DNA of 64,000 nt from positions 1,634 to 65,633 of the forward strand of contig JALTBN010000043.1 in assembly GCA_027075325.1 (NCBI GenBank), given 5' to 3'. A program made the translations under genes and the position numbers. The notes beneath the pieces are model-generated. The model was not told the origin of the DNA and did not search any database. It saw nothing but the letters and a program-made list of their open reading frames with translations. Positions 1 to 64,000 of this stretch are shown piece by piece (positions within the stretch are counted from its first letter, which is position 1; each line of letters starts with the position of its first letter). The DNA comes from Thermococcus sp. (lineage in GTDB: Archaea > Methanobacteriota_B > Thermococci > Thermococcales > Thermococcaceae).

Positions 1-2543
1 CCATAGCGGCCGGAAACGACGGTCCGACCACCAACACGGTGGGCTCACCCGGCGACGCAGACCTCGTCATAACCGTAGGTGCATTCCGCTCAAGCTACCT
101 CTGGAAGACTCTTGCTCCATACCTTTACGGTATTAATTCCCCGATTGAAGGAGTCGCAAACACAGTTACAGGCTTTTCAAGCAGGGGACCGAGAATGGAT
201 GGCCTTCTCGACCCGGACGTCATAGCCCCCGGTGAGATGATATTCTCAAGCCTGCCCCTCTACTACACCGTCCTAAACGACAACCCCTATGAGTACTACG
301 GCATCTGGGACGGAACCAGTATGGCCACCCCGCACGTCAGCGGCGCGGTTGCCCTCCTGATAAGCTACGCCAAGGCCCACGGCCTGAACTACGACCCGCT
401 CATGATAAGGCGCGCCCTTGAGATGGGTGCAATGCCTGTCGAGGAAGCCACCCCGGTAGATCAGGGCTTCGGTCTCATCCAGGTGGAGAACTCAATTAGA
501 ATCCTCCAGAACCTCAGCAGTGAACCAACCACATACATCTACGGAGGAACCACCTGGACTGGCTTCAAGAACGAACTCGGAGAAAAGAAGATACCTTTGA
601 GCCCCGCCTATGTAGAATTCAACAGCTACTTCTACAACCTCGGTCTCCCCTACCTCTACCGCGGTGTCTACATCAGGAACGAGTTCCCGGAGAGCGTACC
701 GCTCTACTTCTACCCGATGGGCTACTATCCAGGATACGGCCTTGACGACATCCCCGCCACCACATACCGGATAAGCGCCAGCGATAGCTGGATAATACCC
801 ATGGCCAGCGACGTGGTGGCCGGCAACGGAACGCTCGGTGCATTCTCGATCCAGATCGACTACTCCCAGCTACAGCCCGGACACATCTACGTCGGCTTCG
901 TCTATATTGACAACCCAAGCACGAGCTACGTCGACGGTTTCATCCCGGTCATAGTTGACATGCCGATGAACCCGAACGGCGAGAGCCACGCCGCACTGAG
1001 CGACACGGCCCTTCCAGGCGTCGCCAAGCACTACTACTACCAGGTCGCTCCGGGTACCAAAGAACTCCGCGTTACCCTCCAGGTGCCGCTCGACGAGAAC
1101 GGAACTCCGATGGGCAGGACGACCCTCATGATAGCCAAACCCGATGGAGAGGTCGCGGCTGCCTACGTACCACACTACTGGTTCGTTGGCCCAGGACTAC
1201 CGGAGTACACCTGGGTGATCAAGGACCCCGAACCCGGCACATGGGAGATAACGGCCTACACCAGCACTTTCACCAAGCTGAGAACTAACTACAGCGAGTC
1301 CCACTACACTATAACTGTCAACTCGGTGTCAGTAACCCTGAGCCCCAAGATTGTAAGGGTTGACTCCAGCACTCCAGGAGTCCTCCACGCTCCAGTGCAG
1401 ATAACCAACAAGAACTACGGAACCTTCGTGGCCCAGCTCTCGGGCATGGGAATGGGAAGACTGGACACTGCCAGGGCCATGGTCCGCAACGTCAGCCAGG
1501 ACGACTGGGACGTCATTGGAGTTATCCCCGTCACCTCAAACGACTACTACCTCAGGGTGGGCATAACCCAGCCAGAGGATCCGAACGCTGACCTCGACCT
1601 CTACGTATTCTACTTCCCGACTTATGAAGATCTCGTGAACTTTACCAACTACGTGCTCTACACAGACCAGATTGGCCCGACCGCTTACGAGTCGTTTGAG
1701 AAGTTCATGCCCGCGCCTGGATACTACCTCATAGCGGTCTACGGCTATGACACCGTTGGTTACAACCCCATCCACTACGTGTTCTACTGGCAGATACTGG
1801 GGGACAACGGTGACGTAACTGCCGCACCAAGCAACATCGTCGTCCCGAACAACGACGCCAGGGCCGCCTACCTGAACATTAAGGTTCCGGATGATGGAAC
1901 CTACCTCGGTGTTGTAAGCGTCAAGGATGCTGTAACGGGAGAGGTCCTCGATTACTCCCCGATAATAGTCCAGGTCGGTCTTCCGAAGATGGGCATCATA
2001 GCATACACTAAAGAGCCGATAACCATCGGACAGCCAGCCAAGATAGAGCTAATCGCCTACGATCCTGAGACCATGACGAGCATAACAAACGGAACCACGG
2101 AGTTCATAATAAACGGAAAGTCCTACTACACCGACAACGGTGTTCTTGAGTTCTACTACACCGCTAAGAGCCTTGGAGACAGGCTAATCGTCAAGGCAAT
2201 CAACCCGTACTACCAAGACGCCGCGGCCGTCTTCACTATCCAGGAGCTCGACAAGAATGCCAAGTTCAGGTACTACGAGGAACTTTACACCAACGAAGCC
2301 GCAGAGTACCAGCAGCTTCTGAGCACAGCCCAGCAGGTTCTCCCGCCACGGTACTACACCATAGTCAGAATTGTCACCGGAAGGTATGACAGCATGGCCC
2401 ACTACTACTACCTCAAAGCAGAGAACCTCGCGGGAACCAACATCGTCCTAGCCGAGCACTACATGAAGGTGGCGTATACCCTCGAGAAGAAAGCCAACTA
2501 CATACTGCAGGTGTTCATAGAGAGGTTTGGAAGGGGCGAGTGA
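1..2543 (+). CDS. Subtilisin-like (S8, pyrolysin-type) serine protease, 5' end outside window
   Basis: The open frame runs to the first base of the window, so the GTG at 39 in the ORF track is not the real start. Codons before it read AAGNDGP, the oxyanion-hole asparagine block of subtilases. The nucleophile motif GTSMATPHVSG follows with the serine codon at 318-320, so the visible part holds the end of the S8 catalytic domain; Asp and His lie upstream. The remaining 700 or so residues are beta-rich, including a PPC-like stretch (PNADLDLYVFYF), and end in a short helical region. This resembles the long C-terminal extension of pyrolysin and stetterlysin. No C-terminal membrane anchor or CGP-CTERM is visible. 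Probably an extracellular protease feeding peptide fermentation; secretion is inferred because the N-terminus is missing. Confidence 0.92.
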   Translation, partial: IAAGNDGPTTNTVGSPGDADLVITVGAFRSSYLWKTLAPYLYGINSPIEGVANTVTGFSSRGPRMDGLLDPDVIAPGEMIFSSLPLYYTVLNDNPYEYYGIWDGTSMATPHVSGAVALLISYAKAHGLNYDPLMIRRALEMGAMPVEEATPVDQGFGLIQVENSIRILQNLSSEPTTYIYGGTTWTGFKNELGEKKIPLSPAYVEFNSYFYNLGLPYLYRGVYIRNEFPESVPLYFYPMGYYPGYGLDDIPATTYRISASDSWIIPMASDVVAGNGTLGAFSIQIDYSQLQPGHIYVGFVYIDNPSTSYVDGFIPVIVDMPMNPNGESHAALSDTALPGVAKHYYYQVAPGTKELRVTLQVPLDENGTPMGRTTLMIAKPDGEVAAAYVPHYWFVGPGLPEYTWVIKDPEPGTWEITAYTSTFTKLRTNYSESHYTITVNSVSVTLSPKIVRVDSSTPGVLHAPVQITNKNYGTFVAQLSGMGMGRLDTARAMVRNVSQDDWDVIGVIPVTSNDYYLRVGITQPEDPNADLDLYVFYFPTYEDLVNFTNYVLYTDQIGPTAYESFEKFMPAPGYYLIAVYGYDTVGYNPIHYVFYWQILGDNGDVTAAPSNIVVPNNDARAAYLNIKVPDDGTYLGVVSVKDAVTGEVLDYSPIIVQVGLPKMGIIAYTKEPITIGQPAKIELIAYDPETMTSITNGTTEFIINGKSYYTDNGVLEFYYTAKSLGDRLIVKAINPYYQDAAAVFTIQELDKNAKFRYYEELYTNEAAEYQQLLSTAQQVLPPRYYTIVRIVTGRYDSMAHYYYLKAENLAGTNIVLAEHYMKVAYTLEKKANYILQVFIERFGRGE

Positions 2544-2563
2544 GCCCCCATCCACTTCCATTC

Positions 2564-2577
2564 TTTTTTAAGCTTTC
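2564..2577 (+). terminator. T-rich terminator after the protease
   Basis: A run of six T (ATTCTTTTTTAAG) lies about 25 nt after the protease stop. Archaeal termination mainly needs T tracts. The rest of the gap to 2696 is AT-rich and I see no gene in it. Confidence 0.45.
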
Positions 2578-2696
2578 AAAGTTCATCCCCTTTTGAGCTG
2601 CAATGCCCGATATATCCAATACCCATCAGAAGAGCCAAAACGACGGGGAAAATTGTATTCAAGGTTAAAAAGTATTAAAATTTGGGCACCTTCCGC

Positions 2697-3290
2697 TCAA
2701 ACCGAAATTCTCACCCTCTGGGCAACGCCCCTCTCAACGAGCACCTTTGCAAGTTCACGGGGAAGGACAACGAGATCTCCGGCGGATATTGGACCGTACT
2801 CCTCAAGGCGAGGATCCAGGATCGATGGAAGGTCAACCGACACGATGTAGGCTTCCCTGATCGGTTCAACCTCGCTTGATAATGGCTCCCCTTCTGAAGG
2901 TGGCTCCTCCTGAACGACTTCTTCCGTTACCGGAACCTGTATTTGCATTCTCCCAAACTCCTCACGTTCCGCAAAGGCCTTGAGAACGAGAAACAGCTTT
3001 CTCTCCTCCTCAACTAGATCTCCGGGAGAGCCAGAGCCGGTGAACACCATGTCAACCAGTTTATGGAGCCTGAGCCGGATTATCTCCCTCATGAGGGCTC
3101 CGGCTATCTTAAGCTGTTCTAGGTAGAGCCCCTCTTCCAGCTCTTCACCGCGCTCTCTGGAGTTCTCAGCCCCAATTTTAAGGGCTTTCATCAGACTGTC
3201 AAAATCCTCATAGAAAGAGTCCTCAATCTGAGCGAGATCCTGGGCTGAGAGCTCCGCCTCAAGCATCTCCCGGAGTTTGATTATGTCCAT
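2697..3290 (-). CDS. gins51: GINS complex subunit Gins51
   Basis: About 197 aa if the ATG at 3290 is used (GGTGA-aagca-ATG); the upstream GTG in the ORF track is less well placed. The first 110 residues are helical (MDIIKLREMLEAEL...), an acidic/Pro linker follows (EEPPSEGEP), and the last 50 residues form a small beta domain (LEEYGPISAGDLVVLPREL). This A-then-B order is that of the Sld5/Psf1-like Gins51; Gins23 has the reverse order. Archaeal GINS binds MCM and the GAN/RecJ-like nuclease at the fork. It lies 49 nt downstream of pcna on the same strand, and this neighbourhood is known in Thermococcales. Family assignment is by recall of fold order and context. Confidence 0.85.
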   Translation of the reverse strand: MDIIKLREMLEAELSAQDLAQIEDSFYEDFDSLMKALKIGAENSRERGEELEEGLYLEQLKIAGALMREIIRLRLHKLVDMVFTGSGSPGDLVEEERKLFLVLKAFAEREEFGRMQIQVPVTEEVVQEEPPSEGEPLSSEVEPIREAYIVSVDLPSILDPRLEEYGPISAGDLVVLPRELAKVLVERGVAQRVRISV

Positions 3291-3339
3291 TGCTTTCACC
3301 GTTCAAAGGCCTCTCAAAATCAAGGAAAAGAAAATACAA

Positions 3340-4089
3340 TCAGTCCTCAACGCGGGGAGCCAGCAGGAACGTCAGCTTTCCTTCATCGCGTATGTAATAG
3401 TCCATCTGAAGGGGCATTTCGTTGCCAAAGCGAACGGTAACCTCGTCGGTCTTACCTATGCCCTTCACCATGTCGGCAAGATAGCTTATTCCATAGGCGC
3501 TCCTGGTCTCTTCCTGGACTTCCAAGTCAAGCAGGCCTTCATCCTCGAGGGTGAGCTTTATCTCAACCTCATTGGTCTCCCCCTCTGCCCTCATAGCGAA
3601 CTCATTCTCCTTCGCCATGAACTTTATGGCATCGCTGACGAGAGAGGCGTCTTTTATGGCCTCCTTGAGAACCTCACCGAGGAGAACGACCTTGGCCGTG
3701 AAGGGAAGTTCCGGAAGGTCGAGTTCAAGCTCCTCTACGTCTATGAGCGGAAGCCGGAAGGTTCTCTTGGCGGTTCCCTCAAAGGTTATTTCAAGGAAAC
3801 TCTCATCGCCCTTCCTGAGGATGAGTGTGTCCTTTCCTTTCCCGCGTTTGAGTATCTTCTTGAAGTGGTCCATGTTGACCCCGATGGTTTCCCCCTCTTC
3901 AACCTCATACTTTGAGAATATGCTCTGCGGGAGGTTGAGGTCTATTAGAACGACCCTGCTGGGGTCCATAGCGCGCATTCCTATACCCTCTTCGGTGACC
4001 TTGAACGCGGCCTCATCGATAAGGTTGCTGGCGGTGGCTATCAGGTCAGCAAACTCCTTGGCATCGTCAAAAACGATTTCAAACGCCAT
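3340..4089 (-). CDS. pcn: DNA polymerase sliding clamp PCNA
   Basis: 249 aa, the normal length for archaeal PCNA. It begins MAFEIVFDDAKEFADLI, closely matching Pyrococcus PCNA, and ends with the typical LTFLLAPRVED tail. The two-fold clamp repeat and interdomain region (VSDAIKFMAKENEFAMRAEG) are present. The ATG at 4089 is chosen because GGAGG lies 7 nt before it; the GTG two codons upstream overlaps the ribosome site. Forms a homotrimeric ring tethering DNA polymerases, Fen1, ligase and RFC-loaded partners. It sits in the order tfs, small ORF, pcna, gins51, with short gaps that suggest co-transcription. Confidence 0.97.
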   Translation of the reverse strand: MAFEIVFDDAKEFADLIATASNLIDEAAFKVTEEGIGMRAMDPSRVVLIDLNLPQSIFSKYEVEEGETIGVNMDHFKKILKRGKGKDTLILRKGDESFLEITFEGTAKRTFRLPLIDVEELELDLPELPFTAKVVLLGEVLKEAIKDASLVSDAIKFMAKENEFAMRAEGETNEVEIKLTLEDEGLLDLEVQEETRSAYGISYLADMVKGIGKTDEVTVRFGNEMPLQMDYYIRDEGKLTFLLAPRVED

Positions 4090-4091
4090 CT

Positions 4092-4265
4092 TCACCCCTC
4101 CTTATTGTCCCTCAGTACCTCAAGCATCAACCTAACCCTCTCTTTTCCCCGGAATAAATAAGCTTTTCCGTTGTCAACATCGGGAACCCTGCGGTAGGCT
4201 TCCTCAAGCTCCTTTAGTGCCTTCTCCACCAGCCGCAGGACAACTTCACGCTCCAGCTCGCTCAC
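4092..4265 (-). CDS. Small conserved hypothetical protein between tfs and pcna
   Basis: 57 aa starting with a GTG that overlaps the tfs stop as GTGA (VSELEREVVLRLVEKALKEL). The longer ORF-track version runs back through tfs in another frame and is not credible. The protein is a charged, mostly helical segment with alternating hydrophobics, ending RLMLEVLRDNKEG only 2 nt before the pcna start. The overlap and tight spacing argue for a translated gene in the tfs-pcna operon. I recognise no domain. A role with replication or transcription is only suggested by position. Confidence 0.65.
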   Translation of the reverse strand: MSELEREVVLRLVEKALKELEEAYRRVPDVDNGKAYLFRGKERVRLMLEVLRDNKEG

Positions 4266-4594
4266 TCGTAGGCCCTCCAGACGTAACCACACTTGGTGCA
4301 CTTGTAGAATATCGTGCTCGGCTCGTCTCCGGCCCTCGTCTGCATCTCCCACCAGTATGCGGTGTCGTTTCCACACTTGGGACACGTTACGTGGGCTATC
4401 GGAAGAGTCTTGACGTCCTTATCCACCACGACCACCTGCTCATCAGGCTTGTGCTCGACTTTCTGCTTGATGACGGTTTTCTCCTTGTCCTTCTCCTCAT
4501 CAAAGGGTTCCTCATAACCACATACCCTACAGACCCACACCTTGCGCTTCCTGTCGGGGAGCATGAGGTTACCACACTTCGGGCAGAACTTCAT
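4262..4594 (-). CDS. tfs: Transcription elongation factor S (TFS)
   Basis: 110 aa from the ATG at 4594 (GGAGGTG 6 nt upstream); the ORF-track start 67 codons earlier is an extension through the promoter. The N-terminal zinc ribbon is CPKCGN...CRVCGYE. The C-terminal TFIIS-type ribbon is CPKCGNDTAYWWEMQTRAGD followed by EPST and CTKCGYVW. The Asp-Glu in RAGDEPST corresponds to the acidic pair that TFIIS-like factors insert into the polymerase active site to stimulate transcript cleavage. Length and both ribbons match archaeal TFS. Confidence 0.96.
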   Translation of the reverse strand: MKFCPKCGNLMLPDRKRKVWVCRVCGYEEPFDEEKDKEKTVIKQKVEHKPDEQVVVVDKDVKTLPIAHVTCPKCGNDTAYWWEMQTRAGDEPSTIFYKCTKCGYVWRAYE

Positions 4595-4673
4595 CTTCCA
4601 CACCTCCAGCCGGTGGTTGGGTATGTGGGAAGGGAATAAAAAGGTTTGTGAATAAATCAGTGTGGTGATGAGT

Positions 4674-4919
4674 ATGCCGGGTGAAGTAGACGTTTTTGAG
4701 CTCGCGAGGAAGTACCACTCGGAGCTGAAGGTGGAGGAGCCAAGTCTCGCAACCCTTGCCGCCGAGCTTTTTGGCGACCTGGGGCTGAAGTTCAAGGAAT
4801 TCCTTGAAAAGGAGGGCTACTCACTTACAGGGGCTAAATTCCTGGACTACGACAAAAGCCTTGTCCTAAGTGTCATGAAAGGCAAAGAAAGCTATGAGAT
4901 AGTCCTGAGAAAGACCTGA
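4674..4919 (+). CDS. Small conserved hypothetical protein, divergent from tfs
   Basis: 81 aa from the ATG at 4674, chosen because GGTGAT-gagt-ATG matches the ribosome-site pattern used repeatedly in this window; GTG 4662 and ATG 4668 are alternatives. The N-terminal half is acidic and helical (DVFELARKYHSELKVEEPSL); the C-terminal half reads like a small beta sheet (KFLDYDKSLVLSVMKGKESY). No catalytic or metal motif is seen and I do not recognise the family. It is transcribed divergently from tfs, with an AT-rich stretch at 4633-4656 that probably holds both promoters, and ends 46 nt before the flavoprotein gene. Confidence 0.6.
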   Translation: MPGEVDVFELARKYHSELKVEEPSLATLAAELFGDLGLKFKEFLEKEGYSLTGAKFLDYDKSLVLSVMKGKESYEIVLRKT

Positions 4920-4965
4920 GGCAAATTTTTAACCCCTGGTTTTGAACCTTTTGTGGTGATATGGA

Positions 4966-6291
4966 ATGAAGAAAACGGTGGTTATCATAGGCGGTGGAGC
5001 GGCCGGAATGAGCGCGGCCTCCAGAGTTAAGAGGCTCAAGCCGGAGTGGGACGTCAAGGTTTTCGAGGCAACGGAATGGGTGAGCCACGCCCCCTGCGGC
5101 GTTCCCTACGTCGTCGAGGGAATAGCAGAGAAGGAAAAGCTCATGCACTACCCGCCGGAGGTCTTCATCAAGAAGCGCGGCATTGACCTGCACATGAGGG
5201 CGGAAGTTATCGAGGTCGAGCAGGGAAAGGTTCGCGTCAGGGAACCAGATGGAGAGAAGAGCTACGAGTGGGACTACCTCGTCTTCGCAAATGGGGCTTC
5301 GCCAAGGGTTCCTCCAATAGAGGGCATGGACCTGCCCGGAGTTTTCACCGCCGACTTGCCCCCCGATGCGGTTGCCATAAGGGGGTACCTGGAGAAAAAC
5401 CCCGTTGAGAACGTCGTCATCATCGGTGGTGGCTACATAGGTGTCGAGATGGCAGAGGCCTTCGCGGCCCAGGGCAAGAACGTCACGCTGATAGAGAGGA
5501 ACGAGAGGATCATGGCCAAGGCCTTCGACAAGGAAGTCACGGACGTCCTTGAAGAGGAAATGAGGAAGAGGCTGAACCTAAGGACGCAAGAGATAACTCT
5601 CCGCATCGAGGGCAGAGAGAGGGTTGAGAAAGTCATCACGGATGCCGGCGAGTACAAAGCGGACCTCGTCATCGTCGCGACCGGCATAAGGCCGAATGTT
5701 GAGCTTGCTAAGGAGATAAGCGTCAGGATAGGCGAGACTGGAGCTATATGGACGAACGAGAGGATGGAGACCAGCGTAGAGAACGTTTACGCCGCTGGGG
5801 ATGTGGCTGAGACGAGGCACCTTATAACGGGAAGGCGCGTCTGGATTCCGCTGGCTCCAGTGGGAAACAAGATGGGCTACGTGGCCGGTAGCAACATAGC
5901 CGGGAAGGAGATCCACTTCCCCGGTGTTCTCGGAACGAGCGTCACCAAGTTCTTCGACGTGGAGATTGGAAAGACCGGTCTCACCGAGGCAGAGGCGATG
6001 AAAGAGGGCTACGACGTCAGGACGGCGTTCATAAAGGCCGGAACGAGGCCCCACTACTACCCCGGTTCGAGGCCGATATGGCTCAAGGGTGTAGTCGACA
6101 ACGAGACGAACAGGCTCCTCGGCGTCCAGGCGGTCGGTGCCGAGATACTGTCGAGAATAGACACCGCCGCAGCAATGCTCATCGCTGGCTTCACCACGAA
6201 GGATGTCTTTTTCACGGACCTGGCCTACGCGCCGCCCTTCGCCCCGGTCTGGGACCCGCTCATAGTCCTCGCCAGGGTTCTGAAGTTCTGA
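4966..6291 (+). CDS. CoA-disulfide reductase / NAD(P)H:sulfur oxidoreductase family flavoprotein
   Basis: 441 aa, FAD/NAD-dependent. It starts with a dinucleotide fold ([17 protein letters not shown]). The redox-active cysteine is in [10 protein letters not shown] near residue 45, as in CoA-disulfide reductase and NADH oxidases of the single-Cys class. A second Rossmann fold ([17 protein letters not shown], about 150-165) binds NAD(P)H, a GDVAET FAD motif lies near 280, and a dimerisation domain ends the protein. In Thermococcales such enzymes include CoADR and the NADPH:elemental sulfur oxidoreductase Nsr; sequence alone does not separate these. GGTGAT lies 5 nt before the ATG. A second family member begins at 63791. 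Confidence 0.88.
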
Positions 6292-6370
6292 AATCCCTTC
6301 TCTTCTGTTTTTCCTGAGTTTGGAAAAAACTTAATAAACGGCTTTTACGTCCAACGGCTAGGTGGTGCAG

Positions 6371-7822
6371 ATGGCGGGTAAAGTTAAGAGGGAAAAGTGG
6401 AGCGAGAATTTCAGTGAATGGTACAACGAGCTTATTGAGACGGCCGGAATCCAGGATAAGCGCTACCCCGTCAAGGGTATGAATATCTGGCTGCCGTACG
6501 GGCTTAAAATCATGCGCAACATCGAGCGCTTCATCCACTCCGAGATGGAGAGAACCGGTCATGACGAGGTTCTCTTCCCCGCGCTCATTCCGGAGACCGA
6601 GTTCCAGAAGGAGGCAGAGCACATAAAGGGCTTCGAGGACGAAGTCTATTGGGTCACACACGCAGGTTTAGACCCGCTCGACGTCAGGCTCATCCTTCGC
6701 CCCACGAGCGAGACGGCAATGTACTCCATGTTCTCGCTCTGGATAAGGTCGCACGCCGACCTGCCCTTCAAGGTCTATCAGATAGTCAACACCTACCGCT
6801 ACGAGACCAAGCACACGAGGCCGCTCATCCGCGTGAGGGAAATCAGCAGGTTCTTTGAGGCCCACACGGCCCACGACAGCTATGAGGACGCCGAGAGGCA
6901 GATAAAGGAGGACCTTGAGATATTCGACAGGCTCGCGAAGTTCCTCGCGATCCCCTACATTATATCAAAACGCCCGGACTGGGACAAGTTCCCTGGAGCT
7001 TACTACTCCCTCGGCGCCGAGGTCATGATGCCCGACGGCAGGACTCTCCAGATAGGCACGATGCACAACTACAGGCAGAACTTCGCGAGGGCCTACAACA
7101 TCCAGTACGAGACGGAGGAAGGAGAGCACGAGTACGCCCACCAGACGACATTTGGAATGAGCGAGAGGCTTCTCGCGGCTGTTATGGCTATCCACGGCGA
7201 CGACAACGGCCTCGTCCTGCCCCCAACGATAGCGCCGATACAGGTCGTTATCGTGCCGATTCCAAAGAAGGACGCAGAAGCAGACGTCTTCGCCTACGCG
7301 AGGGAGATAGCGGAGGAGCTGAGGAACGCCGGAATCCGCGTCCACGTCGATGAGAGGGACATAAGGCCCGGCAGAAAGTACTACGACTGGGAGCTGAAGG
7401 GAGTTCCACTGCGCATAGAGGTCGGCCCGAGGGACATTGAGGGCAGAAAAGCCGTCCTTGCCAGGCGCGACACCCTCACCAAGGAGGTCGTTGAAAGGGC
7501 AGAGATAGTCGAGGCCGTCAGAAAGACCTTCGACGCGATAATAGAGAACCTCTACAGCCGTGCGAGGGAGTTCCTTGAGGGCCACATCAAGCGCGTTGAT
7601 ACCATCGAGGAGGCCAGAGAGGTCTTCGAGGACAGGAGGGGGGTTGTCGAGATTCCCTGGTGCGGCGAGGAGGAGTGCGGCCTCAAGATGGAGGAAGAAC
7701 TGGACGCCAAAATGCTCGGCATTCCCTACCCAGAGGAGAATGCCAAGGCACCGGAAGGGAAGAAGTGCCCGGTCTGCGGCAGGGAGGCGAAGTTCATAGC
7801 GAGGTTTGCAAGGACTTACTGA
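6371..7822 (+). CDS. proS: Prolyl-tRNA synthetase (archaeal/eukaryotic type)
   Basis: 483 aa from ATG 6371; the ORF-track GTG three codons upstream is unlikely. Class II synthetase: motif 2 region [20 protein letters not shown] near residue 145, an anticodon-binding domain from about 285 ([11 protein letters not shown]), and a C-terminal zinc-binding module with the cysteine pairs CGEEEC and CPVC. The C-terminal zinc domain marks the archaeal/eukaryotic ProRS type, which lacks the bacterial INS editing domain. Charges tRNA-Pro with proline in the cytoplasm. A TATA-like ACTTAATAA at about 6330 precedes it. Confidence 0.97.
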
Positions 7823-7847
7823 TTTTCTTTTCCCAACAGTATACTTT

Positions 7848-7892
7848 TGGGTAATTTACTCCCGAGTAAATTACTCGCGGGTAAACTATGGT
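7848..7892. repeat. Three tandem 15-bp repeats containing a perfect palindrome
   Basis: Three 15-bp units stand head to tail between proS and the carbamoyltransferase: TGGGTAATTTACTCC, CGAGTAAATTACTCG and CGGGTAAACTATGGT. The first two units create an 11-bp inverted repeat (GTAATTTACTC / GAGTAAATTAC, 7851-7874) separated by CC. The array ends 15 nt before the carbamoyltransferase start. It could be a multi-site operator or a stem-loop at the proS 3' end. No T tract follows, which favours regulation. Confidence 0.7.
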
Positions 7893-7907
7893 TCGGAGGG
7901 CGCTCCC

Positions 7908-9521
7908 ATGATACTCGGAATTCACGACGGCCACGACGCTGGGGCGGTTCTCATCGATGGGGAGAAGATTTTCGCGGTGAACGAGGAGCGCTTAAACAGG
8001 ATTAAGAAGTACCGCGGCTTCCCGGAGCTGAGTGTGAGAAAGGTTCTTGAAATGGCCAACGCCTCTCCTGAGGACGTTGAGGTAATAGCCGTTGCCGGAG
8101 TTTTCAGAAAGCTTTCCCGCCTTAAAGAGCTTGAGGCCAACCTCAAAGCCCTCTTTGGGAGAGACTTCAAGAGGAAGGTCCTCTTCGTCGAGCACCACCT
8201 CGCCCACTCCGCTTCCGCCTATTACACATCTGGCTGGCGTGACGCCCTCGCCGTAAGCATAGACGCGGCCGGTGATGGGTTGAGTTCGTCGGTTTACGTT
8301 GCGAGAGACGGCGAGATGGCCAGAATCGCCCAGAGCACCTATGTCGATTCCCTCGGCGACTTCTACGCCTCGATTACCGAGCTTTTAGGATTCAGGCCGA
8401 TGCGCCACGAGGGCAAGGTTATGAGTTTAGCCGCCTATGGAAAGCCCACCTACGATTTGAGCACGATAATCGAGCTTAACGGCCTCAGCTTCGACAACCA
8501 CCTCGGCGTCATCGGCGTCGAGGCCACTAATGAGCTAGCGGGACTGTTTGGATACCCCCTCTCAAGAGCCAAGGAAATAGCGAACCAGATGAAGCGCGGA
8601 AAGCTCGACGGTGAACTCCAGGAAAAAGCGATAGAGATAGCGGCCAGCGCGCAGGCCCACCTTGAGAAGCTGGTTGAGGAACTGGGCCTCAAATTGAAGG
8701 GCTACGGCCTCCCCGTGGCCTACGCAGGGGGAGTTGCCCAGAACGTCAAGGCCAACGTCGTTCTGAGGCACGTTCTCGGCGATGATAAGCTATGGATCTT
8801 CCCGGCCATGGACGATGGAGGTTTAGCATTCGGGGCGGCGATTTTCGTTAAGGCCCAGATAGAGAGGCTGGATGGAAGGTGGAGGCCCTTCAAGCTGGAG
8901 CACGTTTATCTGGGGCCTGCCTACGGGAGGGAAGAGGTGGAGGATTTCCTGAGAGCTGAAGGGGTCGAGTACGAGGAGGTGGACGTTCCCTCCTTCGTTG
9001 CGGATATCTTAGTAGAAGGAAAGCTGGTCGGCTTTTTCCAGGATAGAATGGAGTTCGGGCCGAGGGCCTTAGGAAACCGCTCCATTCTGGCAGACCCCAG
9101 AGAAGAGAGCGTGAAGGAGGGGCTCAATGTCGCACTGAAAAGAGACGTCTTCCAGCCGTTTGCACCGTCGATTCTCTGGGAAAAGGCCGGGGAATACTTG
9201 GAAGACCTTGAAGGCAGGCCTAACGAGTTCATGACGATGAGCTATGAAGCGAGCGAAAGCTTTAGAAGGGAAGCACCGGCTGTTGTTCACATCGACGGCA
9301 CCACGAGGCCACAGGCCGTCAGAAGGGAGGTGAATCCCACGTATTATTCGATAATTAAAGAATTCGAGAAAAGAACGGGACTCGGCGCGGTGCTGAACAC
9401 GAGCTTCAACATGCACGGCGAGCCAATAGTCTGCTCACCGAAAGACGCGCTGAGAACCTTTAGGGAGGCAGGGCTGGACGTGCTGATCGCTGGAGAATTC
9501 GCCGTCTTCGCCGGAGGGTGA
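7908..9521 (+). CDS. Carbamoyltransferase, NodU/CmcH/TobZ family
   Basis: 537 aa from the ATG at 7908 (GGAGGG 7 nt upstream); the ORF-track extension overlaps proS and encodes the repeat array, so it is rejected. The N-terminus MILGIHDGHDAG is the Kae1/ASKHA-like fold of carbamoyltransferases. VEHHLAHSASAYY carries the conserved histidines of that domain, and DGGLAFGAA closes it. The C-terminal YrdC-like half includes FGPRALGNRSILADPR and NTSFNMHGEPIVCSP. The family transfers carbamoyl from carbamoyl phosphate via carbamoyl-AMP to hydroxyl groups of sugars or antibiotics. The substrate here is unknown; a cell-surface sugar or lipid is a guess. Confidence 0.9.
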   Translation: MILGIHDGHDAGAVLIDGEKIFAVNEERLNRIKKYRGFPELSVRKVLEMANASPEDVEVIAVAGVFRKLSRLKELEANLKALFGRDFKRKVLFVEHHLAHSASAYYTSGWRDALAVSIDAAGDGLSSSVYVARDGEMARIAQSTYVDSLGDFYASITELLGFRPMRHEGKVMSLAAYGKPTYDLSTIIELNGLSFDNHLGVIGVEATNELAGLFGYPLSRAKEIANQMKRGKLDGELQEKAIEIAASAQAHLEKLVEELGLKLKGYGLPVAYAGGVAQNVKANVVLRHVLGDDKLWIFPAMDDGGLAFGAAIFVKAQIERLDGRWRPFKLEHVYLGPAYGREEVEDFLRAEGVEYEEVDVPSFVADILVEGKLVGFFQDRMEFGPRALGNRSILADPREESVKEGLNVALKRDVFQPFAPSILWEKAGEYLEDLEGRPNEFMTMSYEASESFRREAPAVVHIDGTTRPQAVRREVNPTYYSIIKEFEKRTGLGAVLNTSFNMHGEPIVCSPKDALRTFREAGLDVLIAGEFAVFAGG

Positions 9522-9591
9522 AAGGCAGGTCTTAAACATTCTTTAATGCATATTTTCGTGCTTTAATGTTCGTCTTTTCGTTAAGGTAAGG

Positions 9592-9599
9592 TTATAAAC
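9592..9599 (+). promoter_or_regulatory. TATA box of the aromatic aminotransferase gene
   Basis: TTATAAAC with an A/G-rich BRE-like AAGG just upstream, 30 nt before the ATG at 9629. A TSS about 25 nt downstream would leave a leader of under 15 nt carrying GGTGA. Confidence 0.6.
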
Positions 9600-9628
9600 A
9601 TCGCCGAGAATGGAGAGCGGTGATGCTC

Positions 9629-10798
9629 ATGGCGCTGAGCGACAGACTTGAGCTGGTTAACCCTTCTGAGATAAGGAAGCTCTTCGACCTTGCCCAGGGT
9701 ATCGAGGGATTAATCTCACTCGGGATAGGCGAGCCTGATTTTGACACTCCAGAACACATCAAGGAGTACACAAAGGAGGCCCTCGATAAGGGAATGACCC
9801 ACTACGGTCCCAACGCCGGCCTGCCAATGCTCCGCGAGGCGATAGCGAAGAAGCTCAGGGAGCAGAACGGCATTGATGCCGACCCGAAGACGGAAGTGAT
9901 GATACTCACCGGTGCAAACCAGGCCTTTCTTATGGGTCTCGCAACGTTCCTGAAGGACGGTGAGGAAGTTCTCATTCCGAGCCCAATGTTCGTCAGTTAC
10001 GCTCCGGCGGTTGTCCTCGCGGGCGGGGAGCCCGTTGAGGTACCTACCCACGAGGAGAACGAGTTCCGCCTTTCCGTTGACGATTTGGAGAAGCACGTCA
10101 CCGAAAAAACGAGGGCGCTCATCATAAACACCCCCAACAACCCCACCGGTGCCGTTCTCACGAGGAAGGACGTTGAGGAGATAGCCGACTTCGCGGTAGA
10201 GCACGACCTCATAGTTTTCAGCGACGAGGTCTACGAGCACTTCGTCTACGACGGCGTTAAGAATCACAGCATAGCCTCGCTCGATGGCATGTTCGAGAGG
10301 ACGATAACGGTGAACGGCTTCTCCAAGACCTTTGCCATGACGGGCTGGCGTCTCGGCTTCGTCGCTGCTCCTTCATGGGTGATAGAGAAGATGACCCGCT
10401 TCCAGATGTACAACTCCACCTGTCCGGTAACGTTCGTCCAATACGCGGCAGCTAAGGCACTGGAAGACCCCAGAAGCTGGGAGGCAGTTGAGGAGATGCG
10501 CAGAGAGTACGACAGGAGGAGGAACCTCGTCTGGAAGAGGCTTAACGAGATGGGCCTCCCGACGGTCAAGCCAAAGGGAGCCTTCTACATCTTCCCGCGC
10601 ATTAAAGACACCGGCCTCACCGACCACCAGTTCAGTGAGCTGATGCTAAAGGAAGCCAAGGTTGCGGTCGTTCCGGGAAGCGCTTTCGGAAAGGCCGGCG
10701 AGGGCTACATCAGGATAAGCTACGCAACAGCCTACGAGAAGCTTGAGGAAGCCATGGACAGGATGGAGAAAATCCTAAGGGAAAGGAAGCTCGTTTGA
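9629..10798 (+). CDS. Aromatic aminotransferase (class I/II PLP-dependent)
   Basis: 389 aa, the length of the Pyrococcus horikoshii aromatic aminotransferase, which the sequence closely resembles throughout (MALSDRLELV, PFVSYAP-type PMFVSYAPAV, and the C-terminus MEKILRERKLV). The start ATG 9629 has GGTGA 5 nt upstream. Fold-type I features: GANQAFLMG, NTPNNPTGAV, the Asp of SDEVYEHF, the PLP lysine in NGFSKTFAMTGWRLG near residue 233, and the substrate carboxylate-binding Arg in GYIRISYA. Transaminates aromatic amino acids with 2-oxoglutarate in peptide catabolism. Exact substrate range is inferred from the relative. Confidence 0.92.
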   Translation: MALSDRLELVNPSEIRKLFDLAQGIEGLISLGIGEPDFDTPEHIKEYTKEALDKGMTHYGPNAGLPMLREAIAKKLREQNGIDADPKTEVMILTGANQAFLMGLATFLKDGEEVLIPSPMFVSYAPAVVLAGGEPVEVPTHEENEFRLSVDDLEKHVTEKTRALIINTPNNPTGAVLTRKDVEEIADFAVEHDLIVFSDEVYEHFVYDGVKNHSIASLDGMFERTITVNGFSKTFAMTGWRLGFVAAPSWVIEKMTRFQMYNSTCPVTFVQYAAAKALEDPRSWEAVEEMRREYDRRRNLVWKRLNEMGLPTVKPKGAFYIFPRIKDTGLTDHQFSELMLKEAKVAVVPGSAFGKAGEGYIRISYATAYEKLEEAMDRMEKILRERKLV

Positions 10799-10799
10799 T

Positions 10800-12545
10800 T
10801 TAAACCTCTATTTTTCCTTCCATCAACTTCCTCGTAGTATCATCGAGCATGTCCATGAACTCTTTTTCGGTCTTGAAGGGCCTTTTGGATAGTATCTGGA
10901 CCGATTTTTTCTTTCCCACTCCTGGAATGTACTGAAGCACCTTTGAGCTCTCCCTGTTCACATTAATCGGCACAGGAATTCCGGTTATGCTCCTGAAGCC
11001 GTGGTCGACTATGAGGACGTCGTAGAAGCGGTTTAGTGGAATCTCCTTTGGAATCCCGACGATGAGTGGATAACTGCCTATCTGCCTGCCATACGTGAGG
11101 CCGTTGTCAAAGACCTCAGCGCGGACGTCCCTCAGGACAGTCCCCACCGGAACCACCCTCTTCAGCATCGGTAAGTCGATCTCGTGCCTTATCTTGTACT
11201 TATAGTGCTGGATGAGCTTCTTGTGTTTTTCCGTCTTCACCCTCTCCCTCATGTGCCAGAGAGGCGTCCCCGGGAAGACAACAACCTGGCGGATGTTTAT
11301 CCTCCTGACCATCAGCCCGTCATCGAGGAGCCTCCTTAGGAACTGGAAGGTGAGCTCGTAGCTCTTTTTGGTCTCACCGGGCAGGCCGAAGATGATGTTT
11401 ATGCCCGGAAGGAGCCAGGGCATGCCGTTGGGGCCTCTCCTTCCACCGACCTCGTTGAGTATCCTAACGGCCTCGTAGGTCTCCTCGGCGGTGGCGTTGA
11501 GGTTGTTGAGCTTTGCCACCCTTGGATCGGCGCTCTCAAGACCAAAGGCCACAACGTTACCCGGCGTTCCGTACTTTACGATGGCCTTAGCTATTCTGAT
11601 ACCCTCCTCCGGATAGTTGGCTATGACAGCGGGATTCGCGTTGTCCACATGGAGAGTTTTAACGTCCGGAGCCACGGAGCGGATTCCACGGAAGAGCCTC
11701 TCTATTGCATCTGGATTTGGAATCGGAACCCTCCCGTTCGGCTTCGCCCTGTATGAGAAGATGCAGCTCTGCCTCCCAACGCGGAAGTGCCTCACGCCAA
11801 GGTCGTAGAGGGCCTTAACTTCAGCAACGACGTCCTCGACCGGCCTGTCCTCAACCCTGCGATAGCGGACGGGCTCGGTGCAGAATGAGCAGCCGCCTAT
11901 GCCCATAGCCTTGGGACAGCCGCGCTGGGTTTCTATCTCCACTATGACGAAATCAGGATAATCCGGGAACTGCCTGACCACCTCAGCCCCAATAATTGCA
12001 TAATTCCTTAATTCAGCATAAGTCCTGAAGCGGAATGGGCCGGCATCCTTTGGATTGGTCAGGTAGTCGAAGAGAAACGCCTCCAAGTCGCCGTAGACAA
12101 CGTGGTCAAAAACACTCTGGGCCAGCTGGAGCTCCCTGCTCGTTATTTTGATGCCGCCCATGCTCGCGGAGCCCATGAAAGCGGGACCACCAAGGATTTT
12201 CTCCCCCTTAAACTGCTTTATGAATCTCGCCACCTCTTCAACGCTTCCCGGAACTGCGGAGAGGTACTTGCCGGGAGTGTGTAGGCCGCCGATGTACACT
12301 ATCAGGTCGGCCTTCTCAAGAATCTCCCGCGTTTTTGGGAAGTTGGGGGTCTTGTTTTTGCTCTCTATCCCCTCCCCCCCAAGGAAAGCCGCCCGGAGGT
12401 CGTCTATCGTGAGGTAAAAGATGGACACATCCGGTCTGGCTTCCTTTACCGCCCCGTAAGCGTAGCGGGGGTAAATACCGAGGTAAGGTGGAACCCCTAG
12501 ACCGGCCGGTTCATCCGTGTAACCGTCAACTATGGCAACTATCAT
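10800..12545 (-). CDS. Radical SAM protein with C-terminal helix-hairpin-helix (COG1031)
   Basis: 581 aa. The first 180 residues resemble a cobalamin-binding-like Rossmann domain (MIVAIVDGYTDEPAGLG, LIVYIGGLHTPG). The radical SAM core follows, with cluster cysteines in GCPKAMGIGGCSFC, a CX8CX2C spacing rather than the common CX3CX2C. Barrel motifs include VGRQSCIFSY and NIIFGLPGETKKSYELTF. The last 70 residues carry a helix-hairpin-helix (LQYIPGVGKKKSVQIL), a nucleic-acid-binding element. This combination defines COG1031; its reaction is unknown to me, though RNA or DNA modification is a natural inference. It converges with the aminotransferase, with 1 nt between the stops. A TATA-like TTTTAAAT lies upstream near 12565. 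Confidence 0.88.
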   Translation of the reverse strand: MIVAIVDGYTDEPAGLGVPPYLGIYPRYAYGAVKEARPDVSIFYLTIDDLRAAFLGGEGIESKNKTPNFPKTREILEKADLIVYIGGLHTPGKYLSAVPGSVEEVARFIKQFKGEKILGGPAFMGSASMGGIKITSRELQLAQSVFDHVVYGDLEAFLFDYLTNPKDAGPFRFRTYAELRNYAIIGAEVVRQFPDYPDFVIVEIETQRGCPKAMGIGGCSFCTEPVRYRRVEDRPVEDVVAEVKALYDLGVRHFRVGRQSCIFSYRAKPNGRVPIPNPDAIERLFRGIRSVAPDVKTLHVDNANPAVIANYPEEGIRIAKAIVKYGTPGNVVAFGLESADPRVAKLNNLNATAEETYEAVRILNEVGGRRGPNGMPWLLPGINIIFGLPGETKKSYELTFQFLRRLLDDGLMVRRINIRQVVVFPGTPLWHMRERVKTEKHKKLIQHYKYKIRHEIDLPMLKRVVPVGTVLRDVRAEVFDNGLTYGRQIGSYPLIVGIPKEIPLNRFYDVLIVDHGFRSITGIPVPINVNRESSKVLQYIPGVGKKKSVQILSKRPFKTEKEFMDMLDDTTRKLMEGKIEV

Positions 12546-12587
12546 GTTGAACGATGAATCGGAGAAATTTAAAAGAGTAGCGCAAAC

Positions 12588-13511
12588 TTACCGGAGGAGA
12601 TAGAGGAAAACTGCATATATGCCCAGGAGGAGAGAGCCCGTCTTTCTGCCCACCCTGTTGTTGTTTTTAAGTGAGACGGTGAGGATAAAAACGGAGAGAA
12701 GCGTCAATGGAAGGGCAACGTGAAACATCTTCCCAGAGACTTTAATGGGCCGTATAATGGCGGATACACCAATTACAAGAAGGATATCGATGATATCTGC
12801 CCCTATCATGTTCCCAACACTTATGTTGGGGAGCTTCTTCATAACGGAGGTCAGGGAGTTGGTGAGTTCCGGCAGGGAGGTTCCTATCGAAACAATCGTC
12901 AGTCCAATAACTGCCTGGGAGATTCCCGCAGCCTTCGCAAGCTCAACAGCACTGTTAACAACGAGTTCAGCGCCGGCTATGACAACTAGGCCGGTAATAA
13001 AGAGGATGGCCGTCTCTTTGGCGGCATTTCCGCGGCCCTCCGATTCCAGCTCCTCCAGGGACATGTGCCTTTTGTAGAGGTAGTAGAGGAAGAGAGCGTA
13101 GAGCACAACCAGCGTAATTCCGTCCAGCCTGCTTATAATGCCATCCCACATAAGGATGCCTAAGTAACCCGTGATTCCCAGGAGGAAGAGGGAGTTCTGC
13201 CATGCCACCTCATCCACATTGAGGGGCATTATCATGGAGGAGAGGCCCAGTATAAGGGCAACGTTGGCGAGGGCACTTCCGAGGGCGTTTCCGAGGGCTA
13301 TGTCGCTGTTGCCATTGTAGGCAGAAATCGTTGATACAGTGAGCTCAGGTAGCGTGGTGGCAACGCTCGCGAGGACGAGGGCAATGAAGAACTCGCTTAC
13401 TCCAAAGCTCTTCGCCACCGCCGTCGCGGCCTCAACGAAAAGGTCGCTTCCCTTTACCAGAAGCGCCAGCCCTACCACAAACACACCTGTTATAACGATT
13501 AGGGATTCCAC
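12588..13511 (-). CDS. Calcium/sodium antiporter (CaCA, YrbG-like)
   Basis: 307 aa integral membrane protein with about ten segments. It has the two inverted alpha repeats of CaCA exchangers: GVSEFFIALVLASVATTLPE near residue 38 and GISQAVIGLTIVSIGTSLPE near 195, whose Glu residues coordinate the cation. The first repeat has ATTLPE instead of the usual GTSLPE. Start is GTG 13511, 1 nt past the stop of the upstream NYN gene, with GAGGTG 7 nt before it. Length matches archaeal CaCA proteins such as NCX_Mj. Likely exports Ca2+ against Na+ entry. Operon with the two NYN genes. Confidence 0.92.
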   Translation of the reverse strand: MESLIVITGVFVVGLALLVKGSDLFVEAATAVAKSFGVSEFFIALVLASVATTLPELTVSTISAYNGNSDIALGNALGSALANVALILGLSSMIMPLNVDEVAWQNSLFLLGITGYLGILMWDGIISRLDGITLVVLYALFLYYLYKRHMSLEELESEGRGNAAKETAILFITGLVVIAGAELVVNSAVELAKAAGISQAVIGLTIVSIGTSLPELTNSLTSVMKKLPNISVGNMIGADIIDILLVIGVSAIIRPIKVSGKMFHVALPLTLLSVFILTVSLKNNNRVGRKTGSLLLGIYAVFLYLLR

Positions 13512-13512
13512 C

Positions 13513-14028
13513 TCATTCCACCTCTCCTCTTTCCTCTCCCTCCCTCTCGCCGGAGGACTCCATCTTTATAACGTAGTCCGCGGCGTTCTGGAGTGCTGCG
13601 GAGAAGCCGGGGTCAACGCCTATAACGACGGTCTCCTTCCCCTGGCGCTTGGCCTCGATTATAATCGGAAGAAAGTCCGCGTCCCTCGATGCCAGGGCCA
13701 GGACCTCCACGTCAGAGTCGTGTATCATCTCCATGGCCTCGATGGCAACCCTGACATCGGTATCCCCCGCAACTATAACGGGCTCAAGCCCCTGATTCAC
13801 CACTGCCTCTATGAGGCCCTGGGGAGCGTACTGGTTGAGAATAACCTTTGCAATGCGGACATTTCCAATCCTCCGCAGGGCTTCAACTATGTCCTCCAGC
13901 TTTATCCCAAATTCCTTGCGGAGGATGTTGGGACCATCAACTATGAGGCCAATCTTCTTGGAAGGAACTTCCTTTTCCTCCCCCTCCTTCTCGCTTCTCC
14001 TGAGTATCTTGAAGAGCTTCTCCTTCAT
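13513..14028 (-). CDS. NYN domain protein (TIGR00288 family), second copy
   Basis: 171 aa. The core from about residue 25 is a PIN-like NYN fold: [17 protein letters not shown] contains the first Asp, [15 protein letters not shown] the second, and [18 protein letters not shown] the third and fourth acidic positions. [20 protein letters not shown] and [13 protein letters not shown] are shared almost word for word with the upstream paralogue. NYN proteins are metal-dependent RNases or RNA-binding degenerate forms; here the acidic residues look complete. Both termini are highly charged. Its ATG overlaps the paralogue's stop (ATGA), so the two are translationally coupled. Biological target unknown. 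Confidence 0.88.
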
Positions 14029-14528
14029 TCTTCCTCACCGCCCAGGACTATGGCGTAGTCGGCCGCGTGTTTCAGCGCAGCAGAAAAACCGGGCTCCACT
14101 CCAATGACGACCGTCTCCTTGCCCTTCTCCTTTGCCTTCAGGATAACGGGCAGAAACTCCGCGTTCCTGGTGGCCACGGCTATGACATCGATGTGGGGGT
14201 TGTATATCTCCTTCATGGCCTCAACTGCCAGTTTTACGCCGGTTTCGCCAGACACTATGAGGGGCTCAAACCCCTGATTCGAAACGGCCTCTATGAGACC
14301 CTGTGGAGCGTACTGGTTGAGAATAACCTTAGCAACGCGTATGTCCCCTATTTCCGACAGGACGTCGACCAAATCCTCAAGGCGGATTCCGAACTCCTTC
14401 CTCAGGATGTTGGGACCATCTATTAGGAGGGCTATCTTCTTTCCCCGCGAAACCTTACGTTTCATCTGACCGATGATTCTCATCCCGTTCCGTGTCATCG
14501 ATACTATCCTTTCCCATCCGCCTGCCAT
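14025..14528 (-). CDS. NYN domain protein (TIGR00288 family), first copy
   Basis: 167 aa from ATG 14528 (GGTGA 5 nt upstream); the GTG at 14537 in the ORF track is inside the palindrome. The fold matches its downstream paralogue: [53 protein letters not shown]. Two acidic positions differ between copies. GDTDVR in the second copy is GETGVK here, and SRDADF is TRNAEF. The first copy may therefore be catalytically weakened and act as a partner or RNA-binding subunit. The N-terminal 30 residues are basic ([20 protein letters not shown]). Tandem duplication is evident; function unknown. Confidence 0.88.
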
Positions 14529-14536
14529 GGCTGTCA

Positions 14537-14560
14537 CCGGTGTTAAAATGGTAACACTGG
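14537..14560. promoter_or_regulatory. Palindromic operator candidate of the NYN operon
   Basis: Arms CCGGTGTTA and TAACACTGG (one mismatch, 6-bp centre) lie 9-32 nt before the NYN start. On the minus strand a TATA-like TTTTTTAAG sits at about 14575-14583, so the palindrome covers the expected TSS. That placement is typical for an archaeal repressor. Confidence 0.6.
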
Positions 14561-14591
14561 AAGTTGAGGGAGGGGCTTAAAAAATTTGGCC

Positions 14592-17030
14592 TCAACTCCT
14601 GAGCACGCGCTTGTAGTAGTACCAGAGCCCCCTGATGATGTCCCTGAGTTCTATCATCGTGAAGGTTTCACTCCGTCCAATGAGCTTCGCCGTCTCCTCC
14701 CAGCTGTGGGCCTGCAGAACCCGGTGGATAAGGATCTTCATCTGCCGCTCATCGAGGTAGGGCTTCATCCAGCCGTCGAGGAAGTAGAGCTTGACTATCG
14801 GCTTCACGGCATCAACAACCGTGTCATAGGTCAGGACCTTGCCTGTGAACGCGTCCAGCCTCTTCTTCTGGGCCTCAGTTAGATAAACGGGATAATCCAC
14901 CGCCTCCCCGAAGGGGGTCTCGAAGAGCCAGCGCACTATTCCCGGCTCAACGTCCCTGTGGGTGTCGCAGAGCCACTCGGTTAACCTAATGCGAAACTCG
15001 TCGTTGGCCTGGCGTATGAGTTTCTTCGCCCTCTCGCTTATTGGCTTGAGGACTATCGCTGTAAACTCACCGCTGACGGGGTTTCTGGCCGGGCTTAGGT
15101 GAACGACCGCGAAGCCGTTTCTGACCCAGAAACGGGCCAGCTCCTCACTTGCCCCAAAACCCGAACCGATCCAGTCGAAGCCTTTCTCACGGGCTTCCTT
15201 CTCAAGGAGTTCGAGGGCTCTGCTTCCCAGCCCCATATCCATCGCGTCCGGATGGGTGGCTATCCTGACTATCCTGTACCCCTTAAGCCGGGCGAACTCC
15301 TTCATTATGTGATGCTTGACCATCATGTCCGGGATGATGTTCCCGCGCGGCTTGTAGCCCCTCAGCATCTTTTCCACAACTTTTTTAGGTATATCCCCCT
15401 CCCTAGCTATCTGAACGGCGGTTACTATCTTTCCGTTCTTAAGGCGGAGCACCCTCGCCTCGTGATGGGGTGCATCGGCTAAAAGCGCTACATCGCTCGG
15501 CCTGTTGCGGTAGTGGGCTAAGATGTAGATTCCAACGAAGTTCCTCAAATCCTCCCTGTCGTGCTCGAACCAGTCATCAAGGTCCGGCTCCTCAAAGTAG
15601 ACCTCCCTGTTCCTTATGAGCTCGTAGTCCTCCTCCGTGAGCTCGACCGGCTCCGCATCGAGGAGGAGGACATCGAAAAGCCACTTCTCAATGGGGTCGT
15701 GGTCGGCGTAGCGGATGGGCTCGTCCATGTGAAGCTCCCTAAAGGCCCTCTTCTCGCGGGCCTTTTTGAGGAACTTGACGGAGAATCCCCTTCCGGCGCC
15801 CTCGTATCCGTGGATGGTTGAGGAGTAGACGACGCGCGGCTTGTTTAGATACCTGTGAAGGATTGGAACGTGAATTCCGGCCGCCTCGTCCACGATATAA
15901 AGGTCCGCATTTTTCCTGTAGCCATCCGCCGGACGGAAGTAGTTCATGGAGATTCTCCCGGCGCGTATCCCTGTTATGAGACCATTCTCCTCACGGAGCA
16001 CTGGGGCCATACCAAGCCGCTCAAAGGCCCTCGCCGCAAAACGGAAGAGCGACTGGACGTTGTCAGGTTCGGGGGCAGTTATCACAACTTCCGTTCCTCC
16101 GCCCATTGCCATGGCCAGACCAACCGCGGCTATTCCCACGGAGACGCTCTTTCCACGGCCCCTGTCGGCCGTTAGAACCAGCATGCCCTCTTTCTCAACG
16201 AGGTCTTCGAAGGCCTTGAGAACCTCGACCTGCCCCTCTGTGAGGGCCATCTCATAGAGCTCGCGCGGGAAGAGGGTTTCCTCGGGGATCTCAACGCCTT
16301 TCCTGCCCTTTATCTTAGCCTGACTCTTGGCCCTCTTCGGCCCCTTCCGAACCTTTCCCGCTTCTGTTATTATGTATACTCCCTCATGCTCTGTGAACTT
16401 CCGTATGAGCCTCCTGTTGAAGCGCTTCTTCACGTCGTCTATCGTGTAAGGCGGCGTAACGAGGCTCTTGTGAAAGCCCGTCCACATGTCTTTCCACTTC
16501 TTGAAGGGATGCGCGAGGATGAATATCAGCCCGCCGCCCCTGACCGTCTCGATGATCCTGCCCAGGTCGTTTGGGGAATAATCATAGCTCATGTCCAGGA
16601 TAAGAAGGTCGTAGGTCCTTCCGAGGATGTCGCGGGTGTGTTTGAAGGTTACAGCCTTCACCTCGGCGTTTCCGCCGGCGAGGACGTCGAAGTGCTTTCT
16701 GAAGGCCTCGTAGCGCTTTCTGCCAAAAGTCTCCTCACCCAAAGCATCGGTGGCGTAGAGAACCTCTATTGAATCCTCGCCTTCATCTCTCAGGCGCTTC
16801 TTCATCAGCCCGTCGAGAACATCACCAAGAACCCTCGCGGAAGCGCCCGCAAGAACCCCCGCTATTTCAGCCTTTCTCTCAGTGTCGCCCTCAATTACTA
16901 TCATTCTCCGGTGAAACTTCTCAAGCGCCTGAGCGAGGGCAGTCTCAGTGAGCTTAAGAACCCCATCCTTAACCTTCTCGCTCTTGGCGTAATCTCTCAC
17001 TTCCTTATCAAAGCGGACCTTAACGGTCAC
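14592..17030 (-). CDS. tmcA: tRNA/rRNA cytidine acetyltransferase TmcA (archaeal NAT10)
   Basis: 812 aa from GTG 17030, chosen because GGAGGTG lies directly upstream at normal distance. Domain order matches TmcA/Nat10: N-terminal DUF1726-like region, an RNA helicase-like ATPase module (Walker A TADRGRGKSVSVG near 300, DEAA-type IVDEAAGIHVPIL near 395), a GNAT acetyltransferase (RIATHPDAMDMGLGSRALEL near 620) and a helical C-terminal RNA-binding domain. It forms N4-acetylcytidine using acetyl-CoA and ATP. In Thermococcus kodakarensis the homologue makes the many temperature-dependent ac4C sites in rRNA and tRNA, so the same role is likely here. Confidence 0.93.
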   Translation of the reverse strand: MTVKVRFDKEVRDYAKSEKVKDGVLKLTETALAQALEKFHRRMIVIEGDTERKAEIAGVLAGASARVLGDVLDGLMKKRLRDEGEDSIEVLYATDALGEETFGRKRYEAFRKHFDVLAGGNAEVKAVTFKHTRDILGRTYDLLILDMSYDYSPNDLGRIIETVRGGGLIFILAHPFKKWKDMWTGFHKSLVTPPYTIDDVKKRFNRRLIRKFTEHEGVYIITEAGKVRKGPKRAKSQAKIKGRKGVEIPEETLFPRELYEMALTEGQVEVLKAFEDLVEKEGMLVLTADRGRGKSVSVGIAAVGLAMAMGGGTEVVITAPEPDNVQSLFRFAARAFERLGMAPVLREENGLITGIRAGRISMNYFRPADGYRKNADLYIVDEAAGIHVPILHRYLNKPRVVYSSTIHGYEGAGRGFSVKFLKKAREKRAFRELHMDEPIRYADHDPIEKWLFDVLLLDAEPVELTEEDYELIRNREVYFEEPDLDDWFEHDREDLRNFVGIYILAHYRNRPSDVALLADAPHHEARVLRLKNGKIVTAVQIAREGDIPKKVVEKMLRGYKPRGNIIPDMMVKHHIMKEFARLKGYRIVRIATHPDAMDMGLGSRALELLEKEAREKGFDWIGSGFGASEELARFWVRNGFAVVHLSPARNPVSGEFTAIVLKPISERAKKLIRQANDEFRIRLTEWLCDTHRDVEPGIVRWLFETPFGEAVDYPVYLTEAQKKRLDAFTGKVLTYDTVVDAVKPIVKLYFLDGWMKPYLDERQMKILIHRVLQAHSWEETAKLIGRSETFTMIELRDIIRGLWYYYKRVLRS

Positions 17031-17078
17031 GGCCGCCACCTCCCGGATAAAAGGGAGAAGGGGGATTTAAAAAGATAG

Positions 17079-17981
17079 CTAGGAACAGGTTAGGTTAAGG
17101 GTGCTTTTCAGGGACTCAATCTCATTTTTCGTCAGCTTTTGGGAGAGAAAATCAACAACCTCACAGGAGGCATTGTGGTCATCTTTCCTTATGTGATCTA
17201 CGGCCCCATCCCAGAAGTCGTCATAATCTGGATGGAGCTCAAGTAGGCCGCATTTCCCGGTTTGTCCAGAGTACGAATTTTCCCCTAGGCCAACGTGTTT
17301 TAGAACGTACACAAGACCCTCCACCGTCGGCAGGAACACGAGAAGGGCCAGCATTAGGGCGAGAATGAACCTCACCGGTCCGCTGGAGATTCTTACCTTC
17401 CCAACGAGGATCAGCCACAGGAAGATCGCCCCGATGATAACGAAGCTTACCAGGGGCGCTACAAGAATGTTCTTGAACTCCAGAATGAAGTTTTTCAGGG
17501 AAAGCAGGGTGCTCAATGGGGGAGAAGGCCTGAAGGCGACTTCCGTGATGTTATTTCTGCCGTAGTTCTGGAGGGCTTTGAAGGTGAAATACTCTATTTC
17601 CAGGGCCCAAAACCTTTCCTCAACCTCCTCAGTGCTCCCGTTGTTGAGAACGGCCCTTAAGTCCCCAACCAGACCGCTTAGTCTATTACCCGATGAGTTG
17701 AGATAAATCTCGTACAGCCAGTTGCGGTGTCCATACCTCCCCTCAACAAGGATCTCGGACACATCCCCATGGGTGCCTCTGTAGCCAATGGCCCGGTCTA
17801 AAATGTCATTCGGCGGCAGAAAGGAGACTGTTTCCAGATTATAAACTTCCAGGCTGTAATTGCAGGGGAGGGATTCAGCGTGTTCCCCCGCTTTATGGAA
17901 GGCCACCCACTGAATCAGGGATATCGTGAGCATGGCGAGGAGTATTCCTGCAAGAAGCTTGGCCACGGGCTTCATGGGCAT
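17079..17981 (-). CDS. Hypothetical membrane protein
   Basis: 300 aa, or 298 if the second Met is used. One N-terminal hydrophobic segment (LLAGILLAMLTISLIQWVAF) is followed by an outside-facing region of about 135 residues with several N-glycosylation sequons (NYS, NSS, NGS, NIT). Two further membrane segments lie near 170-190 (ILVAPLVSFVIIGAIFLWLI) and 202-222, and a second outside domain ends CS. It contains four cysteines, two at the C-terminus (GKCGLLEL, NASCEVV). I do not recognise the family. Promoter-like AATAAATA lies near 17995. It is isolated in orientation between tmcA and the S9 peptidase. Confidence 0.75.
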   Translation of the reverse strand: MPMKPVAKLLAGILLAMLTISLIQWVAFHKAGEHAESLPCNYSLEVYNLETVSFLPPNDILDRAIGYRGTHGDVSEILVEGRYGHRNWLYEIYLNSSGNRLSGLVGDLRAVLNNGSTEEVEERFWALEIEYFTFKALQNYGRNNITEVAFRPSPPLSTLLSLKNFILEFKNILVAPLVSFVIIGAIFLWLILVGKVRISSGPVRFILALMLALLVFLPTVEGLVYVLKHVGLGENSYSGQTGKCGLLELHPDYDDFWDGAVDHIRKDDHNASCEVVDFLSQKLTKNEIESLKSTLNLTCS

Positions 17982-18107
17982 AACTTCGAGAGAGTATTTA
18001 TTTACTTTTCGGTTTGTTATGTTCCTGTGTAATCGACAATAGAATTCTATGAAGTGAGCCCAGTATTATCCAGACCCGACTTTATAACTTATATCGAAAC
18101 GCTAAGC

Positions 18108-18115
18108 TTTTATAC
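18108..18115 (+). promoter_or_regulatory. TATA box of the S9 peptidase gene
   Basis: TTTTATAC, preceded by a BRE-like GCTAAG, 32 nt before the ATG at 18147. The 126 nt upstream also contain a 12-bp palindrome ATAGAATTCTAT (18039-18050); otherwise I see nothing there. Confidence 0.65.
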
Positions 18116-18146
18116 GAAAAAGATCGAATTGATTCGGTGATTCTAA

Positions 18147-20045
18147 ATGGCGAAAGGTCTGACTGAGAAAGACCTCAGAAAATTCAAGCTCGTCGGGAAC
18201 ATCGACGCCTTCAAAAGAAGGCTCGTCTTCCAGGTGACGGAGATAAGCGTTGAGAAAGACGACTACTTCTCAAGGCTCTACCTCTACGACGGCAGAAAAG
18301 CCAAGCCTTTCACCTCTGGCAAAAAAGATGGAAATCCGCGCTTTTCGCCGGACGGGAAGCTCGTGGCCTTCACCTCCAAGCGCGACAAGGAGAGCAAGGA
18401 GGCCGAGCTCTACATCATCCCCACCGACGGGGGAGAGGCGAGGCTTTTAGCGAAGTTTAAGTACGGAATAGGGAACATCCGCTTCACGGAGGATGGAAAG
18501 GGCATAGCGGTCGTTACACCAATAGACGTTGAGAAGAAGCCCAAAGATGATGTCCACGTTATCATGGAGATTCCCTTCTGGTTCAACGGAATTGGCTGGG
18601 TCTACGGCAAGAGGAGCGTCGTTTATCTAGTTGATGTTGAAACCGGGAAGAAAAAACGCCTGACACCGAAGAACCTCGACGTAAGCCAGATCCGCTTCCA
18701 CAATGGCAAGCTCTACTTCATCGCTCAAGAAGACCGCGAGAGAAAGCCGATGGTCAGCGACCTCTACGTCCTTGAGGGGAGGAGGGCAAAGCGCCTAACC
18801 CCCGGAAAGTGGGACATCTCCGATTTCATCCCACTCGATGATGGAACCTTCATCCTCAAGGCCAACACCCGCGAGCGCGGGATTCCTACCAATGCGCACA
18901 TCTACCACTACAACCCAGAGACCGGCGAGATAAGGAAGCTCACCAAAGACCTCGACCGCTCGGCCTACAACTCCCTCAACTGCGACGTTAGGGGAAGCCA
19001 GAGGGCCGAGCTGGTCTTCAGGGATGGCTGGATCTACTACGTCGCCACGGACGGGCCGAGGGCGAACCTCTTCCGCGTGAACCTCGACGGAAAGATAGAG
19101 CGCGTTGTCGGTGGAGACAGGAGCGTCGAGAGCTTTGCAATCGGCGACTACATAGCCTTCACCGCCCAGGACGCCGTAACCCCGACGGAGCTCTACGCTC
19201 TGAGGGACGGGAAGGAGAAAAGACTAACCGACTTCAACGGCTGGATTGAGGAGTACACCCTCTCGAAGCCCGAGCACTTCAAGGTTAGGGCCAGCGATGG
19301 CGTTGAGATAGACGCGTGGGTCATGAAGCCCGTTGACTTTAAACCCGGAAAGAAGTATCCCGCGGTTCTGGGGATACACGGCGGGCCGAAGACGGCATAC
19401 GGTTATTCCTTCATGCACGAGTTCCACGTTTTGACTGCCAAAGGCTTTGCGGTAATCTTCTCCAATCCCAGAGGAAGCGACGGCTACGGAGAGGAGTTCG
19501 CCGACATTAGAGAGCACTACGGCGAGAGGGACTACCAGGATCTGATGGAAGTCGTTGATGAGGCGGTTAAGCGCTTCGACTTCATTGATCCGGAGAGGAT
19601 AGGAGTCACCGGCGGCTCCTACGGCGGATTCATGACGAACTGGATAGTCGGACACACCAAGCGCTTTAAGGCCGCGGTAACCCAGCGCTCCATCTCCAAC
19701 TGGACGAGCTTCTTTGGAACGACGGACATCGGCTACTTCTTCGCCCCGGACCAGATAGGCGGCGACCCCTGGAGCAACACAGAGGGCTACTGGGAGAAGA
19801 GCCCGCTGAAGTACGCGCCGAACGTGGAGACGCCGCTCCTCATAATCCACTCGATGGAGGACTACCGCTGCTGGCTCGCTGAAGGCCTTCAGTTCTTCAC
19901 CGCGCTGAGGTACCTCGGAAAGACGGTCGAGCTGGCACTCTTCCCGGGCGAGAACCACGACCTCAGCAGGGGCGGGAAGCCGAAGCACAGGGTTAAGAGA
20001 TTGGAGCTGATAACAGGGTGGATGGAGAGGTGGCTTAAGGGTTAA
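18147..20045 (+). CDS. S9C family peptidase, acylaminoacyl-peptidase type
   Basis: 632 aa. Residues 1-350 form a seven-bladed beta propeller of TolB/DPP-like repeats (GNPRFSPDGKLVAFTSKRD). Residues about 370-632 form an alpha/beta hydrolase: GGSYGG holds the nucleophile Ser near 493, HSMEDYRC the Asp and GENHDLSR the His. HGGPKTAYG is the oxyanion loop. Length and motifs match the Pyrococcus/Thermococcus acylaminoacyl peptidases. Removes acylated N-terminal residues or short peptides in the cytosol; no signal peptide is seen. GGTGAT precedes the ATG by 5 nt. Overlaps the converging membrane protein gene by 11 bp. Confidence 0.93.
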   Translation: MAKGLTEKDLRKFKLVGNIDAFKRRLVFQVTEISVEKDDYFSRLYLYDGRKAKPFTSGKKDGNPRFSPDGKLVAFTSKRDKESKEAELYIIPTDGGEARLLAKFKYGIGNIRFTEDGKGIAVVTPIDVEKKPKDDVHVIMEIPFWFNGIGWVYGKRSVVYLVDVETGKKKRLTPKNLDVSQIRFHNGKLYFIAQEDRERKPMVSDLYVLEGRRAKRLTPGKWDISDFIPLDDGTFILKANTRERGIPTNAHIYHYNPETGEIRKLTKDLDRSAYNSLNCDVRGSQRAELVFRDGWIYYVATDGPRANLFRVNLDGKIERVVGGDRSVESFAIGDYIAFTAQDAVTPTELYALRDGKEKRLTDFNGWIEEYTLSKPEHFKVRASDGVEIDAWVMKPVDFKPGKKYPAVLGIHGGPKTAYGYSFMHEFHVLTAKGFAVIFSNPRGSDGYGEEFADIREHYGERDYQDLMEVVDEAVKRFDFIDPERIGVTGGSYGGFMTNWIVGHTKRFKAAVTQRSISNWTSFFGTTDIGYFFAPDQIGGDPWSNTEGYWEKSPLKYAPNVETPLLIIHSMEDYRCWLAEGLQFFTALRYLGKTVELALFPGENHDLSRGGKPKHRVKRLELITGWMERWLKG

Positions 20046-21207
20046 ACCTGCTAATCCTCTCCTCTATCTCTTTAATCCCCTTCTCTTTTTCTGCGCGGAA
20101 CTTTCCAACGCATCTCCTCTGAGCCAGGTAGAGAAGCCCGAGAGTGAGGGGCAGGACGGATAGAACCGACGTGTCCGGTCTAAAGAGATAACCAACAACG
20201 AAGGCAAGGAGAACGTTGAGAACAAAAATGCCCTCCACTCTGAGAGTTTTTATTATCCAGTCGCCCAGGAAGGAGACCACGAAAACCGCAATCACCATCA
20301 TCCAGATCCATGCATCTTCTCCAACTAACCTTTGAGGATACATTGTCAAAATCCACGGGAACCACCCTAAGCCAGAGCAGAAGGTCAGCTTCAGCCGTTT
20401 CAGCTCGCGGAGTGGCTTTTTGTGGGCGACCATTTCCACAGAGTACGAGTGCACGCCCGATAGGTAAAAGAGCAGCATCGCCAGAATAGCGCCTATTCCC
20501 CAGCCAACGGCCATATCTCCCTTAAAGTGTTCTCCAGAGCCGAGGAAGTGGAAGAGAAGGCCCGAGATGATGTCGTAGCTCATTATGATAAAGAAACCCG
20601 TGATTGAAACTGCGGAGGCTATGACAAACAACTTTAGCTCAATCCCCCTCCTTCCGAGGACGTATAAAGCCACCCCAATGCCTCCGATAAACACAAGAAT
20701 AAGCAGTGCCATCAGAAAAACGTTTTCCAGGTACTTCCTGATTATGGCCCCAAGTCTTGGCCTCCCGTTGACGAAAATTCTCACAGCTATGTTCTCGCTA
20801 CTGCCGTTTTCGTGGAGCACCGTGAAGGTGAAGACGTTTTCCTTTCCCAAAAACATCCACTCCAAGTCTCCCATGAATGGGCCCTCATACTCGTAGGTTA
20901 TTCTGGAGAGCGCATCCGGGAGGGGTAGCTTTAGCGCCGCGGGAGACGTGAACCAAAATGGTTTACCAGGCCATGCAAATCTTGATTCGTCGTTCTGTTC
21001 CACATAGATAGTAACCTCATCTGGTTTGAGCTTGACCCCATTAACTGAGCTGACGTAGGCTGCAACTCTTTCCCTTTGGCTGGAGTTTATGGTGCAGACC
21101 AGGTATCCATTATCTACGTTCGTCCTCTGCGGGCAGTCTATCGTTGCACCGCTGGCGATAGGAGCCAATAAAAGGAGCATGAAAAAGATGAGCAAGAGCT
21201 TCTTCAT
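20035..21207 (-). CDS. Hypothetical membrane protein, paralogue of the upstream gene
   Basis: 390 aa. Signal peptide MKKLLLIFFMLLLLAPIASG, then ATIDCPQRT opens an outside domain of about 130 residues, followed by six or seven membrane segments (for example VFLMALLILVFIGGIGVALY) and a charged cytoplasmic tail. The outside domain is homologous to that of the 407-aa neighbour: GATI(D/T)C at the start, KENVFTFTVLHENG against KENVLTFEILNGNG. Its ATG overlaps the neighbour's stop (ATGA), so they form a coupled pair. No known family recognised; two cysteines in the first 40 residues may form a disulfide. Confidence 0.8.
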   Translation of the reverse strand: MKKLLLIFFMLLLLAPIASGATIDCPQRTNVDNGYLVCTINSSQRERVAAYVSSVNGVKLKPDEVTIYVEQNDESRFAWPGKPFWFTSPAALKLPLPDALSRITYEYEGPFMGDLEWMFLGKENVFTFTVLHENGSSENIAVRIFVNGRPRLGAIIRKYLENVFLMALLILVFIGGIGVALYVLGRRGIELKLFVIASAVSITGFFIIMSYDIISGLLFHFLGSGEHFKGDMAVGWGIGAILAMLLFYLSGVHSYSVEMVAHKKPLRELKRLKLTFCSGLGWFPWILTMYPQRLVGEDAWIWMMVIAVFVVSFLGDWIIKTLRVEGIFVLNVLLAFVVGYLFRPDTSVLSVLPLTLGLLYLAQRRCVGKFRAEKEKGIKEIEERISRFNP

Positions 21208-22427
21208 TCACTCTCCTCCAGCTTTCTCTGCTTTATCACCCTGTCGAACCTTTCTAAAAGTTCTTTAACCTCAGGACTTCTCTGGAACACGGATAACTCC
21301 TCAATACTCGGAGCGCTCTCGATTTTAGAAACAACAAGGTAGGGATGCAGAAAGGCCATTGCCAGAAAAATCGCGCCGAAGACAACGTCGGGGTTGAGGA
21401 AAAGGACTAAGACAGATGCCGCGACCAGCGACACCGGAAGGGCGAGTTTTCTCATCAACTCGTTGATCCTCGGCTCCTTGTTAATGAGGAAGAGGAAGAA
21501 AAAGAACAGCACTCCAAAGGGCATCAGCTTGAAATTCAGCGGCCAGCCTCCAAGCGGCACGATGGCCAGAGGCACCCATTCCATCCCCGTTAGAGGAGCC
21601 TCTCTGATGATGTAGGGATGTCCGCTTCTCTCGGCGTTCCTCACGAACAGAAGCCACTCAAGCGTTAAAAAGACGAGAACCACTGTCAGGATGTAGAGAC
21701 TTATGTCGTTCACGATGCGCAGTGGCGTGGCCAGAAAATAAAACAGCCAGGGGATCACGAACAGCTCACCTCCGCGGAAAAGAAAGGCCCCTGTCACTGC
21801 GAACCCGGCCCTGGATGGCTGAGGGGGCCTTGGTCTACCATCTCGGGGAGTTTCCAGCGATCTTCTCTCGGTTTCTAATCTCACAGGTTTTGAGACGAAC
21901 CAGAATATGAGAAAAACACCGGTTAGGATTATCAGTGCGAAGAAAACTTCAGGCAAAATCCCGTTCTCCCAGGGATATGGAACCCTGCCAGAGATGTAAA
22001 CCGTTACGTCCTGCTCTTCGGTCTTTCCGTTTCCATTGAGTATTTCAAACGTCAGAACGTTTTCCTTGTTATAAAGGACCCAGTAATGGTTCGATCCGAG
22101 CCGGATCTTCCCGGCAAACTCCCTCATTGTGCTTTTGAGGTCCACTGTGAAGTTGAAAGGAACTATTAAGTAGGCTCCTCCCGGATTGGTCGTTATGGTT
22201 TGGTTCCATCCGATGAGATGTCCGGTTGCCTCGATGTTGGAAGAAGCTACAGCGACACCATTTAAGGACTCTAAGTAGAGTCTAACACTCTCGTTCCCCG
22301 TTCCAACGAGAGTACACTTCAACTTGAGACCAGGAGCGGACACATGATTATCGCAAGTGATCGTCGCCCCAGCAACGGCCGGGGCAATCAGGAGCATTAT
22401 CAGGATTACCGCAATTGCCGTCCTCAT
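21204..22427 (-). CDS. Hypothetical membrane protein, first of a paralogous pair
   Basis: 407 aa. Signal peptide MRTAIAVILIMLLIAPAVAG, an outside beta-rich domain with two cysteines (ATITCDNH, LKLKCTLVG), then about six membrane segments beginning VFFALIILTGVFLIFWFVS, with a Pro/Arg-rich loop (ETPRDGRPRPPQPSR) inside, and a helical cytoplasmic tail. Homologous to the downstream 390-aa protein in the outside domain and similar in overall design. GGGAG lies 5 nt before the ATG. Transcribed divergently from the 392-aa gene from a shared symmetric TATA element. Function unknown. Confidence 0.8.
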   Translation of the reverse strand: MRTAIAVILIMLLIAPAVAGATITCDNHVSAPGLKLKCTLVGTGNESVRLYLESLNGVAVASSNIEATGHLIGWNQTITTNPGGAYLIVPFNFTVDLKSTMREFAGKIRLGSNHYWVLYNKENVLTFEILNGNGKTEEQDVTVYISGRVPYPWENGILPEVFFALIILTGVFLIFWFVSKPVRLETERRSLETPRDGRPRPPQPSRAGFAVTGAFLFRGGELFVIPWLFYFLATPLRIVNDISLYILTVVLVFLTLEWLLFVRNAERSGHPYIIREAPLTGMEWVPLAIVPLGGWPLNFKLMPFGVLFFFFLFLINKEPRINELMRKLALPVSLVAASVLVLFLNPDVVFGAIFLAMAFLHPYLVVSKIESAPSIEELSVFQRSPEVKELLERFDRVIKQRKLEESE

Positions 22428-22454
22428 TTAAACTCCCAGACAGTCGCAACATAA

Positions 22455-22468
22455 AACTTTTTAAAGTT
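22455..22468. promoter_or_regulatory. Symmetric TATA element serving two divergent genes
   Basis: AACTTTTTAAAGTT is a perfect inverted repeat in the 60-nt gap between divergent starts at 22427 and 22488. It lies 27 and 19 nt from the two start codons. One TATA box probably drives both genes with very short leaders; the rightward gene has no ribosome site and is probably leaderless. Confidence 0.55.
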
Positions 22469-22487
22469 ATCTCCAACATACAGCACC

Positions 22488-23666
22488 ATGAAAAAAACAG
22501 CGACCGCCGGAATCGTTCTCCTACTGCTCCTGTTCAGTTTGAGGAGTGTTAGTGCGAGCGATATGGGAAGGCACGACAATATTACCGTTGCATGTTCCCA
22601 GGTAAAGCTCGTGGGCACCTGGGATGAGTTCACGGGATTTTACACTAAGATTGGGGGCAACTGCAGTGCCTTTCTCGTGAACCCTTTCAACGTGAGCGCA
22701 AGGTACAATCATACCGAGTGGTTTGATCTGGACGGTTACCCCCGGGACTACTCCCACGTTGACGTAGGTTATCCACTGTTTGACTTCCCAAGGGTATGGG
22801 TTAAGCCCGGGGAGATCCTTAGAGGAAACGTCTCAATTCAAGGCTGGATTTTTGGGATTGAAGGCCTGTTTGAAGTGCTTCGTGCCGGCAACATTAGGCT
22901 AACCGGTGTGGGAAGCTTAGCTATGATAACCAAGGAAGAAAATAGTGCCACCCCCGTCTTTGTAGATTTCAGGCTTGGGCTAAACCCCAAGGTTGCAGTG
23001 GACTGGAAAACCGTCGTTCCAGTAACCTCTGTGCTCCTCTTTCCCTTTGTGTGGTTCGTTGCTGGAATTTTATTCTCACTTCTAAACAGGAAGAGGGAGG
23101 ACAGAGCCTGGGGATGGGGGCTTTTCACATCGTACAGCATGATGTGGGCCGTTCTCGGCAAGATAATAACCGCTCCGAGTCCAAGAACCCAGCTCATTGC
23201 CGCCGCTTCCCTAGAGTCGCTTATCCTGGCACTGTGGGTTTCCATAGCAAACAGGACGACACCCGAAAAATCAGGGAATATAACAAGGTTCATGGGGAAC
23301 GCCGTCCTGCTCTTCCTTGGGCTGTCGATTTTGATGGCGTTCGTTGGGGGTTATCTCGAAGGAAGCTCGGATGTAACGGGAGGGGTACTCTTTCTGGTTG
23401 CTATCTTCGTGATGTTGTCATATTATGCTACTGATAAAGCGATTAGGGAAGAGGAAGTAAAGGGGAAGATCCCAAGAATATACACCCCTCCTCTGGGTAT
23501 TGCGCTGTTCTTTTTCGCCTACCCTGTGGCAGTCGTTTTCTGGTTGATTGGATGGAGCACCGGTCTGGAAGTGCTTCTGGCTATTACAGTACTGTTCTTT
23601 ACAATCGGCCTGTGGCTCGTGAGAAAAGCGGAAAACGGTGAGGGAATGAAGCCTCAAAGCGTGTAA
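22488..23666 (+). CDS. Hypothetical membrane protein, divergent partner of the paralogous pair
   Basis: 392 aa. Signal peptide [23 protein letters not shown], an outside domain to about residue 180 with two cysteines (ACSQVKL, GGNCSAF) and many N-glycosylation sequons, then roughly seven membrane segments ([20 protein letters not shown] onward). The general design equals that of the two divergent neighbours, but I cannot trace clear homology by eye. No ribosome site precedes the ATG. Overlaps the converging DUF1931 gene by 13 bp. Function unknown. Confidence 0.78.
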
Positions 23667-24115
23667 TCTAAAACCTTCCCCGCTTCCTCGATGTGCTCGG
23701 GATAGACGTTCTTGATCTCCGGATGGAGAGCCTTGATGACCCTTCCGACGAGCACGAAGAGGGTTCCAGTTATTGTTGGAAGCTCGTTGACTACCTCCTC
23801 CTCAAGCGGAATGTCGCCGGGTATCTTCTTGAGGACGTACTTCCTGATGGGCTCCATCCCAACCTTCTCGTCCTCTATGACCGCCCTGAAGAGGTTCATG
23901 CTGTTCTTGAAGCCCTTGGTTATGGGTATGTGCCTGAGCTTTATTGTTTCGGAGCGCTCGGCCTTGGCGTTCTCGTAGGCGACCTCAAAGAGGTCTGCGA
24001 GCTTCTTCTCGACTATCTCCATCATCTCCTCGGCGCGCGGCTTGATGACCGCGAGTTCGCACGTCCTCTCAAGGATCTTCCGGAGCTGTGGGTAGGGTAT
24101 CACCATCTCCGCCAT
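23654..24115 (-). CDS. DUF1931 family protein, predicted double histone fold
   Basis: 153 aa from the ATG at 24115, which has GGAGGTGAT 4 nt upstream; the 33-codon extension in the ORF track crosses the promoter. It begins [20 protein letters not shown] and contains alternating helices ([40 protein letters not shown]). DUF1931 proteins have a structure of two consecutive histone folds in one chain, so DNA binding or a chromatin-related role is the usual suggestion, not proven. Promoter-like ATTTTAAATACC lies on the minus strand near 24160-24180. Confidence 0.8.
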
Positions 24116-24225
24116 GTTATCACCTCCCTGTCTCGTTTTCCCATGCCAATTTAGTAACTTTAGGTATTTAAAATTTTCGGCGCAACACTTAAGTTTCACG
24201 GCGCGCAGATTCACCGGGTGAGGGT

Positions 24226-26124
24226 ATGAGATTGATCAGAGTCACCGCACTCATTGCTCTCATGGGGATAATCATAGGGGCATCCTGGGCTCATGGCCTA
24301 ATCGTATCCGAGTATGGAGTCCATTTATACGGCACCGAGAAGTCCGACTCCTTCTCCGCGGTTGCAGCGGCCCCAAACGGGGATGTGATCCTCGGGGGCC
24401 AGAGTTCGTACCTAGGAGTTCCCCTTCCCTGGCTGGTGAGAGTTGACAGGTACTGCAACATCATCTGGTCCAAGGTCTACAAGTTCAACGGGACCGTAAC
24501 CAGAGGAAAGATAAGAGCCCTCGTGGTGGATAAGGAAGGCAGCATAATCGCAGGGGGAACGATCGAAGATGCACATGGTCAGGAGCTCATAGTGATGAAG
24601 CTCGACGGGAATGGTACCGTACAGTGGTCGTACGGGTACAGAGTGGGTGAGATGGGTATACTCGGGAGTATAGGGGAAGACGACAACGGGAACGTTCTGG
24701 TAACCGGTTTCAGCCCGAGTACAGGTGGGATAATCCTCCTCAGGCTGAACCCATACGGCAACGTTATCTGGTCAAAGAAGCTGAGCTGCGGGCCCACGGG
24801 GATTTTCCACGCAGCAAAAGTCAGCCCCAACGGAGAAATCCTTCTCGCATACGTGAACGGGAGCGACCTGGTCCTAACGAGGCTGAAGAGCAGCGGCTCG
24901 GTTTCATGGGCAAGGGTGTACCGGGGTGCTCTGTTCGGGGACGTGAGCGGGATTGAGGGCAGCAAAGGCGGACTCATCGTAACGGGTTCTACTATTGACG
25001 GGGACGTTTGGGTGATGGAAACCGACCTCAATGGAAACCTGAAGTGGGCCAGGATTTACTCGACGCCCAACAACGATGAATCCATTGGTGTGGTCGAATC
25101 AAGCAAAGGCATCTTCATCGTCGCATCATCGTACAACTCCACAAGAGCAGGAACGTGGGTCTTTGAAACTGATGCCCGCGGTGAAGTCTCCCGGAGCGCC
25201 ATTTACGGCTGGGGAACTCCCTCCAGCGTCACCGGTGATTACGGGAAGCTTCTAATCGCGGGAACCACCACAGAATTCCACAGTTTCAGGGAGAGCGACG
25301 GCATGCTCATGAGCCTCCCCCTGAACGGAGCTATCATAGATGGAGGAAAACCAAACGAACCGGCAGTTTTTAACCCGGTGAATAAAATCAAAGTCGATAG
25401 CACTGCTCTCTCCACAGAATTCACACCCGTAAACACCACCAGCCTGAACCCCCTGCCAGAGAAAGTCTGCCTGACAGTTCCGGTTGTCCTCAGAATTTAT
25501 CCTCCACTCTCAAAGGGCTCTCCAGGAAGGGTGTACGTCGACGGGAGCTACGCAAGTCCAGCATTTAACGAAACACACCTCTCTCTGTGCCCAGGGAAGC
25601 ACGAACTCGTGGTAAAGAGGAGCGGCTACTTTGACTACGTAAGCACCCTAAACGTGGTGGCTGGCTGGGAAAACGTGCTCATGATACAGCTCTCCAAAAA
25701 GCCGGAGGAGAATGGGGAGCTCCTCATAGACTCGACCCCTGAGGGTGCAGCCGTATACATAAACGGGACATTGATGGGCCTCACACCCCTCAACATCACC
25801 CTCACCAGAGGGAAGTACTCGATCAGGATAACAAAGGAAGGCTACATGGGATACTCAACCGAAGTGTATCTCCCCAGAAACGGAAGCATCGAAATCAACG
25901 CCCGGCTCCAGCAAATCGAAGCAAAAACGAACTCGACCACAACAACTGCGAGCACAACGGAGTCAGTCTCCCACACAACAAAATCCAGCACGTCTGCACC
26001 CGCAACAACTGAAACGGGGAGCCCATCGACGAGCACATCCCGGAAGGGAGGTGGTGGAATCTGCGGACCAGCACTCATCGCGGCCTTAGCACTGCTCCCC
26101 CTGCTGTGGAGGCACCGGCCGTAG
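24226..26124 (+). CDS. Cell-surface protein with beta-propeller repeats, PEGA domain and CGP-CTERM anchor
   Basis: 632 aa. Signal peptide (residues 1-24), then repeats of about 45-50 residues of the form GNVIWSKK...G(D/G)..G(I/V)IVTGST, consistent with a beta propeller, to about residue 370. A second region holds two PEGA-like modules; the clear one is [21 protein letters not shown] Ser/Thr-rich glycosylatable stretch follows and the protein ends [18 protein letters not shown] plus WRHRP. That terminus is the CGP-CTERM sorting signal of Thermococcales, in which the Cys is thought to be processed and lipid-anchored. Ligand unknown. GGGTGAGGG precedes the ATG. Confidence 0.9.
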
Positions 26125-26185
26125 AAACTCTTTTAACGGAGGGAGTTTAGGTATCCCAGACGTAAAAGGGCGCAAGGTGATTGGG

Positions 26186-27994
26186 TTGTGTGGAATAATC
26201 GGATACATTGGGGACAGAAAAGCGTGCGACGTTATAGTAAAGGGCCTTAAACGGCTCGAATACAGGGGTTACGATTCTGCCGGAATCGTCACGGGAGATG
26301 GGAAGAAGCTGGAAATCAGAAAGGGCGCTGGAAGGATGGATGAACTCACCAGGAAGCTCGGTTTCCTTGAGATGAAGGGGAACAGGGGTGTCGGCCACAC
26401 CCGCTGGGCCACCCACGGCGTTCCAAACGACATCAACGCCCACCCACAGACTGACTGCACGGGGAAAATTGTTCTCGTCCACAACGGCATCATAGAAAAC
26501 TTCGCCGGGCTTAAGGAGGAGCTCATCAAAAGGGGCCACACCTTCAAAAGTGACACTGACACGGAGGTTATAGCCCACCTCATCGAGGAGGAGCTCAAAT
26601 CTTCCAAGAACTTTGAGGAGGCCCTGAGAAAAGCCCTCAAAAAGCTTAAGGGGTCCTTCGCCCTGGCAATAATTTACGCGGACGAGCCGGACAGGCTGTA
26701 CGTCGTCAGAAACGAGAGCCCGCTGGTCCTTGGAATTGGCAACGGGGAGATGTTCGCCGCAAGCGACGTGCCGGCGTTTCTGGAATATACCAGCAGGGCT
26801 GTCTTTCTGGACGATGGAGAGTATGCAATCCTGACCAGGGACTCTTACGTTGTAAAAAGACTTGATACTGGCGAAGCCCTCGAAAAACCCGTCCATGAGA
26901 TAGGATGGACCCTGGAGATGGCAGAGAAAGCAGGCTATCCCCACTTCATGCTCAAGGAGATTTACGAACAGCCGAGGGCCATCAGGGACGCCATTCACGG
27001 TAACAGGGAGATCATACGAACAGTTGCGGAGGAGATAGCGGACTACGATAGGATAATCTTTGTCGCGATGGGAACCTCGTACCACGCGGCCCTCGCCGGG
27101 AAGTACCTTCTCCAGCGTCTGGCAAGGAAGGTCCCAATAGTTGAGGAGGCGAGCGAGTTCAGGTACGAGTTCAAGGATTTGATTGACGACAGAACCCTCA
27201 TAATAGCAATCACCCAGAGCGGGGAAACCGCCGACACACTGGCGGCCATGAAGCTGGCGAAGAGCAGGGGCGCCAAAGTTCTCGCCATCGTCAACGTTGT
27301 TGGCAGCATGGCAACGAGGATAGCAGACCTGACACTCTACACCCACGCAGGCCCTGAAATCGGTGTCGCCGCAACGAAGACGTACACGACCCAGCTCACA
27401 GTCCTCACGATGCTCGCAATAGAACTTGCAAAGGTCCTAAAAACGGCTGACGATGGTTACCTGAAAAAACTCGAAGACCAGCTCTCAAAGGTCCCTGAGA
27501 CAGTGGAGCGGGCTTTGAAACACGATGAGTCCCTGGGAGAGCTCGCCGAGGCCCTAAAGGACAGGAAAGACTTCTTCTACATCGGAAGGGGGATAGGAGT
27601 TCCAACGGCCCTTGAAGGGGCCCTCAAGCTTAAGGAGATAAGCTACATCCATGCGGAGGGCCTCAGCGCGGGGGAGCTCAAGCACGGCCCGCTGGCCCTT
27701 CTGGAAGAAGGCGTCCCCGTTGTGGCAATAAACCCAACCGGAAGGGTCTTCGATAAGATGGTGAGCAACATTGAGGAGGCCAGGGCAAGGGGTGCGATGA
27801 TAGTTTCCCTCTCTGACAGGGGGGAGATGCGGGAGGTGTCTGACGTCCTAATCGAGATGCCGGAGGTTGACGAACTCCTCAGCCCTGTAGTTTACGTTGT
27901 CCCGCTCCAGCTCCTCGCGTATCATATGGCCGTGTTGAGGGGCAACGACCCCGACAAGCCGAGGAACCTGGCTAAATCCGTTACCGTTGAATGA
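26186..27994 (+). CDS. glmS: Glutamine--fructose-6-phosphate aminotransferase (isomerizing), TTG start
   Basis: 602 aa. The start is set by biology: GlmS needs Cys as residue 1 after Met removal. TTG at 26186 directly precedes the codons for CGIIGYIG and has GGTGAT 4 nt upstream; the GTG at 26177 would bury the nucleophile. Class II glutaminase domain to about 235 ([18 protein letters not shown]), then two SIS isomerase domains ([40 protein letters not shown]). C-terminus is KSVTVE, the usual conserved tail. Makes glucosamine-6-phosphate for amino-sugar precursors of glycans. It overlaps or abuts the oligosaccharyltransferase gene, which consumes such glycans. Confidence 0.95.
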
Positions 27995-28008
27995 AGGGGG
28001 TATGGATT

Positions 28009-31000
28009 ATGGTCAAGACGGATGTCAAGAAAAAGCGAAAAAAGGAAAAGTTTGAGAAGAAAAAGACCCACCAGGAGTCAGAGAGCATAAAGAAGCTTGC
28101 AGGGTGGTATCCAAAGCTGAAGACCTACGGGCTGGCACTCATAGTCCTTATTGCAGCCTACTATGGCTACCTGATGAGAGCCAAGAGCGCTAGGCTCAAA
28201 TACTTCATCGATCCTGATACGTTCTTCCACTACGAGATGTTCAGGCAGGCCGTCCACCACGGCGTCCCAAGCTATTTCCAGTTTGCGGACCCGCCTACAG
28301 GAATTAAAGTCGGAGGAAACGCTGGAATCTACGTAATCCCGGCCAAAGTTTACAACCTGATATTCAGCCACCTCGGCTATTCAGAGCTCCACTTCTTCAA
28401 GATATGGACACCCCTGGTCGCCGCCATAACCATCATCGGAATCTACCTCCTGGGAAGGAAGCTTCACTCGGAGTGGACCGGCTTTTGGGCCGCGCTGTTC
28501 CTGGCGTTCTCCTACGCCAACTACACGAAGACATATTCCGGAAACGCAAGGGGTGAGGCACCGTTCCTGATGTTCTTCGTCTTCGCCATACTCTCAATGG
28601 CTTACTACCTCGATACCAAGGTGGACTATAGAAACCTCTTCAAGGAAAAGAACGGGCTCCTGAAGGTCACATGGGGCATCCTTTTCGTCGCCTTCAGCTG
28701 GCTCTTCATGATAAGCTGGGGTGGAAGCCAGTTCGGTATCGGTGTCCTCCTGCTCTTCATGGCCCTGCACTCGATAGTTCTCTTCACCTTCGGAAAGATA
28801 AAAGAGCTCAGGCGCTTTACGATTGAGTTTTACTCCGCGATGCTGCTCGTCCTCCTGGGAGGCCTCTACCTGGCGAACGTTCCCCTCATAAGCTACAAAA
28901 ACTTCCTGGTGTTCTCCCTTGAAGTCTACGCGGCAATCCTTGTTCTCAATCTGGTGATGCTCTTCGGCGGCAGGATGGGCCTCAACTACTCGGACAAGAC
29001 CCACAGGCTCGGCACAGTTACGGGCATCGGCATTTTGGGCTTCCTGGGCGCGTACCTTTACTACGGCCCGGATCTGAAGAAGTTCATGGGAGGGGCATAC
29101 CAGTCCAACCCGCTCTACCAGACCGTTGCCGAGCTCGCCAAGACCCACTGGGCGGACGTTAAGAACGCCTTCAGCATCCACTACGTCCGCGGTGTTGGAC
29201 AGGACGGAAGCCTCTACATCCTATCCCTCATCGGGTTCAGCATACTGCTCCTCAGGATGTTCTGGAAGTATTACAAGGGAGACGCGACCGGCTATAAGGA
29301 GATGTTCCTGGCTGTGTACTACGGCGCCGCTACGTACCTCCTCTGGAGCGCGGTCAGGTTCAGCTTCCAGGCATCAGGTGCTGTTATACTCCTGGCGGGT
29401 CTCTTCCTTGGGGAACTCATCGTTATCATTGAGAGAATGAAGGACAGCGCCGGAACGAAGGCCCTCTACGCACTGGTGATAATCCTCCTCTTCCTGCCGC
29501 TACCGTTCATAGGCGCCAGGGACGTCAGCACACTCGCAAACGCCCAGGCCAAGAGCGAGGCCGTCCCCTCCAGCTGGCAGAACACCCTCCTGTGGATGAG
29601 GAACAGCACGAACCCGCTCGACAGCGCTACCAGCTGGTGGGACTACGGCTACTGGATTGAGTCGAGCCTGCTCAGCCACCGCAGGAGCTCCACCGACGGC
29701 GGACACGCTTACGACAGGAGGTATATACTTGCAAAGTTCTTCTCGCACAGCGGGAACGCTGGAGAGGTAGATTTTGAAGCTTGGGAGCTCAACTATCTCC
29801 TCGCCTGGCAGAGCGATATATTCAAGTTCAACGCCATAAGCTACCTCGGCGGAGCCATCACGTACGGCGAATACCACGGAACTTCCATGTTCATGCTCGT
29901 TGGCTCTCAGTACGGCTCAAGGATAGGATTCGACAACAAAACGAAGACGTACTACGTTCAGGTCATGTACTCGGCCACTCAGGCAAGGAACTACATCCCG
30001 GAGATGGTGGTTAACCTGCAGAACAACGGCGTCTTAAACCAGAGGAACCACAACCTGCCCGGTGCCCAGCTCATACCCTACGTTCTCTACGTCTACCCTG
30101 GAGGGTGGGGGATAATGGCGTACGATAAGATAGCCTTCAGCAACTTCGTGCAGCTTGCCTTCGGGGTCACCAACCCGGAGGACATAACGGACTCCCTCAA
30201 GCTCCGGGCCAACTTCAGGCTCGTTAAATCGACCGGAGACCTCAACACATACAAGTTTACTCCCTTCGGAGTTTACAGGATGGACGTACTGGTCAACGGG
30301 ACGGCCTCAAACGACACCTGGATCCCGATATACACATCCTTCATGGGCAAGGGCAGACTCGAACTCCGGGAGGGGAACACCACCGTTCCGCTGCTCGGCA
30401 ACCACACCTTCAAGCTCTACGTATCGGCCTTCGGAAGGGACGTTAAGAACGCCACGCTGCTGTTCGAGGCCTACAGGAACGGAACCCTCGTGAGTAAGGA
30501 AATCCTCGCCAGGAACCTCTACATAAACCACCTGAACGAGACCCCTATCACAGTCAGCATCGACGTTCCAAACGCCACCAGCTATAGAATGGTGCTCATC
30601 CAGGAGGGACCCGTTGGAGTTCTCGACGGCCCGGTTAAGGTCAACGGAAGGGAGGTCAACCCGAGCTTCCCGATTGCACCTGGGAAGAGCGGGGACCTGA
30701 GCCTAACAGCTGCCTTCAGGAAGGATTACAACAACGTCAACCTCACCCTCCGCGAGAGCATCGTCTATTACGTTACACCCAACGGGAGGGACATCTACAG
30801 CGACAAGTTCTACCTCGAACCCCATCAGGACATCATAGGGTACATCCCCGTTAAGAGCCTGAGCGTCAAGGCCGGCGACAATGAGATAACGGCCCACGTC
30901 AGCGTCCCAGCGGATGCATTCACCAAGTTCATCGACGAGCTCAAACAGAAGTACGGCAACAACGTGGTGATATACAGAACGAGGGTTGAGCCCATCTTCC

Positions 31001-31038
31001 TGACCCAGAAGGAGTACGTGATCTGGGAGGGAAGCTGA
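28009..31038 (+). CDS. aglB: Oligosaccharyltransferase catalytic subunit STT3/AglB
   Basis: About 1009 aa from ATG 28009 (GGGGGT 7 nt upstream); ATG 27991 overlapping the glmS stop as ATGA is the alternative. A basic cytoplasmic tail (KKKRKKEKFEKKK) precedes 11-13 membrane segments. The first catalytic acid motif is in IDPDTFFHYE near residue 72. The sequon-binding WWDYG motif is in TSWWDYGYW near 545, and DGGHAYDRRY follows. The long soluble C-terminal domain (to 1009) is of the archaeal long AglB type. Transfers lipid-linked oligosaccharide to Asn-X-Ser/Thr on exported proteins; many putative surface proteins in this window carry such sequons. Confidence 0.96.
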   Translation: MVKTDVKKKRKKEKFEKKKTHQESESIKKLAGWYPKLKTYGLALIVLIAAYYGYLMRAKSARLKYFIDPDTFFHYEMFRQAVHHGVPSYFQFADPPTGIKVGGNAGIYVIPAKVYNLIFSHLGYSELHFFKIWTPLVAAITIIGIYLLGRKLHSEWTGFWAALFLAFSYANYTKTYSGNARGEAPFLMFFVFAILSMAYYLDTKVDYRNLFKEKNGLLKVTWGILFVAFSWLFMISWGGSQFGIGVLLLFMALHSIVLFTFGKIKELRRFTIEFYSAMLLVLLGGLYLANVPLISYKNFLVFSLEVYAAILVLNLVMLFGGRMGLNYSDKTHRLGTVTGIGILGFLGAYLYYGPDLKKFMGGAYQSNPLYQTVAELAKTHWADVKNAFSIHYVRGVGQDGSLYILSLIGFSILLLRMFWKYYKGDATGYKEMFLAVYYGAATYLLWSAVRFSFQASGAVILLAGLFLGELIVIIERMKDSAGTKALYALVIILLFLPLPFIGARDVSTLANAQAKSEAVPSSWQNTLLWMRNSTNPLDSATSWWDYGYWIESSLLSHRRSSTDGGHAYDRRYILAKFFSHSGNAGEVDFEAWELNYLLAWQSDIFKFNAISYLGGAITYGEYHGTSMFMLVGSQYGSRIGFDNKTKTYYVQVMYSATQARNYIPEMVVNLQNNGVLNQRNHNLPGAQLIPYVLYVYPGGWGIMAYDKIAFSNFVQLAFGVTNPEDITDSLKLRANFRLVKSTGDLNTYKFTPFGVYRMDVLVNGTASNDTWIPIYTSFMGKGRLELREGNTTVPLLGNHTFKLYVSAFGRDVKNATLLFEAYRNGTLVSKEILARNLYINHLNETPITVSIDVPNATSYRMVLIQEGPVGVLDGPVKVNGREVNPSFPIAPGKSGDLSLTAAFRKDYNNVNLTLRESIVYYVTPNGRDIYSDKFYLEPHQDIIGYIPVKSLSVKAGDNEITAHVSVPADAFTKFIDELKQKYGNNVVIYRTRVEPIFLTQKEYVIWEGS

Positions 31039-31070
31039 GAGCTTCCTACCTATTTTTAACATCTTTTTAG
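31030..31070 (+). terminator. Stem-loop plus T tracts after aglB
   Basis: GGAAGCT-GAG-AGCTTCC is a perfect 7-bp hairpin that includes the aglB stop codon, followed by TATTTTTAAC and CTTTTTAG. T tracts alone suffice in archaea; the hairpin may also protect the 3' end. Confidence 0.55.
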
Positions 31071-31109
31071 GCCAAATATACCTGACCCAATTTCGGCGGT
31101 TTTGAAATC

Positions 31110-31784
31110 TCACCCAACTTTGACCCCCCTAACGGCCACAAACGCGGCCAGGCTCTTACACCTGGCAGAACACTTTTCATCCACCTTCTCCGCAATCCCC
31201 ATGAACGGCCAGAAGGACGGGAAGAATATAACGCCGGCGCTTTCGACCTCCTGGAACCCCGCATGCATGAGAAGTTCCTCAAGCTCGGCTGGAGTATAGA
31301 AACGGGCGTAGCGGTAGGCCGTCTCAACGAAAAGGCTCTTGAGCCTCTTGAAAAGAAACCATGCGCTCCTCCCGTTCATCGTCCCTATCAGAACCTCCCC
31401 TCCTGGCCTAAGAACGCGGTGGATTTCCTTCACGACCCGCTCTGGCTCGTGGATGAACTCGAACATGGTAACGCTGAGGACGAGGTCAAAACTCCCGTCT
31501 GGAAAGGGAAGGGAATATGCATCGCCCCTGATGCAGTTCAACCCTTTACTCCTGGCCACCCTTATCATTTCCTCGCTCGCATCCAGGCCAGTAACATTAA
31601 AGCCCCTCTTCTTCAGCTCAAGTGTGTAGTTCCCGGTGCCGCAGCCGAGGTCGAGGGCCCTTCCGGACTTCGTCCGGAGCATGGAGAACACAAGCCGTTT
31701 CTCTGTCCTGTCAACGTACCGGCCGGTTTTTGTCAGGTACCATGAGTCATAGCGACCGGCTATTCTGTCGAAGTACTCCGCCAT
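31110..31784 (-). CDS. Class I SAM-dependent methyltransferase
   Basis: 224 aa. Seven-strand methyltransferase motifs: LDLGCGTGNYTLEL (motif I, about 45), GLDASEEMI (acidic residue binding the ribose), and RGDAYSLPFPDGSFDLVLSV (motifs III-IV). The profile resembles the UbiE/Coq5-like Methyltransf_11 group; the acceptor is unknown. Its ATG immediately follows the stop of the thiamine-binding protein gene (TGAATG), in an operon order birA, adk, thiamine-binding protein, methyltransferase. Confidence 0.88.
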   Translation of the reverse strand: MAEYFDRIAGRYDSWYLTKTGRYVDRTEKRLVFSMLRTKSGRALDLGCGTGNYTLELKKRGFNVTGLDASEEMIRVARSKGLNCIRGDAYSLPFPDGSFDLVLSVTMFEFIHEPERVVKEIHRVLRPGGEVLIGTMNGRSAWFLFKRLKSLFVETAYRYARFYTPAELEELLMHAGFQEVESAGVIFFPSFWPFMGIAEKVDEKCSARCKSLAAFVAVRGVKVG

Positions 31785-32066
31785 TCAGACCCTCACCTTC
31801 CCCTCTATTGTCAGGGGCTTATCAACTCTGTCGTCTATCTTAAGGCTTATGACGACTCTTTTGGCTCCCGCCCGGAGGATGGCCTCATGGCAGACCCGGA
31901 CGAGATCGAGTATCTCCTCAACGGAACCTTCCACAACGGTTCCCATCGGGCAGACCTGGTATTTGAGACCGCTCTCCTTTATTACACCTATCACCGGCTC
32001 AAGGTACTTCCCAACGCTCGGGCTCTCCGTTCCCAATGGAAAGAGGCAGAGTTCTGCAACGGCCAT
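31785..32066 (-). CDS. MTH1187-family thiamine-binding protein
   Basis: 93 aa. MAVAELCLFPLGTESPSVGK and LKYQVCPMGTVVEGSVEEIL are the signature of the small MTH1187/YkoF-like (old DUF77) fold, which forms tetramers and binds thiamine. The role is probably vitamin binding or sensing in the cytoplasm. The ATG has AGGTGAT 3 nt upstream. Nine nt separate it from adk. Confidence 0.9.
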   Translation of the reverse strand: MAVAELCLFPLGTESPSVGKYLEPVIGVIKESGLKYQVCPMGTVVEGSVEEILDLVRVCHEAILRAGAKRVVISLKIDDRVDKPLTIEGKVRV

Positions 32067-32075
32067 ACCATCACC

Positions 32076-32750
32076 TCACTCATGCTCCTTCCTCTTCTCC
32101 TCGCGGGCATGAATATAGTCGAGCAGGGGCTGAATCCTCTTCCAGACCTCCGAGATGGGCCCATCCCCGTCAACCCGGACGTAGATGCCTTTGGCCCGGT
32201 AGAACTTTATGATGGGCTCCATGTTCCTGATGTAGATGTGGTAGCGCTTCCTGACGACCTCCTCCCTGTCGTCGGCCCTCTGAATGAGCTTTGAGCCGCA
32301 GACGTCACAGATTCCCGGGACTTTTGGGGGATTGTACTTAACGTGGTAGACGGCACCGCAGTTCGGGCATATCCTCCTCCCGGATATCCTCTCGACGCTG
32401 GTCTCTTCGTCAATGAAAATCTCAAGGGCCAGGTCAAGTCTGATGCCGTGGTCGAAGAGGTAGTTCTCAAGGGTTATCACCTGTTCAGGAGTTCGGGGGT
32501 AGCCATCCAGGATGAAGTTCTCCCTCTGACGCCGGAGCTTTGAGATTATGAGGGTGTTGACTATTGTGTCGGGGATGAGGTCACCCCTCTTCAAGTAGGA
32601 GTCCATCTCAATGCCGAGGGAGCTCCCATTCTCAATCTCAGTCCGGATTATGTCCCCTGAGGAGATATACCTGAGACCGTAGCGCTCCACTATGGTTCTG
32701 GAGTGCGTGCTCTTTCCGGAACCGGGGGGTCCGAATATCAGTATGTTCAC
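32076..32750 (-). CDS. adk: Adenylate kinase
   Basis: 224 aa from GTG 32750, which has GGTGAT 4 nt upstream and begins VNILIFGPPGSGKS as in Pyrococcus Adk; the ORF-track start 18 codons earlier is not supported. P-loop GPPGSGKST at 7-15, NMP-binding region (SSGDIIRTEI), LDGYPRTPEQV, and a zinc-binding LID with CPNC and CDVC. The zinc LID is common in thermophilic bacterial-type Adk. Interconverts ATP, ADP and AMP. The 3' end abuts the thiamine-binding protein gene. Confidence 0.95.
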   Translation of the reverse strand: MNILIFGPPGSGKSTHSRTIVERYGLRYISSGDIIRTEIENGSSLGIEMDSYLKRGDLIPDTIVNTLIISKLRRQRENFILDGYPRTPEQVITLENYLFDHGIRLDLALEIFIDEETSVERISGRRICPNCGAVYHVKYNPPKVPGICDVCGSKLIQRADDREEVVRKRYHIYIRNMEPIIKFYRAKGIYVRVDGDGPISEVWKRIQPLLDYIHAREEKRKEHE

Positions 32751-32800
32751 ATGAATCACCGGCATACTGTTGGAAAGAAAAGTTGAATAACTTTTTGCCC

Positions 32801-33517
32801 TCAAACCGGGCGGAGGGAAACATCACCGTAGAGGATGCGCTTCAGCTCGCCGCCGACCTCAAGGAGCAGCGACCCGTCGTCCAGAACATCCAGGGCCCTT
32901 CCCGTTACGGTGGTTTCCCCCTCAGTAATCCTGACGGTTCTCCCGAGGATAAACGTCCTCTCCCGTAAGCGGGCCATGAGGAGGTCTGGCCTCTCCCTGT
33001 AAATCCTATACCAGACGTCAAGGTGAAACAGAAGCCTCTCCAAAACACGCTCAATGGGAACAGTTTTTCCAAGCTCCATCATCATCGATGTGGCGCTTTC
33101 CCCGAGCTCCTGCGGAATGGGGTTGTTAACGTTCAGGCCTATCCCCAGAATAACGTATTCACTCCCCTTTCCTTCCGTGAGAACACCCGATATCTTCTTG
33201 TTACTGACCCAGACGTCGTTGGGCCACTTTATGCCGCCAGGAATGCCAAAGTCCAGTAGGGTATCCACAACGGCGAGTCCACCGATGAAGACCAGACGCG
33301 GATCGGGTTTTCCGGGTTTTAAGATGGCACTCAGCCACAATCCCCCATCCGGGGATGCCCAGCGCCTTCCAAGCCTTCCGCGCCCGGAACTCTGTCTCCT
33401 GGCAACTACAACGGTCCCCTCCGGGACTTCGAGGGCTATTCTCTTCGCGTACTCATTGGTCGAATCAACCTCCTCAAGGCGTATTATTCTAATCCCCACC
33501 ACTTTGGAGCTATCCAT
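32801..33517 (-). CDS. birA: Biotin--[acetyl-CoA-carboxylase] ligase, catalytic-only BirA
   Basis: 238 aa. STNEYAK, the biotinyl-AMP loop SSGRGRLGRRWASP, KWPNDVWV and the C-terminal beta domain of BPL are present. The N-terminal DNA-binding winged helix of bacterial BirA is absent, as in Pyrococcus horikoshii BPL, so it is an enzyme and not a repressor. Attaches biotin to the carrier protein of biotin-dependent decarboxylases/carboxylases. The gene ends 51 nt before adk and begins 9 nt after the ABC permease stop; it belongs to a long minus-strand series. Confidence 0.95.
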   Translation of the reverse strand: MDSSKVVGIRIIRLEEVDSTNEYAKRIALEVPEGTVVVARRQSSGRGRLGRRWASPDGGLWLSAILKPGKPDPRLVFIGGLAVVDTLLDFGIPGGIKWPNDVWVSNKKISGVLTEGKGSEYVILGIGLNVNNPIPQELGESATSMMMELGKTVPIERVLERLLFHLDVWYRIYRERPDLLMARLRERTFILGRTVRITEGETTVTGRALDVLDDGSLLLEVGGELKRILYGDVSLRPV

Positions 33518-33526
33518 TCTCCCACC

Positions 33527-34246
33527 TCAGTAGAGCCGTTTAAGGGCCCTGATTCCAAGGACGAAGAACAGGGCCGAGAAAACCGCCGTCCCAAGGACGG
33601 ATGGGACAAGCGGAGCAACCTCATAGTAATCGAGTATCGAGGAGCGGAGCGCTTCCACGAGATACGTTAGTGGCGTTGCGAGACCAACCGCCAGAAACCA
33701 GCGCGGAAAGAGCGTGAGTGAGGCGATAGCACCGCTTGTGAACATCATGGGCAGACGAATTATGTTGAGCCATGTCATGACGTTTATCGGGTTCTCCACT
33801 ACGAGGGACAACCATATTCCGAACGACGAGAAGCCAAAGCTCCCCAGGGTGATAACGGCAAGGGTGAGGAGGAGACTGTGAATGGGGTAGAGCATGAAGT
33901 GGACCAGAAGGGCGAGGGTAGTGATGCCAACGAAGATTCCAAAGACCGTCCCCACGAGGGCCTTTGCTAGGACTATCTCGCCGTAGCTTACTGGGGTTAT
34001 GAGGAGACGCTCAAAGGTTCTGAGTCTGCGCTCGAATATTATCGAGGACGAGACGAAGGAAGTGGTCGCGAAGAGGACGGATATGGAAACGAGGCCGGGC
34101 GCCAGATGGTCTATGTCCCCAAAGCGAACGACGAAGGCGAGGGTGAACACCAGGGGGAACACCAAACCCCAGCTGATGGAGCCCGGCTTCAGGAGGTACT
34201 CCTTCATCTCCTTGCGCATTATGGCAAGGACCTTCAAAGGGGACAC
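33527..34246 (-). CDS. ABC-2 type transporter permease
   Basis: 239 aa with six membrane segments (LVFPLVFTLAFVVRF, LVSISVLFATTSFVSSSI, LVGTVFGIFVGITTLALL and others) and the ABC-2 hallmark RLRTFERLLITPVSYGEIVLAKAL. GTG 34246 overlaps the ATPase gene by 13 bp; a TTG four codons in (GGGGGTGTCCCC before it) is an alternative. Partner of the ATPase encoded directly upstream; together an exporter of unknown substrate. Similar pairs in archaea are often called daunorubicin/multidrug exporters without proof. Confidence 0.9.
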   Translation of the reverse strand: MSPLKVLAIMRKEMKEYLLKPGSISWGLVFPLVFTLAFVVRFGDIDHLAPGLVSISVLFATTSFVSSSIIFERRLRTFERLLITPVSYGEIVLAKALVGTVFGIFVGITTLALLVHFMLYPIHSLLLTLAVITLGSFGFSSFGIWLSLVVENPINVMTWLNIIRLPMMFTSGAIASLTLFPRWFLAVGLATPLTYLVEALRSSILDYYEVAPLVPSVLGTAVFSALFFVLGIRALKRLY

Positions 34247-35169
34247 CCCCCGCAGAGGCTGGGCTTTTCGGAGGAACCCTCTGAAGTGAGTTCGAGGAAA
34301 ACGTCTTCTATGCTCGGGAGCTCTGTTGAGATGTGGAGAACGCGAAAACCGAGGGAGGTTTTAAGCCCCGCAAACTCCTCAAGGAAGGAGTCAACGTCGT
34401 CAACGTCAATCACCAGGTACTCGCCGTCAAAGTGGGGATTATAGGGATCCAGAAAATGAAGGAACTTGGTTGAGAGAGGTTCAACCATTATCCTAACCCT
34501 TACTTTCCCGCCGATGAGCTTCCTCAGTTCGCTCCTCTTTCCCACCGCCACTATCCTCCCCCTGTTGATTATGGCTATCCTGTGGGGCAGCTTTTCCGCT
34601 TCGGCCATGATGTGAGTGGTCAGGAACACCGTCTTCCCCCTTTTGTTGAGGATCCCGATCATCTCGCGTACCTGTCTCGCTGAGCGAACATCCAGGGCCT
34701 TGGTGGGTTCGTCCAGGAAGAGTACCGGCGGATCGTGAACGAGGGCAGCCGCTATGACAGTTCTCCTCTTGAAGCCCCCGCTCAATTTGCCGAACTTCTT
34801 CTTCGCCGGGAGCTGAAACTCCTCTATGAGCCCCTTCACGTTCTCCACCGGAGCACCGTAGAGCTCCGCCATGAACCGGAGGTTCTCCTCAACAGTGAGC
34901 TCGTCGTAGAGGTTGGATACCTCCTGGACCACCCCTATGCTGGCCTTAACTTTCCTCTTCTCGGTTTTAACGTTGTGGCCGTTAACATAGGCTTCTCCTT
35001 CGTCTATGGGGGTGAGGCCCGTTAGCATTCTAACGGTGGTCGTCTTCCCTGCACCGTTGGGGCCGAGAAAGGCGAAGATTTCACCGCGCTTGACCTCGAA
35101 GCTGATCCCGTCCACCGCGGTAAACTCACCGTAGCGCTTCGTGAGGTTCTTCGCCACTATCGCATTCAC
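34234..35169 (-). CDS. ABC transporter ATP-binding protein
   Basis: 311 aa from GTG 35169, which overlaps the stop of the beta-propeller gene as GTGA. Walker A GPNGAGKTTTVRML, signature KLSGGFKRRTVIAAALVHDP, Walker B VLFLDEPTKALDV, switch His in LTTHIMAEAEKLPH. The C-terminal 90 residues (RVRIMVEPLSTKFLHFLD) are the DUF4162-like extension of DrrA-type exporters. Drives the ABC-2 permease encoded just downstream. Confidence 0.94.
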   Translation of the reverse strand: MNAIVAKNLTKRYGEFTAVDGISFEVKRGEIFAFLGPNGAGKTTTVRMLTGLTPIDEGEAYVNGHNVKTEKRKVKASIGVVQEVSNLYDELTVEENLRFMAELYGAPVENVKGLIEEFQLPAKKKFGKLSGGFKRRTVIAAALVHDPPVLFLDEPTKALDVRSARQVREMIGILNKRGKTVFLTTHIMAEAEKLPHRIAIINRGRIVAVGKRSELRKLIGGKVRVRIMVEPLSTKFLHFLDPYNPHFDGEYLVIDVDDVDSFLEEFAGLKTSLGFRVLHISTELPSIEDVFLELTSEGSSEKPSLCGGCPL

Positions 35170-36497
35170 TCTCTCATCTCCCTCCAGGCAACGATGGCAA
35201 TGATAAGCAGGAGGAGCGCAAAAATGACCGAAACGTAACCCCACGGCGAGCTGGAGGAGCCGCTCTCGCCTTTTCCAGCGGGGACGGAGCTTGAGGAGGG
35301 TGAGGCAGGAGGACTCGCTGTCGTAGCGGGGGAAGGCGTGGATGATGTGGGGGACACTGAAGGACTCCCGCTTTGAGAGGATGAAACGGTGCTGGTGGTA
35401 GTGGGCGGAGAGGAGGTCGAGGGGATCGATGTCGAACTGGCAGTAGAAGCGGGCCGGCGGTCAATGAAGTATATCGTCCCCTGACAGTTGACAGTCTCGA
35501 ACGTCCTGTCCGCGACGGCCATGAAGCGACCGCTCCCGCTCATTGCCACGACGCTTATGCTCCTGTTGTCGTCAAACTCCCAGAGAAGCTCTCCATTGGG
35601 AGATATGAAGATGGCCTCCTGTCCACCGCCTCCCGCGAGGAGGTAGCCGTCCCGAATCGCCACGTGCCAGAGGGGGCTGAAGAATGGCAGGCTGTAGGCG
35701 GGCGAGCCGTTGAGGAAAAATGCATCGACTTCCCCGATGTCGCCAACGACGGCCAGATAGTTCCCATCAAGGTCAACATCCCTCACGTAGCCGTCGAAGT
35801 GCTTTTTCCAGATTATTGTGCCGTTGGTTGAGAGAAGGTAGACGTTGGAGGTAACAGCCTCGTCGGTGTGGATGACCAGGACCGCGAGGCGGTTTCCCGA
35901 GAGCGAAATTCTCCAGACCCTTCCACCGAGGCTCTGGTTCCAGAGGCTCTTCCCGCTGATACTGTAAGCACCAACAAGACCAGCATCGTTTCCAAAGTAG
36001 ATGGTTCCTCCGTCAAGGATAGTGCCCCATATTGGGGCCCCGGTGTTCCTCTTCCAGACCAGGCCCGCTCCCCTCTTGAAGAGGTAGAGCCAGCCGTCGT
36101 TGCTCCCGGCCACGAAAGTCTCTCCGTCAGGACTTATGTCGACTGCCCAGACCTGATCCCCTGTCTTGTATTCGAAAAGGGGTTTTCCTCGGGGGGAAAA
36201 GAGCTGCACGAAGAAGCCCTTGGTTCCGGCCACCACGTAATTGTTGTCGCTTATCGCGATGGAGTAGGCGAAGCCCCTGCTTGGAACCTTGTAAACCCTG
36301 CTTCCATTGGGAGAGAGAAGGAGAACGTCGTAGCCGAATCCTGCCGCGGTGTAACCTTCATCGTTTATTGAGAGGGAGAAGACCATACACGCGTCGCTGT
36401 ACGTCCAGGTCCAGGAAGGCTCCGCCGTCGCGTGGGGGGTGAGCAGAATCACCGCCAGAAGGAGTGCGATGAGGAGTACTCTCTTCACTTCTTCCAC
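35166..36497 (-). CDS. Membrane-anchored beta-propeller (PQQ/WD-like) surface protein
   Basis: 443 aa. Signal peptide near residues 1-25 (RVLLIALLLAVILLTPHATA), then about seven repeats of roughly 40 residues (VWAVDISPDGETFVAGSNDG, LYLFKRGAGLVWKRNTG) making a propeller to about 340. A Ser/Thr/Pro-rich stalk of about 70 residues follows, then one C-terminal membrane helix (WGYVSVIFALLLLIIAIVAW) and REMRE. Unlike the 24226 gene there is no CGP-CTERM. It is translationally coupled to the ABC exporter through the GTGA overlap, so it may be an accessory sensor or substrate-binding component; that is inference. Confidence 0.85.
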   Translation of the reverse strand: MEEVKRVLLIALLLAVILLTPHATAEPSWTWTYSDACMVFSLSINDEGYTAAGFGYDVLLLSPNGSRVYKVPSRGFAYSIAISDNNYVVAGTKGFFVQLFSPRGKPLFEYKTGDQVWAVDISPDGETFVAGSNDGWLYLFKRGAGLVWKRNTGAPIWGTILDGGTIYFGNDAGLVGAYSISGKSLWNQSLGGRVWRISLSGNRLAVLVIHTDEAVTSNVYLLSTNGTIIWKKHFDGYVRDVDLDGNYLAVVGDIGEVDAFFLNGSPAYSLPFFSPLWHVAIRDGYLLAGGGGQEAIFISPNGELLWEFDDNRSISVVAMSGSGRFMAVADRTFETVNCQGTIYFIDRRPASTASSTSIPSTSSPPTTTSTVSSSQSGSPSVSPTSSTPSPATTASPPASPSSSSVPAGKGESGSSSSPWGYVSVIFALLLLIIAIVAWREMRE

Positions 36498-36546
36498 CAG
36501 GGAAGAGTTGAAGGGGGCTCTTAAATCGTTAACGGTCGAAGGAAAA

Positions 36547-36583
36547 ACTTAAATCCTCCACGAATATATCACTCCCGGTGATT
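36547..36583 (+). promoter_or_regulatory. FBP aldolase promoter with Thermococcales glycolytic motif (TGM)
   Basis: The TATA-like box ACTTAAAT is at 36547-36554. Downstream, TATCAC-TCCCG-GTGATT (36567-36583) matches the TGM consensus TATCAC-N5-GTGATA except for the last base. TGM is bound by the sugar-responsive regulator TrmBL1/Tgr. A site downstream of TATA, overlapping the TSS, is the arrangement that represses glycolytic genes when sugar is absent. GGTGAT inside the motif doubles as the ribosome site. Confidence 0.85.
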
Positions 36584-36586
36584 AGT

Positions 36587-37432
36587 ATGGACGCATACCA
36601 GAGCGTTGGTGTTAGGAGAAGGCTGAAGAGGTTCTTCCGCAGGGATGGAAGGGCGCTGATATTCGCGATGGACCACGGTTTCGAGCACGGGCCGACGGAT
36701 TTCGAGCCCGTCTGGGAGCATGTAAACCCAAGGGTCATTGTGAGAAAGGTCATGAGGGCTGGCATTGACGGCGTCATGATGCTCCCCGGCATCGTCAGGA
36801 TGGCCGGGGACGAGGTCAAGCCTGACAGGGGGCTCATGGTAAAACTAACCAGCAAGACCGGCCTGAGGCCGAAGGATGACCAGCTCCTCCAGAGCCAGCT
36901 CGGCTACGTTGAGGACGCGATAAAGCTGGGCGCGGATGCCATAGCTGCGACCGTTTACTGGGGTTCACCACAGGAGGACGTTATGATGCGCCAGTTCGCA
37001 GAGATAGCGAGCTACGCCCATGATTTAGGCTTCCCGGTTGTCCAGTTCGCCTATCCGAGAGGACCGTACATAAACGAAAAGTACGGCTCAAAGGAGGACT
37101 ACCGCGTTGTTATGTATGGGGCCAGGGCGGCGGCGGAAACCGGCGCCGACATGATAAAGACCTACTGGACGGGTTCAAGGGAGACCTTCTCCAGGGTCGT
37201 TGATGCGGCAGCTGGGGTTCCAGTTTTACTCAGCGGGGGCGCAAAGACCGAGAACCCAGTTGACTTCCTGAAGGTAGTTTACGAAGTGATAGAAGCCGGA
37301 GGAGCGGGTGCCGTAGTCGGGAGGAACATCTTCCAGCGCGAAAACCCCGAGCCTATGATAAAGGCCCTCCTCCGCGTGGTCCACAGGAACGAAGAGCCCG
37401 AAGAGGCCGCCAAAGCCGAAGGGCTTCTATGA
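36587..37432 (+). CDS. Class I fructose-1,6-bisphosphate aldolase, archaeal (DhnA) type
   Basis: 281 aa from ATG 36587, the exact length of the Pyrococcus furiosus enzyme, whose N-terminus [20 protein letters not shown] is shared. [10 protein letters not shown] is the signature; the Schiff-base Lys is in [11 protein letters not shown] near 190; LSGGAKT and [14 protein letters not shown] bind phosphate. Cleaves FBP in the modified Embden-Meyerhof pathway and can run in reverse. Monocistronic with a TGM-type operator. The stop is followed by a seven-T tract at 37441-37447. Confidence 0.96.
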
Positions 37433-37460
37433 GCTTCAACTTTTTTTATTCTCGCAGCGA

Positions 37461-38108
37461 TCAGAGCCTCTTCAGCCTGGCCGAGGCCCTTCCATCTTCT
37501 ATCGTTATCTCAGCGTAATATCCCCGGAAGAGGGGGCCCGGATTGACTATCAGGGTCTCCCCAATCCTGTCTATCGACCTGGCCTCGTGAATGTGCCCCG
37601 TCAGAACTAGAGGCGGCTTTTTCTCCTCTATGAACCTCCGGAGGGCTTTGCTGCCGACGTGGAGGCATGAGTGAGTTCTGTCCGCTTTGGTATTGTACGG
37701 TGGGACGTGGGAGAGGATAACGTCCCCCTCGTGGTAGTTGCGGCTCAGGATATTCTCTATCTCATCCTCGCTCAGCTCCCATACTGTGCTGAACGGTGTG
37801 ATGTTGGAGCCTCCGACGCCTACTATTCCAAGACCGTTCACCTCAACCCTCTTGTTATGGGCGCTTATCCGGAGCTCTTCCAGAAAGTCGGGGACATCCC
37901 TCCCGTCACAGTTGCCAAAAACCGCTATAAGAGGAATTCCTCTATCGAGGAGGGGCTCCAAGACTCTTTTCGCAGCCGTTGCGGTTCCAAAGTTCGTTAC
38001 GTCGCCCGCCACGAGTATGAGGTTCGGCGATAGATCCGGGAGAGCTTCCGCCAGCTTACGGCTCATCCTGATGTTCCCGTGGATGTCCGTAACTCCAACA
38101 ATCTTCAT
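37461..38108 (-). CDS. Metallophosphoesterase (calcineurin-like)
   Basis: 215 aa from ATG 38108 (GGGGTGG upstream; the track's GTG is three codons earlier). Metal-binding motifs in order: GVTDIHGN, LVAGDVTNFG, VFGNCDGRD, LSHVPPYNTKAD and TGHIHEARS. GNCDGRD replaces the usual GNHD, a variant known in archaeal phosphoesterases. A dinuclear-metal phosphatase or nuclease; substrate unknown. Converges on the aldolase gene. Confidence 0.92.
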   Translation of the reverse strand: MKIVGVTDIHGNIRMSRKLAEALPDLSPNLILVAGDVTNFGTATAAKRVLEPLLDRGIPLIAVFGNCDGRDVPDFLEELRISAHNKRVEVNGLGIVGVGGSNITPFSTVWELSEDEIENILSRNYHEGDVILSHVPPYNTKADRTHSCLHVGSKALRRFIEEKKPPLVLTGHIHEARSIDRIGETLIVNPGPLFRGYYAEITIEDGRASARLKRL

Positions 38109-38184
38109 GATGACCACCCCAAACCAATACGAGTGGAGCGTAAAGCTTCTTTAACTCTCCCCAAGATTCTCCACCCCGCAACAC

Positions 38185-38192
38185 TTTTATAT
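38185..38192 (+). promoter_or_regulatory. TATA box of the NSS-like membrane protein gene
   Basis: TTTTATAT within ACACTTTTATATTTTCG, 46 nt before the ATG at 38238. The expected leader is about 25 nt and carries GGGGTGA. Confidence 0.6.
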
Positions 38193-38237
38193 TTTCGGAA
38201 CCCTCTAATCACATAATGCAATAATGGGGTGACCGAA

Positions 38238-39716
38238 ATGAGAAAGATGTCAATCCTCATGGCCCTGTTAATAACGGGCTATATCCTCGGGATCTGGAAC
38301 TTCCTTTTGATGCCGAAGTACTATCTCAGTTTCGGTCTTAAGGGGTTTCTGGTGTCGCTGATAGCCCTGGGTGCCGGGTTGCTCCTGATATACGGGGAGC
38401 TCGAAGCCACCAAACGGAGCAGGTACCTTATCCATGAGTTCTTCGTTAAGGTCTCACAAACCCCTGCGGTGACGCTGCTTCTTCTCATGTTCCTGCTTGT
38501 CAGCGGTGGGATAACCCTCTACTACTCCTCAAAGGCCCTCCTGCCGGTTTTCAACATTTCCACCCGCGCACTCCTGCCGATGATCTGGGCGGTCATACTC
38601 TTCATCCTCCTGATGCTCGTGATGCTGAAGGGAAGGAGCGTCGAGTTTATCGGGGCACTCTCCATCCTGTTCATACTGTTCGCCATCGTGGCGACACTCG
38701 CCATGCGCTCCGAGGTCTACGGATTCGTCAGGAGCCAAACGGCCCTTCACTACCTCAACGTCCACCGGAGTGCAATCTTCTCGTTTAACCATCCGCTGAC
38801 GGCCCGCGGTGTTGTTTTTCTGTTAGTAACAACGCTCATAAGTCTAGGCCTTGGAACGGGGGTCTACTACGTCATCGGCAGCTTTTCACCGGATGACCTC
38901 GATATGAGGAAGCTCCTCACCACCGTGGTTATCCTGCAGATCTTCCTCAGCTTTGCCGCCGCACTGACCACCGCGTACGCAATAGGAGCCGCTTACCAGA
39001 GCTACGAGAACAGCCAGGCACAGTTTCAAAAGACCAACCAGGAACTTCACAAACTGTTCCTCTCCAATATGAACCCCAACTCTGAGGCATTCAAATCCAA
39101 GTTCCGGGAGCTGAACCAGACCCTCACCAGGATTAACCAGACCCTCACCGATTTCCACAAGGTAGAGGCCTACGCCAGTTCGAGCACTGAAAACCCCGTA
39201 AAGGCCATTGAGACGTTCTACCTGATCCCGAAGATACTCAGGGAAAGCCACCTGAAGGGAGCCTCCACCATAATCTTCCTCCTCATGGGCTCCCTCTTCT
39301 TGGCCGGCTTCACGAGTCTGGTCGTCCTTGTTGAGATAGGAGCACAGATATCAAGCGAAGTCCTGCAGATGAAGCGCGGAAACAGCTTGACCTTTGTGGG
39401 CCTGGCGATAGCGGTGATAGGTTCAATCATGATAGCAGGTGGGATACGGACGATGCTCCTCACCGTCCCACTATCGATTGGGGCTCTCGTAATTGCCATC
39501 GAAGGACTTCCACTCCTGCGCGGCATCTCTCCCGTCAACAAGAACGCCGTCTCCATCGGAGTTATTCTGGCGCTCCTGGTGGGCATACTGAGCCTTGTGT
39601 ACACGTTCAAGCTTGGAGGAATTTACATCGAGCTGGGAATACTCCTGAGCCTGCTGATGTTCGCACCCCTGCTCTTCAACGGGTATCTGATGGGGGGCGC
39701 CAAGCGGGCCCGGTGA
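38238..39716 (+). CDS. Polytopic membrane protein resembling a diverged sodium:neurotransmitter symporter
   Basis: 492 aa from ATG 38238 (GGGGTGA 5 nt upstream). About 12 membrane segments. The first two resemble TM1-TM2 of the NSS/SNF family: [20 protein letters not shown] recalls the GNIWRFPYL...GGGAF block, and [13 protein letters not shown] recalls the LE..LGQ end of TM2. Canonical Na+/substrate residues are not obviously kept. Between TM6 and TM7, residues about 250-320 form an inserted coiled-coil-like segment ([31 protein letters not shown]). Transport may therefore be altered or lost. Family assignment is by eye only. Confidence 0.6.
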
Positions 39717-39729
39717 GTTCCTTCAAAAA

Positions 39730-39738
39730 TTTTTTAAA
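39730..39738 (+). promoter_or_regulatory. TATA box of the aIF5A gene
   Basis: TTTTTTAAA about 45 nt before the aIF5A start codon; the leader contains GGAGGT. Confidence 0.55.
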
Positions 39739-39783
39739 TGGCCTTTCAGACTCCACGTAGAAAGCTTTAAGGAGGTATGGATG

Positions 39784-40194
39784 ATGGGAGACAAGACAAA
39801 GGTTCAGGTCAGCAAACTCAAGCCTGGAAGGTACATCCTCATCGACGGTGAGCCGTGCAGGATAGGCAACATAACCGTTTCCTCGCCAGGAAAGCACGGC
39901 TCCGCAAAGGCGAGGATTGAGGCCGTCGGAATCTTTGACAAGAAGGTCAGGAGTATGGTCAAGCCAACCAGCGCCGAGGTTGAGGTTCCGATTATAGACA
40001 AGCGCGTTGGCCAGATCATAGCCCTCACTCCCGACACCGTTCAGCTAATGGACATGGAGACCTACGAGACCTTCGACGTCCCGATTGAAACCGGCGTCGA
40101 GGACGACATCAAAGGCCAGCTCACTGAGGGCATAACCGTCGAGTACTGGGAGACCCTCGGCAGGATAAAGATCATGAAGCTCAGGGGCGAGTGA
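39784..40194 (+). CDS. eif5a: Translation initiation factor aIF5A
   Basis: 136 aa starting [17 protein letters not shown], as in Pyrococcus; the Met codon immediately before (39781) is an alternative and GGAGG suits either. The hypusine loop [13 protein letters not shown] holds the modified Lys near residue 37. The N-terminal SH3-like and C-terminal OB domains are complete. Binds ribosomes and helps peptide-bond formation at difficult motifs. Deoxyhypusine synthase is not in this window. Confidence 0.96.
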
Positions 40195-40252
40195 AGCCCT
40201 CTTCTCTTCAGTTTTGAGCAAACCTTTTTAACCAGACTGTTCTCTACTCGTT

Positions 40253-40275
40253 TAGATACACGTCGATAGTGTCTA
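40253..40275. promoter_or_regulatory. Inverted repeat before the MATE gene
   Basis: TAGATACAC and GTGTCTA, separated by 7 nt, pair with one bulged T. It lies downstream of a CTTTTTAACC TATA-like box (about 40226-40235) and 14 nt before the ATG. A repressor-site position, plausible for a drug-exporter gene. Confidence 0.4.
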
Positions 40276-40288
40276 TAGAGTGATCCAG

Positions 40289-41650
40289 ATGGAAGACCTA
40301 AGGAAGAGGCTGTGGACTCTTGCATGGCCTGCCATTACCGGCAACATCTCCCAGACCCTTCTGAACTTAGTTGACATGCTTATGGTGGGACACGTTAGCG
40401 CCCTCGCCGTCGCTTCGGTGGGTCTTGGAGGTCAGGTAAGCTGGTTCATGATGCCCATTATGATGGCAGTCTCCATCGGAACGCTCGCTCTGGTGGCCAG
40501 ATTCGTAGGCGCCAGGAATTTTGAGGATGCGGAACTCGTTCTTGAGCAGAGCCTCTACCTCGCGGTTCTCCTCGGGATCCCAGTCCTCCTCTTCGGCTGG
40601 TTCTTTGGCGATGACGTCCTCAGGATAATGGGTGCAAAGGGAGAGCTCCTCTCACTGGCTTACTCATATCTCAAGGTCGTGTTCCTCTTTTATCCCGTCC
40701 GCTTTGTGGCGTTCTCCTTTAACTCAGCCCTGAGAGGGGCGGGAGACACCAAGACCCCGATGAAGCTGGGAATTCTGATGAACATCATAAACGCAGTCCT
40801 GGACTACCTCCTGATCTACGGGAAGCTGGGCTTTCCAAAGCTTGGGCCGGTGGGCGCAGCATGGGCGTCCGGTATAGGGATAAGCATCTCCTTTCTCACA
40901 GGTGGGTACCTTCTTCTGAGCGGCAGGCTTGTGCTCACCCTCCACCCACGCTGGCGCCTTGAGTTTGAAATGGCGAAGAGGATACTCAGGATAGGGATCC
41001 CTGCACTGGTGGAGAGGAGTCTCTTCAGCTTCTACAACTTCCTCTACATGAGCATAGTGACCCGCTTCGGTGACGTCGCCCTCGCCGCCCATCAGATAGG
41101 TCTCAGGGTCGAGAGCATAGCCTACATGCCGGCCTTTGGCTTCAACGTGGCATCTTCCGCACTCGTCGGCCAGAGCCTCGGTGAAGGAAACCCCGAGAAA
41201 GCCGAAAGAACCGTGTACGAGGCCCTCAAGATGGTCACCGCGTTCATGGCGTTTATGGCCTTCATCCTGATAGCGTTCCCAAGGTACCTTGTGATGCCGT
41301 TCCTGAACCCCGGTGATCCCAATTATTCGGAGGTTCTCGGGCTCGCTAGCGTATATCTAATAATAGTTGGAATAAGCGAAATCCCTCTCGGCTGGGTGTT
41401 CGTTCTCAGCGGTTCGCTCAGAGGGGCCGGGGACACGAAGAGCCCGATGTACGTAACGGCCGTCAGCAAGCTCCTCTTCCGCATCATCCCCGCCTACCTC
41501 CTGGGCTTCGGCATCACCTTTGGGTCTCTACACATCCACGGAATGGGTGTAATAGCGGCGTGGCTCGCCATGTCGCTGGAAACCTTCACGAGCGCCGCCA
41601 TGTTCTGGTGGATATTCCGGAGGGGTAGCTGGAAGAGGGTGAAAGTATAG
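40289..41650 (+). CDS. MATE family efflux transporter
   Basis: 453 aa from ATG 40289 with 12 membrane segments. Two homologous six-helix halves carry LNLVDMLMVGHVSALAVASV (first half, TM1) and the repeated RGAGDTKTPMK and RGAGDTKSPMY motifs at equivalent positions (about 145 and 375), a MATE hallmark. FVGARNFEDAE and LVGQSLGEGNPEKAE are matching loops. Exports organic cations or drugs by Na+ or H+ antiport; coupling ion not determined. Confidence 0.94.
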   Translation: MEDLRKRLWTLAWPAITGNISQTLLNLVDMLMVGHVSALAVASVGLGGQVSWFMMPIMMAVSIGTLALVARFVGARNFEDAELVLEQSLYLAVLLGIPVLLFGWFFGDDVLRIMGAKGELLSLAYSYLKVVFLFYPVRFVAFSFNSALRGAGDTKTPMKLGILMNIINAVLDYLLIYGKLGFPKLGPVGAAWASGIGISISFLTGGYLLLSGRLVLTLHPRWRLEFEMAKRILRIGIPALVERSLFSFYNFLYMSIVTRFGDVALAAHQIGLRVESIAYMPAFGFNVASSALVGQSLGEGNPEKAERTVYEALKMVTAFMAFMAFILIAFPRYLVMPFLNPGDPNYSEVLGLASVYLIIVGISEIPLGWVFVLSGSLRGAGDTKSPMYVTAVSKLLFRIIPAYLLGFGITFGSLHIHGMGVIAAWLAMSLETFTSAAMFWWIFRRGSWKRVKV

Positions 41651-41700
41651 GCGGAGGAAGGTTTTTAAACCGCCCACATGAGGGGGACGTGGTGATGGGA

Positions 41701-42312
41701 GTGAAGTTCAAGGGAAGGGCCTTCGGCGATACAGCCCGCATCGAGCTCGAAATAATGACATTAAGCGAGCTCAGGTTGGAGGATGTGAAGAACATCGATG
41801 CGGGCTCCCTCAGGCTCGAATTCAGGCCAACCTCCTCGGGTATAAAGATCATCGGCATATGGGAAGGCCCCGTTGAGAAGGCGGGAGAGGGAATAAAGAA
41901 GGCCCTTGAAGAGAGTTCCAAACTCCGTGAGAGGATAATGGGGCGCATAAAGGCCAAAGCCGATTCAATAAGGAGCGCCATGCTCCAGATGGGTTTCCGC
42001 GAGGACGTCGTGGGTTACGGAAGTGCCCTCCGCTTCACCAAACGCATCGGCGACTACGAAATGGCCGTCGTCGTTTCCACTTCCGACAACACCGTGCGGC
42101 TTGAGGTTTACGGGAACGACAGAAAGATACTCAGCCCCGAAATAGAGAGCATCTTCGGCGACGTCGAGGTGGAGGAACTTGAGGTGTACGACCTCGAAGA
42201 CCAGAGCGACGAGAGGCTCGTGATAAACCTGGAGATTCCCAGGAATGAGGAGCGGCCGGAGAAGAGGATAGCCGAGGCCGTTCGGATAATCGAGAACATG
42301 CTCATGGCGTGA
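41701..42312 (+). CDS. Conserved hypothetical protein
   Basis: 203 aa from GTG 41701, preferred because GGTGAT-ggga-GTG fits the local ribosome-site pattern; ATG 41695 is possible. The N-terminal 60 residues look like a beta sheet (RIELEIMTLSELRLEDV), a helical arm follows (GIKKALEESSKLRERIMGRI), and the C-terminal half is alpha/beta (DYEMAVVVSTSDNTVRLEVY) with a helix at the end. No catalytic motif found. I do not recognise the family. GGTTTTTAAACC at 41660-41671 is a palindromic TATA-like promoter. Confidence 0.75.
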   Translation: MKFKGRAFGDTARIELEIMTLSELRLEDVKNIDAGSLRLEFRPTSSGIKIIGIWEGPVEKAGEGIKKALEESSKLRERIMGRIKAKADSIRSAMLQMGFREDVVGYGSALRFTKRIGDYEMAVVVSTSDNTVRLEVYGNDRKILSPEIESIFGDVEVEELEVYDLEDQSDERLVINLEIPRNEERPEKRIAEAVRIIENMLMA

Positions 42313-42355
42313 CCCCCCTTAATTTTTACCCCGTACACGTTAGAACCACATGTAA

Positions 42356-42386
42356 TGTTTCCCTCTGAAAAAGTTTTTAGGGAACA
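42356..42386. promoter_or_regulatory. Inverted repeat flanking the promoter of the 257-aa gene
   Basis: TGTTTCCCT and AGGGAACA (one extra T) flank a TATA-like GTTTTTAG at 42373-42380, about 30 nt before the ATG at 42412. Could be a regulator site covering the TATA box. The rest of the 99-nt gap has an ATTTTTA terminator-like tract near 42322 and nothing else I can name. Confidence 0.4.
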
Positions 42387-42411
42387 ACGTCCTATATAAC
42401 ATTGTGATAGC

Positions 42412-43185
42412 ATGGGCGGCGATGAACCCCTCGGGGAACTCTTCGAGGACCTCCTGCCTGGAACGACGGTGGCGTTCATCTACGAGACGTACTCAACAAG
42501 CTGGGAGCTTCCGCTCCTGATGGTAAAGGAGAGGGTTGAAAAAGGGAGTGCAGCTGTGATAACGAGCTATACCAAGCCCGCAAACCATCTTTTCAGGGAC
42601 TTGAAACTTATGGGCCTGAACGTCCAGAAGGCCATGGAAAACGACCTCCTTTTTATAATAGACATCTTCGGCTCCCGCTACCACCTCCACGAGACGGCGA
42701 AGAACCTGTTCTACCTTGACCAGGTTGATCCGGAAACCCTCAACCCTAAAATCTGGCGTATCTACGAGGAGCACATCTTACCGAAGATAGGAGACAGGCA
42801 AATCCTCCGACTCATCTATCCCCTCCACGGCGTTGTTCAATTCGCGGGGGAAGAACCAACGACAAAGCTGATGAGCCAGGTAATAGCCCGGTACTCCTCC
42901 ATAAGCAGAAGGAGCTCAATGGTTGTCACGCTCAACAAAGACACGGTCTCCAGAAGCTTTACGGCATGGACGGTCGAGCTCAGCGACTACGTCTTCCTCT
43001 CCAGGATATTCCTCGGAAAGGGGAGTATCGAGGAGCACCTCTACTTCCTTAAGGCCCCCATCCCCAACTTTAGACCAGCCGAGTTCATCCTGAAGAAAAC
43101 CGGAAAATCTGGAGGGGAACGCTTCAAAATACAGCGGGTCCACGAGGAAAGGGGGAAAAGAAACGGCGAAAGGCTCACCCTCTGA
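42412..43185 (+). CDS. Hypothetical protein, RecA/KaiC-like shape without P-loop (DUF257-like?)
   Basis: 257 aa. [20 protein letters not shown] stands where a KaiC-type protein would have a strand, P-loop and helix, but no GxxxxGK(S/T) is present. [20 protein letters not shown] and [15 protein letters not shown] keep the alternating strand/helix pattern. Thermococcales have a family of such P-loop-less proteins (DUF257), and the opening resembles it; I am not certain. The C-terminal 25 residues are basic ([17 protein letters not shown]). Overlaps the converging thrS by 11 bp. Function unknown. Confidence 0.65.
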
Positions 43186-45052
43186 ACTTCGGCCTCCTGC
43201 TGAGGAGCAGGGGGAGGGGTCTTCCTTTGTACGGGAAGCCTTCCGTCTGCCTTCTTATCTCCTTGATCAGGTCCTCAAGCTGCATCTCGACCTGCTTTCC
43301 GTCGCTCCTCCTCCTGACGGTGACGGTGTTCTGCTCCTTCTCGTTCTTTCCGACGACAATGATGTACGGCACCCACTCCTTCTCGGCCTTCCTTATCTTC
43401 TTGTTGAGCCTGTCGCTGGTATCGTCAACGTCCGCCCTTATCTTAGCACCCTCGAGCTTGCCGGCAACGTAGAGGGCATAGTCAAGAACGTCCTCGCTGA
43501 CGGGGATGACGCGAACCTGTATCGGGCTGAGCCAGAGCGGGAACATCGGCTTCTTACCCTTGGCCTGGAGCTTGGCCTGCTTTTCAAGGATGGCATACAT
43601 AACGCGCTCAATGGCTCCACTCGGCGAGCAGTGGAGTATGAGCGGGTACTGCTCCTGTCCGTTCTCATCGTAGTAGGTTATGCCGAAGCGCTCGGCGTTC
43701 TCGACATCGATCTGGACTGTACTTAAAGCTGCAGCCTTGTCGAGGTTGTCCACGAAGTTGAACTCGAACTTGAGGATGAAGTAGAAGAACCTCTGGTCCC
43801 ACATCTCTATCAGGACGGGCTTGCCTATTATCCTTGCCAGCTCGACTATGAAGTCCTTGTTGGCCTCCCAGAAGTCCCTTGTAAAGCGTATCGCGACTTC
43901 GTAGTCCTCGGGAGTTAGGCCAACGCCCTTAAGCACTTCCATGCTGAGCTTGTACTGCTTCTTGAACTCGTCCATAGCCTGCTTGAGATCCCTTGCTACT
44001 GTGTGCATATCGGGCATCGTAAAGGCCCTGAGCCTTCTCAGACCGCTGAGCTCGCCGCTCTTCTCGCGCCTGAACGAATAACGGGTCAGCTCATACATCC
44101 TGAGCGGCAGGTTGCGGTAGCTTATGATGGCATCCTTCTTTATGAGGAACTGACCGAAGCAGGCCGCGAACCTTAAGAAGAACTTCTTGTCGCCGCTCTT
44201 GACGACGTACTGCCTCGCGGGGAACCTGTTCAGGTACTTCTCAAGGGCCGGGTGCTCGAAGTCATACATGATGGGGGTCTCAACCTCCATCGCACCGTAG
44301 TCAACGACCTTCTCGGTGACGTACTGCTCGAGGAGGCCCTTTATCAGCCTGCCCTTGGGGTAGTACCGGAGGTTTCCGCCGTCGCTTCCCGGTTCATAGT
44401 CAACGAGCTCCTGTTCCAGCATTATCCTCACGTGGGGCGGCTCCTTGTCGGCTATCCTGTTCTTGTGAATCTCGTAGTTCACAAACTTCTTCAGGTTCTC
44501 GTGTCCCGTGAAGTCGAACTTGTCGACCTCGATAAGCTCGCCCTCAGGCGTGAGGATGTACCAGTAACTCTTCAGCTCCTCCTCCTTCTCAAGGGCTATG
44601 TTGCGTTCCTCCGTGGAGACGGCCTCCTCGGGGACTATCGTTCTGCTGAGCTCGGCCAGCGGGTGTCCCTTGCAGCTCAGCTTGAAGGCCTTGTAGTAGC
44701 CGAACGGGGCGCGCTTGACCTCGAAGCCCTCCTCCTTAAGCTTTTCCTCAACCTTCTGGAGAACCTTGAGGGCTATATCAGGCTTCGCCAGCTCGCTGCT
44801 CAGGTGGGCGAAGGGGTAAACAAATATCCTCTCGGCTTTAACCTGTCCTGCCACGTCCTTGATTTCCGCAACGGCTTTCTCAACGACCTCGTCGGGCTTG
44901 CTCTCGTCGACCTTTTCAACGCTTATGAAAATCGCTAAAACCTCGTCGAGCCTTCCCTTCTTCTGATCTTCGCTTATTGGTTCGGGGTTCTTCAGGGCCT
45001 TGTCTTTGACCTCATATTCGAGGTAGTCCGAGTGTATCAGAAGCATTCTCAT
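43175..45052 (-). CDS. thrS: Threonyl-tRNA synthetase, archaeal type
   Basis: 625 aa from ATG 45052 (GGTGG upstream), starting [15 protein letters not shown] as in Pyrococcus; the track's start lies 7 codons earlier. Residues 1-145 form the archaeal editing domain related to D-aminoacyl-tRNA deacylase. The class II core includes [15 protein letters not shown], with the zinc Cys, motif 2 region [20 protein letters not shown], and [14 protein letters not shown] motif 3. The anticodon-binding domain starts near 520 ([12 protein letters not shown]). Charges tRNA-Thr and clears mischarged Ser through the editing domain. Confidence 0.96.
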
Positions 45053-45074
45053 CCTTAACCACCACCATAACATA

Positions 45075-45102
45075 GGGGGGAATTACTAAAAGTTTTCCCC
45101 CC
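45075..45102. promoter_or_regulatory. Inverted repeat at the thrS transcription start
   Basis: GGGGGGAA and TTCCCCCC are perfect 8-bp arms around a 12-nt AT-rich centre. On the minus strand a TATA box (GTTTATAAAC, about 45103-45113) lies just upstream, so the repeat straddles the expected TSS and leader. Either a repressor site or a leader element. Confidence 0.5.
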
Positions 45103-45143
45103 AGTTTATAAACCTGTTTGAGAGGGAGAGAAAGAGACGCAGC

Positions 45144-46244
45144 TCAGCTTCCCCTCTCCCCCTCGACCTTTATCCTTATCGGCTCCGGGAACCAGTTGAC
45201 CCTCTGCGGGAACGGTATCTCAATGCCCTCCCTATCGAGGGCCTCCTTGATCTTCTGGAGCAGACGGTACTTGGAGCGCAGGAGGTTCTGACCAACCCAT
45301 AGCGTGCTGGGAACCCACGCCCATATTGTTATGTTCACCGAGCTGTCGGCCAGTTCGCTCACATAGACCCTCGGTTCGGGCTCGGCCAGAACCACAGGTT
45401 CTTCATTGAGAACATTGAGGATCGTGTCGATTGCCTTCTGAGCGTCCTCCTTGTAGGCTATCCCAACCGTTATCTCGGCCCTTCTCGCCGGATACTTCTG
45501 GAGGTTGATGATCTCACTGTTGAAGAGCTTCTCGTTTGGAATCCTAACCAGGGTTCCATCCCACCGCCTGATCCTCGTCGAGAGAATCCTTATATCCTCA
45601 ACTATGCCCTCAAAGTCCCCTATCCTCACCGCATCACCTATCTTAAGGGGTTTGTCGAAGTACATGAAAACTCCGGATATGAAGTTGGCTATCACCGTCT
45701 GAGCCGAAAAACCCAGGACGATACCGGTTATCCCGGCCGCTGCTATGACCGTTGACAGCCTGCCGCTGAGCCCCGCTATATCGAGGGCTATGAAGAAAGC
45801 TATTGTAATGACTGTATAGTAGAACAGCTTCGCCTTGACCTGGGTTTCAGGGAGCTTGCTTGGCGGGGTGCGCATTACCATGTAGTCCCTGGACTTCTTG
45901 GCCAGGAGGTAACTGAAGTAGAAAACGAGCAGGGCGGTGAGGAGCGTGCTTATCTCAACGCCCCCAACCTTAAAGGAGAGGCCAAGGGCCCTGACCGCGT
46001 AGACCAAGGCAACGAAGATTGCCATGTTATAGAGCGTTCCGGCGGTGTCTTCGTTGAAGATCCAAACGTAGTTCGTTTCTCTTGATAGCCTGAGGATGTA
46101 GTATCTGAGGAACCGGGCAATTACATAAGCGGCAATCATTATGGCTATGGACTCACCTATCCCCTTGGGGGTTATGCTGAGCACCAAGGGTTTATCCCAT
46201 GCAGATGTCGTCGCAGTTGCGTTCGTGGCATTTACCGGGTTCAT
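45144..46244 (-). CDS. Small-conductance mechanosensitive channel, MscS family
   Basis: 366 aa from ATG 46244 (GGTGG 5 nt upstream). Four or five membrane segments, the last being the pore helix AAAGITGIVLGFSAQTVIAN. The beta domain begins FDKPLKIGDAVRIGDFEGIV, the MscS signature, with RIPNEKLFNSEIINL after it, and an alpha/beta C-terminal cage (to 366). Opens under membrane tension on osmotic downshock. It starts 2 nt past the DUF432 gene's stop, forming a two-gene operon. Confidence 0.94.
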   Translation of the reverse strand: MNPVNATNATATTSAWDKPLVLSITPKGIGESIAIMIAAYVIARFLRYYILRLSRETNYVWIFNEDTAGTLYNMAIFVALVYAVRALGLSFKVGGVEISTLLTALLVFYFSYLLAKKSRDYMVMRTPPSKLPETQVKAKLFYYTVITIAFFIALDIAGLSGRLSTVIAAAGITGIVLGFSAQTVIANFISGVFMYFDKPLKIGDAVRIGDFEGIVEDIRILSTRIRRWDGTLVRIPNEKLFNSEIINLQKYPARRAEITVGIAYKEDAQKAIDTILNVLNEEPVVLAEPEPRVYVSELADSSVNITIWAWVPSTLWVGQNLLRSKYRLLQKIKEALDREGIEIPFPQRVNWFPEPIRIKVEGERGS

Positions 46245-46246
46245 GT

Positions 46247-46891
46247 TCACCACCTCATGAGAAAGTTAGGAAGCGCATCGCCCGGTCCTACGGGGGTAAG
46301 GCCATCCTTTGGAGCCTTTCCGGTGTTATTGACCTCAGGAACGTGATTTTTCAGCGTAACGATGATGAGGGGATAGTAGGCCCTCTCCTGGGTGTAATAC
46401 ATAGCAGAGTTCCATATGGGAACTACAAGTTTCCCCAGGTTTTTCCACTCTCCAGAAGGATTTGAAATTATCATCTTAAGCACTCCCATAGAATCCGGCT
46501 CATTCGTCCTGAAGCTTCCCACATGATATCTCGCGATGGCGCCGGCCTCTATCGTGCCGTAGAGTGCGTACTTCTCCCTGGAAACCTGAAACCTGTCAAC
46601 GGGGGTTCCACCTACCTTCACCTCAACCTCCACGGGCGCATCAACGAAACCCGGAAGGGAATCCTTCGGGGGAACAACGAGGGGTTCACGGAATTTCACC
46701 ATGAGAAGCCTCACGCCGTAACCGATGGCAGGGGCAGGCAGAACGTTAAGCTTCTCCCCATCTTTGATCTTTATAAGCTTTTCAACATCTTCCCTCCGAT
46801 ATCTAACCAGACCGGGGGAATCCTCAAGGAGGTGGATTTTAGTGTCCCCTATTTTTATGAACCGGGTTTTGAGCTCGTGCTCACCAAACAT
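46247..46891 (-). CDS. DUF432 family protein
   Basis: 214 aa, beta-rich soluble protein without signal peptide or membrane segment. KIHLLEDSPGLVRYRRED, LPAPAIGYGVRLLMVKF and YALYGTIEAGAIARYHVGSF agree with archaeal DUF432. Genes of this family often adjoin mscS genes in archaea, and here the stop is 2 nt before the mscS start. A role in tuning or assembling the channel is inferred from this pairing; no biochemical function is known to me. Confidence 0.82.
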   Translation of the reverse strand: MFGEHELKTRFIKIGDTKIHLLEDSPGLVRYRREDVEKLIKIKDGEKLNVLPAPAIGYGVRLLMVKFREPLVVPPKDSLPGFVDAPVEVEVKVGGTPVDRFQVSREKYALYGTIEAGAIARYHVGSFRTNEPDSMGVLKMIISNPSGEWKNLGKLVVPIWNSAMYYTQERAYYPLIIVTLKNHVPEVNNTGKAPKDGLTPVGPGDALPNFLMRW

Positions 46892-46981
46892 GGTTATACT
46901 TTAGTGTCCAACCAAATTTAAGGTTATCGCGGTGCAAAGGCTTAAAAAATCCAGACAAAAATTCAATGAGAGGTGAGGAGG

Positions 46982-47569
46982 ATGGAGGAAAAGAAAAAAG
47001 CGAGCGAAGGACAGCTCGTTCTTCCAGGGGACTACCTCGGAGTCATCGAAGAATACCTACCGGGGGAAGGCGTTAAAGAAGAAAACGGGGAGCTCATAGC
47101 CACACGGACGGGTAAAGTAAGGATTGACCCTGAGAGGATGGAGATTCACGTTGATCCGGTTACGGATGTCCCACCCCTTCCAGAGGTCGGGGACATAGTC
47201 CTGGGACGCATCATTGAGGTAAGAGGACAGAACGCCCTGGTGGAGCTGATAAGCATAGAGGGAAAGAAAGGGCGGGATATAGCCACCTCCAGGATTGCAG
47301 GCATACACGTTTCACAGGTTAGAAACGGTTTCGTGGAAGACCTCACGAAGGAGTTCCGCATAGGCGACATAGTGAGGGCAAGGGTAATATCCAACGAGAA
47401 GAGTCCCATCCAGCTCACCACCAAAGCTCCTGACCTGGGGGTGGTCTACGCCCTGTGCTCAAGATGCAGAACCCCCCTGATAAGACGCGGGAACCAGCTC
47501 ATCTGCCCGAAGTGCGGCAACGTTGAAACAAGGAAGCTCTCCACCCTCTACCGCAAGCTGGTGGTCTGA
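46982..47569 (+). CDS. csl4: Exosome RNA-binding subunit Csl4
   Basis: 195 aa from ATG 46982 (GAGGTGA 5 nt upstream). N-terminal domain LVLPGDYLGVIEEYLPGEGV; central S1 domain PPLPEVGDIVLGRIIEVRGQ to LTTK; C-terminal zinc ribbon CSRCRTPLIRRGNQLICPKC. Caps the Rrp41/Rrp42 ring, recruiting RNA and partners such as DnaG. First gene of the csl4-DUF2067-rpoL operon, with a CTTAAAAAA TATA-like box near 46942. Confidence 0.95.
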   Translation: MEEKKKASEGQLVLPGDYLGVIEEYLPGEGVKEENGELIATRTGKVRIDPERMEIHVDPVTDVPPLPEVGDIVLGRIIEVRGQNALVELISIEGKKGRDIATSRIAGIHVSQVRNGFVEDLTKEFRIGDIVRARVISNEKSPIQLTTKAPDLGVVYALCSRCRTPLIRRGNQLICPKCGNVETRKLSTLYRKLVV

Positions 47570-48217
47570 ATGGCAAGGGCAAAGCGGGTGATAACGATAC
47601 ACGTAAGGGACGAGCGCGAAAAGGAGGAGTTCATGCGGGAGCTTCAGAGGCTGAACCTCCCAGCGTTCATATACGTCCACGGTAAACTCGATTCAATCAA
47701 AATAAACGTCCAGGGAACTAAGGACGAGATAAGGGAGGCCATCGGAAAAATACGAGCGATCCACAACAGGGTAAGGGCAAAGCTCTCCCCCGACAGGGGT
47801 GGCCTCTACCACTACGCTCCAGACGACCTCTTCAGGGACGCCGGAACCAGCGTATCAATTCCCATAATCGTCAAAACCCTCGAACTGATGGGGGAGACGG
47901 TGAGACTGAAGGAAGACGGGAGCGAGATAGTATCATCCGTCCCGTGGGAGGAGCTCGTGAAAATCGTTAAAAACCTGGGGGAGACCCTCTCAGAGATCTC
48001 CCTCCAGACCACAAGGCAGATAAGGGAGGTCGTCCTTCCCGTCTCCGTGGCCTTTGGGATGGAGCCGGAAGACGTTCTCAACCTCCTCGTGGAGCTCGGC
48101 GCAGCTGAATGGAAGGAGGATAAGTTTAAATACGAACTCGTTAAGAACAAGGAGCATGCCCTGGAAATGCTGATACGTCATCTTGAGGAGGAAGAAGGTG
48201 ATAGCGATGAAGATTGA
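47570..48217 (+). CDS. DUF2067 family protein
   Basis: 215 aa, ATG directly after the csl4 stop (TGAATG). N-terminal part is a small alpha/beta module ([40 protein letters not shown]). The C-terminal part is helical, ending in an acidic tail ([10 protein letters not shown]). Conserved in archaea next to csl4 and rpoL, which suggests a link to RNA synthesis or decay. No catalytic residues recognised. Confidence 0.82.
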
Positions 48218-48494
48218 GGTCATAAAGAGGGAGGGGAACACACTTGAGTTCTACCTTGAGGGAGAAGATCACACGTTCGCAAACCTTCTCGTGGAAACCC
48301 TCCACGAGGACGAGCACGTCAAGTTTGCGGCCTACTCCATAGATCACCCTATACTCATGGCCAGGAAGCCGAGGTTCAAGGTCATCACCGACGGAGAGAA
48401 AAAGCCGGAGGAAGCCCTTGAAAAGGCCGCTCAGAAGATATTCGACAGGGCGAGAGAAGTGCTGGATGAATGGAACACTGCCACAAGCTCCTGA
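48207..48494 (+). CDS. rpoL: DNA-directed RNA polymerase subunit L
   Basis: 95 aa from ATG 48207 (GGTGAT 4 nt upstream), overlapping the DUF2067 gene by 11 bp; the track start is 8 codons too early. [20 protein letters not shown] and [12 protein letters not shown] are the Rpb11/L signature. Dimerises with subunit D to start polymerase assembly. A T-rich stretch (CCTTTTTATTC) follows the stop as a probable terminator. Confidence 0.96.
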
Positions 48495-48548
48495 ACCTTT
48501 TTATTCTACGGCGGAATTTTTTTAAAGGTATGGAGTACATTTTCAAAC

Positions 48549-49889
48549 ATGAATAAGTTGAAATTCAAAGGTTCCATTGAGCCGGTACACGCCCTTATCG
48601 CGGTCATCGCCGTTGCCCTGCTGGTGAGGGTTTACCTTGCCCCGTTCTCCACCGGCAGCGACATCCCCCAGTTCTACGGTTTCGGGAATACCATGCTGCA
48701 CCATCCCCTTAACTTCTACGCCTACGCCTCGGGAGACCACTGGAACACGGAGGGGTGGCCATATAACTGGCCCTACGTATACGGCCCGGTCCTCGCTTAC
48801 CTCCTGGCCTTCCTCCGCCTCCTGGGAATTGGAAACATCAAATATTTCTGGGACTCCAGCGGGTATCACGTCTACATCGCCCGTTCGTGGGTGGTGGCTG
48901 TTAAATCGCTCTTCATCGCGGCGGACATAGGCATAGCCGTGGTTCTGTATGCGTACACCTGGAGAAAACTCAAAAACGGATGGGCGGGGGTTCTCCTCGC
49001 GGCCCTCTACCTTTTCAATCCGATGGTGATATACGTCTCGTCGATATACGGAATGTTCGACGGTATAGCAACCATGTTCTTCCTGCTGGCCATGTATCTC
49101 CTCAAAGCCGGAAACAAAAAGCTCGGTTACGCCCTCATAGGATTCAGCCTCGCAGTCAAACACACCATTCTCTTTCCCGCATTAATAATCATGTGGGACG
49201 CTTTCCTCAAAGGAAAATGGAGGGGCATTGCAGAATCTCTAAAGCCGTTCCTGGCCGGTGCCCTCATACCCTTCGCTCCGTTCCTCCTCAAGCCCTCATC
49301 CCTCATGAAAATCCCGAAGTTAATGCGCGGGATGGAGCCCGGCTATACGTATCCCATCTCGTACAACCTCAACGGAATAGTGAGCCTCCTGACGTACGTG
49401 CACGATAAAGCGGGAATAGACACGACATTCTACATGAAGCACTGGTGGCTCTTCTCTCTGGCTGCCCTCGGGGCGGTTCTCATCATCCACTCAAAGACCA
49501 GAAACATCGAGCTGTCGGTGGCGCTCTCATATGCCGCGTTTCTCCTGACGTACTGGCGTGTTAACACCCAGTATACCCTTCCGTTCTTCGCTTTTATGAC
49601 TCTCGCCCTAGTTTCATCGGACTGGCCCACCCGCGTCGTTGAGGTACTCGCAGGGATTCCCCCCGCGTTATGGCCGGTAATGTTCCCGACGAGCTTCTGG
49701 TTCCACGTCCATTTTGAGAACCCAAACTGGAACATGGTAAAGTTTATCGACCGCCACACACTCATGGTCTTTGACACGTGGCCCTTCGTTGAGCTCTCCC
49801 TGACCTTCACGTTCCTGCTCTTCGCGTTGATTGTATGGGCTCTCGCCACAGCCCTGTCCGGAGGATGCAAAAATGGAGAACCTGCCTGA
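48549..49889 (+). CDS. GT-C fold glycosyltransferase, dolichyl-phosphate-sugar type
   Basis: 446 aa with about 10-11 membrane segments. After TM1, the first outer loop begins FSTGSDIPQFYGFGNTM, where the acidic residue is in the place of the GT-C catalytic Asp. NWPYVYGPVLAYLLAFLRL, YLFNPMVIYVSSIYGMFDGI and SLAVKHTILFPAL are typical of PIG-M/DUF2029-like mannosyltransferases. Probably adds a sugar from a dolichyl-phosphate donor to a glycolipid or lipid-linked oligosaccharide outside the membrane. Donor and acceptor unknown. Overlaps the next gene by 17 bp. Confidence 0.78.
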   Translation: MNKLKFKGSIEPVHALIAVIAVALLVRVYLAPFSTGSDIPQFYGFGNTMLHHPLNFYAYASGDHWNTEGWPYNWPYVYGPVLAYLLAFLRLLGIGNIKYFWDSSGYHVYIARSWVVAVKSLFIAADIGIAVVLYAYTWRKLKNGWAGVLLAALYLFNPMVIYVSSIYGMFDGIATMFFLLAMYLLKAGNKKLGYALIGFSLAVKHTILFPALIIMWDAFLKGKWRGIAESLKPFLAGALIPFAPFLLKPSSLMKIPKLMRGMEPGYTYPISYNLNGIVSLLTYVHDKAGIDTTFYMKHWWLFSLAALGAVLIIHSKTRNIELSVALSYAAFLLTYWRVNTQYTLPFFAFMTLALVSSDWPTRVVEVLAGIPPALWPVMFPTSFWFHVHFENPNWNMVKFIDRHTLMVFDTWPFVELSLTFTFLLFALIVWALATALSGGCKNGEPA

Positions 49890-50280
49890 GGGGATAACCT
49901 ACGAAAAGGATTTCAGAGACAAGGGGCTGGCCACCCTCGGCGACTCACTGGCCAACTTCATCTACTCCGTCGCCCTGAGTGAGTACACCGGGAAACCCAC
50001 TGGGGGAAGGGTTCCGAACGCGGCCTTTGCCATAGCCCTGGAAAGGGCAGGCTTAAAGGACATAATCCCCCGGAGAACGGACAAACACGGAAAGGGGGAT
50101 ATAGCTGAGGCCCTCCTGGCGTACGCCTGGCTCCAAGGGGAAATAAGCGTGGAGGAGGCAGCAGGGATACTATCCCACAACTTTACGGACGACGTCCTTC
50201 ACAGGTACAGGAACAAAGAAGCCCTTGGAAAAGCCCTGGGGGAGCTGTTCAAAGTTATAAAAGAGCGGCTCGGCCTCTAA
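49873..50280 (+). CDS. Ribonuclease III-like family protein
   Basis: 135 aa from ATG 49873; the longer track version runs through the upstream gene. KGLATLGDSLANFIYSVALS resembles the RNase III signature (LExLGDS), and DKHGKGDIAEALLAYAWLQG resembles its D..EA helix. There is no double-stranded RNA-binding domain, as in Mini-III. It matches my memory of an archaeal family annotated ribonuclease III-like from Pyrococcus structures. The first catalytic Glu position is uncertain (KGLATLGDS has no Glu at the usual site), so cleavage activity is unproven. Confidence 0.72.
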   Translation: MENLPEGITYEKDFRDKGLATLGDSLANFIYSVALSEYTGKPTGGRVPNAAFAIALERAGLKDIIPRRTDKHGKGDIAEALLAYAWLQGEISVEEAAGILSHNFTDDVLHRYRNKEALGKALGELFKVIKERLGL

Positions 50281-50846
50281 ATCTTCGGTTTCAGTACCCC
50301 TTTCCTCTTCAACCCCTCGTACGCCCTTCTGAGGGCTTCCCGTATAATGTACCGCTTGTTCATTCCACCGAGCTTTCGGGCGGCCCTTCGGAGGCTTCCT
50401 GAACGGAGGAAGAGTTCAAGGAGTCTCCTATCCTCTTCGGGAAGGTCAAGGTATTTCAGGGCCTTCTCCGCTATTTCCAGCGGGGTGTTGCCTTCGTATG
50501 CATAGTCAGAGGAAGTTGGGGGTCTCTCGAACTTTTCAACGAGTCTAAAGCGTATTACATGGGCTGGTGAGTCGGGCAAAACTTCCTTATAATGGGTTTT
50601 GAGTGCGTTGAGGAGTTCCTTTCTGCTTGAGAATCCGTCCAGGAAGGCGTCCTCCTCCGTCAGCTCGCCCACAGGTTTGCTCTCGATGCCCTCAATCACA
50701 GCCCTCCCGATGGCGTAGCCACCGGAATGTATCACCACCTCATCCCCTTCCTCAAGGTTGGGCCGCCTTCCAAGCCTGACCGTCGCCCTCTTCCGCCCGC
50801 TTAGTATGGCCCTGGCGTACCTTCCGTCAAACTCAAGGTGCTTCAT
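50277..50846 (-). CDS. ASCH domain protein with C-terminal helix-turn-helix
   Basis: 189 aa. Residues 1-110 are an ASCH domain of the PUA-like fold (YARAILSGRKRATVRLGRRP, EEGDEVVIHSGGYAIGRAVI). The C-terminal half is helical, with ELFLRSGSLRRAARKLGGMN and KRYIIREALRRAYEGL resembling a helix-turn-helix. ASCH proteins bind RNA or modified nucleosides and some are amidohydrolases or nucleases. GGTGAT precedes the ATG by 3 nt. Ends with a 4-bp convergent overlap with the RNase III-like gene and starts 4 nt after the second ASCH gene. Confidence 0.85.
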   Translation of the reverse strand: MKHLEFDGRYARAILSGRKRATVRLGRRPNLEEGDEVVIHSGGYAIGRAVIEGIESKPVGELTEEDAFLDGFSSRKELLNALKTHYKEVLPDSPAHVIRFRLVEKFERPPTSSDYAYEGNTPLEIAEKALKYLDLPEEDRRLLELFLRSGSLRRAARKLGGMNKRYIIREALRRAYEGLKRKGVLKPKI

Positions 50847-50850
50847 GCTA

Positions 50851-51189
50851 TCACCTTTTAGGACCCAGGAGCTTGAACCTTATGGCTATTACCCCGTAGC
50901 GGTTCTCCTTCCACTTTGGGTAAAGGCCGTGAAAGCGCTTCAGGGCCCTCTCAAACCCCGGATCGTCGGGGAATATCTTCGCTATCGGCTCCTCCCTGAG
51001 GGCCTGTCTGAATGTCTCGTAGCGCTTGACCCCCGTAACGACCGCAGGAACCTCATCATTAAATATTATCTTGTCCCCTGGCTTTATATCCCTGAACTGT
51101 GGATAATTCGCCCTTACTTCAATCCTCTTCTCACCGGACTTTATGTAGTCCAGGTATTCCTCACGAACTCTCAGTCGGTACACTTTCAT
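50851..51189 (-). CDS. Small ASCH domain protein
   Basis: 112 aa if ATG 51189 is used ([20 protein letters not shown]); ATGs at 51195 and 51204 are alternatives. A single ASCH/PUA-like domain: [37 protein letters not shown] and a C-terminal strand [12 protein letters not shown]. It is the first gene of a two-gene unit whose other member is also an ASCH protein but shows little residue identity, so they are probably distant paralogues. Likely RNA or nucleotide binding. Confidence 0.82.
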
Positions 51190-51260
51190 GCTCATCCCAG
51201 CCATAATCCGGGGGAAACTTTTAAATCTAATCGAAGCGAAATTAATCCGGAGCTGATAAT

Positions 51261-51443
51261 ATGATCAAAGTGAGAGGATACAGGCGGGCCCAGAGTGCCA
51301 TTGAATACCTCTTCATGCTTGCGGCGGCGCTGATACTCGTGGCCATCGCGCTGAAGGCAGTCATGGACAGCACTGACTACCTGGAAAAGAACGTCTCGAA
51401 CTACACCAGCGTTGTCAGGAAGAAGATTCTTGAGAACCTGTGA
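51261..51443 (+). CDS. Class III signal peptide mini-pilin
   Basis: 60 aa. [20 protein letters not shown] fits the class III signal peptide motif QxSxExxxL: a short basic leader, Gln at the processing site, then a hydrophobic helix that forms the pilus core. Cleavage before Gln-11 would leave about 50 residues. After the helix there is a short hydrophilic segment ([18 protein letters not shown]). This is a type IV-like pilin or pseudopilin. The matching A24 peptidase is encoded 22 nt downstream on the same strand. Confidence 0.88.
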
Positions 51444-51465
51444 ATGCTTCTTTGGGGATGGTACC

Positions 51466-52695
51466 ATGCTGGCTTATGAGGCAGTTGTCCTCATCGTTGG
51501 TTCCATCATGGGGATTCTAACGTCATACACCGATATCAAGACCGGTTTCATCTTTGACAACCATGCTTTTCCCCTCTTGGGCATAATCGAACGCATTAGA
51601 GGAGCGACAGAGGAAGGAGAAGAGGAGGAACTTCCCCTCCCCCAGTGGGTTGGAAAGGTTATTGTTCCGGCAGCTGAAATCGGGATTCTCCTCTACCTTT
51701 ACCTCGGGCTCAGCAAAGGAAGCATTCTCCTGGCCTTATCGGGTTTAATAGGGCTGATTGTTGGCTTTATCCTAGGCATGGTTCTCTACTACGCCGGGGC
51801 GTGGGCCTCTGGAGATGTCGTGGTTCTGGCGGCCTTCTCAGCGCTCCTGCCCCTCCCCCTGAGCTATGCGAGGGTGGTGGCTCCATACGAAAGCACCTAT
51901 CCCCTTTACCCACTTTCTATCCTCTTCAACAGCATCCTCGCAGTTTTTCCGTTCCTCTTCTTTTACGCACTCGGCGTCCTCCTGGTGAGGAAGGAAACGG
52001 AGGAGCTCAAGGCAGTCTTCACCGAAGGGCTCACTTTGACTCTGGAGGTCTCTCTGTGGATAATGGCCGGGATAGGGTTGGCTATAGTCCTCGAGAACCG
52101 CGGGATTGCACTCAACCCGGTAATTAAGTACCTCCTCACTCTGGCCATCATAGCAGTGTTCGGGAAGTACAAGAAGGCGGGAGACGCAGTGGGTCTCGCC
52201 GTACTGGGATACCTCATCTACGCGGGTGGCGCCGATGTAGTCTACGCTTACGGGAAGCTCTTCGCGGTTCTGTACGTCTTCAAGGTGTTCTTCTCGGTCG
52301 TTAAGGTTCTCCGCAAAAAGGCCCTCGTGGAGGAGGTTCCCGTGGAGGAGCTCAGGGAATGGGATATACTGGGGGAGACAATATACATCAACGGAGATGA
52401 CATCGTCCGCGACAGGCGTGATTTCTTCGAGGTTCTGAAGGAGGCTGTGCTCTCCGGGAACTTAAAGGCCCTCTCAGGCACCCAGCGGGACGTTATAGCA
52501 TCCCCAAGCGCTGAGGGACTCAGTGGGGAGCAGATAGAAAAGCTCAAAGAATTCGTCCGCGAAGGGAAGCTGGAAAACAGGTTTCTCAGAAAGAAGTCGA
52601 TGCCCTTCGCACCCAGCATCTTCCTCGGTTTTCTCATCTCGGCCCTCTGGGGCGACATCTTCTGGTGGCTGATACTTAAGACGGCAGGCCTCTGA
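51466..52695 (+). CDS. A24 family prepilin peptidase with C-terminal domain
   Basis: 409 aa from ATG 51466 (GGGGATGG upstream); the longer track start lies inside the pilin gene. Membrane aspartyl peptidase: first catalytic Asp in TSYTDIKTGFIFD near residue 22, second in GAWASGDVVVLAAF near 120, where ASGD replaces the common GxGD. About ten membrane segments are followed by a cytoplasmic domain (residues about 280-385, EELREWDILGETIYINGDDI) and a final helix. This longer form with a C-terminal domain is known in Thermococcales and in EppA-like enzymes. Probably cleaves the neighbouring class III pilin. Confidence 0.9.
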   Translation: MLAYEAVVLIVGSIMGILTSYTDIKTGFIFDNHAFPLLGIIERIRGATEEGEEEELPLPQWVGKVIVPAAEIGILLYLYLGLSKGSILLALSGLIGLIVGFILGMVLYYAGAWASGDVVVLAAFSALLPLPLSYARVVAPYESTYPLYPLSILFNSILAVFPFLFFYALGVLLVRKETEELKAVFTEGLTLTLEVSLWIMAGIGLAIVLENRGIALNPVIKYLLTLAIIAVFGKYKKAGDAVGLAVLGYLIYAGGADVVYAYGKLFAVLYVFKVFFSVVKVLRKKALVEEVPVEELREWDILGETIYINGDDIVRDRRDFFEVLKEAVLSGNLKALSGTQRDVIASPSAEGLSGEQIEKLKEFVREGKLENRFLRKKSMPFAPSIFLGFLISALWGDIFWWLILKTAGL

Positions 52696-52697
52696 AA

Positions 52698-52754
52698 GGG
52701 TCGGGGAAGGGCGTGCTCATCACACATCAGCAAAGCAAAAGCTCGTCATCCCCC
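52698..52754 (-). ncRNA. C/D box guide sRNA (2'-O-methylation guide)
   Basis: Minus strand, 5' to 3': GGGGG, C box ATGACGA (one change from RTGATGA), 12-nt guide GCTTTTGCTTTG, D' box CTGA, 3-nt spacer TGT, perfect C' box GTGATGA, 12-nt guide GCACGCCCTTCC, D box CCGA (one change from CTGA), CCC. The 5' GGG and 3' CCC can form the terminal stem. Both guides have the archaeal 12-nt length. It lies in the 78-nt gap between convergent genes, 19 nt downstream of the HAD gene's stop on the same strand, so it could be released from that transcript. Confidence 0.75.
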
Positions 52755-52773
52755 TTCTCTTCCGTTGTGGGAA

Positions 52774-53397
52774 TCACCCCTCAATGAGACCACGGATTAT
52801 CTCAACGACCTCTTGAAGGCTCTCGACAACGTGGTCCCCCTCAACACCTTCGTGTGGGTTTATGGCTATGCTGACGTCTGCCTCACTGAACATTGCTATG
52901 TCGTTGTAGCCGTCTCCAACGGCGACCGTGAGCTCCGGCTGCAACTTCTCCTTCAGGCGGCGGAGAATTGGTCCCTTTCCAGTGAAATCTACGTGGGGAT
53001 AAACCTCACCAGTTAGAACCCCATTCTCATCAAAAACGAGCTCGTTAGCGAACACGTAATCCGCCCCAAGCTCCCGCCCCACCCTGCTCGCAAGGCACAT
53101 CAAGCCGCTGCTCAGAATGGCGGTTTTAAATTCGTTTCTCCTCAGGAACTCAAAGAGCTCCTCCGCCCCCTCCATGTACTCAACGGATTGCACCCACTCC
53201 AGTATCTCCTCCTTCAGGTGTCCCCTCCACAGGGAGGCATCCAGTCTGGCCCACGTTGCGTAGTCGATTTCACCGTCGAAGAACATCCGGGCATACTCGC
53301 TGCCCTTGTTCCACGTTCCAAATCGCTTGTGGAGCTCCACCCATCCCGAAACGGATTTAACGAGGGTTCCCTCAAGATCGAAAGCCGCCAGTCTCAT
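52774..53397 (-). CDS. HAD-IB phosphatase, phosphoserine-phosphatase-like
   Basis: 207 aa. HAD motif I FDLEGTLVK (Asp nucleophile; the second acidic position is Glu), motif II AILSSGLMCLA, motif III lysine in FTGKGPILRRL, motif IV VAVGDGYNDIAMF. The helical cap between residues 15 and 75 is of the C1 type seen in SerB. DLEGT in place of DxDGT is common in Thermococcales members. Substrate could be phosphoserine or another small phosphate ester. GGTGAG precedes the ATG. Confidence 0.87.
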   Translation of the reverse strand: MRLAAFDLEGTLVKSVSGWVELHKRFGTWNKGSEYARMFFDGEIDYATWARLDASLWRGHLKEEILEWVQSVEYMEGAEELFEFLRRNEFKTAILSSGLMCLASRVGRELGADYVFANELVFDENGVLTGEVYPHVDFTGKGPILRRLKEKLQPELTVAVGDGYNDIAMFSEADVSIAINPHEGVEGDHVVESLQEVVEIIRGLIEG

Positions 53398-53444
53398 ATT
53401 CTCACCTCATCCCATTGAGCCCACCCGTTTATAAACCTCCCGCG

Positions 53445-53463
53445 GGATATAACTTAAATATCC
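53445..53463. promoter_or_regulatory. Inverted repeat on the promoter of the KaiC-like operon
   Basis: GGATAT-AACTTAA-ATATCC: perfect 6-bp arms around a TATA-like centre, about 20 nt before the GTG at 53483. Either a symmetric TATA element or an operator. On the other strand GTTTATAAAC (about 53428-53437) probably serves the HAD gene. Confidence 0.45.
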
Positions 53464-53482
53464 AAACACCGTAGTGGTCACG

Positions 53483-54208
53483 GTGAAAAAGGTGGTATAC
53501 GTCGGTGAGATATTAAAGACTCTCGAACGTGTTCCCTCCGGAATCCAGGGGCTGGATGAGATCATAGGCGGGGGCTTTCTTCCGGGGAGGGTTTACCTCA
53601 TCACGGGGCCGCCGGGAAGCGGTAAAACCACCATCGGGGTTCAATTCCTGGTGGAAGGTGCAAAAAACGGGGATAAAGGTACGTTCATCTCCCTGGTTGA
53701 GAACCCCAAAATCATAGTGCAGGACATGCTACGCTACAATTTTGGCCTGTTAGGGTACCTCCAGTCCAAGACTATAACCTTCCACGACCTCGGAAGCAGG
53801 CTCCTGCGCACCGAATACCGCCTCACCTGGAACGAGCTCTTCAACACGATTCTCCAGATAATCGACGAGGAAGGGGCAAAGAGGGTTGTTATTGACTCCT
53901 TCACATCTATGGAACACCTCGTTAAAGATCCCGATAACAAGCGCTGGGCGCTGGGACGGTTCATTAGGGCCCTCCAGGAACTGGAAATCACAACACTGAT
54001 AACGTCGGAGATGCTCCAGGGTGACGCATACACAGATGAACACTACCTCACCGACGGCGTCATAGTGATACATCACTTCATGAGGAATTACCAGATGGTG
54101 AGGGCCATCCAGGTGCTGAAAATGCACGGTGTACCCCACGACAGCAACATGAAGAGGGTAAGGTTCACGGATGATGGAGTGAGGGTCTACCAGGAGGCCC
54201 CGTTCTGA
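53483..54208 (+). CDS. RAD55/KaiC-family ATPase
   Basis: 241 aa from GTG 53483; GTG 53474 is the alternative and neither has a strong ribosome site. RecA fold: VPSGIQGLDEIIGGGFLPGR, Walker A GPPGSGKTT near residue 43, Walker B KRVVIDSFTSME near 135, and a LKMHGVPHDSNMKRVRF C-terminal strand pair. Single KaiC domain, the type often linked in archaea to signalling, motility or transcription regulators. First gene of an apparent operon with a helical protein and an M28-like peptidase. Confidence 0.9.
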   Translation: MKKVVYVGEILKTLERVPSGIQGLDEIIGGGFLPGRVYLITGPPGSGKTTIGVQFLVEGAKNGDKGTFISLVENPKIIVQDMLRYNFGLLGYLQSKTITFHDLGSRLLRTEYRLTWNELFNTILQIIDEEGAKRVVIDSFTSMEHLVKDPDNKRWALGRFIRALQELEITTLITSEMLQGDAYTDEHYLTDGVIVIHHFMRNYQMVRAIQVLKMHGVPHDSNMKRVRFTDDGVRVYQEAPF

Positions 54209-54218
54209 GGTGGTTATA

Positions 54219-54671
54219 ATGGGGAGAAAAAACGGAATTAAAGCTAAAGAAGAGGTTCGCGAACTCCTTGAGGAAGCCTACAACCTGGGCTACTTCATGG
54301 GCTATGGAGGGCACAGTGACTGGGTTGGTTGGGCCAGGGAGCAGAGAGAAGGACTGTACAAAAAAGCAGAGGAGCTGGGTGTTTACCCCCTCGTGAAGGA
54401 TGCCTACGCCAGGGGAAAGGAGGACGGCGCGAAGAAAAGGGAGGAGGACATTCACCTGGGACTCATAGAAAAGGGCAGGATAACCGAGGAAGTCAAGGCA
54501 AAGCCTAAGATATCCGCTCCCCCGGAGAGAACCGCCGAACCTGCAGAAGAGAAGATTAGAGCGGAATTCGCTCGCTTCCTTCAGACAACGAAGCTCGTTC
54601 TCCCGCCTGAGTTTCTGGATACGCTTAAGCACCTTGAGCTGCCCAAAATGCTGAAGCTGGGGGAGGAGTAA
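54219..54671 (+). CDS. Hypothetical helical protein in the KaiC-like operon
   Basis: 150 aa from ATG 54219 (GAGGTGG 5 nt upstream), 10 nt after the ATPase stop. Mostly helical and charged. The N-terminal half has Gly/aromatic-rich LGYFMGYGGHSDWVGWAREQ; a Pro/Lys linker (KAKPKISAPPERTAEPAEEK) follows, then a C-terminal helical segment with LVLPPEFLDTLKHLELPKML. No known domain recognised. Its coupling to a KaiC-like ATPase suggests a partner or effector. Confidence 0.75.
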   Translation: MGRKNGIKAKEEVRELLEEAYNLGYFMGYGGHSDWVGWAREQREGLYKKAEELGVYPLVKDAYARGKEDGAKKREEDIHLGLIEKGRITEEVKAKPKISAPPERTAEPAEEKIRAEFARFLQTTKLVLPPEFLDTLKHLELPKMLKLGEE

Positions 54672-54672
54672 G

Positions 54673-56370
54673 TTGAGCATGGGAAATTACACAAAGGGAG
54701 CCAGAATCAGCACGGACAGGGTACTACACGATATTGGAGAGATAACTCAGTTCCACAGGATACAGGGCTCAAGAGAGCTCGTTGAGGCCGTTAAATACAT
54801 CGAGGAGGAGCTCTCTGCATGGGGTATCGAATCAAAACGGCTCGACAGAACGTACGATGGAAAGAGCTTCTACCTGACGCTCAGGAGTCCAATAGCCTGG
54901 AACCTCATCAGCGCGGAGCTTGATTGGGACGGGAGAAAGGTTACATCGGATGAAACACCCTTGATGGTCATGGCCCACTCCCCACCGGGGGAAGGGGAAG
55001 GAAGCGTACTCCCTATACTTCGAGAAGAGGACTGGAAACGGGCGGAGGGAAAAATCGTCCTCGCTGGAAGGAACTGGAGGGAAGCCTACAGGAGGGCCAA
55101 CGAGGAGGGAGCCGTTGCTTTTATCGCTTACCGTAAGGGAACGGGGACCGCTTTTCCCTACATAGGACTCTTCCTGAGCAAAAAAGACCTGGAATGGGCC
55201 GGAATCCCCGCCCTGACAATACCGGAGGCCTGGGCCGATGAGATCATCGAGAAATCGCTCTCCGGCTCGGAAGTTCTCGCCAGATTTGCAGTTCAAACCG
55301 AGACTCCTCCCCAGGAGCGTCTTCCAATCCTCCAGGCGACGATTGGAGAGCCGCCCTTCATAGTATTCACCGCCCATATCTGCCACCCAAAGCCGGGAGC
55401 CAACGACAACGCCTCCGGAAGCGCCATGCTGATGGAACTGGCAAGGGTTCTAAGCAGCACCTGGAATGAGTCCTATCGCTTTGGCTTCTCGTTCCTGTGG
55501 GTTCCCGAATATTATGGTACACAGGCTTTCTTTGCCGGAGACCTCAACCTCAAGGATTATTACGCCGGATTTAACCTCGATATGATTGGGGGGAGCCAGG
55601 ACCGCTCCGGTTCGACTGTAATGGTGATAAGAACACCATTATCCCGGTTTTCAGTTGTTTCGGGTGTTCTCGAAAGGGCCCTTGAGTTGACGAACGTCTC
55701 AGAGAGCAGGGGCCTGACTGGGGAACCCCTACCCGCTGTGAAGCTCAAGGCGTTCCCCTACGAGATGGGAAGCGACCATGATGTCCTAAACTTCTTCGGG
55801 ATTCCCTCGGTAATGCCGATAACTTGGCCCGACAGGTTCTATCACTCAAGCGCGGACACCGTGGAGAAGCTCAGCCTTGACACAATCAAAATCATCGGAA
55901 ACGCCGTCCTCTCATCAGCCCTTTTCCTCGCAGAGGCGCCCTCAAAAGAACTGGAGCGCTTCTCCAGAGGCTATGCCATGAAGTACCTCGGGGAACTCTC
56001 AATGGAACGCGAAACAGAGGTTGCGGAAAAACTGGTCATGATGGGACTGGCGCGGGACTCGGAGTTCCTGGGAATGAAGCTTGGACACAGGTTTAATGTG
56101 GAGCCCTGGCTTGAGTGGGCTCTCAGGGGGAGGATAGGAGAGGATATAGTGGAGCTCAGAGCTGGGGAGCACCTCTATGAGTTCAAGGAGCTAACGAAGG
56201 GCAGGGAGACAATCGTCCACCTCCACGAACTGATAATGCTCGGAGAACTCCTGCCGGAGGAAAAAGCTTATACAGCCCTGAAAGAGGAATATGGAGAGAT
56301 AAGGGTAGAAAAGCTCAGAAAACTCGTAGAACTGACGGAGAAGAGCGGTCTGGTAAGGTGGAAAGATTAA
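54673..56370 (+). CDS. M28-like zinc aminopeptidase family protein (DUF4910-type) with C-terminal winged helix
   Basis: 565 aa. TTG 54673 has GGAGG at 6 nt and is preferred; ATG 54679 is the alternative. N-terminal region is helical, then a PA-like insert (ILREEDWKRAEGKIVLAGRN). The M28-type core carries metal ligands: TAHICHPKPGANDNASGSAM (His and Asp), VPEYYGTQAFF (Glu), NLDMIGG (Asp) and FYHSSADTVEKL (His). All expected ligands seem present, so it may be an active peptidase or amidase. The last 70 residues (HELIMLGELLPEEKAYTALK) look like a winged helix. No signal peptide. Substrate unknown. Confidence 0.78.
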   Translation: MSMGNYTKGARISTDRVLHDIGEITQFHRIQGSRELVEAVKYIEEELSAWGIESKRLDRTYDGKSFYLTLRSPIAWNLISAELDWDGRKVTSDETPLMVMAHSPPGEGEGSVLPILREEDWKRAEGKIVLAGRNWREAYRRANEEGAVAFIAYRKGTGTAFPYIGLFLSKKDLEWAGIPALTIPEAWADEIIEKSLSGSEVLARFAVQTETPPQERLPILQATIGEPPFIVFTAHICHPKPGANDNASGSAMLMELARVLSSTWNESYRFGFSFLWVPEYYGTQAFFAGDLNLKDYYAGFNLDMIGGSQDRSGSTVMVIRTPLSRFSVVSGVLERALELTNVSESRGLTGEPLPAVKLKAFPYEMGSDHDVLNFFGIPSVMPITWPDRFYHSSADTVEKLSLDTIKIIGNAVLSSALFLAEAPSKELERFSRGYAMKYLGELSMERETEVAEKLVMMGLARDSEFLGMKLGHRFNVEPWLEWALRGRIGEDIVELRAGEHLYEFKELTKGRETIVHLHELIMLGELLPEEKAYTALKEEYGEIRVEKLRKLVELTEKSGLVRWKD

Positions 56371-56702
56371 TCGCCAGAGATTTCAGTCTCAAGTTCATCT
56401 ATTTTTTTCAGGAGACTGTTCTTTATTCTCTCAAGAAGTTCGCGGGGGGAGGTGGCGGTGTAAACATAGCCGAGCCACCCCTGCTCAACCAGCTTTCTCT
56501 GGAGAATTCCTTTCCGATACAGGTTGAGGACGTGGGCTCTAACGGAGCGCTCGCTTATTCCAAGCTCCTTTTGAATCTCGGTTATCCTCATGGGGCGCTT
56601 CTTCTCCAGGAGGAGGCGGTATACCCTGAGCTCCCCTTTCTTTAGTCCCATGACCCGCAGGATTCCCTCCAGTTTTTCGTATACGTCCTCTTTAGCACCC
56701 AT
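56367..56702 (-). CDS. Winged helix transcriptional regulator (TrmB-like)
   Basis: 111 aa from ATG 56702; the track start 20 codons earlier lies in the promoter. LKKGELRVYRLLLEKKRPM and RITEIQKELGISERSVRAHV form a winged helix-turn-helix as in TrmB proteins; a helical tail follows (ELLERIKNSLLKKIDELETE) that may dimerise. There is no sugar-binding domain. Its stop overlaps that of the M28-like gene by 4 bp. Promoter on the minus strand: GTTTTTAAGAGG near 56737-56748. Target unknown. Confidence 0.85.
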   Translation of the reverse strand: MGAKEDVYEKLEGILRVMGLKKGELRVYRLLLEKKRPMRITEIQKELGISERSVRAHVLNLYRKGILQRKLVEQGWLGYVYTATSPRELLERIKNSLLKKIDELETEISGD

Positions 56703-56854
56703 GATTTCGCCCCTATGAAAATAGGATTTCATACCTCTTAAAAACTTTGCGTCATTCCCCACCGATATTGGAAGTTACCTGAAATATTTTTAATTTATGT
56801 GGCAACTTTTCAAAAATATCACCAAAATCTGAGCTAAATTGGCAATTATGTCAA

Positions 56855-56981
56855 TGTGGGCCGGGTACAGAGGCCCGCGTTCATCGCTCGCGCGGGTGGA
56901 TGCTCCCGGCCCTGTGGGCTCGGCGTGAGCACTCCCCGCTCACAAAACCCGATGCCTTGCGGGGGCGGATTAACCGAGCCC
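56855..56981 (-). ncRNA. Two-hairpin H/ACA guide RNA
   Basis: GC-rich island in an AT-rich gap, read on the minus strand. Hairpin I: lower stem GGGCTCGG/CCGAGCCC (perfect 8 bp), internal loop TTAATCCGC against AGTGCTCACG, upper stem CCCCGC/GCGGGG, then ACA. Hairpin II: lower stem GGGCCGGG/CCCGGCCC (perfect 8 bp), loop AGCATCCA against CCTCTGTA, upper stem CCCGCG/CGCGGG, apical loop CGAGCGATGAA resembling an L7Ae K-loop, then ACA. ACA directly after both lower stems and a 16-nt distance from upper stem to ACA in hairpin II fit archaeal pseudouridylation guides. About 30 nt of leader probably precede hairpin I, with an extra small stem (GAGGGGAC/GTCTCCTC). Confidence 0.72.
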
Positions 56982-57033
56982 ATGAGGAGACGGAATGTCC
57001 CCTCACTGTCGGCAGAGTGGGGTGGAAAAGAGA

Positions 57034-57043
57034 GCTTAAAAAG
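57034..57043 (-). promoter_or_regulatory. TATA box of the H/ACA RNA
   Basis: Minus-strand CTTTTTAAGC lies about 25 nt upstream of an expected start near 57010. The 349-nt stretch 56703-57051 otherwise holds the regulator's promoter (right of 56702), the RNA and an AT-rich tail with T runs (ATTTTGGTGATATTTTTG) that could terminate it. Confidence 0.55.
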
Positions 57044-57051
57044 GTAGAGGT

Positions 57052-57507
57052 TCACTCGATCGGGAGTTCCATGTCCTCTTTGTGGGCCTTTAGAACCACC
57101 ATCGTATGTGTGGATTCAACACCCTCTATGTCTCCTATTCTGTCCAGAAAGTCGTTCAGCTCATCGCTGTCCTTTGCGCGGATCTTGACTATCATGTCGT
57201 AGTCTCCGGTGGTCTCGTAGACTTCAACTATCTTGGGGTACTTTCGGAGCTCCCCTGCGACGTTGGCGTACATCCCGGCCTTAGCTTTTATCAGAACGAA
57301 CGCCAGCATACCAAGCCCTATCGATGCCGGGTCAAGGAGGATAGTGAAGCGCCTTATGATGCCCTTTTCTTTGAGCTTCTTTATCCTCTCGTATATCGTG
57401 GACTCAGCCAGGTCCACTTCCTTGGAAATCTCTCTCAGCGGCGTTCTGCTGTTCCTCTGGAGTATCATGAGAATTTTCTTGTCAATTTCATCGAGACCTC
57501 CTCTCAC
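57052..57507 (-). CDS. Lrp/AsnC family transcriptional regulator
   Basis: 151 aa from GTG 57507 (GGTGAT 4 nt upstream); the track GTG at 57519 is less likely. N-terminal HTH: LDEIDKKILMILQRNSRTPL and LAESTIYERIKKLKEKGIIR. C-terminal RAM/ligand domain: LAFVLIKAKAGMY, VYETTGDYDMIVKIRAKDSD, GVESTHTMVVLKAHKED. Probably an octameric amino-acid-responsive regulator; targets unknown. Strong minus-strand TATA GTTTATATATGC at 57535-57546. Confidence 0.94.
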   Translation of the reverse strand: MRGGLDEIDKKILMILQRNSRTPLREISKEVDLAESTIYERIKKLKEKGIIRRFTILLDPASIGLGMLAFVLIKAKAGMYANVAGELRKYPKIVEVYETTGDYDMIVKIRAKDSDELNDFLDRIGDIEGVESTHTMVVLKAHKEDMELPIE

Positions 57508-57534
57508 TGCAATCACCACTAAAAATTTTCGAAA

Positions 57535-57546
57535 GCATATATAAAC
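57535..57546 (-). promoter_or_regulatory. TATA box of the Lrp-family gene
   Basis: Minus-strand GTTTATATATGC, 28 nt before the GTG start at 57507. The gap to the GTPase gene also has TCTTTATAAAAC (57601-57612), a plus-strand TATA box for that gene. Confidence 0.65.
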
Positions 57547-57648
57547 CTGCCGATTTTTAGGGAGAACTGGTAACGACCCAGCTGAAAGTCAGCCACATTA
57601 TCTTTATAAAACGCCGGACCCCCATAGGTTCAGAGCAGGGTGGTGAAC

Positions 57649-58815
57649 ATGCCAACGAACGTGACGGCAGAGTACTTGACAGCGGAGGAGGAGTACCACA
57701 GGGCCAAGACGATTCCGGAGAAGATAAGGGCACTGGAGAAGATGTACGCCACAGTTCCAAAGCACAAGGGAACCGAGAAGCTCAGGCTCCAGATAAAGAG
57801 GAAGCTCGCCGAGCTCAGAAAGGAGCTTGAGAAGCAGAGGCAGATGAAGAAGGGCGGTGGTGGCCCGTCGATAGCCGTCAGGAAGGAAGGTGCCGCCCAG
57901 ATAGTCTTGGCCGGCCTCCCCAACGTCGGCAAAAGCTCTCTGCTGAAGGCCCTCACGAACGTCGATGCCGATGTGGCCGACTACGCCTTTACCACGGTCC
58001 AGCCCGTTCCGGGCATGATGCACCACAAGGACGTTCAGATACAGCTCGTCGAGGTTCCCGGCCTCGTTGAGGGAGCCGCCCTCGGAAAGGGCATGGGACC
58101 ACAGCTTTTGAGCGTGATAAGGAACGCTGATGCGATAGCCATCGTTGTGGACCTCTCAAAGGACCCCGTTAAGCAGATGGAGACCCTTCTGCGCGAGTTT
58201 GAGAGGGCGGGGATAAAGGTCAACAAGCGCCGCCCCAGGGTTGAGGTAAAGAGGACTGCCATGGGTGGCATAGTGATCAACGGCGTTGAGAACATAAAGG
58301 GCGACGTGAGCGAGGTCATGAAGATACTCCGCGACGAGAGGATTCACTCGGCGGAGCTGACGGTAAAGGAGCCTGTAACGCTGGAGGAAATTGCGGATGC
58401 CCTTGATGAGAGCCTCGTCTGGCGCAGGGCCATAATCATAGCCAACAAGGGCGACGCCCCCAGCAGTAAGGAGAACTATGAGAAGCTGGTTAAAGCCTAC
58501 GGCGACCGCTTCAAGATAATCCCCGTCTCGGCTAAGAGGAAGATACAGCTCGACAAGCTGAAGGACGAGCTTTATGAATTAGCGGGAATAATCAGGGTTT
58601 TCACGAAGAGCCCCGGCGAGGAGCCGGCGTATCCGCCCGTGCCGCTCAAGAAAGGCTCGACGGTTATGGATTTGGCGGAGAGGATTCACAAGGACTTCGC
58701 CAGGAACTTCCGATACGCGCGCGTCTGGGGCAGGAGCGTCAAGTTCCCGGGCCAGAGGGTCGGTCCGGATCACGTGCTTGAGGACGGGGACATAGTGGAG
58801 ATTCACGCCAGATGA
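57649..58815 (+). CDS. Drg-type GTP-binding protein with TGS domain
   Basis: 388 aa from ATG 57649 (GGTGGTGA upstream). A helical, charged N-terminus (EEYHRAKTIPEKIRALEKMY) precedes the G domain: G1 GLPNVGKSSLL near 90, G3 VEVPGLVEGA, G4 IANKGD, G5 PVSAKR. The C-terminal TGS domain starts near 310 (IRVFTKSPGEEPAYPPVPL) and ends VLEDGDIVEIHAR. This order is that of Drg/Rbg GTPases of archaea and eukaryotes, which act with ribosomes. G3 has Glu in place of the usual Asp. Confidence 0.92.
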   Translation: MPTNVTAEYLTAEEEYHRAKTIPEKIRALEKMYATVPKHKGTEKLRLQIKRKLAELRKELEKQRQMKKGGGGPSIAVRKEGAAQIVLAGLPNVGKSSLLKALTNVDADVADYAFTTVQPVPGMMHHKDVQIQLVEVPGLVEGAALGKGMGPQLLSVIRNADAIAIVVDLSKDPVKQMETLLREFERAGIKVNKRRPRVEVKRTAMGGIVINGVENIKGDVSEVMKILRDERIHSAELTVKEPVTLEEIADALDESLVWRRAIIIANKGDAPSSKENYEKLVKAYGDRFKIIPVSAKRKIQLDKLKDELYELAGIIRVFTKSPGEEPAYPPVPLKKGSTVMDLAERIHKDFARNFRYARVWGRSVKFPGQRVGPDHVLEDGDIVEIHAR

Positions 58816-59304
58816 TTAGTCTTCCTTTGGTACCGGTTCCGGCCTGATTACCTCTATTATTGGAATCCCCTCGAAGTCCTTGTCCAACGTTGCGATTCTC
58901 CTTATCCCCGCGGACACCATTGCTCCCAATATCTTGGCGTCGTGGAGGAGCAGACCGTATTTCTCGGCAACACTGAGGGTGAGGAATATGTCAGGGTCTT
59001 CGATTATTTCTATTCCGTGAGTTCCGATGAATGAGAGCACGAGTTCTGAGGCTTCCCTGAGAAGGGCTTTTCCTCCATCCTCTTTTAAGAAACGCTTAAG
59101 CTCGTGCAGGCTTTTAATTCCCTGAGAGGCTGCCTTCCTTCGGAGGGTAACGTAAACGCACTCGTCTACCACCGTCTCAGAAATCACGGGGTTCTTGGCC
59201 AGTGAAAAGGCCTTCTCAGCCTCATCTGTTAGTTCGGTCTCAAACAGCAGGTTGAGAATGACGTTACTGTCCAGAAAAGTCCTGGTACTCCTGTAGATAC
59301 TCAC
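58816..59304 (-). CDS. PIN domain toxin (VapC family)
   Basis: 162 aa from GTG 59304, which has GGAGG 7 nt upstream. PIN ribonuclease acidic residues: FLDSNVILNLL (Asp-12), ETVVDECVYV (Glu/Asp near 46), LLLHDAKILGAM (Asp near 121) and IATLDKDFEG (Asp near 139). Overlaps the antitoxin gene by 41 bp, a common type II toxin-antitoxin layout. Likely cleaves tRNA or rRNA when free of its partner. Converges directly on the GTPase gene with no gap. Confidence 0.88.
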   Translation of the reverse strand: MSIYRSTRTFLDSNVILNLLFETELTDEAEKAFSLAKNPVISETVVDECVYVTLRRKAASQGIKSLHELKRFLKEDGGKALLREASELVLSFIGTHGIEIIEDPDIFLTLSVAEKYGLLLHDAKILGAMVSAGIRRIATLDKDFEGIPIIEVIRPEPVPKED

Positions 59305-59458
59305 GAAGCTCCCTCCATGATGCTTTTTCCCGTTTCGGCTCCTGCTTTTTCAGTGCGAGCAATTTCAATGTTTGGGCACGCGCGAATATCTCGGCCAATT
59401 CGCCGACCAATCTCTCATCGATTCCCTCTGGAACCTTCACCCTGAGGGTTACGTCCAT
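59264..59458 (-). CDS. VapB-like antitoxin
   Basis: 64 aa. MDVTLRVKVPEGIDERLVGE gives an N-terminal strand-helix-helix dimer module; the C-terminal half (KREKASWRELREYLQEYQDF) is charged and helical, suited to wrapping the toxin. Small size and 41-bp overlap with the PIN toxin define the pair. DNA-binding autoregulation is expected of the family. Confidence 0.82.
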   Translation of the reverse strand: MDVTLRVKVPEGIDERLVGELAEIFARAQTLKLLALKKQEPKREKASWRELREYLQEYQDFSGQ

Positions 59459-59506
59459 TTTTATCCACCTAAATGGAGTTGTCAGCGAGTTTGATAACTT
59501 TTTCGT

Positions 59507-59875
59507 CTACCCGCAGAACGGCCCCTTACAGCTCCTTCCCTTCTTCCCGACCATTGCGTCGAGGGAGTACTCCTTTCCGTCGAGGCTGTCCATTATCAGC
59601 TTCTCGCCGTCCTTCTCGTATATCCAGAAGACCTTGTAAGCCCGCCCGTGCCTGACGACCTCTATCCTCGGAAGCCACCACGAGATCACGCGGGAGTTTC
59701 CCCAGATTACGGCGCTCTCGAAGGCCTTCTTCTCGGCCCCCTCGTAGTCGACCAGCGGCTTCATGACCTTCTTCTCCTCGACGTCCCACTCGTGGAGGTC
59801 GATGAAATCATCGCCCCTCTCGGCGCCGAGGCGGTATAGGTCTACGTAGGCAAAGTAGTCGAAGACCCAGACCAC
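59507..59875 (-). CDS. Hypothetical protein next to a symporter remnant
   Basis: Up to 122 aa. Codon usage and composition look like real protein (IDLHEWDVEEKKVMKPLVDY, VISWWLPRIEVVRHGRAYKV, LIMDSLDGKEYSLDAMVGKK), ending CKGPFCG with two cysteines. The start is uncertain: GTG 59875 has no ribosome site, and the open frame continues upstream into the antisense of the symporter fragment. The true 5' end may have been lost when the fragment boundary formed. Family not recognised. Confidence 0.55.
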   Translation of the reverse strand: MVWVFDYFAYVDLYRLGAERGDDFIDLHEWDVEEKKVMKPLVDYEGAEKKAFESAVIWGNSRVISWWLPRIEVVRHGRAYKVFWIYEKDGEKLIMDSLDGKEYSLDAMVGKKGRSCKGPFCG

Positions 59876-60176
59876 GAAGGAGGGGGCAATAGTTGGAATG
59901 GCCTACGGTCTGATCAGCGAGGTCATCTTTGAGGCCAAGATATACGGTTGGGCCTTCAATCCCAACGCGCCGGGCATCTGGAGCACCATCGGTGGCTGGT
60001 TCAACGGCGTTCCAGTGTTCTTCATCAACTTCTTCATAATGCTCTTCGTCATCATAATCATCAGCCTCCTAACAAAGCCGCCTGAGGACATCGTCAAGCT
60101 CCACGAGGAGATATTTAGGAAGGTGCCCATCGAGACCGGCAGGAAGAGCGTCACCGAGACCAGGGCCAAGAGCTAG
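59871..60176 (+). pseudogene. C-terminal remnant of a sodium:solute symporter (SSS family)
   Basis: The frame around the 92-aa ORF at 59898 reads KEGAIVGMAYGLISEVIFEA, then a hydrophobic helix (NGVPVFFINFFIMLFVIIII) and SLLTKPPEDIVKLHEEIF. A KGA(I)xGM helix and an SLLTKPP tail are typical of the last two membrane helices of SSS transporters. The preceding 400 or so residues are missing and the fragment starts abruptly at the end of the minus-strand ORF. I read it as a decayed gene left by a deletion. An independent small membrane protein is less likely. Confidence 0.6.
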
Positions 60177-60247
60177 GTCGAGAACGTCGTCGAGTTCGTT
60201 ACAGCTAAAGGGCTTGTCTGAAGCCCTCAACCTTTTTACCCATAGAA

Positions 60248-60256
60248 TTTATAAAC
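60248..60256 (+). promoter_or_regulatory. TATA box of the proline dehydrogenase operon
   Basis: TTTATAAAC about 45 nt before the ATG at 60302; a weaker CTTATACG lies at 60270-60277. The leader carries GGGGTGGG. Confidence 0.6.
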
Positions 60257-60301
60257 ACTGATGTTCATCCTTATACGAATGTACATGAGTGGGGTGGGAA
60301 T

Positions 60302-61795
60302 ATGCAACCGTCGTCTGCTGAAAGAGGATCTATGCGCCTTAATGAACATCCTATTCTAAAGTTCAAACGTGGAAGGAAAGTCACAATATACTTTGAAGGC
60401 CAGCCAATAGAGGCCTATGAAGGTGAAACGATTGCAATGGCACTTCACGCCGCGGGAATCAGGGTGTTGAGCTACAGCGGAGAGAAACACAGACCCAGGG
60501 GGCTTTTCTGTGCCATTGGTAAATGTTCATCCTGTCTTGTAAAGGTAAACGGGATTCCGAACGTCCGCTCCTGCATAACCCTCGTCGAGGACGGCATGAG
60601 GGTGGAGATGCAAAGGGGCAAGGAGGAGCTTCCAAAGACCGCAAAGCCGCCGGCTTGGAAGGACGCGCCGCGTTACACCGCGGACGTCGTTGTGATAGGG
60701 GGTGGCCCCGCTGGTTTGATGGCGGCGATAAACGCGGCCGATGCAGGTGCGAGTGTTATTCTAATCGATGAACAGCCCATGCTCGGAGGCCAGCTCGTGA
60801 AGCAGACCCACAAGTTCTTTGGGAAGAGGGAGCAGTTCGCCGGCGTCAGGGGTGTCAAAATCGCCGAAATCCTCGGAGAGGAGGTCAAGAAAAGGGGGAA
60901 CATCAGGGTATTCCTCGAAACCTCTGCGGTGGGCATCTTCCAGGAGGGAGACGAAAAGCTAGTGACGGCGGTGAGAAAGAACACCGAGCTTTTGGAGTTC
61001 AGGGGAAAGAGCCTCATCGTTGCGACCGGGGCAATGGAGAAGATGATCCCATTTGAGAACAATGACCTGCCCGGCATCTACGGTGCCGGAGCGATTCAAA
61101 CGCTGATGAACACCTACGGCGTCAAGCCTGGCAACAGAGTTTTGATAGTCGGTGCCGGAAATGTCGGACTCATTCTGGCATACCAGCTCATACAGGCGGG
61201 CGTTGAGGTGAAGGCTATAGTTGAGGCGATGCCAAAGGTCGGCGGCTACTTCGTCCACGCGGCCAAGGTGAGGCGCCTTGGAGTGCCCATATTAACGAGG
61301 CACACGATTCTGCGCGCGGAAGGAAAGGAGAAGGTCGAGAGGGCTATCGTTGCCCAGCTCGACGATAACTGGAGGCCGATTCCGGGAACTGAGAAGACCT
61401 TTGACGTTGATATCATAGCCCTCGCAGTTGGTCTCAGGCCGAGCATCGAACTCCTCCACCAAGCCGGCTGTCAGATACGGTACGTTCGCGAGCTTAGCGG
61501 GCACGTTGCGGTGAGGGACGACAGGATGGAGACCACTGTGCAGGGCATCTTCGTTGCAGGAGATTCCGCCGGGATAGAGGAAGCCACTACCGCCATGCTT
61601 GAGGGGAAGATAGCCGGCATAGCGGCCGCGCTGAAAGCCGGCGCGGCATCGCCGGAGTGGCTCAACGAGATAAGGAAAGCCCAGCACGACCTCGACGAAT
61701 TCCGCTCCGGGCCCTTTGGAAAGCACATTCTAGAGGGCATAAAGAAGGCCATGGCAGGCTTTGAGGCCAAGGTGTCCGCAGAGGTGAGAGGATGA
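60302..61795 (+). CDS. pdhA: Dye-linked L-proline dehydrogenase, alpha subunit
   Basis: 497 aa from ATG 60302; ATG 60332 (GAGG upstream) would give 487 aa. N-terminal [2Fe-2S]-type Fer2_4 domain with CAIGKCSSC and a fourth Cys in PNVRSC. An FAD-binding fold follows (VVVIGGGPAGLMAAINAADA near 125) and a second dinucleotide fold (VLIVGAGNVGLILAYQL near 285). FVAGDSAGIEEATTAMLEGK closes the FAD site. The order of four genes (alpha, ferredoxin, Bfd-like, beta) equals the pdhAFXB operon described in Thermococcus profundus. The alpha chain probably oxidises NADH or passes electrons while beta oxidises proline. Confidence 0.88.
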   Translation: MQPSSAERGSMRLNEHPILKFKRGRKVTIYFEGQPIEAYEGETIAMALHAAGIRVLSYSGEKHRPRGLFCAIGKCSSCLVKVNGIPNVRSCITLVEDGMRVEMQRGKEELPKTAKPPAWKDAPRYTADVVVIGGGPAGLMAAINAADAGASVILIDEQPMLGGQLVKQTHKFFGKREQFAGVRGVKIAEILGEEVKKRGNIRVFLETSAVGIFQEGDEKLVTAVRKNTELLEFRGKSLIVATGAMEKMIPFENNDLPGIYGAGAIQTLMNTYGVKPGNRVLIVGAGNVGLILAYQLIQAGVEVKAIVEAMPKVGGYFVHAAKVRRLGVPILTRHTILRAEGKEKVERAIVAQLDDNWRPIPGTEKTFDVDIIALAVGLRPSIELLHQAGCQIRYVRELSGHVAVRDDRMETTVQGIFVAGDSAGIEEATTAMLEGKIAGIAAALKAGAASPEWLNEIRKAQHDLDEFRSGPFGKHILEGIKKAMAGFEAKVSAEVRG

Positions 61796-62310
61796 GTGAG
61801 ATACCACACTTCCTCAGGGAGGGATACCTTACTGTTGATGAACTCTTTGAGATGGCCCCCAGGCCGAACGAGGAGAGGCTGAGGGCGAGGCCGGTGGCAA
61901 TCCCGGAGTGCCCCCAGGAGATACCGTGCACTCCGTGCAAGGAAGTCTGCCCTGTCAACGCGATTAGTATGCCAACACCCAACGACAGACCCGTTGTTAA
62001 TTACGACAAATGCATAGGCTGCTCCCTCTGCGTTCAGGTATGTCCTGGACTGGCGTTTTTCATGGTGCACTACGTCGGGGATAAGGCAAGGATAACGATG
62101 CCCCATGAACTCCTGCCCGTTCCAAAGAGGGGAGACGAGGTTGTTCTCCTCAACCGCGTTGGCGAGCCCGTTGGGAGGGGGAAGGTCACCCTCGTCATCC
62201 CGCGTGAGAAGAGCATGGGAGACACGGCCGTCGTGACCGTGGAAGTGCCGATTGAGCTTGCATGGGAGGTTAGAGCGATTAGAGTGCCGGGGGATGATGG
62301 AGATGAGTGA
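61792..62310 (+). CDS. pdhF: Proline dehydrogenase ferredoxin-like subunit (PdhF)
   Basis: 172 aa; the ATG overlaps the pdhA stop as ATGA. Two cysteine groups: CPQEIPCTPCKEVCP, and CIGCSLCVQVCPG, which is a standard CxxCxxCxxxCP [4Fe-4S] motif; the first group can bind a second cluster. The C-terminal 75 residues form a beta domain (VVLLNRVGEPVGRGKVTLVI). Carries electrons between the flavin subunits of the complex. Confidence 0.87.
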   Translation: MSEIPHFLREGYLTVDELFEMAPRPNEERLRARPVAIPECPQEIPCTPCKEVCPVNAISMPTPNDRPVVNYDKCIGCSLCVQVCPGLAFFMVHYVGDKARITMPHELLPVPKRGDEVVLLNRVGEPVGRGKVTLVIPREKSMGDTAVVTVEVPIELAWEVRAIRVPGDDGDE

Positions 62311-62602
62311 AAACACCAGCGATCCGCGGGAGAAGATAATAATCTGCCGGTGCAACGATGTCACGCTGAAGGAAATAGAGGATCTGATAGATCAGGGAAT
62401 CACGGACATCGAGGAGATCAAGAGGCTGACGCGCATCGGAATGGGCCCCTGCCAGGGTAGAACCTGCATACCCCTCGTAATCAGCATCATCGCAAGGAAG
62501 ACCGGTAAGAAACCGGATGAGATTCCAGTTCCGGCCACGCGCGTCCCGGTCAGACCCGTTATGATGGGGGTTCTCGCGGGGGAGATGGACGATGAAGAGT
62601 GA
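62303..62602 (+). CDS. pdhX: Proline dehydrogenase Bfd-like [2Fe-2S] subunit (PdhX)
   Basis: 99 aa from ATG 62303 (GATGAT 4 nt upstream), overlapping pdhF by 8 bp; the ORF-track start inside pdhF is rejected. IIICRCNDVTLKEIEDLID and GMGPCQGRTC give the CxC...CxxxxC pattern of Bfd-type [2Fe-2S] domains. A Pro/Val-rich tail (PVPATRVPVRPVMMG) follows. Small electron-transfer subunit bridging alpha and beta. Confidence 0.87.
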   Translation: MSENTSDPREKIIICRCNDVTLKEIEDLIDQGITDIEEIKRLTRIGMGPCQGRTCIPLVISIIARKTGKKPDEIPVPATRVPVRPVMMGVLAGEMDDEE

Positions 62603-63749
62603 GGCCAAAACAGTTATCATAGGAGGCGGTATCATAGGCCTCTCCATAGCCTACAATCTCGCCAAACTCGGCGAAAACGACGTGGTGGTTCTCGAAAAGG
62701 GCTATCTCGGCAACGGTTCCACCTTCCGCTGCGGAACCGGGATAAGGCAGCAGTTTGGTGATGAGGCCAACATCAGAATGATGAAGCGCTCCGTGGAGCT
62801 CTGGAGCGGCCTCAGCGAGGAACTCGGTCACGACGTTGAGTTCACACAGAGCGGTTACCTCTTTCTACTCTACGACGAGGAGGAGCTTGAGGCCTTCAAG
62901 AGAAACGTTCGCCTTCAGAACCGCTTTGGAGTCCCATCCAGAATAATAACGCCGGAGGAAGCCAGGGAGATAGTTCCCCCCCTGAACACGGATGAGGTGA
63001 TAGCTGCCTCCTGGAACCACACTGACGGCAAGGCAAATCCCTTCAAAGCGGTCTTCGCTTACGCAGACGCGGCAAAGAGACTGGGCGTTGAAATTTACGA
63101 ATACACCGAGGCGAAGGATATCAAAGTTGAAAACGGAGAAATAAAAGCCGTCGTAACGAACCGGGGTGAGATAAAAACGGGACGGGTGATAAACGCGGCC
63201 AACGCATGGGCACCGAAGATAAACGAGATGGCGGGCGTTCCGGTCGATATACCAATCCATCCCTACAAACACCAGGGGGTCAAGACCGAGCCGATAAAGC
63301 CCGGCCAGATAGAGCCGATGGTTATCTCCTTCAAGCATGGCGGCGTTTATCTGACACAGGAGGCCAACCAGGGCGGCGTTATAGGCGGCTACGGCCTCAA
63401 GTACGGGCCAACCTATGATATAACCCCGACCTACGAGTTCCTTCGCGGGGTCAGCTACCGCTTCTCCCAGATTATTCCGGCACTCAAGTACGTGAACGTC
63501 ATAAGAATATGGGGAGGGTTCTACGCCGAAACACCGGATGGAAACGCAACGATCGGTAGGATAAACGAGGTGGACGAGTTCTACATTGCAGCGGGTTTCA
63601 GCGGCCACGGATTCATGCTCGCGCCGGTAGTAGGGGAGGCTATGGCGGAGCTAATAGTTAACGGAAAAACAGACAAGCCCCTTGACTTTTACGATCCTTA
63701 CCGCTTTGAGCGCGGGGAACTCCGCGGGAAGGCCATCCAGATGGGGTAA
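62592..63749 (+). CDS. pdhB: Dye-linked L-proline dehydrogenase, beta subunit (catalytic)
   Basis: 385 aa; ATG overlaps pdhX by 11 bp and has GGAGAT 5 nt upstream. Monomeric sarcosine oxidase/DAO-like fold: TVIIGGGIIGLSIAYNLAKL, CGTGIRQQFGDEANIRMMKR, INAANAWAPKINEMAGV and IAAGFSGHGFMLAPVVGEAM. In Thermococcales the beta subunit binds FAD and oxidises L-proline to pyrroline-5-carboxylate. Annotation pipelines often label it sarcosine oxidase. Last gene of the four-gene set. Confidence 0.9.
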   Translation: MKSEAKTVIIGGGIIGLSIAYNLAKLGENDVVVLEKGYLGNGSTFRCGTGIRQQFGDEANIRMMKRSVELWSGLSEELGHDVEFTQSGYLFLLYDEEELEAFKRNVRLQNRFGVPSRIITPEEAREIVPPLNTDEVIAASWNHTDGKANPFKAVFAYADAAKRLGVEIYEYTEAKDIKVENGEIKAVVTNRGEIKTGRVINAANAWAPKINEMAGVPVDIPIHPYKHQGVKTEPIKPGQIEPMVISFKHGGVYLTQEANQGGVIGGYGLKYGPTYDITPTYEFLRGVSYRFSQIIPALKYVNVIRIWGGFYAETPDGNATIGRINEVDEFYIAAGFSGHGFMLAPVVGEAMAELIVNGKTDKPLDFYDPYRFERGELRGKAIQMG

Positions 63750-63790
63750 CTCCCTTTCCATTTTCATGCCTATTTTGGGGGTAACAAAAG

Positions 63791-64000
63791 ATGATGAAGA
63801 CGGATGTTCTAATCGTGGGCGGCGGTGCGGCGGGGATAGTGGCGGCACTCACCGCAAAGGACAACTATCCGGATAAAGACGTCACCGTGGTGCGAAAGGA
63901 GGAGAAAACCCTCGTTCCCTGCGGGATACCGTACATATTCGGAACGCTGGGAAGTGTCGAGAAGGACCTCATTCCCGATGACATCCTCAAGAAGAGCGGG
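63791..64000 (+). CDS. CoADR/NADH oxidase-like flavoprotein, 3' end outside window
   Basis: Not in the ORF track because it is cut by the window end. ATG 63791 (or 63794) with GGGGGT 8 nt upstream; 70 codons are visible. VLIVGGGAAGIVAALTAKD is the FAD-binding fold and TLVPCGIPYIFG carries the redox-active cysteine, as in the 4966 gene (HAPCGVPYV). It is on the same strand 41 nt after pdhB. A partner that re-oxidises NADH or reduces disulfides is plausible but unproven. Confidence 0.85.
   Translation, partial: MMKTDVLIVGGGAAGIVAALTAKDNYPDKDVTVVRKEEKTLVPCGIPYIFGTLGSVEKDLIPDDILKKSG

Follow-up and report, generated by a model that had tools for sequence, protein, structure and literature searches.

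A C/D box guide RNA of the sR9 family without its H/ACA half, in a convergent gene gap of a Thermococcus-group archaeon

The window analyzed here, a stretch of 64,000 nucleotides (64 kb) from Thermococcus sp., contains a small element laid out as an archaeal C/D box sRNA, between two genes that run toward each other. An earlier reading, made from the sequence alone, had placed it in a convergent gap, and the gap is real: an A24-type prepilin peptidase gene on the plus strand ends at 52695 and a HAD hydrolase gene on the minus strand ends at 52774. The 3' stem of the element abuts the stop codon of the peptidase gene on the opposite strand, while about 20 nt separate the element from the stop codon of the hydrolase gene, which encodes a phosphatase. 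The features of the locus are as follows.

51466..52695, plus strand: A24-type prepilin peptidase, convergent (Pfam PF06819, Arc_PepC)
52690..52760, minus strand: sR9 C/D box sRNA gene (from the sequence, the RF00065 match and orthologues)
52754..52698, minus strand: sR9 core, with a possible extended terminal stem GAAGGGG/CCCUUUC
52743..52749, minus strand: C box AUGACGA, with C for U at position 5 of the consensus RUGAUGA
52731..52742, minus strand: D' guide GCUUUUGCUUUG, complementary to 23S over 11 Watson-Crick pairs, with Gm predicted at nt 207
52727..52730, minus strand: D' box CUGA (from the sequence and the orthologue table)
52717..52723, minus strand: C' box GUGAUGA (from the sequence and the orthologue table)
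52705..52716, minus strand: D guide GCACGCCCUUCC, complementary to 23S over 10 Watson-Crick pairs, with Gm predicted at nt 55
52701..52704, minus strand: D box CCGA, with C for U at position 2 of the consensus CUGA
52774..53397, minus strand: HAD-family hydrolase (phosphatase), co-directional with and immediately 5' of sR9 (Pfam PF00702/PF12710)

Read along the minus strand from 52754 to 52698, the element is GGGG-GAUGACGA-GCUUUUGCUUUG-CUGA-UGU-GUGAUGA-GCACGCCCUUCC-CCGA-CCC. Four boxes, two 12-nt guides, a 3-nt spacer and a G/C terminal stem, in the order given by the sequence-only reading, are borne out. Boxes follow each other as C, D', C', D, as in archaeal C/D box sRNAs, the guides end at the D and D' boxes, and the D'-C' spacer, counting C' as GUGAUGA, measures 3 nt, which makes a short k-loop. 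D' and C' match their consensus exactly; C and D each depart from it by one base, at position 3b:3n of the kink-turn. A relaxed four-box pattern finds this single site on both strands of the window, and on average 0.01 sites in 100 dinucleotide shuffles of it. Folding the strand by itself yields no information (z -1.0), as is expected for a C/D RNA. Genes for fibrillarin, Nop5 and an L7Ae-type protein are present in the genome from which the element comes (G000).

The element matches the Rfam family RF00065 (snoR9) with 43.3 bits (E 7e-9, in a search thresholded on E-value), in an alignment spanning both guides and all four boxes. The model describes a composite RNA, in which a 5' H/ACA hairpin with an ACA box, known as Pab21, precedes the C/D part; this hairpin part does not fit the local sequence, and the score stays below the curated cut-off of 90 bits because the 5' half of the model is absent here. 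Both guide cores, CUUUUGCUUU and CACGCCCUUC, are identical to the RF00065 consensus. In P. abyssi, snoR9 lies at 230,449-575(-) and the H/ACA Pab21 at 230,517-575, in one transcript and in agreement with the transcriptome (PMC4652768). Exactly these coordinates are returned, by RF00065 and by a Pab21 covariance model, in one of the genomes searched (G004), which is therefore very probably P. abyssi itself. For three Pyrococcus species and for T. kodakarensis, sR9 has been described as a C/D plus an H/ACA sRNA (PMC2241582).

The comparison with known Pyrococcus and Thermococcus sR genes, suggested along with the sequence-only reading, thus identifies an orthologue of a known archaeal guide, on the strength of the RF00065 match, the DNA search of the family and the published P. 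abyssi coordinates; what had been observed is confirmed, and its interpretation is supported. Guides, box order, spacing and 23S targets are all shared with the sR9 of Pyrococcus and T. kodakarensis (RF00065; PMC2241582, PMC4652768). In contrast, the known composite gene carries Pab21 at its 5' end and mostly a TATA-like box upstream, both missing from the present copy, which also lies on the phosphatase side of the gap. Other Pyrococcus C/D sRNAs, namely sR30, sR12 and sR39, have the same architecture and a weak box signal in common with the element, but their guides differ and their scores (17-19 bits) fall well short of cut-offs of 38-50. The kind of RNA is ordinary, belonging to a known family, while its local arrangement is unusual. 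At the Rfam gathering threshold, the only match in the whole window is the HgcF (Pab35) H/ACA guide, at 56844..57013 on the minus strand (153 bits), about 4 kb from sR9.

Both guides find their targets in the 23S rRNA of the same genome, whose gene (locus L001, start at 646) lies on contig C7 and begins 646 bases from the contig end. The D guide forms 10 contiguous Watson-Crick pairs with GAAGGGCGTG (L001:697-706, nt 52-61 of 23S), and its fifth nucleotide from the box pairs with the G at L001:700, nt 55. A target in the 5' region of archaeal 23S, with the G five nucleotides from the D box as the modified base, had been proposed in the sequence-only reading; the region was the correct one, and the pairing register puts the predicted base at nt 55. 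The match is also longer than the 9 nt, correctly spaced on rRNA or tRNA, that the proposal had taken as its minimum. The D' guide pairs with AAAGCAAAAGC (L001:849-859, nt 204-214) over 11 Watson-Crick pairs, and its fifth nucleotide faces the G at L001:852, nt 207. This second target had been overlooked, as had the identity with sR9 and the usual fusion to an H/ACA RNA. What had been a guess is thereby settled, in that the sRNA and the proposed 23S target both hold up and each of the two guides fits. Position 1 of the guide is mismatched at both targets. Shuffling the 23S sequence 200 times gave the D guide a run of 10 three times and the D' guide a run of 11 not once.

Neither target sequence varies among the 42 family genomes inspected, whose 23S genes were located by DNA search. 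Throughout 78 parsed sR9 orthologues the guide cores are likewise invariant, apart from a C to U change in the D guide of G060 that still allows a G-U pair, whereas the spacer between D' and C' ranges from 3 to 22 nt; invariant guides next to a variable spacer are the pattern expected from a working double guide. Spacers of 15-22 nt are found at loci L088, L090, L092, L093, L094, L095, L097 and L098 (genomes G039, G026, G041, G029, G055, G065, G045 and G034, respectively); they mostly contain a G/C hairpin, which would convert the internal k-loop into a standard kink-turn.

By DNA search of 94 Thermococcaceae genomes, about 86 have an sR9 match, a count that includes one, in G047, which is not sR9 but a different sRNA resembling sR39. 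A covariance model search at a looser threshold finds sR9 in 88 of the 94, and the RF00065 model scores above its cut-off in 59. No sR9 was found in the draft genomes G046, G047, G051, G053, G056 and G064, nor in G035, a single contig, 99% complete, in which both 23S targets are intact (L149); in the latter, the two modifications would be either dispensable or otherwise served. No plasmid copy of sR9 was found.

In most relatives, sR9 is preceded by a hairpin of about 59 nt ending in ACA, the H/ACA guide Pab21, in which eight predicted pairs show two-sided changes (alignment A2). A Pab21 covariance model, built and run on the family genomes, finds no such hairpin in this genome, either upstream of sR9 or elsewhere in the assembly. 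Its sole weak hit there (21.9 bits) is HgcG/Pab40, as is a weak match in the sister genome G042; weak matches in G051, G056 and G085 are HgcF/Pab35. The assembly is estimated by the tool used as 99.99% complete, with 5.7% contamination; no 16S rRNA gene is recognizable in it (RF01959), though the 23S gene is present, and this probably reflects an assembly gap. Pab21 is absent from the assembly, with a slight possibility that an assembly gap accounts for this.

Loss or decay of the hairpin extends to the sister G042, to genera g2, g4 and g6, and to G055/G065, G057, G067 and G092; mapped by parsimony onto a tree built from both flanking proteins, it amounts to 8 changes. Remnants precede an intact sR9 at three loci, truncated at L074 (G092) and eroded at L004 (G067) and L084 (G057). 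At the sequence level, the recurrent loss of the hairpin is firm. The pocket sequences of Pab21, UUCC and CCCGCC, fit GGAA-UU-GGCGGG in 16S rRNA, which is present in the relatives inspected, and a pseudouridine is predicted at the first U of GGAAUUGGCGGG; this target is our own reading of the relatives' 16S, rather than a published assignment. With the loss of Pab21, the 16S pseudouridine is predicted to be missing in this lineage.

The gap between the hydrolase and peptidase genes houses sR9 in most relatives outside Pyrococcus, this genome included; in Pyrococcus, about 1.5 kb around sR9 revealed neither gene. The RNA runs in the direction of the peptidase gene in 64 genomes and in that of the hydrolase gene in 10, among them the present one, where sR9 is thus reversed relative to the majority. 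Orientation requires 3 changes by parsimony, against a mean of 9.5 with shuffled labels. Support is 0.999 for a flipped clade of seven genomes including this one and 0.995 for G093 with g5, but 0.149 for the grouping of G030 with G001, so that at least two flips are well supported and a third is tentative. A narrow literature search found neither a mechanism for such flips nor a prior report of them.

In nearly all genomes bearing the hairpin, a TATA-like hexamer lies 25-30 nt upstream of it. Among the copies without an intact hairpin (g2, g4, g6, G042, G055, G065 and G092), in which the C/D half is kept and Pab21 lost or decayed, those of g2, g6 and most of g4 have a TATA-like box at a similar distance before sR9 itself. 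In contrast, no TATA-like box was found upstream of sR9 in this genome, G042, G055 and G065, where the RNA follows the coding match of the upstream gene by 22, 35, 2 and 2 nt, respectively. Since hairpin and TATA-like box are both gone and the RNA lies about 20 nt behind the phosphatase gene, sR9 is here probably released from the phosphatase mRNA; in G042, G055 and G065, too, it would be released from the mRNA of the gene upstream.

The two off-consensus bases face each other, since position 5 of the C box is opposed to position 2 of the D box (3b:3n); the pair is C-C here, against the usual U-U. Among 80 orthologues, all 25 copies with C at position 2 of the D box have C or G at position 5 of the C box, and of the 40 with A or U at the latter position none has that C. 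The inner boxes show a similar tendency: of 19 copies with C at position 2 of D', 14 have C or G at position 5 of C', and of the other 61 just one does. Kinship among the genomes keeps these counts from being independent, but the tree shows several origins of the changes. According to the kink-turn folding rules, C at 3b favours ion-driven folding, and G:C at -1b:-1n and 4b:4n disfavours it (PMC4382518, PMC5689011). Ion-driven folding, considered for sR9 from its 3b, is countered by G:C at both of these positions, and a normal L7Ae-dependent kink-turn is therefore expected.

Taken together, in this Thermococcus-group archaeon the element is almost certainly the C/D box guide RNA sR9, which would be transcribed and assembled with L7Ae, Nop5 and fibrillarin. 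The D guide would pair with nt 52-61 of 23S rRNA and the D' guide with nt 204-214, and fibrillarin would add a 2'-O-methyl group opposite the fifth guide base from each D box, at G55 and G207. Both targets are near the 5' end of 23S, some 150 nt from each other, so that a single particle may in addition tether the two segments while the rRNA folds. Cleavage at the 3' end of the transcript of the upstream phosphatase gene would probably release the RNA itself, possibly followed by circularization.

It is very improbable that sR9 is instead decaying here, no longer assembling into a working particle after the loss of its promoter and H/ACA partner. Such a fate could be read from its off-consensus C and D boxes, from the missing promoter and hairpin, and from the outright loss of sR9 in the complete relative G035, but both guides and the D' and C' boxes are intact, and the sister G042 has the same arrangement, again with intact guides. 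The changes in C and D, moreover, match each other, C-C replacing U-U, and are seen again in many relatives whose guides are intact, so that the off-consensus boxes are no evidence of decay.

Kink-turn elements are able to act in cis on mRNAs. Such action has been raised for other snoRNA candidates of T. kodakarensis (PMC4247193), and the position of sR9 directly behind a stop codon would suit a 3' UTR element of the phosphatase mRNA, either a terminator or an L7Ae kink-turn site, rather than a methylation guide. That the element is of this sort, or a chance C/D-like sequence, is scarcely credible, given that the RNA is conserved on the other strand, behind the other gene, and in Pyrococcus with neither gene found within 1.5 kb, that conservation is concentrated in the guides, both of which match 23S, and that about 0.01 four-box patterns are expected per window.

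For the family as a whole, we lean, with modest conviction, to the view that a composite H/ACA-C/D gene has been repeatedly dismantled within a single archaeal family. The gene would have shed its H/ACA half several times, and in some lineages its promoter as well; the C/D half would persist as an sRNA borne in a 3' UTR, would have been inverted independently inside a single convergent gap, and would let its terminal kink-turn drift through matched 3b:3n exchanges, from U-U to C-C or to a Watson-Crick pair. The sR9 gene thus offers a small test case of how guide RNA genes change, with the loss of a partner, an apparent switch from a promoter to mRNA read-through, inversion in place and compensated kink-turn mismatches.
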